A DNA stretch of 40,372 nt from positions 1 through 40,372 of the forward strand of contig JAPONP010000061.1 in assembly GCA_026713835.1 (NCBI GenBank). Reading direction: 5' to 3'. Positions 1 to 40,372 of the stretch are shown here, piece by piece. The first letter of the stretch is position 1; every line of letters starts with the position of its first letter. The DNA comes from Bacteriovoracales bacterium. GTDB taxonomy: Bacteria > Bdellovibrionota > Bacteriovoracia > Bacteriovoracales > Bacteriovoracaceae. A program made the position numbers and the translations under genes. The notes under the pieces are model-generated. The model saw only the letters and a list, made by a program, of their open reading frames with translations, had not been told where the DNA came from and ran no database searches.

Positions 1-136
1 AAGGCAAGGTAACTGTTCTCCACCCGGATAAGATTGGTAGGAGGCAACGAGGAGCGACCGAGGCGTGCTTCCTGCACGTCGCAGGGAAGCGACGAGGCAG
101 TCGACTGCCAAGATTGCCGGGGGGTGAGCAGTTACC
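1..136 (-). repeat. Structured dispersed repeat, copy 1 (runs off the window start)
   Basis: The reverse complement GGTAACTGCTCACCCCCCGGCAATCTTGGCAGTCGACTGCC...CCGGGTGGAGAACAGTTACCTTGCCTT matches 40234-40372 with one substitution noted (CGCTTCCCTG vs CGCTTTCCTG). Termini are GTAACTG/CAGTTAC. Confidence 0.95.
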
Positions 137-161
137 TCAAAAGAGGATGATGCGACAGGCC

Positions 162-929
162 TTATGAGGAGGGGGTGGAGGGATTGATTTCCCCGTTCTC
201 CTCTTGGTGGATGTGGTAGCTCACCTTTTTCACGGTGACCATGGTTTCGATCTCATGGCAAATTCTTTCCATCATATGGGGGCCGGCTGAAAGAATGACC
301 GTGGTGACGATGGCATTTTGTTTCTCGTCGATGACCTCCTCGGAAAAAGGGGGGGTCTCCAATCCTTCCGCCAAGATGATATCTTTGAGGATCCTTTTGA
401 TGGGGCCCTTTGAAAGCACGTCCAGTTGGAAGGTCTTTTGGCCCGCACTCTTTTCGACCAAGCGATAGATGGGGTTGATGAGTTTGAGGATGAGAAGAAC
501 GGTGAGGGAAAAAAGGGCCGCTGAAAAGAGGCGACCGATGCCCACGGTATAGCCGATGGCGGCCACCACCCAGATCGTGGCCGCCGTCGTAAGGCCCGTG
601 ACATTTCCCCGCCCATGGATGATGGCCCCGGCCCCCAAAAAGCCTACCCCGCTTACGATTTGGGCCGCCAGTCGGTTGGGGTCGCTCACGGTTCCCGGAG
701 TATTGAGGTTCAAAAGACCCATGCTCGTATAGAGGCAAGCCCCCACGCAGATTAAGATATTGGTTTTAAGGCCAGCGGATTTGAGTTTTTTTTCTCGATC
801 ATAGCCCACGATTCCTCCGAGGAGGATGGCCATGACGACTTGGGCCCCTATTCCCATATAGAAATTGACTTGGCCTACGAGTTCGATAAAGACGGTCTCG
901 TAGAGTCCAGAATAGTTGAGAGAATCCAT
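162..929 (-). CDS. mgtC: MgtC/SapB family membrane protein
   Basis: 255 aa ORF with MgtC motifs (LLGGIVGYDREKKLKSAGLKTNILICVGACLYT; AAQIVSGVGFLGAGAIIHGRGNVTGLTTAATIW). Confidence 0.92.
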   Translation of the reverse strand: MDSLNYSGLYETVFIELVGQVNFYMGIGAQVVMAILLGGIVGYDREKKLKSAGLKTNILICVGACLYTSMGLLNLNTPGTVSDPNRLAAQIVSGVGFLGAGAIIHGRGNVTGLTTAATIWVVAAIGYTVGIGRLFSAALFSLTVLLILKLINPIYRLVEKSAGQKTFQLDVLSKGPIKRILKDIILAEGLETPPFSEEVIDEKQNAIVTTVILSAGPHMMERICHEIETMVTVKKVSYHIHQEENGEINPSTPSS

Positions 930-1074
930 TTTTCAATTATGCTCTCTCCCTTTGAGTTCGGCAAGGGAGTGTTCTATTAGTGAAAAAAAATTGGTTTTTA
1001 ATGCTAGGCCCTTCTCTTTAAAGTTTGGAGCCTTATGAAAAGAATATCAGAAATTTTAAACGGGAGAGTCAAAA

Positions 1075-1794
1075 ATGAAATGTCTCACATCTTTATTGTC
1101 TTTATTTTCTTTATTTTTTTTCACGGCCCTATTGGGGTCTTTGGGAGGGTGTCAAACCGGGGGGCCGATGGAGGCTCAAAAGGCCCTTCCCTTGAAAGAG
1201 GGGGGAGGGGAGGAGGGCTTTTTTCGGGAAAGATTGGGGCCGGGGGAACATTTTGTGGGCCCCATGGAGGAAGGGGATTTTCTTTTGATCAGGGTCAAGG
1301 GAACCCAAGTCAAAAAGATCTTTAGCAAGGTCTATAAAAAGACATTCAAGGCCACATGGACTCCTTTGGAGTGTAGGAAACTTTTTGAGGATGTCGATTG
1401 TAATCATGTGAGCAGGGGAACGTCTTGTGAAATCTATTACAGAGATTTCCAAGGGGAAAGCCTGCGGGGGATCGAGTTTTTTAATGATTCAAACGATTTT
1501 AAAATCAAACTTGGGTCAACCTTTTACGGCATAAAAGATGATTTTTTTGTAGAGGATGGAACCCTTTACTGGGTCTTTGGCATTTCAAAGGAGATGCTTT
1601 TTGGCGGTCGGGATTTATCAGTGGTGTTGGGAGGAGAAGAGGAAACATTTGTCCGTGTGGGATTTCAAGAGTTTGGAAAATGCCCCCATCGAAACGGGCC
1701 CGGTTTTTCCATGGACGCACCTTTGGAGTTTGGCCTGGAAGAGGGGCATGGGAGAAGGGAGTATGAGGTGAATATCCATCTGCTCCGGCGCTAA
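1075..1794 (+). CDS. Putative lipoprotein of unknown function
   Basis: 239 aa ORF with an N-terminal hydrophobic stretch and lipobox-like LGGC; no family recognised. Confidence 0.65.
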   Translation: MKCLTSLLSLFSLFFFTALLGSLGGCQTGGPMEAQKALPLKEGGGEEGFFRERLGPGEHFVGPMEEGDFLLIRVKGTQVKKIFSKVYKKTFKATWTPLECRKLFEDVDCNHVSRGTSCEIYYRDFQGESLRGIEFFNDSNDFKIKLGSTFYGIKDDFFVEDGTLYWVFGISKEMLFGGRDLSVVLGGEEETFVRVGFQEFGKCPHRNGPGFSMDAPLEFGLEEGHGRREYEVNIHLLRR

Positions 1795-1827
1795 GAAGAA
1801 CTTGACCAATCTTTTTGAAAATAGCTA

Positions 1828-1847
1828 TCCTCCTTTGAACTAAGGAG
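1828..1847 (+). promoter_or_regulatory. Hairpin sequestering the Shine-Dalgarno of the class II aldolase gene
   Basis: CTCCTT (1830-1835) and AAGGAG (1842-1847) are perfect complements; AAGGAG lies 6 nt before the GTG start at 1854. Confidence 0.5.
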
Positions 1848-1853
1848 AGGACG

Positions 1854-2501
1854 GTGAGTCTTGGAATCTATGAAAAGATATTGGATCTTTGCAAACGCTT
1901 GCACTCAAAAAATATGTTGGCGGCTGCAGACGGAAATATAAGCTATCGTTTTCACGATGAAAGAATCGTGATCACTCCGAGCGGAAAGGCCAAGGCCTTT
2001 ATGGCAGAAGATGACTTGGCCCGGATCACCCTTTCGGGGCGTGTTTTGGAAGGCCATCCCTCGGGAGAATCCTCCATGCATCTTGAGGTTTACAGAAGGT
2101 GTCCAAAGGCCAAGGCTGTGGTTCACGCCCATCCCCCCACGGCCATCGCTTGGACTCTCGCCAGACCCGACCTAGAAGAACTCGAAGGAGAATGTCTCCC
2201 GGAGGTCATTTTGGCCGCAGGGAAAATTCCCATCGCTTCCTACGCCCGCCCCTGTACGGAGGAAATGGCCCGTGCCATTCGTCCTTTTTTGCCCACAAGA
2301 AAGCTCATGATCTTGGCCCGCCACGGGGCCTTGAGTTGGGGGGAGAGTTTGGAAGAGGCCTATCGGGGAATGGAGCGGCTCGAACATTGTGCCCAAATTT
2401 TAAAGGCGGCCCATGAATTGGGAGGGGCCAAAAAGCTGCCCGCTTTAGAGATAGAGGCCCTCATGGCCATGAGAGAAAAGATGGGCCATAAAACCCTATG
2501 A
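1854..2501 (+). CDS. Class II aldolase/adducin family protein
   Basis: 215 aa; class II aldolase motifs (LAAADGNISYR, ITPSGKAK, VVHAHPPTAIAWTLA, LARHGALSWG). Overlaps mtnA. Confidence 0.9.
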   Translation: MSLGIYEKILDLCKRLHSKNMLAAADGNISYRFHDERIVITPSGKAKAFMAEDDLARITLSGRVLEGHPSGESSMHLEVYRRCPKAKAVVHAHPPTAIAWTLARPDLEELEGECLPEVILAAGKIPIASYARPCTEEMARAIRPFLPTRKLMILARHGALSWGESLEEAYRGMERLEHCAQILKAAHELGGAKKLPALEIEALMAMREKMGHKTL

Positions 2502-3517
2502 AGGAATTGTCCGGGCTGTCCATACGCCACCGCAGAGGACAGCTTGAGATTTTGAATCAATGTGGGCTTCCCCATGTAGAGGAATGGATGGTCGTGGGCC
2601 CACCTGAGGAGATGGCTCGTTGCATTGAAAAACTCAAGGTTCGCGGGGCCCCCCTGATCGGAGTGGCCGCCGCTTTATGTTTGGCCAAGTACGTAGAGGG
2701 TGGGGCTTCCAAAGAGGATTTTATCTACTGGGCCCACTCCCTGAAAAAGTCCCGTCCCACCGCCGTCAACTTGATTTGGGCCGTGGACGTTCTTTTGAAG
2801 GAAGCGGAAAAAAATTATGGGGCCCGGTCCATCGCACTCAAGGCCCAAGAGATTTTTGAAGAGGACGCAGAGCTTTGTGAAAAGATTGCCCGTCACGGAA
2901 TGGATTTGATCGATGATGGAGATGGGGTTCTCACCCATTGCAATACGGGAGGGCTGGCCACGGCGGGACGGGGAACGGCCTTGGGGGTTATCCGCTCGGC
3001 CCACGAACGGGGAAAAGACATCCATGTTTTTGTGGATGAAACCCGCCCCCTTCTTCAAGGAGCCCGTTTGACGAGTTGGGAGTTGGAGAAACTGGCCATC
3101 CCCTACACCTTGATCTGTGACAACATGGCGGCGGCCCTCATGGCCTCCAAGAGAATCCATAAGGTGATCGTCGGGGCCGATCGCGTGGCCCTTAACGGCG
3201 ATACGGCCAATAAGATTGGAACCTACTCTTTAGCGGTGAGCGCCCACTACCACGGCATCCCTTTCTATGTGGCCGCCCCCCGAACCACCGTTGACGAAAA
3301 GAGCAAGAGCGGAGCGGATATTCCCATCGAGCAAAGAAAGGGGGAGGAGGTGAGAGGAATCGCCGCCTCCTTCGGGTCGGTTTGCTGGGCCCCGGAAGGG
3401 GGAAAGGTGGAAAACCCGGCCTTCGATATCACTCCCCATGAACTGATCTCGGCCTGGGTTTTTGATGAGGGATGTTTTCATTCCGCAAGCGAGCTTAAAA
3501 CATGGATCAAAGGGTAA
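2498..3517 (+). CDS. mtnA: S-methyl-5-thioribose-1-phosphate isomerase
   Basis: 339 aa; MtnA motifs KVRGAPLIGVAAA, VLTHCNTGGLATAGRGTALGVI, VDETRPLLQGARLTSWEL, ICDNMAAALM, IVGADRVALNGDTANKIGTY. Confidence 0.95.
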   Translation: MKELSGLSIRHRRGQLEILNQCGLPHVEEWMVVGPPEEMARCIEKLKVRGAPLIGVAAALCLAKYVEGGASKEDFIYWAHSLKKSRPTAVNLIWAVDVLLKEAEKNYGARSIALKAQEIFEEDAELCEKIARHGMDLIDDGDGVLTHCNTGGLATAGRGTALGVIRSAHERGKDIHVFVDETRPLLQGARLTSWELEKLAIPYTLICDNMAAALMASKRIHKVIVGADRVALNGDTANKIGTYSLAVSAHYHGIPFYVAAPRTTVDEKSKSGADIPIEQRKGEEVRGIAASFGSVCWAPEGGKVENPAFDITPHELISAWVFDEGCFHSASELKTWIKG

Positions 3518-3528
3518 GGGTCGCCCCT

Positions 3529-4227
3529 ATGGATGAGTCCTTTGAACCCGTCCTGACGGAAGACGGCTCTTCGAGCTTGAGAAACCTTAGAACCGGAGAG
3601 CCCATGCATAGTTTGCAAGGGGCCTTTTCGGAAAGTTTGGCCATCTCTATTGCGGCGTTAAAGAGGAGTCTATCTTTGGCCCGGGCCCCTTCCATTCTCT
3701 CCGTGGGTCTCGGCTTGGCCTATAACGAGATCATGAGCATCGCCTTCCTCAAACGATCCGGCATAAAAGATTTTAGGATTGTGAGTTTTGAAAAAAGCGC
3801 CCTTTTGACGAAAGATTTGTTGAACTGGATCGAAACCGATAGGACAGGGGGCAGACCTTACGAGGACATCGTCCGGCGAAGTGCGGATTTTTTCGGTCTT
3901 TCGGAGGAGGAATTGAAACGAGAAATCGAGGAGGCGATCCGTTTGAAAAAATGGGTCATTCGGCCGGCCTTGGAACCCGAGACAAACTTTGGCAAAAAAT
4001 TTCACTGCCTCTTTTTCGATGCCTTTAGCGAGGATACGGACCCCGAGTTATGGGACGAAACTCATTTGGAAAACTTAATCTCCAAGGCCTGCGCTAAAAG
4101 TTGCGTCTTTAGCACCTATGCGGCCAAAGCGGTTTTGACGAGGGTGTTGAAAAAAGCGGGTTTCACTTTGGAAAAAAGGCCCGGCTTTGGAAAAAAGAGG
4201 GAATCGACTTTGGCCTTGAGGGTTTAA
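3529..4227 (+). CDS. MnmC-like methyltransferase domain protein (tRNA U34 mnm5s2U family)
   Basis: Supplied ORF begins at 3502; the likely start is ATG 3529. Contains LFFDAFSEDTDPELWDETHLENLISKACAKSCVFSTYAAKAVLTRVLKKAGFTLEKRPGFGKKRE, typical of the MnmC2 domain. Confidence 0.82.
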   Translation: MDESFEPVLTEDGSSSLRNLRTGEPMHSLQGAFSESLAISIAALKRSLSLARAPSILSVGLGLAYNEIMSIAFLKRSGIKDFRIVSFEKSALLTKDLLNWIETDRTGGRPYEDIVRRSADFFGLSEEELKREIEEAIRLKKWVIRPALEPETNFGKKFHCLFFDAFSEDTDPELWDETHLENLISKACAKSCVFSTYAAKAVLTRVLKKAGFTLEKRPGFGKKRESTLALRV

Positions 4228-4267
4228 ACGCTTGGTTTGCCTTCCCCTCCCCTACAATCAGGGCCTA

Positions 4268-4795
4268 TTATCGGCAGGTTGGATCGTCCGTTAGTCGTCC
4301 CAAATAGATGGGGTCGCCGTCCTCATCGAGTTCATTGAGAAAAACAAAATCGTATTCGCTGACACCTAAAGAACATTCTTTTCCACCCCGGCCGTAAATC
4401 GTGATGTAAGGAGTGGCCAGGTAAAAGACGGTTTTTTGGGAACCCTCAAGTCTTTTAACCGACTGCCAATCAACCCCAAAATCGTATTGGGCCTCATTGG
4501 CATATTCAAAATCATCTAGGGTAAAGTGTTCACAAGCATAATCGGGATACCCATCTTCGTTCCAGTAGGAGGCCTGCTCATGAAGATCCACATCATCGAT
4601 ATTATATTCGATGTGAGAACCCCACCTAGGCCCTCGGCTGTTTTGGATTTTAAACTCTTGAAAAAGGCCTGCCTCTAGCCCCGGGATCGTGACGAATTTT
4701 TGATCGTATTCACCCATGCAAGTTTGATAGTTTTCACCGGAAGCGAAGGTGGTGAGAGCGGTGAGAAGAAGGGAAAAACCAAATAACTTTTTCAC
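4268..4795 (-). CDS. Secreted protein of unknown function, paralogue A
   Basis: 175 aa with signal peptide (MKKLFGFSLLLTALTTFASG); clearly homologous to the upstream neighbour at 4805-5350. Confidence 0.75.
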   Translation of the reverse strand: MKKLFGFSLLLTALTTFASGENYQTCMGEYDQKFVTIPGLEAGLFQEFKIQNSRGPRWGSHIEYNIDDVDLHEQASYWNEDGYPDYACEHFTLDDFEYANEAQYDFGVDWQSVKRLEGSQKTVFYLATPYITIYGRGGKECSLGVSEYDFVFLNELDEDGDPIYLGRLTDDPTCR

Positions 4796-4804
4796 GGAGT
4801 CTCC

Positions 4805-5350
4805 TTAAAGAAGTGGTTTGAGACGGTTTTTTCGACAAGGCCCTTCCGCAAGGCGACCCAGATAGGTGGGTTCGCCGTCCTCATCGAGTTCATTGAGAAA
4901 CACATACCGATCATCGCCTCTAAGAAAAGAACACTCTTTTTCGGAAGTATAGATATTCACATAAAAAGAGGCCAAGTAAAAAACGGTTCTTTGGGAACCC
5001 TCAAGTCTTTTGACCGACTCCCACTCAAACCCGTGATCTTCCTGGATGGCATCTCTAAAATCGTCCTCGGTAAAGTGGGGGCAGGCATCGGTGGGGTATC
5101 CGGCCTCACTCCAATAAGAGGCATACTCCCAAAAATCCGTGTCGGGAATGGCGTCTTCGATGATCTCAGTCTTACCCCACCTAGGCCCTCGGCTGTCTTG
5201 GATTTTAAATTCCTGGAAGAGATCAATCTCTAGTCCCGGGATAGTAACGTATTGGCGATCGTATTCATCCATGCAAGTTTGGTAGTTTTCATCGGAAGCG
5301 AGGGTGGTGAGAGCGGTGAGAAGAAGGAAAAAACCGAGACACTTTTTCAT
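4805..5350 (-). CDS. Secreted protein of unknown function, paralogue B
   Basis: 181 aa with signal peptide; shares ENYQTCM-EYD, VTIPGLE, LFQEFKIQ-SRGPRWG, VKRLEGSQ-TVFYLA, FLNELDEDG-P-YLGRL with paralogue A. Confidence 0.75.
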   Translation of the reverse strand: MKKCLGFFLLLTALTTLASDENYQTCMDEYDRQYVTIPGLEIDLFQEFKIQDSRGPRWGKTEIIEDAIPDTDFWEYASYWSEAGYPTDACPHFTEDDFRDAIQEDHGFEWESVKRLEGSQRTVFYLASFYVNIYTSEKECSFLRGDDRYVFLNELDEDGEPTYLGRLAEGPCRKNRLKPLL

Positions 5351-5618
5351 GGGGGCACTCCTTGATAAGATAAGTGGTTCGATCTTTTAGATCGATTTAC
5401 TCATATTGTCAATGGATCGGTCACCGGGGCCCATAATCTGCCAAATTTGAAGCTAGACTGCAAATATGGCAGGTTGCGATAAGTTATTGATTTTATTTAG
5501 TTGAGTTTTATCAATAGAACTGCCCAAGAGGGGAACTTTGGAGTTTCGGAGAAGAGGGGCGGTGGAGCCTAGAAGCGTTTGGAAGGTGGGTTTTCATTCC
5601 TCACCGTTTCAGAGTATT

Positions 5619-6581
5619 TCAAGTTCGAGATTTCGACGATTTTTGAGAAAGGGCCTGGACTTGCTCCGGCGTTAAATCGGTGTATTTACAAATAACGTGA
5701 ATTTCGGCTCCTTCTCCAAGCATTTTGAGAGCTACCTTTTTCATACCTTGCTCTATACCTTGCTCCATACCTTGTTTTACACCCCTCCTGAGCCCTTTCT
5801 CCTCCGCCCTATCCAACGAAAATTTAAATTCGGCCATAAACCTATCCTCCCGTTTTAAAACCTGACTTTCTATCTCCTGCAAGACTTTCCAGGTGAAGGT
5901 CTTGCTTTGGTGTTGAATGTACTCCATGGCCAATCCCATAATCGGCGGCCTCTCTTTTTTGGGGACATCCAAAGCCATTTTGAGGAGTTCTCTCACCTCA
6001 AGCTCCGTCAGGGACATTATGCTTTGCATTATAAAGAGGATTGGCCTTGCGGTCAAGTCCTTCTTTCCTCGGAGCTTCAATCGTTGAATATCCAACAATC
6101 TACATTTGAAATCAAGAATGTTTTTCCCAAATGCTCTTTTGAGCGCAGGGGTCAGTCCCTCCAGGGTCTCTTGAAGGGAAAGGGGCCCTGAATAGGGGGC
6201 CTTGTTTACCCCCTGATAGACCAAAATGGGGATGATGGGTTGTCTTTTCTTGGCACAAATCACCGCTTGATAACCGAGCATCTGAAAGAGAAGGCTCCTA
6301 TCCGCTCCACTTTTATGTTCGATTAAAAAAAGAATCTTGGCCGTCTTTTTCGAGTTTTTGAGTTGAACGGAAAAGACCAAGTCCGTCCTCTTCTCCTTCC
6401 ACTCCTCATCGACATAGGTGGTGATTTCCGGGCGGAGGCTCTTCCAATTGAAAAGCCCAAACTCTTTTGGAGTAAAGACAAGGCGAAAGATATCCGTGGC
6501 ATATTTTTTTTCGCCAAAGACTCTCTTGAAAAAGATATCGTGAATGGGTTTTTTCCGTGCAACCATGCTCAATGCTTCCAC
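5619..6581 (-). CDS. Rpn family recombination-promoting nuclease / putative transposase (PD-(D/E)XK), paralogue 1
   Basis: 320 aa; PIHDIFFKRVFGEKKYATDIFRLVF...KRTDLVFSVQLKN...ILFLIEHKSGADRSLLFQML, with repeat-rich tail RGVKQGMEQGIEQGMKKVALKMLGEGAEI. Confidence 0.9.
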   Translation of the reverse strand: MEALSMVARKKPIHDIFFKRVFGEKKYATDIFRLVFTPKEFGLFNWKSLRPEITTYVDEEWKEKRTDLVFSVQLKNSKKTAKILFLIEHKSGADRSLLFQMLGYQAVICAKKRQPIIPILVYQGVNKAPYSGPLSLQETLEGLTPALKRAFGKNILDFKCRLLDIQRLKLRGKKDLTARPILFIMQSIMSLTELEVRELLKMALDVPKKERPPIMGLAMEYIQHQSKTFTWKVLQEIESQVLKREDRFMAEFKFSLDRAEEKGLRRGVKQGMEQGIEQGMKKVALKMLGEGAEIHVICKYTDLTPEQVQALSQKSSKSRT

Positions 6582-6722
6582 AAAGAACGCTCTTTGTCCA
6601 GGTCAACTCCATATTAAGAGGGGCCTATACTGGAGCTATTCAAGATCGTGCCAGTGCGTTTGAAATAGCAAATGGCGGCTTTGTTTTTTTGATGAAATTG
6701 GGGTTCACTTTTACTTTAATTT

Positions 6723-7061
6723 TTAATAATGCCACGTTTTAAACGACCCTCTTTTCCCCTGAAGGAGGTTAAATTTCAGTATGTAGTAAAAGGCACTGAC
6801 AGCATCTTTCCATCCAATTTTTTTCCCTTCGTCGTATGTTCTTCCGTAGTAAGATATTGGAACTTCATATATGTTGATGTTTGGAATTTTGGCTATTTTT
6901 GCGGTTATCTCCACTTCTATTCCAAAACGGTTGGACTCTAAAATCGTATTTTTAAGAATATCCGTGCGGATCAGTTTGTAACAAGACTCCACGTCTGTAA
7001 GATTCAAGTTTGATAAGGCATTGGATAAAAATGGTGGGTTCAATTTGTCGATAAAACCCAC
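6723..7061 (-). pseudogene. 5'-truncated family 2 glycosyltransferase (dolichyl-phosphate-mannose synthase-like), C-terminal remnant
   Basis: LNLTDVESCYKLIRTDILKNTILESNRFGIEVEITAKIAK...IYEVPISYYGRTYDEGKKIGWKDA is the C-terminal part of such enzymes. The N-terminal catalytic half is absent and an in-frame TGA directly precedes the GTG. Confidence 0.75.
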
Positions 7062-7073
7062 TCACTGTCTATC

Positions 7074-7379
7074 ATGATTCCCTTAAAAAAGGGTTGGTTT
7101 TGGTTATTACTTCTAGTCATAGAAATTCTTTTAACATTTACGATCATCACAAATAAGAGAGAGAGAAAGATTTTATCAATGATTTTATTTTCGGGATTAT
7201 TTTATATGATACCATATTTTATCATTTCTCCTGCGAGTAGATTTCGCTATTTTTACTGGTCAACCATATCTGCTTCTCTCGCCTTAATGCTTTTAATAAC
7301 ATTTGTTTTTAATGCGAAAAAGTTGAAACGTGAGTTTTTGGCGACAAAGAGGGCTCCGAATGGATGTGCCGGGTCCTAA
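7074..7379 (+). pseudogene. Probable C-terminal remnant of a multi-span membrane protein (GT-C/PMT-like)
   Basis: 101 aa, almost entirely hydrophobic, starting immediately after the truncated glycosyltransferase on the opposite strand; resembles only the end of a larger membrane protein. Confidence 0.45.
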
Positions 7380-8539
7380 GACAAGGGTTGAAAAAAACTT
7401 TGGGCCTTGAGGAGCATTTCATCGTATTCGTCTTTAACCTGGCTGAGTAAAGTGATTCCTCCCCCTGCAAAATAGGTGAGCCGTTTTGTCGCATGGTCGA
7501 TTTCGGCGGTTCTGATATTGATATTTCCGCAAAAGATATGTTGATGCTGAATGAAAGTGGTTCCACAATAAAGGCCTCGTTTCGTTTTTTCGAGCCCACG
7601 GATAATCTCCATCACCCGTTTTTTGGGAGCGCCGGTGACGCTGCCTCCGGGGAAAAGGGCGTGCATGATGGTATGTAAGGTGACTTGCCTTGAGAGGGGA
7701 ACTTCGAGAAGAGAGTATTGGTGGAGGATGCCGGAAACTTTGAGGGGGGCCTTTTTTTTGATGACCCGGGCCCGAGGGAGTTCGATTCGGGCCAGATCAT
7801 TTCTTAAAAGATCGGCGATCATAAAAAGTTCCCCCTCTTCCTTTTTGTCTTGGGAAAGTCGGGCCCATTTTTGTTTAAAGGAATCCCCCTCTTGAAATTT
7901 GAGGCTTCCTTTGATGGGCATGGTCTGTAAGACCAATCTTTGATCAATTTCTTCAACTTGAAAGAGACATTCCGGGCTTTGGGAAAGAAAACTTTTGTTA
8001 AGGGAAGAGAAGGTGGTGGCATGGGCATAGGGGGCCGGGTGATGTCCCCAAAATTTGAGGGCGCAAGAGAGAGGGGAGGGGCCTAAGGCTTCAAACGAGG
8101 CGTGGAAGGGAAAGGTCAAATTGAGCTGATAGCAATCTCCTCTTAAAAGATGATCTCTCAAACGCTCAAAGGATTTTTTGTAGTCTTTAAAGGAAGGGGG
8201 GGAGAGGGTCTTTATGGAGAGCGATCCCGTGGAGGGGAGGGGGGCCTTTACGGTTTTTTGAAAAACCATTTCAATGGCCAAAAGATCGTCTTCATGGATC
8301 AGGTCATCCAAACCGTTTGTGTGATAACCCCATTCAAAGAAAAAATGCCAGACTCTCGGGGTTGCGGGGCGATCTAAGGGGGATATTTTTTTGAGACAGG
8401 CATTGAGGTCATGCAAAGACGATCTTTCCGTGAGCCCGGAAATCAAATCGAAGCGGCGGTTTTTATAGTAGAAAAGACAACGAGAGCATCTCTCAAAGCT
8501 CAAAAGGCCATCGCTCAAGGGAAGACAAAAATCGATCAC
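7376..8539 (-). CDS. pabB: Aminodeoxychorismate synthase component I / anthranilate synthase component I family
   Basis: 387 aa; chorismate-binding motifs: TMPIKGSL, GELFMIADLLRNDLARI, LFPGGSVTGAPKKRVMEII, RGLYCGTTFI, AGGGITLLSQVKDEYDEMLLKAQ. Confidence 0.87.
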   Translation of the reverse strand: MIDFCLPLSDGLLSFERCSRCLFYYKNRRFDLISGLTERSSLHDLNACLKKISPLDRPATPRVWHFFFEWGYHTNGLDDLIHEDDLLAIEMVFQKTVKAPLPSTGSLSIKTLSPPSFKDYKKSFERLRDHLLRGDCYQLNLTFPFHASFEALGPSPLSCALKFWGHHPAPYAHATTFSSLNKSFLSQSPECLFQVEEIDQRLVLQTMPIKGSLKFQEGDSFKQKWARLSQDKKEEGELFMIADLLRNDLARIELPRARVIKKKAPLKVSGILHQYSLLEVPLSRQVTLHTIMHALFPGGSVTGAPKKRVMEIIRGLEKTKRGLYCGTTFIQHQHIFCGNINIRTAEIDHATKRLTYFAGGGITLLSQVKDEYDEMLLKAQSFFQPLS

Positions 8540-8541
8540 GC

Positions 8542-9885
8542 CTATTGCATTTCGGGAGGGACTTCCCGGAATTGTTCGAGGTTATCGAAGAGATAGATGT
8601 CGCCCTTCCAGCTCACTTTGACGATGCCCTGCTCGCCGGATCGGTTTTTGGCGATGCTGAGTTCGGCGATCCCCTGTTCTTTTGTGTCCGGGTTGTAATA
8701 ATCATCTCGATAGATGAGCAAGACGATATCCGAATCCTGTTCGAGAGAGCCGGATTCTCTAAGGTCGCTCGCCATGGGCCTTTTGTCCGTTCGGGCCTCG
8801 GAGCTTCGATTGAGTTGGCTCAAGGCCAAAACGGGACATTCCATCTCTTTGGCCATCTGTTTAAGACCTCTGGAAATTTCTGAAATTTGTTGCTCCCTCG
8901 GTATTTTGCCGTTGTGGGGGCGCATGAGTTGAATATAATCGACGATGATAAGGCCTAGGCCTTGTTGGGCCTTGATTTTTCGACATTGCCCTTGAATATC
9001 AAAGATGGAAAGATTGGCCGAATCGTTGATAAAGAGGGGATGGGAGGAAAGGTCGCTTACCACCTTGTTCATCTTTTTTATATCCGTTTGTGAAAAACTT
9101 TGGGCGCGAAGTCGGTTGGTTGAAATCTTCGATTCACTGGAAAGTATTCGCAGGGAAAGTTCTGGGGCCAACATTTCGAGACTGAACACGGCGACGGGAA
9201 GTTTGGTGGCCTTGATGGCGTTGGTGGCCATATTGAGGGCCAAGGCCGTTTTTCCCATCCCGGGTCTTGCGGCCACGATGATGAGTTGGCCTGCCCTCAT
9301 TCCGAGGAGTTTGCGGTCGAGATCCACAAAGCCCGTGGGAATCCCGTTGATCTCTCCGGCCTTTTTGGAAGGGTCGTACATTTCTTTGAGGTTGGCCGTA
9401 AGACATGAGGAGAGTTTTTGCATTTGATTGGATTTGGCATCCGTGGTCAACTTGAAAAATTTTTCTTCAACCTCTGACAAAAACTCTTCCGTATTCCCGG
9501 AAAATTGAGTGGCCGCTTCCCAGACGTGCTTGGCCGTGCGGGCAATCTCGCGGACACTGGCCTTTTCTTTAACGCTTTTTCCGTAGTGAGAGATATTGGT
9601 AGAGGAGGCCTGATCCTCCATGAGTTCGAGGATAAAGGACTGGCCCCCAAGGGATTCCAATTCCCCTTGATCTTGGAGCTTTGAGCAAACGGTCACCAAA
9701 TCGATGGGGTTATTTTCGTGGGAAAGTTCCAAAATGGCCGAAAAGACCTTTCCGTGTTTGGGGTGGTGAAAATCTTCTCGCTTGATCCCAAGTTCGACCA
9801 CTTCATCAATGGCCTGCCCATCCACCAAAAGGCAACTCAAAAACGATTTTTCGGCCAGTAAATCGTGGGGAAGCTCTTTAATCAT
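8542..9885 (-). CDS. dnaB: Replicative DNA helicase
   Basis: 447 aa; DnaB motifs GIPTGFVDLDRKLLGMRAGQLIIVAARPGMGKTALALNMA, VDYIQLM, ISEISRGLKQMAKEMECPVLALSQLNRSSE, DLRESGSLEQDSDIVLLIYR. Confidence 0.97.
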   Translation of the reverse strand: MIKELPHDLLAEKSFLSCLLVDGQAIDEVVELGIKREDFHHPKHGKVFSAILELSHENNPIDLVTVCSKLQDQGELESLGGQSFILELMEDQASSTNISHYGKSVKEKASVREIARTAKHVWEAATQFSGNTEEFLSEVEEKFFKLTTDAKSNQMQKLSSCLTANLKEMYDPSKKAGEINGIPTGFVDLDRKLLGMRAGQLIIVAARPGMGKTALALNMATNAIKATKLPVAVFSLEMLAPELSLRILSSESKISTNRLRAQSFSQTDIKKMNKVVSDLSSHPLFINDSANLSIFDIQGQCRKIKAQQGLGLIIVDYIQLMRPHNGKIPREQQISEISRGLKQMAKEMECPVLALSQLNRSSEARTDKRPMASDLRESGSLEQDSDIVLLIYRDDYYNPDTKEQGIAELSIAKNRSGEQGIVKVSWKGDIYLFDNLEQFREVPPEMQ

Positions 9886-10481
9886 TGTTCCGGGTCTCCC
9901 CTTTCCTCATTCTCATTCCCATTCTCTTTCTCTTTCTCTTCCTCTTTTTCCTTCTCCCCCTCCTCCTCTTTCTCTTTCGTCTTGGCTTTTGCCTTTGGCT
10001 TCGCCTTGGCCTTTTTTTGCAATTCTTCCAGTTGTTTGGGGTCCATTTCCACTTTGACTTGAAATTCGCTCACGATATCTTGAAAGAGTTTGGCCTTGAT
10101 GGGAAAACTTCCCACGGCCTTGATGGGGGACTCGATTATAAGAAGTCGTTTTTCTACATCGAGTTCTCTTCGGCTCAACTCTTGGGAGATTTCCAAGGTC
10201 GTAACCGTTCCAAATAATTTCCCATTGGCCCCGACCTTTTTGACGAGTTGAATTTCAAGGCCGTCGAGTTTTTTCTTGGTGTCTAGGGCCTTCTCCTTTT
10301 GTTCATCGATCTTTTTTCTAAGGGCCCTTTTTTGATTCTCCAAAACCTTTTGATTTTTTTCGTCTGCAAAAACGGCCAAGCTTTTGGGAAGAAGGAAATT
10401 TCTTGCGTATCCGGCAGAGACATTGACGATCTCTCCGATATTGCCCAGAGATTTTACCTTTTCAGTTAAAATGACTTTCAT
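9882..10481 (-). CDS. rplI: 50S ribosomal protein L9 with Lys/Glu-rich C-terminal extension
   Basis: 199 aa; MKVILTEKVKSLGNIGEIVNVSAGYARNFLLPKSLAV is the L9 signature; tail KKAKAKPKAKAKTKEKEEEGEKEKEEEKEKENGNENEERGDPEQ. Confidence 0.95.
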   Translation of the reverse strand: MKVILTEKVKSLGNIGEIVNVSAGYARNFLLPKSLAVFADEKNQKVLENQKRALRKKIDEQKEKALDTKKKLDGLEIQLVKKVGANGKLFGTVTTLEISQELSRRELDVEKRLLIIESPIKAVGSFPIKAKLFQDIVSEFQVKVEMDPKQLEELQKKAKAKPKAKAKTKEKEEEGEKEKEEEKEKENGNENEERGDPEQ

Positions 10482-11503
10482 GATAATTTTCCTTTACTTT
10501 GATCTTGATTTTTATCCTTATCATCCTTATCTTTATTTTTAAAAAACCTTCTAAAATCAAACCAAAGATCGAGTATCCCTACAACGGCCAAAAGGGTATT
10601 GGCAAAAACGGCCGTCATAAAGATGAGAAAGGATTGAAGAAAACCCTTGATCTTTAGAAAATGGAGATATTCCAAATAGACCCCAAAGCCTTGGAGGAAA
10701 AAGAAAGTCCCCAAGACATAAGTGCCCCCGGCCGCAAAGGTTTGGAGGTCTTTTCCCACAGTTCCCTCCGGCAGGGTGTAGAGGGCCAAAAGACCGATGG
10801 CCAAGTAGGCCGTCCAACCGGGGAGTCTCAGATGGGTGAGGTGTCCCAATTGGTAGGGGTAGTTTCGCTTGAGAAGTAAAGTTTTGTGCCCTCTAAGAAC
10901 CAGGTAGAGGTTGAGCCATATCCCCAAAAAAAGCCCTATAAAAATATAGGTCGGTGTGGAAGTCACGATCTCTTCGGCCCGATCGATCATGTATTGGAGA
11001 TGATCTTGAAACTCCACGGCTTGCTTGGGGGGTTCCTTTTGGACTTGATCTTGGATTTTGACGAGAGATGTTTTGAGGGATTCGCTCACGTTTTCTTTGT
11101 TTTGGTAGATAAGGGTGCCGCCGCCCAAAAAAACGGTGACGGCCAAGAATAGACCGATCCCCAAGACGGCCCTGGAGGGCTGGATCTTTCTGATCAAAAT
11201 TTCTCCCACCACGATGGCCATGGAGCAGGCCAAAAGATAGAGGGGAAGAAGGGCGATGGCCAAACCGTTGTCGAAGGCTTTGAGAATGAAAAAGACGAGA
11301 AGAGAACAGATCGCAATCAGTGAAAGAATTTCAGTCCTCTTATAATGGGCCGTGGCGATGACCAGGGGGAATGCCGTGAGCCCGATGAGATAGGGGACGG
11401 TGAGGGTGACAAAATAGACGAGAACGCTGGCCAGCCCCAAAAAGCCAAGCCTTAAAATCGATGTGTGGTAAGAGGGTTTGGGATCAAAAATCATGGTCAT
11501 CAC
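10478..11503 (-). CDS. DUF2232 (YybS-like) membrane protein
   Basis: 341 aa multi-span hydrophobic protein between rpsR and rplI, a position typical of DUF2232 proteins. Confidence 0.72.
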   Translation of the reverse strand: MMTMIFDPKPSYHTSILRLGFLGLASVLVYFVTLTVPYLIGLTAFPLVIATAHYKRTEILSLIAICSLLVFFILKAFDNGLAIALLPLYLLACSMAIVVGEILIRKIQPSRAVLGIGLFLAVTVFLGGGTLIYQNKENVSESLKTSLVKIQDQVQKEPPKQAVEFQDHLQYMIDRAEEIVTSTPTYIFIGLFLGIWLNLYLVLRGHKTLLLKRNYPYQLGHLTHLRLPGWTAYLAIGLLALYTLPEGTVGKDLQTFAAGGTYVLGTFFFLQGFGVYLEYLHFLKIKGFLQSFLIFMTAVFANTLLAVVGILDLWFDFRRFFKNKDKDDKDKNQDQSKGKLS

Positions 11504-11554
11504 TTACGTTGTCCTCACCTTAAAGGGTTCGGGGGAAACACCAATATCAAGACA

Positions 11555-11797
11555 TCAAGGGACAAAATTTTTGCTGATATGGCTCACGATACCCATGCAA
11601 CGCCCTCGTTTGATGGCCGTGGTGGCCGCCCTTTGGTAACGGGCCGAAAGTCCCGTCACTCGGGCCGGGGAAATTTTGCCAAACTCATTGATGAGCCATT
11701 TGTAGGTGTAGGGATTTTTCCAATCCGGTTCCGTTTTATTGCTCCTAAAATAACAGGATTTGCGGCGGGGGAAGTTGCGCTTATTCTTTTCGTCTTT
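11555..11797 (-). CDS. rpsR: 30S ribosomal protein S18; start codon unresolved (open frame bounded by the rpsF stop)
   Basis: My translation of the minus strand: KDEKNKRNFPRRKSCYFRSNKTEPDWKNPYTYKWLINEFGKISPARVTGLSARYQRAATTAIKRGRCMGIVSHISKNFVP*. It has the S18 motif I-RVTG-SA-YQR-...AIKR-R. Not in the supplied ORF list. Confidence 0.85.
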   Translation of the reverse strand, partial: KDEKNKRNFPRRKSCYFRSNKTEPDWKNPYTYKWLINEFGKISPARVTGLSARYQRAATTAIKRGRCMGIVSHISKNFVP

Positions 11798-12166
11798 TTA
11801 GATATCCTCTTCCGAGGGCCTGTGGGCCGAATTGGAGGCATAGGGAGTGACGTATTTTTTAAGGGCCTCCTCCCGGTTCCGTCCCTTCTTGACGATGATA
11901 TGCTTGAGAACGGATTCATTGATGCGAAATCTTCGCTCCACTTCTTCGTTGACCTTGCCGTCCGCTTCGTAGAGAAAGTAGATGTAATGCCCTTTGCGGT
12001 GCCCTTGGGACGTGGGTTGGGCCAGGTCTCTTTCTCCCCACTCATCGGTGAGAAAAATTTCCCCGGAGCCGCCTTCCACGGCTTCTTTGGTTTGAGAGAT
12101 GATTTGATTGCGAGTCTCCTCGCCCGTAGTTGGGCTGAGAAGCACGCAAGTTTCGTAGATCAGCAT
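11798..12166 (-). CDS. rpsF: 30S ribosomal protein S6
   Basis: 122 aa; YETCVLLSPTTGEE...HRKGHYIYFLYEADGKVNEEVERRFRINESVLKHIIVK. Confidence 0.92.
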   Translation of the reverse strand: MLIYETCVLLSPTTGEETRNQIISQTKEAVEGGSGEIFLTDEWGERDLAQPTSQGHRKGHYIYFLYEADGKVNEEVERRFRINESVLKHIIVKKGRNREEALKKYVTPYASNSAHRPSEEDI

Positions 12167-12277
12167 AACGCCTCCTGGTCTTATGGAAAAGGCCCCAATG
12201 GCATGGGTTGGGAGCGCATTGGAGCGAGTTCGTTACTTGTTGACTCTTCTTTTGCGTTGCGAGAGTGCCTGACCATA

Positions 12278-12297
12278 CCACGGCTTAAACCCCGTGG
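12278..12297 (-). promoter_or_regulatory. Hairpin in the rpsF 5' leader (candidate ribosomal protein autoregulatory site)
   Basis: Minus strand CCACGG-GGTTTAAG-CCGTGG, a perfect 6-bp stem about 110 nt upstream of the rpsF ATG. Confidence 0.35.
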
Positions 12298-12382
12298 ACA
12301 ACCGAAAGGAGGGATAGGCACGTTGCGTTATTTCCCCCTCCCCCCTTTTTAATTCATCCCCTTTTCGATAGATTACCAAGGC

Positions 12383-14287
12383 ATGAGCTACTCCATCAAA
12401 AATCAAGGGGACTACGAGGATCACTATCAAAGGGCCTTGGAGGACGGGGAGCGGTTTTGGGCCCAAGTGGCGGAGCATTTTGATTGGACGGTCCCGTGGA
12501 AAAAGGTTTGTTCCGGGGGCCTTTCCAAGGGAGATATGAAGTGGTTTGAGGGGGCCCGCCTCAATATCACGGCCAATTGCCTCGATCGCCATTTGGATTC
12601 GAGAGGAGATAAGACCGCCCTGATCTTTGAGCCGAACGACCCCGAGGAAAAAAGCGTCTCCTACACCTATAGGGAACTCCACCGCTCCGTCTGTAAAGCG
12701 GCTTCGATGCTCGAAAGTCTTGGGGTTCGCAAGGGGGATCGGGTCTGCCTCTATATGGCCATGGTGCCGGAACTATTGATCGCCGTTTTGGCTTGCGCCC
12801 GCATAGGGGCCGTCCATTCCGTGGTTTTTGGGGGCTTTAGCGCCAAGGCTTTGGCCGATCGTTTAAAAGATGCCCGGTGCAGCCTTCTCATCACCAATGA
12901 TGCCGGCATGAGGGGCAAGAAGGTGATCCCCTTGAAAGACATCGCCGATGAGGCCTTGGGCCAGTGCCCCTTTGTCAAAAATGTCATCGTCCACAAAAGG
13001 GTGGGGCGTTCCGTTTCCTGGAAAGAGGGGCGGGACCTTTGGTGGCACGATCTTTTTGAGGGGCAACCGGATCATTACAGCCCGCAGGAATTGGAGGCCA
13101 ATGACCCCCTTTTTATCCTCTACACGTCGGGCTCCACGGGGCGTCCGAAAGGCCTCGTCCACGCTTGCGCCGGCTATATGGTCTGGGTGGCCTACACCTT
13201 TCAAAATATCTTTCAGATGGGCGAAGACGATGTCTATTGGTGCACGGCTGATATCGGCTGGATCACCGGACATTCCTATATGGTTTACGGCCCTCTTTTA
13301 AACGGTGCCACGGCACTTATGTTCGAGGGGGTTCCCACCTTTCCCGATGCGGGAAGGTTTTGGGAGGTGGTGGACAAACATCGGGTCTCCCATTTTTATA
13401 CGGCACCGACGGCCATTCGATCCCTCATGGGGGCGGGCCTTGAGTTTGTGGAGAAACATTCCCTTTCGAGTCTCAAGGTTTTGGGGACGGTGGGAGAGCC
13501 CGTGGGCGAGGAGGCCTGGAAGTGGTATCACGAAAACGTGGGCAAGGGGAGGTGTCCCATCGTGGATACCTGGTGGCAGACGGAGACGGGCGGGGCCATG
13601 ATCTCGACCCTGGCCGGGGTGACCAAAAGCAAGCCGTGTTTTGCGGGAAGGCCTATGCCGGGGGTGAACCCGGTTTTGATGAATGAGAGAGGAGAAGTCG
13701 TGAGCGGTTTTGGGGTTAGTGGAAATCTTTGCATCGGTGCCCCCTGGCCCGGCATGGCCCAAACCATCTACGGGGATCACGAGCGGTTTTTGGAGACCTA
13801 TTTTACGACCGACCCCGGTTTTTATTTTACGGGAGACGGTTGCAGGCGGGATGAATCGGGGCTTCTTCGCATCACGGGGCGGGTGGATGATGTCATCAAT
13901 GTCTCAGGCCATCGCATCGGAACCGCAGAAGTGGAAGACGCCATCAATCAAAGTGGGCGGGTCGTGGAGTCGGCGGTGGTGGCCTTTCCCCACGAGGTGA
14001 AGGGGCAGGGGATATACGCCTATGTCGTTGGCGAAGACGACTCCGATACGGATACGGATGGGAGCGCTTTGAAGGCCCATATTAGGGACAAGGTAAGCTC
14101 TGAGATTGGGCCTTTTGCCAAACCGGATAAAATTCAGATCGTTCGCGCCCTTCCCAAAACCAGATCAGGGAAGATCATGCGTCGAATTTTAAGAAAAATT
14201 GCCGAGGGAGGTTCGAAGGATTTTGGAGACACCTCGACCCTTTTGGATTCGGCCGTAGTGGAAACCATTAGAGAGAGGGCCTTATGA
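12383..14287 (+). CDS. acs: Acetyl-CoA synthetase
   Basis: 634 aa; LFILYTSGSTGRPKGLVHACAGYMVW, DIGWITGHSYMVYGPLLNGAT, DTWWQTETGGAMIS, ITGRVDDVINVSGHRIGTAEVE, TRSGKIMRRILRKIA. Confidence 0.97.
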   Translation: MSYSIKNQGDYEDHYQRALEDGERFWAQVAEHFDWTVPWKKVCSGGLSKGDMKWFEGARLNITANCLDRHLDSRGDKTALIFEPNDPEEKSVSYTYRELHRSVCKAASMLESLGVRKGDRVCLYMAMVPELLIAVLACARIGAVHSVVFGGFSAKALADRLKDARCSLLITNDAGMRGKKVIPLKDIADEALGQCPFVKNVIVHKRVGRSVSWKEGRDLWWHDLFEGQPDHYSPQELEANDPLFILYTSGSTGRPKGLVHACAGYMVWVAYTFQNIFQMGEDDVYWCTADIGWITGHSYMVYGPLLNGATALMFEGVPTFPDAGRFWEVVDKHRVSHFYTAPTAIRSLMGAGLEFVEKHSLSSLKVLGTVGEPVGEEAWKWYHENVGKGRCPIVDTWWQTETGGAMISTLAGVTKSKPCFAGRPMPGVNPVLMNERGEVVSGFGVSGNLCIGAPWPGMAQTIYGDHERFLETYFTTDPGFYFTGDGCRRDESGLLRITGRVDDVINVSGHRIGTAEVEDAINQSGRVVESAVVAFPHEVKGQGIYAYVVGEDDSDTDTDGSALKAHIRDKVSSEIGPFAKPDKIQIVRALPKTRSGKIMRRILRKIAEGGSKDFGDTSTLLDSAVVETIRERAL

Positions 14288-14949
14288 AATCATTTGTTCT
14301 CGGAAAGACCCGAGGAGGGCTCACCATCCCCGCCCACTCCTTTGGAAATAGGGGCCCTCGGGTTTTGTTGCTCGGGGGAGTTCACGGGGATGAGCCGGAA
14401 GGGGTGGCCTTGGCCATGGAGTTATGGGGAAAATATGCGGGGATTTTCCCCCACAGATTGCAACTTATCCTCATCCCCGTTTTGAATAGGGACGGACTTT
14501 TGGCCCGGAGTCGAGGGAACGGAGCCGGAGTGGATCTCAACCGCAACCTTCCCACAAAGGATTGGAAACCCACGGCACCCACCCCTCGCTACCATCCGGG
14601 CCGGGCCCCCAATAGCGAGTCGGAAAACCTGGCCCTGACCGCTCTGATCGAAAGTTTTCGCCCGGTTTTTATCATAAGCTTTCATTCCTTTCATCGTTAC
14701 ATGGTCAACGTCAACGGAGATTGCCGGCGGGAAGCGGAACTCATCAGTGAGATCACGGGCTATCCCGTCTATGAGGATATGGGTTATCCCACTCCCGGTT
14801 CCTTGGGAACCTATGCGGGCCAGGAAAGAGATATCCCCACCATTACCTACGAACTCAAAAAGGGCGCAAAGTTAGGGCCCCTCTTACCCCTTCACATCAA
14901 GGCGGTGGACGCTTGCCTGCAACTCATTGGACGAACGAGATCATCATGA
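14284..14949 (+). CDS. M14-family zinc carboxypeptidase, probable murein peptide amidase (MpaA-like)
   Basis: 221 aa; LLLGGVHGDEPEGVALA (HxxE), VDLNRNLPT, FIISFHSF, TITYELKKG. Confidence 0.8.
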   Translation: MKSFVLGKTRGGLTIPAHSFGNRGPRVLLLGGVHGDEPEGVALAMELWGKYAGIFPHRLQLILIPVLNRDGLLARSRGNGAGVDLNRNLPTKDWKPTAPTPRYHPGRAPNSESENLALTALIESFRPVFIISFHSFHRYMVNVNGDCRREAELISEITGYPVYEDMGYPTPGSLGTYAGQERDIPTITYELKKGAKLGPLLPLHIKAVDACLQLIGRTRSS

Positions 14950-15758
14950 AAGAACACAAAGAATTGATAGAAGAGACCTTCCTTGGAAATAGACAGATCG
15001 ATCAAGAGGTCAAAACGGCGGTGGAGGATACCGTCTTACGGTTGGAAAAGGGGGAGCTTAGGGTCTGCGAGAAAGTTCAAGGGAAGTGGCAAACCCACTC
15101 CTGGATCAAAGAGGCCATTCTCCTCTACTTTCGTCTCCGTGAAATGGAGGTGATGGAAGTTGGGCCTTGGCAATTTTATGACAAAATTCCTCTAAGACGT
15201 TGGGGTCCGGACGAGGGGGTGCGGGTGGTGCCCCATGCCCTGGTCAGAAGAGGGGCCCATGTGGAAAAAGGGGCCATCTTGATGCCAAGTTATGTGAACA
15301 TAGGGGCCTGGGTCGGTGGCGGCTCCATGGTGGACACTTGGGCCACGGTGGGAAGCTGTGCCCAGATCGGACGCCACGTTCACCTTTCCGGCGGGGTCGG
15401 TATCGGAGGAGTGTTGGAGCCCGTTCAGGCCAGTCCCGTCATCATCGAAGACAACGCCTTTATCGGCTCTCGCTGCATCGTCGTCGAAGGGGCGGTGGTG
15501 GAGGAGGGAGCGATTTTGGGGGCCGGGGTTACGGTGACCTCCGGTTCCCGAATCATCGATGTCACGGGAAAGGAGGAAAAGGTTTACAGGGGGCGGGTGC
15601 CAAAGAATGCGGTGGTGGTTCCCGGAAGCTCGACCAAGACATTCCCCGCAGGAGATTATGCCATCTCCAGCGCTCTTATAATCGGTCGTCGGGATGAGAG
15701 GAGCGATAAAAAGACATCTTTGACGAAGGCCTTGCGAGATTTCGATATTTCCGTGTGA
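14946..15758 (+). CDS. dapD: 2,3,4,5-tetrahydropyridine-2,6-dicarboxylate N-succinyltransferase
   Basis: Left-handed beta-helix repeats RRGAHVEKGAILMPSYVNIGAWVGGGSMVDTWATVGSCAQIGRHVHLSGGVGIGGVLEPVQASPVIIEDNAFIGSRCIVVEGA. ATG at 14946 overlaps the preceding TGA. Confidence 0.96.
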   Translation: MKEHKELIEETFLGNRQIDQEVKTAVEDTVLRLEKGELRVCEKVQGKWQTHSWIKEAILLYFRLREMEVMEVGPWQFYDKIPLRRWGPDEGVRVVPHALVRRGAHVEKGAILMPSYVNIGAWVGGGSMVDTWATVGSCAQIGRHVHLSGGVGIGGVLEPVQASPVIIEDNAFIGSRCIVVEGAVVEEGAILGAGVTVTSGSRIIDVTGKEEKVYRGRVPKNAVVVPGSSTKTFPAGDYAISSALIIGRRDERSDKKTSLTKALRDFDISV

Positions 15759-15763
15759 CTGAC

Positions 15764-15830
15764 GACGGGCCTTGTAAAAGAAGGCGGGAAGACCAAGGCT
15801 TCTTTTGGAGGTCCGTCATGGCCCGCCCGC
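15764..15830 (+). other. Candidate structured RNA/DNA: two-tier 16-bp hairpin with possible pseudoknot
   Basis: GACGGGCC (15764-15771) pairs GGTCCGTC (15810-15817, one G-U); AAAAGAAG (15776-15783) pairs CTTCTTTT (15799-15806). Loop GCGGG is complementary to downstream CCCGC. Confidence 0.5.
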
Positions 15831-16031
15831 CGTTGGATATTTTCCTATCCAGGGTTTCCCTAGGCTATCACTGCTGATCGAGTCAATTCAATGAATCATT
15901 CAAACCGATCGTAGAATTTTGCACCACACCGTTGACGGCCAAATTTTTGCGCCACGCCGAAAAGTGGGTTGGAAGAATTGAATTTTCGCCGAAAATGGCC
16001 AATAATCCTTGGCCAAAGGAGACCCCTTTCC

Positions 16032-17498
16032 ATGGGCCGCCAACTCAAACTCAAAGATTTTACCCCCAAAGATTATGAGGAATTTTCCATTCGCCTCCAC
16101 ACTCAACTCCAGGAGTTGAGAGAGGGCATTAAGGGGTCTTCATTCAATAAGAGGCATTTTAGCTTAGGGGCAGAACTCGAAGTCTATCTGGTTGACGATG
16201 AAGGCCGTCCTGCCAATGTCAATGAGGAGATTTTGGAAGCGGCCCGGGATCCTCGGCTTACCCCCGAGATCAACCGCTACAACCTAGAACTCAACTTCAC
16301 TCCCGTTGACGGTTGCCACGGTGCCCTCTTCAATCCTCTCGAAAAGGAGATGTACTCTCTTTTTGATACGGTCCAAGGACACGCCCGAAAGCTGGGAGCC
16401 GATATCGTTCCCATCGGCATCCTGCCCACCTTGGAAAAGGGTCACCTGGAAGAGGGCAGCATGATGACGGATCGGGATCGCTACCACGCCTTGAGAAAGA
16501 GCTTGTGTGGGCCCGAGGACAAGCCTTATAAAATCAATATCACGGGCCTTGACACCCTCACCCTGAGCGGCAAGGGAGTCTGCGTCGAGGGGGCCAATAC
16601 CTCCTTTCAGATCCACTTGCGTTTGCCTGCCGACGAGTTTACGGACTATTTCAATGCGGCCCAATTGGCCACTCCTCTTTTTTTGGCCCTCTCGGCTAAT
16701 TCTCCTCTGGTTTTAGGGCATCGTCTCTGGCAAGAATCCCGAATCGCTTTGTTTAAACAAAGTGTGGATTTTAGGGATCACGAAAACCCGGAGTGGAAAC
16801 AGCCCTCTAGGGTTTCCTTTGGTTATGGTTGGGCCCGCAAGGAGGCCTGGGAACTCTTTATGGAGAGCGTGGCCCTCTATCCACCCCTTCTTCCCGTCAT
16901 TAACGACCTAGACGAGTCCGACTCCACAACTCTTTTTGAGCTTTGCCTTCATCACGGAACCATTTGGCCTTGGAATCGGGCCGTCTATGGGGCCGGAGAT
17001 GAGGGGCATTTGAGAATCGAGTTTAGAAGCCTTCCCGCAGGTCCTTCCATCGTCGATATGATGGCTAATGCGGTCTTGGCCATAGGACTTACCCTAGGCT
17101 TTAAAGATACCATCGACTACTACAGCGCTCGGCTCCCCTTTCGTTTTGCCGAATACAATTTTTATCGAGCGGCCCAACGGGGACTCGGGGCCAGGTTGAT
17201 TTGGCCCAAGGTCGGCCAAGGTGGGGTTCTCGAACGTCCCATAACCGATATCATCCAAGAATTTCTTCCCGTGGCCCGGGAGGGATTGAAGCGATTGGAA
17301 ACGTGCCCCGATGAGATCGATCGCTTGTGGAAAATCGTCGAGCAGCGTTTTGAAAAAAGGACCACCGGGGCCAAATGGCAATTGGATCGCTTTGAACATT
17401 ACCGCAAGAACTGTTCCGTCGAGGAGTCTTGCCATCGAATGTTAGTGGACTATAGGAATAATATGATGGCCCGTGGGTCTGTGGTTGACTGGTGTTGA
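16032..17498 (+). CDS. Glutamate-cysteine ligase family (GCS2 / carboxylate-amine ligase)
   Basis: LGAELEVYLVDDEG, NRYNLELNFTP, NITGLDTLTLSGKGVCVEGANTSFQIHLRLPADEF, ALSANSPLVLGHRLWQESRIALFKQ, LRIEFRSLPAGPSIVDMMAN. ATG at 16032 preceded by AAGGAG. Confidence 0.88.
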   Translation: MGRQLKLKDFTPKDYEEFSIRLHTQLQELREGIKGSSFNKRHFSLGAELEVYLVDDEGRPANVNEEILEAARDPRLTPEINRYNLELNFTPVDGCHGALFNPLEKEMYSLFDTVQGHARKLGADIVPIGILPTLEKGHLEEGSMMTDRDRYHALRKSLCGPEDKPYKINITGLDTLTLSGKGVCVEGANTSFQIHLRLPADEFTDYFNAAQLATPLFLALSANSPLVLGHRLWQESRIALFKQSVDFRDHENPEWKQPSRVSFGYGWARKEAWELFMESVALYPPLLPVINDLDESDSTTLFELCLHHGTIWPWNRAVYGAGDEGHLRIEFRSLPAGPSIVDMMANAVLAIGLTLGFKDTIDYYSARLPFRFAEYNFYRAAQRGLGARLIWPKVGQGGVLERPITDIIQEFLPVAREGLKRLETCPDEIDRLWKIVEQRFEKRTTGAKWQLDRFEHYRKNCSVEESCHRMLVDYRNNMMARGSVVDWC

Positions 17499-18484
17499 GT
17501 TCATGGGACCCGCAGTCCCTCTCCCAAGACATTCCTTCCTGTCCTCGAGAGTTTTTAAAACAATTGGGCGGCCCTACGGTTATGTGCCTTCCCGGTGAGG
17601 ATTCGAGTCGCACTCGCGTTCTCGTGACTCTCACCCACGGCCATGAGTCCTCGGGTTTTAAGGCCCTCCACCTCTGGCTACGGTCGGGTCGGCGGCCCAA
17701 AGTCGATATCGTCGTCATTTTGGGAGGGGTCAAGGCCGCCCTCATGGACCCCCCGTTTTATTACCGCCATCCTCCGGGGGAAAGGGACCTCAACCGCTGT
17801 TTTTCCTCTCCTTACGAGGATGAGCCGGGCCGTTTGGCCCGAGAAATCTTGGAGTGTATAGGGGGGTATGATCCTGAGGCCGTGTTGGATATGCACAATA
17901 CCTCGGCCCCTACCCCTCCCTTTGCGGTGATTTATGGGGACGATCCGGCCAAGCAAAATCTAGCGGGAGTTTTTGTGGACAACTTGATCATCTCGAACCT
18001 CAAGTTGGGATCCCTTATGGAACAAGACCTCGCCTGTCCGGTCATCACCCTCGAAGTGGGAGGCCATCGCGACCCAAAATCTCAAGACCTGGCCGTGATG
18101 AGTTTGGAGCGCTACTTTTTAAAAGATAATCTCCTGGAAACACCCACCGACATAAGGGTCTTTCGCAACTCTTTACGGCTGGAGCTAGCACCGGGACGAA
18201 GTCTTGGATTTTCCGACTCCCCTCTCCCGGATCTTGCGGTTACGATCAGAAACGATATCGATTCTCTCAATTTTTTTTCCATAGACACGGGCCAACTTTT
18301 GGGATGGGCCAGCGACCTGAATCATCTCAGGATAAGGGGTACGGATGACGGAAATGCCGGGCGCTACTTCACCCTACGCCGAGGAGGACTCTATCCGAAG
18401 GCCCCCATGACTCTTTTTATGGCGAGTATGCGATCCGATATCGCCGCTTCCGATTGCGTTTTCTATTTTAGTTCCAAAATTTAG
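17492..18484 (+). CDS. Succinylglutamate desuccinylase/aspartoacylase family protein
   Basis: 330 aa; VLVTLTHGHESSGFKAL, GERDLNRCF, EAVLDMHNTSAPTPPFAVI, CPVITLEVGGHRDP. GTG start overlaps the GCS2 stop. Confidence 0.85.
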   Translation: MLSSWDPQSLSQDIPSCPREFLKQLGGPTVMCLPGEDSSRTRVLVTLTHGHESSGFKALHLWLRSGRRPKVDIVVILGGVKAALMDPPFYYRHPPGERDLNRCFSSPYEDEPGRLAREILECIGGYDPEAVLDMHNTSAPTPPFAVIYGDDPAKQNLAGVFVDNLIISNLKLGSLMEQDLACPVITLEVGGHRDPKSQDLAVMSLERYFLKDNLLETPTDIRVFRNSLRLELAPGRSLGFSDSPLPDLAVTIRNDIDSLNFFSIDTGQLLGWASDLNHLRIRGTDDGNAGRYFTLRRGGLYPKAPMTLFMASMRSDIAASDCVFYFSSKI

Positions 18485-19410
18485 CGGAGGATTTCCTTTT
18501 TTTCGGCTTTTTCTTCTCTCTGGCGAGATAGGGACTCTCGGGTCGATACCCAAAGTGAAGAGTCATTAAGGAAGGGTTCAAGTCCCTCATCTTTACATGT
18601 CTTGACTATGCTTCTTGCTATTTCATAGGGAAGAATATCGGTGTCCGTTCCTAAGTCGCGTTTTTTCGTTAGCCTATAGTATTTTTGATCAAGCCCTTGA
18701 GATTTGGCTTTAGCGAAATCGGCCTCAAAAAGATGATCCTTTTCAAATATCTTTACAAGCTGACCGCCAAGTTTTCTAAACTCTTTAGAGCAAAAACTCT
18801 TTGCCTCCCTGTAATTCTTTAAAATATCACTCGTGCTTTTGCAGATATCAATGTGAGCAAGCCGGTTATGGCTTGACGAAGATACGTGATTATCCATTGG
18901 GCCAAGATGTTTTATCTGCACGAGGACACATTGCCCATTTCTAACCTCAAACTTAAGACGTCGCCCTTGTCCTCTTGCGTTATTACCTCTTTTACCCTTG
19001 CGGCCCCCAATTGTGTGATAGTAGCCGATCTCTTTTATGTTTTTGCTTTTGGAGTCTCTTAGGATTTCAATGTCTATATCCTCATAGTCACTGCCAGCAC
19101 TCACCCTTGTTTGCAGGAATCGGCCATTATATGTTTCTTTTTCCTCCATACTTTTAACTTCTGGTGAGATTCTAATCCTGCCATCAGGTAGAATCTTAAA
19201 GTAATCATATTTGCGAGAGAGTGTGGAAATGGTAGCATTGTAAGGATCTACATGAACGGGAAGATTGGCGCATTTTGAATAGTCGACTCCGCTAGGTTGT
19301 CCACTGAGCATTCTTTCTGAATTAGCCCAAACCGCATTTCCTCCTTTACCCAAACTCCCTATGGGCCCCCATAAAACCGTAGCCAGAATAAACGCTTTCA
19401 TTATAACCAT
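18481..19410 (-). CDS. Secreted protein of unknown function
   Basis: Likely start MVIMKAFILATVLWGPIGSLGKGG at 19410, preceded by GAGGAG; signal-peptide-like N-terminus; no family recognised. Confidence 0.65.
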   Translation of the reverse strand: MVIMKAFILATVLWGPIGSLGKGGNAVWANSERMLSGQPSGVDYSKCANLPVHVDPYNATISTLSRKYDYFKILPDGRIRISPEVKSMEEKETYNGRFLQTRVSAGSDYEDIDIEILRDSKSKNIKEIGYYHTIGGRKGKRGNNARGQGRRLKFEVRNGQCVLVQIKHLGPMDNHVSSSSHNRLAHIDICKSTSDILKNYREAKSFCSKEFRKLGGQLVKIFEKDHLFEADFAKAKSQGLDQKYYRLTKKRDLGTDTDILPYEIARSIVKTCKDEGLEPFLNDSSLWVSTRESLSRQREEKAEKKEILR

Positions 19411-19689
19411 TTTTCTCCTCCAGGCTAAATCGACATCACGAAGATGGAGATTATAGTTTATCACTTCTTTTGTTCGAGTGTTTGGCTCATGCGTCACTCC
19501 CTTTCAGGTTCTGATACGCATAAAAATACTTGATTTTTTACCTGTGATAAAAAACTTCGTAGGGCGTCTCTTTAAAAGGCTTCCATTTCTTTTTGCCTTT
19601 TTTTCAATGCTATGTAGGTAGGAAGGGAGAACAAGTGACATAGATGGTTCCAATTAGACATTTAATTGTCGATATAGTACCATGGGGCT

Positions 19690-20868
19690 ATGAGGGTTCA
19701 AAGATACCGCAAAAGAGACGCCGAAGTTATTCTAAAGGAATTGGCCGGGAGTTATCCCGTTGTTTCCGTGACCGGGCCACGGCAATCGGGAAAGACCACC
19801 CTCGTGCGCACCCTCTTTCCCCACAAAAGCTATGTGAATCTAGAAGATCTGGAACTTAGAAATTATGCCAAACAAGACCCCAAGGGATTTCTCGGCAAAT
19901 ACCAAAAAGTGGGGGCCATTATCGATGAAGTCCAAAATGTCCCGGAGCTTTTTTCCTACCTACAAGTCTTGGTGGATAAATCTCGTCAAATGGGGCAATT
20001 TATCCTCATCGGTTCCCAACAGTTTTCCCTGATGTCCAATATCTCCCAGTCCCTAGCGGGGAGGGTGGGATTATTAGAACTTCTCCCTTTTTCTCTAAGT
20101 GAACTTCGCTCGGAGCAAAAAAGTTTAGAGGAGACACTTTATAGGGGATTCTACCCTCCTCTCCACGATAGATCCATTCGTACTCACCTATGGCATGGGG
20201 ATTACATTAGGACTTATATTGAAAGAGATGTGCGTAAACTCATCAATATCAAAGACCTTTCCCTCTTTCAAAACTTTTTGAGTTTATGCGCAGCCAGAAA
20301 TGGGCAATTAATCAATATGTCGGAATTGGGTTCTCATATTGGTATAGATGCAAGAACAGTGAAATCTTGGTTGTCTATTCTAGAAGCGAGTTACCTCATC
20401 TTTTTACTTCGGCCTCATCACAGAAACTTCTCTAAAAAGATAATTAAAACTCCTAAAATTTATTTTTATGACTCCGGATTGATATGTTACCTGCTTCAAA
20501 TAAAAGCAGAGGATATTCACCTTTCCCCCTACAAAGGTCCCCTTTTTGAATCTATGATTATTAGTGAATTTAAAAAGCTTAGCATGAACCACCGCCATGA
20601 TCTTGAATTCTATTTTTGGAAAAATAACAAAGGCATTGAAGTTGACCTGCTCTTTCAAAAAAGTATGAAACTCTATCCCATTGAAATAAAATCCGGAAAA
20701 ACTATGCAAGAATCATTTTTAAAAAACTTAAAGGTTTACCGAGAGCTTGTGGCCGATGATCTAGGAAAACCCTTTCTCATCTACGGGGGAGATGAACCCC
20801 AATCGAGAAACAAAATTGAAGTGTTATCTTGGAAAAACCTCGCCCCTCTAATGGCCATATTGACGTAG
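19690..20868 (+). CDS. AAA_14/DUF4143 ATP-binding protein
   Basis: 392 aa; Walker A GPRQSGKTTLVR, Walker B AIIDEVQNVPELFSYLQVLVD, IGSQQFSLM, GRVGLLELLPFSLSEL; C-terminal DUF4143-like FYFWKNNKGIEVDLLF. Confidence 0.92.
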   Translation: MRVQRYRKRDAEVILKELAGSYPVVSVTGPRQSGKTTLVRTLFPHKSYVNLEDLELRNYAKQDPKGFLGKYQKVGAIIDEVQNVPELFSYLQVLVDKSRQMGQFILIGSQQFSLMSNISQSLAGRVGLLELLPFSLSELRSEQKSLEETLYRGFYPPLHDRSIRTHLWHGDYIRTYIERDVRKLINIKDLSLFQNFLSLCAARNGQLINMSELGSHIGIDARTVKSWLSILEASYLIFLLRPHHRNFSKKIIKTPKIYFYDSGLICYLLQIKAEDIHLSPYKGPLFESMIISEFKKLSMNHRHDLEFYFWKNNKGIEVDLLFQKSMKLYPIEIKSGKTMQESFLKNLKVYRELVADDLGKPFLIYGGDEPQSRNKIEVLSWKNLAPLMAILT

Positions 20869-20916
20869 ATGATTTGGCCCAAAGATAATAGTTCAAATTG
20901 ATCGGTGTTTATTATT

Positions 20917-20939
20917 GAGAACAGGGGGGGGGCGTTCTC
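20917..20939 (+). other. Hairpin with a G9 homopolymer loop
   Basis: GAGAAC (20917-20922) and GTTCTC (20934-20939) flank A-G9-C. Confidence 0.6.
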
Positions 20940-20964
20940 GTCCCGTCGGTCATTTACGCATCCT

Positions 20965-20981
20965 CCCGTGGACACCACGGG
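20965..20981 (+). promoter_or_regulatory. Perfect hairpin upstream of cmoA
   Basis: CCCGTGG-ACA-CCACGGG ends 22 nt before the cmoA ATG at 21004. Confidence 0.45.
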
Positions 20982-21003
20982 CGCCCAATGATACAAGGCG
21001 TCT

Positions 21004-21735
21004 ATGAAGGAAGACACCTATTTTGACCGCCCCATGAAGGCGGTTCCCCCCTTCGCCTTTAACCAAGGGGTGGCCGATTGTTTTGACGATATGGTGTCTC
21101 GCTCCGTTCCCTATTACGGGGAGATTCACCGAATCCTCGTGGATCTTCTTCCCTATAGGATTCGTCCCGAAGATCGCATCTATGATTTGGGCTGTTCCAC
21201 GGGAACGGTGATCCGGCTCCTTTCCGATCATCTCAAAGGGCAGAGCGTGAGCTTTGTAGGCCTTGACCAGTCGTCTCCTATGGTGAGCAAGGCCCGGAAA
21301 AAATGCGCTTCCTGTGAACATCCCATCACTTGGGTTTGTGAGGATATCTTGGATCACTTATTCCTGGAAAGTGGACTCGTGGTGATGAACTACACCTTAC
21401 AATTTATCGACAAATCCCATAGGGCCTCACTCATGGAAAAAATCTATCGTTCTTTGAGAGTGGGCGGGACGTTTTTTCTTTGCGAAAAAATCGAGTCCAA
21501 AGACGAAGAGATCGAGCGCTTCCAGTCCCAACTCTACCGGGATTTTAAAAGAAGGAATGGTTATTCGGAATTGGAGATCGCTCAAAAGCGCGAGGCCTTG
21601 GAAAACGTACTCGTGCCCTTGCCCCCCGAGTCCCAATTGAATCTTTTAAAATCGGCCGGTTTCGATCATGTGGATATGATCTTTCGTTGGTTCAACTTCG
21701 CCTGTTTTATAGGGATCAAGGCCCGTGGGACTTGA
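21004..21735 (+). CDS. cmoA: Carboxy-S-adenosyl-L-methionine synthase
   Basis: 243 aa; FAFNQGVADCFDDMVSRSVPYYGEIHRIL, YDLGCSTGTVIRLL, VVMNYTLQFID. Confidence 0.93.
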   Translation: MKEDTYFDRPMKAVPPFAFNQGVADCFDDMVSRSVPYYGEIHRILVDLLPYRIRPEDRIYDLGCSTGTVIRLLSDHLKGQSVSFVGLDQSSPMVSKARKKCASCEHPITWVCEDILDHLFLESGLVVMNYTLQFIDKSHRASLMEKIYRSLRVGGTFFLCEKIESKDEEIERFQSQLYRDFKRRNGYSELEIAQKREALENVLVPLPPESQLNLLKSAGFDHVDMIFRWFNFACFIGIKARGT

Positions 21736-22675
21736 ATACCTGAAAGATTTTCCGGGCGCTATAGACTTTGACACCTTAGAGCGGATCAAAAGCGAGCGGG
21801 AGAAGGGATGGGACTTGGGTCTAGGGCCAAAGTATCGAAACATTCTTTCAAAACTGCCTCGGGTTTTGGGGAATGTGAAGGTGGCGGGCGGGGCCGTGAG
21901 TGTGGAAGGAGATATCGGCGCTCAAGAGAGGGAGGTTATCGAGAGGGGGGCCCTTGAACTTAAAAATTGGAGGAAGGGCCCTTTTGAACTCTTTGGGCTT
22001 TTGATCGATAGCGAGTGGCGAAGTGATCTCAAGTGGAATCGGTTAAAGAGTAAACTCGGGGACCTCAGTGGGCAAACGGTTTTGGATATCGGATGCAATA
22101 ACGGCCACTTCATGTATCAAATGAAAGAGGCCGGGTCCCGGAATGTTTTGGGAATCGACCCCACCATTCATTTTTGCGCCCAATTTCGGTTTGTCCAACA
22201 CTTTGCTCAAGTTAAAGGCCTCCATTTTGAACTCTTTGGCGTTGATGAGTTGACTTCGTTTCGCCACGTTTTCGATACGGTTTTTTCCCTTGGGATTCTC
22301 TACCATCACCCCCATCCTCTCAAACAATTAAAAGATATCCACGAGGCCTTAAGGCCCGGGGGACGATTGATTTTGGAAACCATTGGCCTTGAAGGAGAGT
22401 CCCCCGTCTCCTTTTGTCCCGTGGATCGGTATGCGGGAATGAAAAAGATATGGTTTATCCCGACCCTTCCCGTTCTCCTCCACTGGATGAAAAAATCTCT
22501 TTTTACGGATATCGAAGTGATCTCCACCGAGTGGGAAGGAGAGAGTGAGCAGCGATCGACCCCATGGTCGGCCCCCGTCTCCTATCGAGATTTTTTAAAT
22601 CCTCGCGACAAAAACAAAACAGTCGAAGGTCATCCCGCTCCTCTTCGGTTTATCGTTCAGGGAAGAAAAAGGTAA
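21725..22675 (+). CDS. cmoB: tRNA U34 carboxymethyltransferase
   Basis: 316 aa; WRSDLKWNRL, VLDIGCNNGHFMYQMKEAGSRNVLGIDPTIHFCAQF, FSLGILYHHPHPLKQL, RSTPWSAPVSYRDFLNP, KTVEGHPAPLR. Confidence 0.95.
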   Translation: MGLEYLKDFPGAIDFDTLERIKSEREKGWDLGLGPKYRNILSKLPRVLGNVKVAGGAVSVEGDIGAQEREVIERGALELKNWRKGPFELFGLLIDSEWRSDLKWNRLKSKLGDLSGQTVLDIGCNNGHFMYQMKEAGSRNVLGIDPTIHFCAQFRFVQHFAQVKGLHFELFGVDELTSFRHVFDTVFSLGILYHHPHPLKQLKDIHEALRPGGRLILETIGLEGESPVSFCPVDRYAGMKKIWFIPTLPVLLHWMKKSLFTDIEVISTEWEGESEQRSTPWSAPVSYRDFLNPRDKNKTVEGHPAPLRFIVQGRKR

Positions 22676-22811
22676 CGGCTCACCCATTTGGCGATCTTGG
22701 CAGTCGTCTGCCTCATCACTCCCTGCGGCGTACTTAAAGTACGCCTCAGTCGTTCTTCGTTGTCTCCTACCAATCTCATCCAAATGGATGGCAGTTACAT
22801 TGCCTTTATTA
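22671..22811 (+). repeat. Structured dispersed repeat, copy 2 (diverged)
   Basis: GGTAACGGCTCACCCATTTGGCGATCTTGGCAGTCGTCTGCC...CTCCTACCAATCTCATCCAAATGGATGGCAGTTACATTGCCTTTATT aligns over its length with the terminal copies; substitutions in stems are compensated. Confidence 0.93.
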
Positions 22812-22907
22812 CAGTTTTTGCTAGAGGTGCAAGCAGTTACAGAAAAAGACCCTAGAGCCTAGCTATTTTTGGGATTATTGATTACCCTCTAGGTAAGAGG
22901 GGGTAGC

Positions 22908-25085
22908 GTGCAGAGCTTAGAGAGAAGACTTGGGCCCTTTTCCCTCGTCACCATCAGCATCAGTTCCATGATTGGATCGGGCATTTTCGTCTTGCCCTCC
23001 ATAGGGATCGCGACCACGGGGCCTTCCCTCTTTATCGCATTTGCCCTTTCGGCCCTCATCATTCTTCCGGCGGCCATGGCCAAGGCCGAATTGGCCACGG
23101 CCATGCCCTCAAGTGGAGGAACCTACGTCTATATCGAAAGAACCTTCGGTCCTTTTTTTGGCACCGTAGGAGGGCTTGGGCTCTTTCTTTCGATACTCTT
23201 TAAGGCCTCCTTTGCCCTGGTAGGTCTTGGAGCCTACTTTAGCGTGATCTCAAGTTTTCCCCTCTACCCCACCATCTTTACATTTTTGGGACTCATCATT
23301 GTCCTCAATATATTGGGAGTGGGAAAGGTGAGCGGTTTTTTAAATTTCTTTTTGAGCATTACGATCATAGGACTCTTAGTTACCATGGCCCTGTCCTACC
23401 CCCATTGGGAAAGTGCGCGCCTGTCTCCAATCCTATCCGATGGATACGGGGGATTGGCCGAGGCCACGGCGTTGGTTTTTGTCTCCTTTGCCGGAGTGAC
23501 CAAGGTGGCCGCCATTGCGGAAGAGGTGATCGAGCCGGAAAAGAATTTGCCCCGAAGCATTCTCCTTTCCCTTTTTATCGTAGCCATTCTCTACTGTGCC
23601 ACGGCCCTTACCCTCTCTCTGGTTTTTTCTCCCGAGGAGATGGTAGGGGAAACCCGCCCCCTCTACCTTTTGGCCAAGAAAGTGGGGCACGACTATTTCG
23701 GTTACTTTATGGCCTTGGTCGCCGTCATCACCATGGTCAACACCTCGAACTCCGGGATTTTGGCCGCCTCCAGGTTCCCCTTTGCCATGAGCAAGGATCA
23801 ACTTCTTCCCCCCTTTCTTGGAAAACTGAGCCCGAGGTTTCTCACCCCGGTGGCCGGCATCGTCTTGTCCGGGGTGATCATCTCCTTTGCCCTTTTGACC
23901 ATGGATGTGATCAAAATGGCCAAATTGGCCTCTGCCTTTATGATTATAATCTACATGGTGGAAAATATCTGTGTGGTGGTTTTAAGAGAGACCAGGCCCA
24001 GGTGGTATAACCCAAACTATAGGGCCCCGTTCTATCCCTTTCTCCAGTTGCTCGGCATTTCTTCCACGCTGATTCTTCTCTACTTTATAGGTGAGTTGGC
24101 CCTTATCGCCGTTTTGTCCATTGCGATTCCCGGAATCCTCTTCTACATCACCTATTCGGCCAAGAAGATGAGCCGCAAGGGGCTCTTGGGGATCAAGGCG
24201 AAGAGGACGACCCTCATCGAAAACGAACCCGCACCCCGTCCCCGCCCCCGCTTGGGGAGCTATTCGACGGAGGTCAGGGCCCAAGCGGTGGTGGGGCTTT
24301 TTGGAAAGGAAAAATCCGCCGATATTTTGGTGGAGATGGGGCTGGCCTTGGCCGATCACGGTCATGTGGAGGTGGTCTCTCTCATCGAAGTTCCCGAACA
24401 AACCACTCTTGGGGATATCGTCGAAGAGCCCAAAGAGATTCGTTCCTTGAGACGGCGCATAGGGGAACTCGGTACGAGCGAGAAGGAAGATATCCATTTT
24501 GATTCCATCGTCACCCACGATCTGGCCAAGGCGATTTACGAAATCGGTCTATGCGTTCATTGCCGATGGCTTCTCGTGGAATGGCGGGGAAGGGAAACGG
24601 GGGGATTCACCATCCATCGTCCCATTGGTTGGCTCAAGGCCCATCTCCATTGTCATTTGGCCACCTACAAGGATATGGGGACCCATCATCTGAAAAGCCT
24701 TTTGGTTTTGATGAGCGCAGATCGCCACGACGATCTCGTCATCGAAACGGCCAAGCAACTCGGAAAGACCTACGGGAAGGAGGGAATCAGGGTCATCAAA
24801 TGGGCAAGTGAAAAGATATCCGACGAAGAGAAGAAACGTGAACGGGAACGACTCGAAAGGGTCGTCCGGCAATTTGGGTCGGGTCTTTCCGTGGAGAGCA
24901 AACTCATTTTTGGAAAAGATCCCGTCAAATCCATCGTGAACGAAACCGTTGAATACGACCTTCTCATCATGAGTTCCAAAGACCACTCCTTTTTCAAATC
25001 CTTCCGGGGGGCCGAAGACGATCGAATCATCGAGAAGGCGGCTTGTTCGGTGATGGCCGTTCACGCATCGTCACGGTTGTGGTGA
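22908..25085 (+). CDS. APC superfamily amino acid permease with C-terminal universal stress protein-like region
   Basis: 725 aa; LGPFSLVTISISSMIGSGIFVLPSIGIATTGPSL, AMPSSGGTYVYIERTFG, ~12 TM segments, then a soluble tail ending AEDDRIIEKAACSVMAVHAS. Confidence 0.9.
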   Translation: MQSLERRLGPFSLVTISISSMIGSGIFVLPSIGIATTGPSLFIAFALSALIILPAAMAKAELATAMPSSGGTYVYIERTFGPFFGTVGGLGLFLSILFKASFALVGLGAYFSVISSFPLYPTIFTFLGLIIVLNILGVGKVSGFLNFFLSITIIGLLVTMALSYPHWESARLSPILSDGYGGLAEATALVFVSFAGVTKVAAIAEEVIEPEKNLPRSILLSLFIVAILYCATALTLSLVFSPEEMVGETRPLYLLAKKVGHDYFGYFMALVAVITMVNTSNSGILAASRFPFAMSKDQLLPPFLGKLSPRFLTPVAGIVLSGVIISFALLTMDVIKMAKLASAFMIIIYMVENICVVVLRETRPRWYNPNYRAPFYPFLQLLGISSTLILLYFIGELALIAVLSIAIPGILFYITYSAKKMSRKGLLGIKAKRTTLIENEPAPRPRPRLGSYSTEVRAQAVVGLFGKEKSADILVEMGLALADHGHVEVVSLIEVPEQTTLGDIVEEPKEIRSLRRRIGELGTSEKEDIHFDSIVTHDLAKAIYEIGLCVHCRWLLVEWRGRETGGFTIHRPIGWLKAHLHCHLATYKDMGTHHLKSLLVLMSADRHDDLVIETAKQLGKTYGKEGIRVIKWASEKISDEEKKRERERLERVVRQFGSGLSVESKLIFGKDPVKSIVNETVEYDLLIMSSKDHSFFKSFRGAEDDRIIEKAACSVMAVHASSRLW

Positions 25086-25095
25086 AGGTTTTGGT

Positions 25096-25120
25096 TTTAT
25101 CGGCATTCTATCCCGATAAA
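25096..25120 (+). other. Hairpin just downstream of the permease gene
   Basis: TTTATCGG-CATTCTATC-CCGATAAA, 8-bp perfect stem; no following T-tract, so not a classical terminator. Confidence 0.4.
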
Positions 25121-25210
25121 GTCACTTGGCTGCAAAAGTGTCTTGAAGCGGATTGAGATATTTCAGAAGGTGATGGGCTTTTTGAGATTAAAATTCACTA
25201 TGGCCCGGAT

Positions 25211-26143
25211 TTAGCCCATCTTTTTCGACAATTGCTTCACCTGTTCAGGAGTCAACTTGGTATATTGGCAGATCATCCGAATGTCGGCCCCTTCTTCGAG
25301 CATTTGGAGGGCCACTTCTTCCTTCCCCCTCTCAATCCCCTTCTCGATCCCCTTTTTCACCCCTCTGCTTTCGGCCTCATCTAAGGAAATTTTCAATGCC
25401 GGCATAATGCGATCCTCCCCATCTAAAATTTTTTCTTCGATTTCTTGCAACACCTTCCAGCTAAAGGCTTTGTCATATTGGTGGATATAATCCACGGCCC
25501 GCTCCATAAGGGCCTTCCTTTCCCTCCTCGAAAGTTCCTCTCCCATGCCAAAAAGCTCTTCCACTTTCTTCTTATTCAGGGAAAAGACATTCCGCATTAT
25601 AAAAAGAATCGGTTTTGTGGTCAAGTCCTTTTTCTGGCCTATATTGAACTCTTGGATATTCAACAACCTGGCCGTGAAGTTGAGGATATTTTTCCCAAAG
25701 GCCTTTTTGAGTGCAGGGGTTAGAGTGGCTAAAGATTCTTGAAACACAAGAGGCCCGGGGTAAGGGCCTTTTTTGCGTCCTTGATAAATGAGGATAGGGA
25801 TGACGGGATGGTTTTGACGGGCATAGATGAGGGCCTGATAGGCGAGTATTTGGAAGAGCAATTTGTCGTCTTTTCTACTCTTGTGCTCCAAGAGGAAGAG
25901 GATTTTTGCCGTTTTTTGGGAGTTTTTAAGACGAACCGAAAAGAGCAAATCCGTTCTCTTCTCCTTCCACTCCTCATCTACATAGGTGGTCAATTCGGGG
26001 CGCAGGGTTTTCCAGTTGAAGAGCCCAAATTCTTTTTTTGTAAAAACGAGGCGAAAGATATCTAGGGCGTATTTGGGTTTTTGGTAAGTCTCTTTAAAGA
26101 GTAGATCGTGGAGGGGTCTTTTTGCCATGGGCGATATTCCCAC
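25211..26143 (-). CDS. Rpn family recombination-promoting nuclease / putative transposase, paralogue 2
   Basis: 310 aa; homologous along its length to 5619-6581 (ALDIFRLVFTKKEFGLFNWKTLRPELTTYVDEEWKEKRTDLLFSVRLKNSQKTAKILFLLEHKSRKDDKLLFQ). Confidence 0.9.
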   Translation of the reverse strand: MGISPMAKRPLHDLLFKETYQKPKYALDIFRLVFTKKEFGLFNWKTLRPELTTYVDEEWKEKRTDLLFSVRLKNSQKTAKILFLLEHKSRKDDKLLFQILAYQALIYARQNHPVIPILIYQGRKKGPYPGPLVFQESLATLTPALKKAFGKNILNFTARLLNIQEFNIGQKKDLTTKPILFIMRNVFSLNKKKVEELFGMGEELSRRERKALMERAVDYIHQYDKAFSWKVLQEIEEKILDGEDRIMPALKISLDEAESRGVKKGIEKGIERGKEEVALQMLEEGADIRMICQYTKLTPEQVKQLSKKMG

Positions 26144-26251
26144 ATGATTCCACCATTGTCCAGGCCATCATCTCCAGGCATCTTTCCTTAGGTCAAAACT
26201 TTGTTATTCTACTTCTAAAAAACCCACTGAACTTCAAAATCCAATACCATC

Positions 26252-26641
26252 TCAATGATAGAGAGAGGAGTGTTGGGCCAAGATTTTGGATTGTTGACTG
26301 CTTTCCTTTAAGACAAAGGTGAAGTGGGCCTTGACGGTTTCCGTATCACTTTTAAACTCATAGACTCCCATGACGATGAGGGCGTGATCGAGGTAGAGTT
26401 CTTTTTCCACTTTGTAGGACACGGTTTTGATTCCCCGTTTGAGAAAACCTCGTTCCTCTTCATTTCCCACGAAATAGTCTTCGATGGCCTGTAGTCCACT
26501 TCTAATTTTTGAAGAGAGGGTGGGTTTGAGAAGGGCGTCCTCCTCGTAGAAGGAGAGGACTTTTTCGGCGTCTCCCGTCTCCACGGCGCGACACCAAGCA
26601 TCGATCAAGTCATGGGGGCCCATCTGCGCTTCCCTCCTCAT
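26252..26641 (-). CDS. NTF2-like / SgcJ-EcaC-type (DUF4440-like) protein
   Basis: 129 aa; LIDAWCRAVETGDAEKVLSFYEEDALLKPTLSSKIRSGLQAIEDYF...AHFTFVLKE...ILAQHSSLYH. Confidence 0.75.
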   Translation of the reverse strand: MRREAQMGPHDLIDAWCRAVETGDAEKVLSFYEEDALLKPTLSSKIRSGLQAIEDYFVGNEEERGFLKRGIKTVSYKVEKELYLDHALIVMGVYEFKSDTETVKAHFTFVLKESSQQSKILAQHSSLYH

Positions 26642-26788
26642 TTATTTCCCGACTAAAACGATACATTGGAGATGACGATTTGTCGTGACGTGTAAGGTCT
26701 TGAGGTCAAGATCGATCCCCTGGTAAAATGAAGGGGACTGGGTTGGGGACTTTCCTTCCCAACAGTTTATCACGATTTTCTTCCAAGG

Positions 26789-27721
26789 ATGGGAGTATTG
26801 AAAAAACTATTTTTATTACTTTCGTTTTGTTGTTACGGAATCTCATTTTCCGTTTGGGCCCAGACCTACGGGGATGTGGTGGCCGAAATGGAAGCCTTGA
26901 AGAGGCAATACCCCACATTGGCCCGGTTGGTGAACCTGGGTGAAAACGATCAAGGTATCCCCATCACAGGCCTTCGCATCCGAAGACCTGAGCTTTTGAC
27001 CCCACGGGAAATCCCCCACCTTCTCGTGGGCACTCATCATGGGAACGAAGAGGATGCGGCCCCCCTCTCCTTGGCCTTTGCTAGGAAGGTTTTGGAGATT
27101 CTTTCAAGGCCTTTCCCTTCGGATCGAGATGATGCGGACCGGCCCACTCAAGGGATTGAGAGCGGAACCTTCTACGTTTTTCCCGTCCTCAATATCTCAG
27201 GCCATGATGCCAAAAGTCGCTATGAAAGAACGGAAGGGGGAGCTTGGGTCGATCCCAATAGGGATTATCCCGATGCTTGTAGGAAGGCCCCCTTCTTTAG
27301 ACTGCAAAGTACATCCCTTTTGGCCGAATTTATCGACTCCCACGGCATCGTTAGCGCCATCACCGTTCATGGGTATAGGGGTACTTTTACCTACCCTTGG
27401 GGGTTTTTCACCGAAGACCCCACTTCTCCCGATCAAGAGATCTATCACGATCTCCTCTCCTATGCAGTCGAGGCCAATGGGTACAGAGTGGGAAACCATA
27501 AAGAGGTGATGTATCCGGTCACCGGCACCTTTGAGGATTGGGCCTATCATACCTATGGGGTTTGGACGGCCCTTTTGGAGATGAAGCACCTTCCGGATTA
27601 TGGGGCCGATGTGGAGGCCCTTCTTCGATTCTTTGAGAGGGTGCCTAAGCAAAGGTCTAGGGATCACGCCCATTACGGTCAGTGCATTCCGATACCTTCG
27701 GTGGGTTTGCCAGTATTCTAA
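26789..27721 (+). CDS. Secreted M14-family zinc carboxypeptidase
   Basis: 310 aa with signal peptide; LLVGTHHGNEEDAAPLSLAFA, WVDPNRDYPDAC, ITVHGYRGTFTYPWG, TGTFEDWAYHTYGVWTALLEM. Confidence 0.87.
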   Translation: MGVLKKLFLLLSFCCYGISFSVWAQTYGDVVAEMEALKRQYPTLARLVNLGENDQGIPITGLRIRRPELLTPREIPHLLVGTHHGNEEDAAPLSLAFARKVLEILSRPFPSDRDDADRPTQGIESGTFYVFPVLNISGHDAKSRYERTEGGAWVDPNRDYPDACRKAPFFRLQSTSLLAEFIDSHGIVSAITVHGYRGTFTYPWGFFTEDPTSPDQEIYHDLLSYAVEANGYRVGNHKEVMYPVTGTFEDWAYHTYGVWTALLEMKHLPDYGADVEALLRFFERVPKQRSRDHAHYGQCIPIPSVGLPVF

Positions 27722-28463
27722 GTTTTGAGTATTTGAGAAAGACGTAGAGGGCGTTGACTGCACAGATCGTAAGCCCCATTTCTCCATCTAAAAAACCTCT
27801 CCTTACGATGTAATCCCTAAAAAACTGCCAGGGGGCCCTTAGAAAATCGTAGAGATGGGTTCTCTTGCCCCGCTTAAAGGCTTCTTGGGCCGCAATGGTC
27901 GTGTAGGTATCGGTTTTTTGAACGTGCTCCGAGATGGAGGAGAAACTGTAGTGGAGAAGGTGTCCCGGAAGATGGGCGACGAGAGCGTCGGGATCGGTTT
28001 CGATTCGTTCGTGAAGAGAGGAGCCCTCATGGGGGCCTTGCCACCGGGCCTTGCGCCTGTCGAAAAGACGCACCCTTCGGTTGGGATACCAACCGCAATG
28101 AAAGATCCATTGTTGTCCGTAGCGAGTCAGACGATTGAACGTATAGGCATGGGCCTTCCATTTTTGTTTGACCTTTTCGATCTCATTTTGGAGGGTGGGA
28201 TCCAGGGCTTCATCCGCATCCAGGGAGAGGATATGATCGTAACGGGCCAAGGAGATGGCGTGGTTTTTTTGCTCCTTATGTCCCGAGAACGGATGCTCCA
28301 CAAACCGAACCCCGAATTCGGCGCAGATCTTTTTGGTGGAATCCGTGGAAAAGGAATCCACGACGAGGATTTCATCGGCCAAATCCCCGAGGGATGTGAG
28401 ACACCTTCGGATATTTTTTTCTTCATTAAAGGTGATGATGGCGACAGAAAGGGGAATGCCCAT
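27657..28463 (-). CDS. Family 2 glycosyltransferase (WaaE/KdtX-like)
   Basis: 268 aa; LSVAIITFNEEKNIRRCLTSLGDLADEILVVDSFSTDST, HILSLDADEALDPTLQNEI, CGWYPNRRVRLFDRRKARWQG, HLLHYSFSSISEHVQKTDTYTTIAAQEAFKRGKR. Confidence 0.88.
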   Translation of the reverse strand: MGIPLSVAIITFNEEKNIRRCLTSLGDLADEILVVDSFSTDSTKKICAEFGVRFVEHPFSGHKEQKNHAISLARYDHILSLDADEALDPTLQNEIEKVKQKWKAHAYTFNRLTRYGQQWIFHCGWYPNRRVRLFDRRKARWQGPHEGSSLHERIETDPDALVAHLPGHLLHYSFSSISEHVQKTDTYTTIAAQEAFKRGKRTHLYDFLRAPWQFFRDYIVRRGFLDGEMGLTICAVNALYVFLKYSKLRILANPPKVSECTDRNGRDP

Positions 28464-28468
28464 AGCAT

Positions 28469-29782
28469 TTATCCGGGGAAAAGCCCTCGCAAGCGACAGG
28501 TGCCCTCAAGTCTTTGGAGTGCCGAAATAACGCCCGCTTGTTTCATATTGATGTGGTATTTTTGGGAGTTTTCATAGACTTGCTCGAAGGAAACCCTCAA
28601 AATATCGGAGAGCTTTTTATTCACTTCATCGAGCCTCCAAAAAAAGTGCTGAAGCCCTTGCACCCATTCAAAATAGGACACGATCACCCCGCCGGCGTTA
28701 CACAAAATATCGGGAATGATAAATGCTCCGTTTCGAGACACGATTTCCGTCGCATCGTTTGTGAGCGGACCGTTGGCCGCCTCAGCGATGATTTTGGCCT
28801 TCACTCGATTGGCATTTTTGGCGTTAATGACTCCATCGATGGCAGCGGGAATGAGAACGTCCACATCCAGTTCCAAAAGATCTTCGTTGGAAATGGTCTC
28901 CACGTTGGCGAGACCTTTGAGGAAGCGATGTTTTTTGACATGGGAGATGGCAGAATCGAGATCGATGCCCTCCGGGTTAAAATACCCACCGGTAATGTCT
29001 CCGATGGCCACAATCTTGGCGCCTAAGGCCTTGAGATCCAAAGCCGCAGGAACGGCCACCTTTCCAAATCCATGAATGGCCACTCGACTTTCGCAAAGAT
29101 TGAGGTCGATTTTTTTGGAGGCAAACTGCACGCACATGGCGACCCCTTTGCCGGTAGAAGAAGTCCTTCCCATGGAGCCTCCGAGAACGAGGGGCTTTCC
29201 CGTCACCACTCCCGGAATGGCGTGGCCGTTGATTTGGGAATAGGTATCCATAAACCAGGCCATGGTTTGGGCGTCCGTGCCGATATCGGGAGCGGGGATA
29301 TCTATATCCGGCCCGATAAAAGGAGCGATCTCCAGGCAATAACGCCTCGTCAGGGCCTGGAGTTCCTGCCTCGAAAGATCGTTGGGGTCACATTGCACCC
29401 CTCCCTTGGCCCCACCCAGGGGAAGACCCACCAGGGCGCATTTGAAGGTCATCAGCATGGCCAAGGCAGCCGTTTCGGAAAGACCAAGGCTTGGGTGAAA
29501 GCGAATCCCCCCCTTGCCGGGCCCAAGGCTCATATTGTGTTGAACCCTAAAACCCTGAAAGGTTTGTATGGTGCCGTCGTCGAGGCGAATGGGAACAGCC
29601 ACCTGAATGGCCCTCTTGGGATAGCGAAGCCTCTCAAAGATATTGGGGTCGAGATTGATGATGTCGGCGGCCTGTTTGAGGGCGTGGAGAGAATCTTTGT
29701 AGAGGTGACTGTCTTCGAGTCCCATGCCCGTTCCACTCCCGTTTTTGATATAAGGGAAAAAGTATAGGCGACCTAAAGGCAA
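28469..29782 (-). CDS. gdhA: Glu/Leu/Phe/Val dehydrogenase (glutamate dehydrogenase)
   Basis: 437 aa; GFRVQHNMSLGPGKGGIRFHPSLGLSETAALAMLMTFKCALVGLPLGGAKGGVQCDP, DIPAPDIGTDAQTMAWFMDTYS, VTGKPLVLGGSMGRTSSTGKGV. The start may be the internal ATG at MGLEDSHLYKD. Confidence 0.95.
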   Translation of the reverse strand: MPLGRLYFFPYIKNGSGTGMGLEDSHLYKDSLHALKQAADIINLDPNIFERLRYPKRAIQVAVPIRLDDGTIQTFQGFRVQHNMSLGPGKGGIRFHPSLGLSETAALAMLMTFKCALVGLPLGGAKGGVQCDPNDLSRQELQALTRRYCLEIAPFIGPDIDIPAPDIGTDAQTMAWFMDTYSQINGHAIPGVVTGKPLVLGGSMGRTSSTGKGVAMCVQFASKKIDLNLCESRVAIHGFGKVAVPAALDLKALGAKIVAIGDITGGYFNPEGIDLDSAISHVKKHRFLKGLANVETISNEDLLELDVDVLIPAAIDGVINAKNANRVKAKIIAEAANGPLTNDATEIVSRNGAFIIPDILCNAGGVIVSYFEWVQGLQHFFWRLDEVNKKLSDILRVSFEQVYENSQKYHINMKQAGVISALQRLEGTCRLRGLFPG

Positions 29783-29799
29783 GTCAAGAAAAATTTATC

Positions 29800-30783
29800 T
29801 TAAAAATCGATCCGATAGATCACTTCGCTGATTTTGTCGGAGACATGACCGAAGGTGGGTCGGTTTTCCCGAATGGATTGAAAGCGCAGGGCAAGGTTTG
29901 GCATGATTTCTTTAAGCTCTCGCCTGACTTCCCATTTCCAATTTTCTCCGCTAAGACCGTATTCGATATGGGAAGAGTAGGGGCCCGTTTTATTAAAGCG
30001 ATGGCCCAGGTGTAATTTCATTTCCCCCCCTCTGGATTCTCTATTCCAAAAATCGGCCCTATTAAAAACTTTGATTTTAAGGAGGCTTTCATCTATATAG
30101 GGGTTTTCAAACTTCATATTGATAAGCCCCTTTAAGACTTTGGGCCGGAATCGAAGCCTGTAGTTCTTACCAAATCGGAATTTTGTTTGCGGTTTTAAAG
30201 CATTTCTCAAGGAGCCGACTTTGTGGAGAGTACTTCCCTTTTTAGATTTTTTCATCTCCCCGGAAATTCTTCTGTCCACATAGTGGATGAGATTTTTTTC
30301 GAGAAAACGTCTTCTCTCTTCAAGGGTAGGGGGGGCATGGATATTGGAGGCTTCAAGCTTCCAACGCTCCATAAAGAGTTGATCCCGATGCCACTGATTC
30401 ACCGTGACTTTTATCTTATTGAGAGCGCCTTCATCGTCTTCGATAAAAAAGTTATGGAAAGTACTTTCCGATTTCATGGGGGCAATGACTTGATGATCGC
30501 TTGGGATATAAAAGGCGTTTTGACGGGGTCCCATGAAATCCATATCGTCGTTGGAATAGGCGAGCCTCACGAGGGGGGGGAGGGTCTTTTGGGAAGGGCC
30601 TGGGTATTGGGCCCTCTCATAGAGCCGTAGCTTTGCATCTCGGGAAAGGCCTTTTGAGAGAAGAGGGGCCGCATTTTGGCGAAAGGCCAAGAAGAGTAGG
30701 ATGATGGCGGCCAAGATGTCTTTTTTGGAGACACTCTGTCTAAAATTTAGACGGTTTTTCGAGGTCATTTCGGGAGATTTCAT
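29800..30783 (-). CDS. Conserved-looking protein of unknown function with N-terminal hydrophobic segment
   Basis: Supplied ORF starts at 30963 inside queC; the likely start is MKSPEMTSKN at 30783. Hydrophobic KKDILAAIILLFLAF followed by a basic/aromatic region. Confidence 0.55.
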   Translation of the reverse strand: MKSPEMTSKNRLNFRQSVSKKDILAAIILLFLAFRQNAAPLLSKGLSRDAKLRLYERAQYPGPSQKTLPPLVRLAYSNDDMDFMGPRQNAFYIPSDHQVIAPMKSESTFHNFFIEDDEGALNKIKVTVNQWHRDQLFMERWKLEASNIHAPPTLEERRRFLEKNLIHYVDRRISGEMKKSKKGSTLHKVGSLRNALKPQTKFRFGKNYRLRFRPKVLKGLINMKFENPYIDESLLKIKVFNRADFWNRESRGGEMKLHLGHRFNKTGPYSSHIEYGLSGENWKWEVRRELKEIMPNLALRFQSIRENRPTFGHVSDKISEVIYRIDF

Positions 30784-30881
30784 CTCTAAGTCCCCATAAA
30801 TTGGTTTTGTTCTTTCTCGTTCTTTCTTCTTATGCAATAGGTTATTGCATCTTTTATGCCAAAACTTTGGGTTGCCCCCAA

Positions 30882-31577
30882 TTAGAGATAAGGCAACGGG
30901 TCTTTGAGGAAGGCCTCTCGAAATCCCCTCAGTCTTAAAAAACAACTCTCGCAGATTCCACAAGCCGTCTCGTCATTTTGATAACAACTCCATGTGAGTT
31001 CTAAAGGGGCCCCCAGTTCATGGGCCTTGAGGACGATCTCTTTTTTCGAAAGGGAGATGAGAGGAGTTTTGACTTGAATGACGCCCTCTTTGGTTCCCTC
31101 TTTGATCAATTGGTTGAGGGCCCGGTAATAGTCCGGGCGACAGTCGGGATAGCCGGAGGAATCCTCGGCCACGGCCCCGATATAGATGGATTTGGCCCCG
31201 AGGATTTCGGCCCATGACACGGCCATGGCGACGATATGGGTATTGCGGAAGGGAACATAGCTATCGGGGATTTCCCTCGGTTCAGTGGATGTGAAGTCGT
31301 GGGTCTTGACGTGGATATTTTCATCCGTCAGAGAACTGCCCCCGATCTGTTTAAAAAACTCCATGTCGATCACTTTTCGCCGATGGGAGGGGATGCGGTA
31401 GTGATCGGCGATGAGATGAAAGCATTGGGCTTCCTTCTTTTGGGTTTTTTGTCCGTAGCGCAGATGGAGGAAGGCCAAGGAGGAATGTTTTGTGGAAGCG
31501 ATGGCCGCACTGACGAGAGAGTCCATGCCGCCACTGACGAGACAAATGGCCAAGTCGTTGTCGTTAGATGAACTCAC
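30882..31577 (-). CDS. queC: 7-cyano-7-deazaguanine synthase
   Basis: 231 aa; AICLVSGGMDSLVSAAIA, SYVPFRNTHIVAMAVSWAE, GAVAEDSSGYPDCRPDYYRALNQ, TWSCYQNDETACGICESCFLRLRGF. Confidence 0.95.
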   Translation of the reverse strand: MSSSNDNDLAICLVSGGMDSLVSAAIASTKHSSLAFLHLRYGQKTQKKEAQCFHLIADHYRIPSHRRKVIDMEFFKQIGGSSLTDENIHVKTHDFTSTEPREIPDSYVPFRNTHIVAMAVSWAEILGAKSIYIGAVAEDSSGYPDCRPDYYRALNQLIKEGTKEGVIQVKTPLISLSKKEIVLKAHELGAPLELTWSCYQNDETACGICESCFLRLRGFREAFLKDPLPYL

Positions 31578-33348
31578 ATTTTTCTCTTATAAAATATTCT
31601 AAATCTTGGGCCTTCTTCCGTGCCCGCCTTTTCTTATCTTCCAACGCACCCTCTTTTTCGATGACCATGGTATAAAATTTGATTTTCGGTTCCGTGCCGG
31701 AAGGGCGCAGATAGAGTTTATTTCCGCTTTCAAAGAGAAGCCCCAAGACATTGCTTTTTGGCAAGTTGAGCTTGGTTTGTTCATTTGATGTCAAATGGAT
31801 GATTTCTCCTTGAAGATAATCTTCTATAGCGACGATGGGATCGTCTCGATCATTAGCATCGGCCTTGATAAGGTCCGGCAAGTTTTTTTTGATATGGCGA
31901 AAATAATCCATAATGCGTTCAATCTTTTCTGCGCCCCGGGCCCCCTCGTAGTAAAGGGAGAGAAGGCTTTCCCAAGAGTAGCCGTATCGATCATAGATGG
32001 AGTCCAAGGCTTCCATGAGGGTTTTTCCTTGGGTATGATGGTAGAGGGCCGCTTCGGCCATGAGGGCGCAGGCATTGAGACCGTCCTTATCCCGACAAAA
32101 ATCGTGGGAAAGATAGCCAAAGGATTCCTCCGTTCCAAGAATAAAATCAAAAGGCTTTCCCTGTTCTTCGTATTCTCTCATCTTCCCACATATCCATTTG
32201 AAACCGGTGAGGGTATTTTCCACGATGAGGCCGAAGGACTCGGCCACTTGGGCCAAGAGGTCGCTGGTGACGATGGTTTTGATGAGAAGGGAGTTCTCTT
32301 TGATCATCTTGCGCTCCCTTTTGATCTCTAGGATGTAGTGGAGCATGAGAAGGGCGATCTGGTTGCCGTTTAAAACCCATAATTTGTCTCGGTGGCGAAC
32401 CACGACCCCCAACCTATCCGTATCCGGATCCGTGGCCAAAGCGATTTTGGCCTTGACCTCTTCCATTAAGGCCATGACCTTTTCCAAAGCCGCCCTCTCT
32501 TCGGGATTGGGGGGATTGACCGTGGGGAAATTTTCATCCGGGGCCGTCTGCTCGGCGACAGGATGAACATTGGTAAAGCCTATTTGGGCCAAGGCCCGTT
32601 TCACCGGCCCCCACCCCGTTCCATGAAGGGGGGTGAAGGCCATGGGAAATGTGGGGCCGTGTTCTTGACAAAGATCCGGGGTCAAACATTGGGAGGCCAA
32701 CATCTCGTAATAGCTGTCTTCACAGTCCTTTTCGATCAAAGAGATTTGGCCGTCACCGAGAGCTTTTTGAAAATCGGCTTGTTTGATAGGGGCCAAGGAG
32801 TTTAATTTTTGGTAGTGGGCGATGATGGCCTCGTCGTTTGGAGGAGTGACTTGGCAACCGTCATCCCAATAGGCCTTGAGACCGTTATAATCTTTTGGGT
32901 TGTGGCTGGCCGTGACCATAATCCCCCCTTGGGCCTTAAAATATCTTACGGCATAGGAGAGAATCGGGGTGGGCACCATGTGGTCAAAGAGGTGAACCCG
33001 AACTCCGTTGGCAGCCATGACCCGTGCGGCCTCTCGGGCAAAAAGTTCCGAGTTCTTTCGGCAGTCGAAGCCAATGCAAAGGGAGATATCCCCGTGGAAG
33101 TGATCGGCTAAGGCGCAGGCAAAGGCCTGGGAAACCCGCGAAACCGTATAGCGATTGATTTTATTGGTTCCGGGCCCGATAAGGGCCCTCATACCCCCCG
33201 TCCCGAAACTCAACTCCCGGTGAAAACACTCCTTGAGTTTGGGCCTGTCGTCGTCATCGAGATAGCGTTGGACGATTTGCCGATCCCCGTCTTCGATAAA
33301 GGGGGATTCGATCCAGGCTTTGGCGCGAGCGATGATATGTTCTTCCAT
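31564..33348 (-). CDS. Phosphoglucomutase/phosphomannomutase family protein
   Basis: 594 aa; LSFGTGGMRALIGPGTNKINRYTV, GGIMVTASHNPKDYNGLKAYWDDGCQ, ATDPDTDRLGV, LGTEESFGYL, YLRPSGTEPKIKFY. Confidence 0.93.
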   Translation of the reverse strand: MEEHIIARAKAWIESPFIEDGDRQIVQRYLDDDDRPKLKECFHRELSFGTGGMRALIGPGTNKINRYTVSRVSQAFACALADHFHGDISLCIGFDCRKNSELFAREAARVMAANGVRVHLFDHMVPTPILSYAVRYFKAQGGIMVTASHNPKDYNGLKAYWDDGCQVTPPNDEAIIAHYQKLNSLAPIKQADFQKALGDGQISLIEKDCEDSYYEMLASQCLTPDLCQEHGPTFPMAFTPLHGTGWGPVKRALAQIGFTNVHPVAEQTAPDENFPTVNPPNPEERAALEKVMALMEEVKAKIALATDPDTDRLGVVVRHRDKLWVLNGNQIALLMLHYILEIKRERKMIKENSLLIKTIVTSDLLAQVAESFGLIVENTLTGFKWICGKMREYEEQGKPFDFILGTEESFGYLSHDFCRDKDGLNACALMAEAALYHHTQGKTLMEALDSIYDRYGYSWESLLSLYYEGARGAEKIERIMDYFRHIKKNLPDLIKADANDRDDPIVAIEDYLQGEIIHLTSNEQTKLNLPKSNVLGLLFESGNKLYLRPSGTEPKIKFYTMVIEKEGALEDKKRRARKKAQDLEYFIREKCEFI

Positions 33349-33466
33349 GGGCCGATCTTTTTGAATGGGAACCTTTTACCAAAGTTTTTCACAAGGTGAA
33401 CCCCGCACCCGGTCAAAAGGGCTTTCCCATCGGGTATTGTATTGCGATTTCAAGGGGTTGGAGTGT

Positions 33467-34699
33467 ATGATAAAGGGTATGCCAGTCTATGCTTACAGGG
33501 GGCTCAACCCCTCGGGAAAGGAAATCAAATCCTCCGTCATGACCGAATCCGTGGGTCAGGCCAAGATCAAATTGCGAAACGATGGGATTATGCTCATCGA
33601 TATTAGGGAACAAAAGGTTAAGCAAAAAGCGGGAGGAGATACGGGCTTTTCCATGGGCTTTAGCGGTCGGATCAGCGTCAACGATCTCGCCTTGATGACG
33701 AGACAGTTTTCCACTTTAATCAGGGCCAAGATACAAGTGGTTCAGGCCCTGGAGGCCCTTCAAGACCAAGTGGAAAACGAAACCCTCAAACTCGTTCTTG
33801 CGGAGCTCAAGCAAAAGGTCAATGAAGGCTCATCTTTGAGCAAGGCCTTGGCGGAATACCCCAAGATCTTTGATTCCGTTTATATCAATATGGTCGATGC
33901 GGGAGAGAGCAGTGGAACCCTCGATATGGTGTTGTTGAAGCTGGCCGATTTTACGGAGGCCCGAGTCCGTTTAAAAAATAAAATCCGTGGGGCCATGATG
34001 TACCCCACTATTATGACGATCATCGGAATGATCCTCATTTCCGTCGTTTTCACCGTCGTCATTCCAAAAATCACTAAAATTTTTGTCAACACCAAGAAAA
34101 AAATCCCCATTCAAACGGAGATGGCCATTTGGATTTCGGAGTTTTTGAAAAATTATTGGTGGGCCTGTCTCATAGGATTGGTGGCCATCTATTGGCTATT
34201 TAAAAAATGGAGCCGGAGCGAAAAGGGAATGCGTCATTGGCACCTCATCTTGCTCAAGCTCCCCGTGATTGGGGGAATCGTCATTATGATCAATATAGGT
34301 CGTTTTTGTTCGACTTTGGCCACATTGCTTAATGCGGGAGTTCCCATTTTGATTTGCATGAAAATCGTCAAAAATCTTATTCCAAACGTCATTTTAAAAC
34401 AATCTATCGAGGAGGCCCGGGAAGATATCTCAGAAGGGCGCAGTATGGTGGGGCCTTTAAAGGAAAGTGGTCATTTTCCTCCAATGGTGACCCATATGCT
34501 CTCTTTGGGAGAGAATAGCGGAGAGCTTTGCCCCATGCTCAAAATCGTGGCCGAAAATTATGAGGATCAGGTCAACACCCGTCTCGACGGCCTGACTTCT
34601 GTTCTCGAACCGATTATGATAGTGGTCATGGGTCTCGTCGTTGGTTTCGTGGTCTTTGCCGTCGTCATTCCCATGCTTGAGCTCAATAAACTGGGTTAA
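33467..34699 (+). CDS. gspF: Type II secretion inner membrane protein GspF
   Basis: MPVYAYRGLNPSGKEIKSSVMTESVGQAKIKLRNDGIMLIDI; LALMTRQFSTLIRAKIQVVQALEAL; VDAGESSGTLDMVLLKLADFTE. Supplied ORF extends to 33365. Confidence 0.93.
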   Translation: MIKGMPVYAYRGLNPSGKEIKSSVMTESVGQAKIKLRNDGIMLIDIREQKVKQKAGGDTGFSMGFSGRISVNDLALMTRQFSTLIRAKIQVVQALEALQDQVENETLKLVLAELKQKVNEGSSLSKALAEYPKIFDSVYINMVDAGESSGTLDMVLLKLADFTEARVRLKNKIRGAMMYPTIMTIIGMILISVVFTVVIPKITKIFVNTKKKIPIQTEMAIWISEFLKNYWWACLIGLVAIYWLFKKWSRSEKGMRHWHLILLKLPVIGGIVIMINIGRFCSTLATLLNAGVPILICMKIVKNLIPNVILKQSIEEAREDISEGRSMVGPLKESGHFPPMVTHMLSLGENSGELCPMLKIVAENYEDQVNTRLDGLTSVLEPIMIVVMGLVVGFVVFAVVIPMLELNKLG

Positions 34700-35188
34700 A
34701 TGAAAAGGAGAGAGGCCATGCCTAAACAAAGATTCAGTATTTTTTCAACCATCATAACTTCTTCAAGAGGGCTTTCGCTGATTGAGATTTTGATTGCCCT
34801 GACCCTCATGGGAGTGGCCGCCACTTTTATTGCAGGGAGAGTTTTGGACAATTTAGCCGAAGGAGAAGTCAAAGCTACCAAGATTCAGATGGCGAATCTT
34901 TCCAATCTTCTTAAAGAGTTCAATCGGCATTGTGGCTTTTATCCGACGACCGAACAGGGGTTGGAGGCCTTGATCACAAAACCCGAGGGGAGGGAATGTA
35001 AACGTTACCGCAGCGGAGGTTATTTGGAAGATGGTGCCGATATTCCTCAAGATCCTTGGGAAAATGATTTCCAATACACTTCGGACGGAAGAACCTTTAA
35101 TATCATTTCACTGGGCCGAGACGGCATAGAAGGTGGCGAAGAATTTGATGCGGATATTTCCCTCAAGGCGAATCGGGCTGAAAAGTAG
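34700..35188 (+). CDS. gspG: Type II secretion major pseudopilin GspG
   Basis: G|LSLIEILIALTLMGV cleavage motif; HCGFYPTTEQGLEALITKP; DPWENDFQYTSDGRTFNIISLGRDG. Confidence 0.95.
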   Translation: MKRREAMPKQRFSIFSTIITSSRGLSLIEILIALTLMGVAATFIAGRVLDNLAEGEVKATKIQMANLSNLLKEFNRHCGFYPTTEQGLEALITKPEGRECKRYRSGGYLEDGADIPQDPWENDFQYTSDGRTFNIISLGRDGIEGGEEFDADISLKANRAEK

Positions 35189-35855
35189 TTCTCTATCCCA
35201 GGGCGGTCTTAGTTTAATCGAAATTTTAGTGGCCCTTGTTCTGGCCTCCCTTCTCTTTTATGTGGCCCTTACGGCTCCGGGCCGTTCGGAGCAGGATGAT
35301 CTCGACGAGTCTATGGATATCGTAGAAAAGGCCATTATTTTTGCCATCAATGAATCCATTTTAAGAAATCGAATGACTCGGGTTCATTTTGATTTGGAGG
35401 CGGAGAGACCAAAAATTTCAGTGGAGTATAGTGACGATATTGGATTTGTCCTGCCCGATGTAAAAAAATATGACAAAAAAGATTTGGGCATTAAGGAAAA
35501 AGAAGCCAAGGAGAAGATGAGAGAGAAAATCAATTCTAGGTTTAAGCCCGTTGAAGATATCGACCCTGAAAGATTGAATATTCCCGAACAGGTTCAAATT
35601 CTTGGGATGGCCACCTCTCTTAGGCCGTCGGTAGTCAGGGATGAAGAGATGTCGATTTATATATATCCCACAGGGGAGAGGGATAGAGCTTTTATAACCT
35701 TCGCCCTCTTTGAGCATATTGCAGCATTTATGACAGAACCCTATTTGGGGGAGTTTAACAGGGAATATGCTACAATAAAATTAGAAAATGAGTCGGAAGA
35801 GGCCTATGAGGAAAGCTACCGGGAAATTTTGGAAAAACTTTTTGAAAAGTGGTAA
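35133..35855 (+). CDS. gspH: Type II secretion minor pseudopilin GspH
   Basis: G|LSLIEILVALVLASLLF prepilin motif, located between gspG and gspI. The true start may lie downstream of 35133. Confidence 0.82.
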   Translation: MAKNLMRIFPSRRIGLKSSSLSQGGLSLIEILVALVLASLLFYVALTAPGRSEQDDLDESMDIVEKAIIFAINESILRNRMTRVHFDLEAERPKISVEYSDDIGFVLPDVKKYDKKDLGIKEKEAKEKMREKINSRFKPVEDIDPERLNIPEQVQILGMATSLRPSVVRDEEMSIYIYPTGERDRAFITFALFEHIAAFMTEPYLGEFNREYATIKLENESEEAYEESYREILEKLFEKW

Positions 35856-36363
35856 GAGACCGGATAAAGATTTTTTTTCTCAAGGTTTTTCCCTTTTAGA
35901 AGTCATCATTGCGATTACGATTTTTGCCATTTTCTTATCAGCCTACGTTGTCAGCCAGGGGCAAAACCTAAGCGATTCGGCCCGTCTTCGAGAAGATCTC
36001 ATCTTTAGAAAACTTGCAGGTGAGGCCATCGATCAAATTATCCTCGATCCGCCCACTTTTTCTCCCTCTTTGACGTTGGCCCCCGAAACAAAAAAATTTG
36101 AAGATGAATATGAGGACTATGAGTACACCGTCGAATATAAAAAAATTGAACTTCCAAACCTTGGTCTTATGAACCCGGAGGATGCTGCCGGAATAGGAGG
36201 GCAGGTCGATATGAGAAAGAAGGTCTATAAGGAAGTAAAAGAGAACGTCGAAAATATGCTCTGGCAAGTGGCCGTTACAGTCAAAAAAATCTCTGAAGAT
36301 GATACCTACACGGTTTCAACTTGGATCAGAAATCGGAAGGGTAAAATTGAAATATCTCCATGA
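35788..36363 (+). CDS. gspI: Type II secretion minor pseudopilin GspI
   Basis: G|FSLLEVIIAITIFAIFLSAYV motif; order within gsp operon. Confidence 0.82.
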   Translation: MSRKRPMRKATGKFWKNFLKSGKRPDKDFFSQGFSLLEVIIAITIFAIFLSAYVVSQGQNLSDSARLREDLIFRKLAGEAIDQIILDPPTFSPSLTLAPETKKFEDEYEDYEYTVEYKKIELPNLGLMNPEDAAGIGGQVDMRKKVYKEVKENVENMLWQVAVTVKKISEDDTYTVSTWIRNRKGKIEISP

Positions 36364-37213
36364 TCGCAATATGAAAAAACGAATTTTACGGCCGTCTTTT
36401 GTGATAGGCTCTAAATCTCACGGGCTCACCATTATCGAGATATTGATTAGTATTTCAATACTCGCTTTCATTATGGTGTCGGTCATAGCCGTGACCAATA
36501 AGTCTATCGATAATAAGGATCTTATCGTTAAGGAGGATCGTGAATTATTGCAGATTGAAACAGCATTGGATCGTCTCAATTGGGATTTTTCTCAAATTTA
36601 CACTCCTCTCTATCACACAAGAGAATTTAAAGTTGATCAGAAAAAAGCGAGGGAATCCAGAAGGAAAAGGGATAATCTCTTAAAAAACCCTCTTTATAGG
36701 GGTGAAGGGCGTTTTAAAGGGCCTGATTTTTTTGGGCGTCCTATTCCCATCATCACTCAGGATGGGAAAGATGCCATCGAGTTTTATACCAAGGCTCATC
36801 GAAGGCGATTTGAAAATATCCGAGAGAGTGAGTTTGCCTGGGTTCGATATGAATTTCGTTCTTACCAAGGGGATGATGAAACGAAAAAAGATCTATTTGA
36901 GTTTGTTCGGTACTATACCTCTACAAATGTTTATAATAGCGATTTCAACTTTCAAGATTTAAAACCCATGGTTTTGATGAACAATGTTTTAAGTTATACC
37001 TTCTTGTTTTGGGATGATCGAGCTAAAAAGTGGGAAGAAAGCCTTTCTCTATTAAGAGGGAGAGGGGAAAAGAGTCTTTTAAGAGGTTTAAAACTTGAGA
37101 TTAAGTGGAAGAGGAGTGTGGATCAGGTTGAGGAATTTAGCTCTAGGACTTTTAGAACGATGTGGCCTTATTTTAAACCGGAAAATTTAAATAAAATAAA
37201 ATATAAAAATTAG
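36299..37213 (+). CDS. gspJ: Type II secretion minor pseudopilin GspJ
   Basis: G|LTIIEILISISILAFIMVSVIAVTN motif; synteny. A start at the internal ATG near 36371 (MKKRILRPSF) is likelier. Confidence 0.82.
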   Translation: MIPTRFQLGSEIGRVKLKYLHDRNMKKRILRPSFVIGSKSHGLTIIEILISISILAFIMVSVIAVTNKSIDNKDLIVKEDRELLQIETALDRLNWDFSQIYTPLYHTREFKVDQKKARESRRKRDNLLKNPLYRGEGRFKGPDFFGRPIPIITQDGKDAIEFYTKAHRRRFENIRESEFAWVRYEFRSYQGDDETKKDLFEFVRYYTSTNVYNSDFNFQDLKPMVLMNNVLSYTFLFWDDRAKKWEESLSLLRGRGEKSLLRGLKLEIKWKRSVDQVEEFSSRTFRTMWPYFKPENLNKIKYKN

Positions 37214-37244
37214 AGAATTTAGAGAATGAGAAGAGATTCTAAAT

Positions 37245-38570
37245 ATGAGAAGTAATCAAAAAGGTGTTGCAATCCTTTTTGTTTTGACGGCAATAACTTT
37301 ACTTACAATTGTCTTAGTAGATTTTTCATTTGAATCCTATATAAACAAGTTGAGGGCATACAATTCGCAGGATCAACTGCAGGCCCGTTTAAACGCAGAG
37401 GCCGGTCTAAAATTTGCGCTTTTACGCTTGGAGATTTATCAGAAGGCTAGAAATTTAATGGAAAAGAATAAAAATTTAAAAAAAAGGATCGGTATAAAAG
37501 ATTTAAATGAAATTTGGAGTGTCCCTTTCATTTACCCTTTTCCGATAGGCAACGAAACAAAATTGGAAATGCGCGCTTCGATTGAAAAATTTATGGAGAA
37601 TTCTCTTTTAGAAGGTGAAATTTTGACAGAAATTCAAAATGTTTCCCACCTTATCAATATCAATCTTTTACGGATGGCTAAACCTAAAATAAAATCATTT
37701 CCACGTCAAACATCCAATTCAAATTCGGACTCAGATGAATCATCCGGTCAGAAGATCAGTTCGGATAAGATCATTTTAAATTTAGAGAGAAGGCTTGTAG
37801 ATCTATTTAGACAAAAATTTGATCAACGCTTACAAGAAGATGATGATTTTTTCAGAAAATATAGCGATATAGAACCCGAAATGTTAATTAAGGAAATAAA
37901 ATTTTATGTGAGTGATGTTGATAAAGATTTTGAGCCGGAGATAGATAATATCCGATCCGAATATGCTTCCGGTGATTTTTTTGCCAAACACGCTCCTCTT
38001 GAAAGCATTTCAGAATTATATCTTCTTAAAAGTTGGGATGATGAATTGGTGAATATGATTAAAGATGAGATAACGGTTCATGGCGTTGTTGCCATAGATC
38101 TCAACAAGATAACTGAACAGGGACTTAAATTACTTATCCCGGAGATTAGCGATACGGAGATTAAGGATTTTTTTGAATATAGGGATGACCCCGATATACC
38201 CCAGTATTTTAATACTGTTGATGAATTTAAAAGCTATATAATCGGAACTGCAAAAATACTGAGCCCTTCAGAATTAAACGCTCGTTTTAAGGAGTTTGAA
38301 GAGGCCGGTATTGAATTTGGCGTTTACAGCTCACTTTTTAAAATTATTTCATCAGGGCGGTACGGACGATCTGAGTTTACTATTGATGCCTTCGTCGAAA
38401 TTCCCATGGCCCCGGCTTTGGAAAAGACTCAAAACCCCAATCAACCCAATCAAAAAGAGAATCGAGAGGAAGGAAGGGATAATTCGGACAGAAATAGTCG
38501 GGATCGAAAGAAGACCAAGCCATTGCTGCAATTTCTTCCCCCTCGAATCGTTGAGTTGATTATTTACTAG
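37245..38570 (+). CDS. gspK: Type II secretion minor pseudopilin GspK
   Basis: NQKGVAILFVLTAITLLTIVLVDFSFES N-terminus without Glu+5, typical of GspK; size and synteny. Confidence 0.82.
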   Translation: MRSNQKGVAILFVLTAITLLTIVLVDFSFESYINKLRAYNSQDQLQARLNAEAGLKFALLRLEIYQKARNLMEKNKNLKKRIGIKDLNEIWSVPFIYPFPIGNETKLEMRASIEKFMENSLLEGEILTEIQNVSHLININLLRMAKPKIKSFPRQTSNSNSDSDESSGQKISSDKIILNLERRLVDLFRQKFDQRLQEDDDFFRKYSDIEPEMLIKEIKFYVSDVDKDFEPEIDNIRSEYASGDFFAKHAPLESISELYLLKSWDDELVNMIKDEITVHGVVAIDLNKITEQGLKLLIPEISDTEIKDFFEYRDDPDIPQYFNTVDEFKSYIIGTAKILSPSELNARFKEFEEAGIEFGVYSSLFKIISSGRYGRSEFTIDAFVEIPMAPALEKTQNPNQPNQKENREEGRDNSDRNSRDRKKTKPLLQFLPPRIVELIIY

Positions 38571-38602
38571 ACCCAAATAGTAGTGCAGGCTAAAATGAGC
38601 TT

Positions 38603-40234
38603 ATGGAAATTGCTTTTGTCGAACTTGGCTCCTATTCCATTAAATTTCTAAGAGGAATTGTTAAGAGAAAAACGGTTGAATACCTTGATTCCAAAGAAAA
38701 AATTCTTAGAGCGGCCATTCTTAAAACTTTTGATAAAGACAGTACCCCGAGCAATGGACTTGAGCTAATCGAGCCACATCGCTTAGAGACGGTTCAGTTT
38801 AAAGTCATCGAGGAATACCTACAGGAATATGGGTCCGTAGAAAAAATTATTATTAACCTACCGTCTAACTACTCGACACTTCGGCTTGTTAGTTTGCCCG
38901 TTAAGAATAGGAAAAAAATTGAGAGAATGGTTCCTTTCCAGCTTGATGATGAATTGCCCTATCCATTGCCGGAGGCCCATTTGGCGATTTATCCCATTAT
39001 TGTTCAAAGGGGAAGCTATACGATTGCATCATCAACTCATATTGAGAAATTTGATAGATTTTTTGAACACGCCCAACATTTAACTTGTTCTCCTGCAGCT
39101 ATTGTGGCCAATGAATCTATTTATCAAAAATTTGTTCTTGAAAATAACTTAGATGATCCTATTGCTATTGTGGATTTCGGTCATCGAGACTCTGTATGCT
39201 ATCTCTTTTATAATAGTCGTCTTGTCGGAGTAGAGACATCTTTTGTTGGGGGGCGAGTTGTCGATGATGTCATCAGCGAGACTTATAAAATTGATGTTGA
39301 TGAGGCCATAGCATTTAAACATAAAGATGCATTTTTTCTTACGATGGATCAAATGGATAATGTAGATGAAGATCAAAAGAATTTTTCATTGTTGATGAAA
39401 AAGATATTTTCAGTCTTTATTGACAATTTTAAGCGCTGGGATGTGAGTTATCAACTCAAGACTAGGAAAAGTGTGAAAAAAATGTTGATTACGGGTGGAA
39501 TATCAAACATTAAAAATATGCCTCTTTTTCTATCTCAAGAGCTTGGCATCCAGGTTTCACATTTCCCCTATTTGGAAAGAACTGAACTAGATAATTTGGG
39601 ACTTTCTACAGTCGATTTGAGATCTCTCGTGAATTGTTATGGGCTTTCATATCATGTTACGAGCAAGGGAGGGCTTAGTAATTTTCGAAATGGGACTTAT
39701 GCAGCTTCCGGCGAAAGGGAAATGCATTTGGATTCTGTTTCATTTATAGGTGTGAGATTACTTGTGGCCTGTTTGATCCCTCTATTGGTTCTCATTTTTG
39801 AAAATATTTATCTTTCTCGAATTGACAAAAATATGACTAAAAAAATTTCAAAAATTCTAAGAGACCCATCTCTTAAAACGACTCCTGCGAAGAGAAGAAA
39901 AATGATAAGAGACCCTGAAAATCTTTTTAAATTTATAGAGAAAAAAAATAAAAATCTAAAAAAAAGAGTGGAGCTTGTTGAAGAAATATCCGGCGTTAAT
40001 GGGGTCAGTTCATTGGCAGAGCTTAGTCGTATAGTAAAAAATTCTCTCGATGTCGAATTGATTAAATTTGAAAACGGAAATAAAAATGTTTCGGCTGTAT
40101 TTAAAAGTGAAGATCAAAAAATTTTAAAATCTCTTGAGAATGTATTGAGATCGAGAAATTTTGATAATATGAAAGTGATATTAAAAGAAGAAAATAAGGA
40201 ACTGGAACTGACTTATCGTAACGTACAAAGATAG
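38603..40234 (+). CDS. gspL: Type II secretion GspL / PilM-like actin-fold protein
   Basis: 543 aa; N-terminal MEIAFVELGSYSIKFLRG, IAIVDFGHRDSVCYLFYNSRLVGVETSFVGG, KKMLITGGISNIKNMPLFLSQELG; late TM segment and coiled region. Confidence 0.8.
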   Translation: MEIAFVELGSYSIKFLRGIVKRKTVEYLDSKEKILRAAILKTFDKDSTPSNGLELIEPHRLETVQFKVIEEYLQEYGSVEKIIINLPSNYSTLRLVSLPVKNRKKIERMVPFQLDDELPYPLPEAHLAIYPIIVQRGSYTIASSTHIEKFDRFFEHAQHLTCSPAAIVANESIYQKFVLENNLDDPIAIVDFGHRDSVCYLFYNSRLVGVETSFVGGRVVDDVISETYKIDVDEAIAFKHKDAFFLTMDQMDNVDEDQKNFSLLMKKIFSVFIDNFKRWDVSYQLKTRKSVKKMLITGGISNIKNMPLFLSQELGIQVSHFPYLERTELDNLGLSTVDLRSLVNCYGLSYHVTSKGGLSNFRNGTYAASGEREMHLDSVSFIGVRLLVACLIPLLVLIFENIYLSRIDKNMTKKISKILRDPSLKTTPAKRRKMIRDPENLFKFIEKKNKNLKKRVELVEEISGVNGVSSLAELSRIVKNSLDVELIKFENGNKNVSAVFKSEDQKILKSLENVLRSRNFDNMKVILKEENKELELTYRNVQR

Positions 40235-40372
40235 TAACTGCTCACCCCCCGGCAATCTTGGCAGTCGACTGCCTCGTCGCTTTCCTGCGACGTGCAGGAA
40301 GCACGCCTCGGTCGCTCCTCGTTGCCTCCTACCAATCTTATCCGGGTGGAGAACAGTTACCTTGCCTTTATT
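40234..40372 (+). repeat. Structured dispersed repeat, copy 3 (runs off the window end)
   Basis: GTAACTGCTCACCCCCCGG...CCGGGTGGAGAACAGTTACCTTGCCTTTATT; inverted, nearly identical counterpart of copy 1. Confidence 0.95.

Follow-up and report, generated by a model that had tools for sequence, protein, structure and literature searches.

The question raised by this locus is what kind of repeat begins at position 22672 of the window, by which we mean the whole 40,372-nucleotide stretch of Bacteriovoracales DNA analysed here (contig JAPONP010000061.1 of assembly GCA_026713835.1), and why its copies differ from one another in complementary pairs. An earlier note had described a dispersed repeat family, and the three copies in the window bear this out: 1-135 on the reverse strand, 22672-22840 and 40234-40372. 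The limits then given to the middle copy, 22671-22811, were too short, because the palindrome is followed by a 42-nt tail bearing the true right terminal inverted repeat, and the real unit spans 22672-22840. A reading of the tail as copied host sequence fell when the right terminal repeat proved to lie within it. The parts of the element and the other two copies are as follows.

22664-22671, no strand: left target-site duplication AGAAAAAG, with the identical 8-mer on the opposite side at 22841-22848.
22672-22840, forward strand: complete 169-bp MITE copy (copy 2 of the earlier note), recognised by its terminal inverted repeats and 8-bp duplication in the sequence and by the recurrence of the 169-bp unit at many loci.
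22672-22798, forward strand: 127-nt imperfect palindrome with outer stem GTAAC..GTTAC and arms ATTTGG/CCAAAT, from covariation counts and fold.
22672-22685, forward strand: left terminal inverted repeat GTAACGGCTCACCC, whose family form GTAACTGCTCACCC has 166 exact matches in the genome.
22699-22712, forward strand: small conserved hairpin GGCAG-TCGT-CTGCC, from sequence and alignment.
22723-22752, forward strand: central hairpin motif CTGCGGCGTACTTAAAGTACGCCTCAGTCG, the segment common to several phyla, from pattern matches and the core model.
22799-22840, forward strand: 42-nt tail from the inner GTTAC arm to the right element end.
22826-22840, forward strand: right terminal inverted repeat GGTGCAAGCAGTTAC, from the sequence and genome-wide end matches.
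22841-22848, no strand: right target-site duplication AGAAAAAG, a perfect 8-bp match to the left one.
40234-40372, forward strand: copy 3, subfamily B by sequence comparison, truncated by the contig end.
1-135, reverse strand: copy 1, subfamily B, truncated by the contig end and 99% complementary to 40234-40368.

The insertions at 22672 and 40234 both lie at gene 3' ends, the first providing the stop codon of a 316-aa methyltransferase-like ORF (ending at 22675) and the second the final base of the TAG stop codon in a 543-aa ORF (ending at 40234).

The terminal inverted repeats of the 169-bp element (GTAACGGCTC.../...GCAAGCAGTTAC), together with the 8-bp duplications that flank both long and shortened copies, identify it as a MITE, a non-autonomous transposon without a gene; terminal inverted repeats, target-site duplication and a short, multi-copy, non-coding unit are all present, and the unit contains no ORF reaching 90 aa. 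The host assembly is a 2.34-Mb draft in 235 contigs, many ending inside the repeat. It holds at least 124 core copies, as counted with a covariance model whose training set included two host sequences, and 166 exact matches to the terminal motif against none for the reversed control. Copies are present in both orientations, and 15 of the 18 full-length copies with both flanks carry 8-bp duplications (at most one mismatch allowed), the duplicated targets often being A/T tracts and many lying close to gene ends. Shortened copies of 116 and 89 bp, which differ from the full-length form by deletions between the short direct repeats TGCCTC and CAATCTT, are devoid of the central hairpin core. Duplications nevertheless surround six of seven of these (4/4 of 116 bp and 2/3 of 89 bp), so movement in the host genome does not require the core in cis, assuming that these copies moved after the deletion. 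Among 145 genomes searched, the complete unit was found in the host genome only; what other genomes have in common with it is the core alone, a point that the earlier note had missed. The closest core outside the host, in a genome of the same family (G005), sits in an inner palindrome from which the element's terminal repeats are absent, so that either the core or the MITE may have come first.

The mover is most likely an IS66-type transposase acting in trans, because intact IS66 elements of the host family have ends that begin GTAA and perfect 8-bp duplications (actatatc at L408, aaaaggaa at L416 and cgttcatc at L426), and the ends of the 169-bp element likewise start GTAA beside an 8-bp duplication. 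IS66 is present in the host genome as fragments at contig ends, where the assembly breaks at repeats, and this draft, which breaks at these same repeats, yielded no intact transposase bounded by GTAACTGCTC ends. ISL3 was set aside as the transposase, having no match in the host genome or in the Syntrophaceae genome. With IS66-family MITEs the element shares GTAA-type ends, an 8-bp duplication, a length below 200 bp, the lack of a gene and a high copy number; it differs from them in holding a hairpin core common to elements of other duplication lengths, and no cognate IS66 with exactly its ends was found. Elsewhere in the window lie two PF04754 paralogues (YhgA-like putative transposase) on the reverse strand, at 5619-6581 and 25211-26143, whose DNA is 79% identical over 201 nt, and two related ORFs in tandem, also on the reverse strand (4268-4795 and 4805-5350; 175 and 181 aa), which have no Pfam match.

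The central hairpin, CTCC-CTGCGRCGTAC-loop-GTACGCCTCAGTCG, is found across at least eight phyla, within palindromes whose arms are unrelated. While a longer first search pattern, being too long, gave no match in the genome collection, CTGCGRCGTRC-N2-8-GYACGYCKCRGTCG was found in at least 100 of its stretches, for a chance expectation that we estimate at about 0.1 matches, and in 8 of 379 genomes of the host phylum, where the reversed control pattern gave none. The carriers are Nitrospira and further Nitrospirae, Bdellovibrionales, Methylomirabilota together with Rokubacteria, Gemmatimonadota, Acidobacteriota, Actinomycetota, Syntrophaceae and Myxococcota. No core turned up in plasmids, phages or viral contigs. 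Conservation extends beyond the search pattern to CTCC before the core, GCGTT further left and GCCTTG on the right. Counted with the covariance model trained on sequences that include two from the host genome, core copies number 103 in Syntrophaceae UBA6252, 11 in N. defluvii, 13 in N. moscoviensis and 15 in a relative (G252). The core is not specific to the 169-bp transposon, since it also resides in palindromic elements with other terminal inverted repeats and other duplication lengths.

One such class is the UBA6252 unit, of about 168 nt with its tail, which has terminal repeats GACGGCTTCG.../...TTCGTC and 6-bp duplications such as AAATGT, AAGAAT, AAACAT and ACAAAT; in this genome (G382; contigs C1, C36, C45, C50 and C70, loci L259, L260, L263 and L269) elements also form head-to-tail arrays with a spacing of about 168 nt. 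Another is marked by YTAR. Of 48 Nitrospira-type elements, 17 have this sequence at their left edge or adjoining it, 13 of them at a single exact offset, the background being 0.002 per position. Perfect CTAG duplications flank three copies from other lineages (L122, L153 and L162). Of 47 elements in which the right-hand YTAR duplication could be assessed, only 3 have a perfect one, so this 4-bp class is supported by a few perfect cases and a strong left-hand signal. At one Nitrospira gene, searched in 29 genomes and read by eye, some stop codons have no element after them and others have a palindromic element of one of several unlike kinds. Two of these kinds are flanked on each side by CTAG or CTAA, and some copies, again by eye, look like hybrids in which halves from different types meet near the hairpin. 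Another Nitrospira gene has an element in all 26 readable species, with three inner types (by eye). Hot spots at Nitrospira stop codons (L309-L334 and L357-L385) hold unlike palindromic elements, some with TAGCCCGGATTATTCATGA-type ends, which insert there or replace one another, and right-half remnants are seen downstream at these loci.

The paired differences that first drew attention to the family are real, both in the outer arms (ATTTGG/CCAAAT against CCCCGG/CCGGGT) and in the inner hairpin (GTAC against GCAC), and the third hairpin, GGCAG-TCGN-CTGCC, is conserved among the copies as had been claimed. The folded form is likewise upheld, the DNA strand being far more stable than its shuffles (z = -4.55). 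Because the alignments themselves supplied the structures, and shuffling exaggerates significance when sequences are related, weight is put on controls with slid partners, on double changes and on effect size. Among 11 aligned copies (10 from the host and one from a relative), 9 pairs are double-changed in 18 cells, against at most 3-5 cells when the partners are slid by 1-3 columns; independent events in the host genome are fewer than 18 cells would suggest, because the contrast is essentially one of two subfamilies. The covariation persists in larger sets and is much stronger in copies from relatives than in the host genome. The 15 copies of G252 have a nearly constant interior and outer arms that differ widely yet remain complementary, with 23 of 45 pairs double-changed (110 cells, 95% of cells paired; 10-22 cells when slid by 1-3 columns). 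One-sided changes there amount to about 3 cells against about 110 double ones, and G-U intermediates are almost absent. Twelve orthologs of one Nitrospira locus give 13 such pairs in 47 cells; some of the changes there are one-sided (G-U).

Compensatory change by itself had been taken to imply selection on a folded RNA or single-stranded DNA, a step that is unsupported, as fold-back template switching of DNA would give the same pattern. Such switching has been published as a route to compensatory changes (PMC8794818), and template switching as a source both of compensatory hairpin changes and of arm homogenisation (PMC8794818, PMC8604942). Arms that differ yet pair, with G-U steps almost absent, argue for upkeep of the palindrome at the level of DNA, through fold-back templating or a cruciform or single-stranded function, rather than for RNA drift. 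A function as DNA cruciform or single-stranded hairpin predicts pair counts similar to those of fold-back copying, and the two would look the same.

The alternative that survives best, while still unlikely, is a structured RNA with a 3'-end or regulatory role, selected for its fold and spread incidentally by transposons. It draws on the strong covariation in the host, G252 and Nitrospira sets, on the retention of elements at orthologous Nitrospira positions, and on the frequent start of the element at a co-oriented stop codon in relatives: with conservative gene calling, the stop of a co-oriented gene falls within -14 to +9 nt of the left edge in 25 of 62 elements, against 0-1 of 62 when the position is displaced by 100-400 nt, and 5 for the right edge paired with opposite-strand genes. 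TAG accounts for 14 of the 25 abutting stops, compared with 100 of 368 stops in the same loci. The YTAR enrichment at the left edge means that target choice accounts for much of this position, through duplication of a YTAR target that keeps the stop codon; the orientation bias falls outside that explanation. Against the RNA reading stand the near absence of one-sided pair changes in G252, the two orientations of the host copies and the lack of a terminator-like T run at the element's end, where a search for an intrinsic terminator returned only one weak 6-pair site at the tail start. A derivation of the arms from pre-existing intrinsic terminators found no support either, since consistent T runs are absent from the right flanks that were read. 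Rfam offers no match, with nothing at the gathering cut-off and a best match at chance level in a permissive scan (E 3.7).

Far less probable is an element of the REP/REPIN type, mobilised in single-stranded form by a tyrosine (Y1/RAYT) transposase. The central hairpin resembles REPs in size, its conserved mismatches make the strands unequal, and some REPs are reported within longer palindromes (PMC3733652). Yet a Y1 match is absent from the host genome and from six other core-carrying genomes, no core lies within about 1.5 kb on either flank of the Y1 genes that were found, and the alignment, compared with the published description (PMC3733652), has neither a GTAG nor a CGTC tag at the foot of the hairpin. 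Target duplications of 8, 6 and 4 bp also speak against it. The GTAG- or CGTC-tagged palindromes of the REP/REPIN type resemble the 169-bp element as short intergenic imperfect hairpins, sometimes in larger palindromes and in several phyla, and differ from it in sequence and tags, in their shorter unit, and in its target duplications and lack of any Y1 association found (PMC3733652). The BoxC or intrastrand triplex motif is similarly a widespread small palindromic repeat, with a different consensus (PMC4666352). The earlier note, which did not recognise the repeat as a known REP, BIME or ERIC family, had missed that it is a MITE with 8-bp duplications. Insertion of the IS200/IS605 type is not known to make a target duplication. 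ERIC/RU elements, also imperfect palindromes between genes (about 127 bp), are not known to be related in sequence, and the 169-bp element is set apart from them by its 8-bp duplications and cross-phylum core. The last alternative, that the covariation is mere shared ancestry of two subfamilies under no ongoing constraint, fits a host-genome contrast that is essentially subfamily A against B, and is refuted for the wider family by the 23 pairs of G252 (15 copies) and 13 of the Nitrospira locus (12 orthologs), far above their slid-partner controls, leaving it next to no credence.

The explanation that we hold with considerable confidence is a 169-bp MITE with a probable IS66-type mover and a cross-phylum hairpin core, whose arms are kept complementary, most likely by a process acting on DNA. 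An IS66-type transposase, a class suggested by the ends, would move the MITE in trans through its GTAACTGCTC terminal inverted repeats, leaving the 8-bp duplication that is observed. The palindromic left part carries a core that, as its distribution establishes, is not tied to that transposon, and the arms around it stay complementary while their sequence changes by lineage and locus, as the alignments display. Fold-back template switching at the hairpin would most likely rewrite one arm from the other, and the core may thereby gain new arms; the copies at the Nitrospira locus that look like joined left and right halves of different types fit such switching. More tentatively, and with rather less than even confidence, the core may be an independent module: a DNA (or RNA) structure, conserved and either read by a widely conserved protein or serving as a recombination or template-switch site, which short elements of at least three transposition classes (8-bp, 6-bp and CTAG/YTAR) have acquired time and again in at least eight phyla, and which would rebuild complementary arms around itself.

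MITEs and palindromic repeats are already known, and what appears new is a hairpin core across three duplication classes and several phyla, for which no earlier description was found in the searchable literature, a body that leaves out most subscription journals. The sole match to the core motif string there was an unrelated strawberry paper, and papers on palindromic repeats cover other families. MITEs are seen as remnants of one transposon each, a picture that a core shared between classes and phyla does not fit, and such sharing suggests either a function or a mechanism of swapping. As arms within one genome differ widely and still pair, these elements offer a natural test between fold-back copying and selection on structure. 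Proof that an RNA is functional usually comes from compensatory change, and a repeat of this kind could be taken for such an RNA by mistake.
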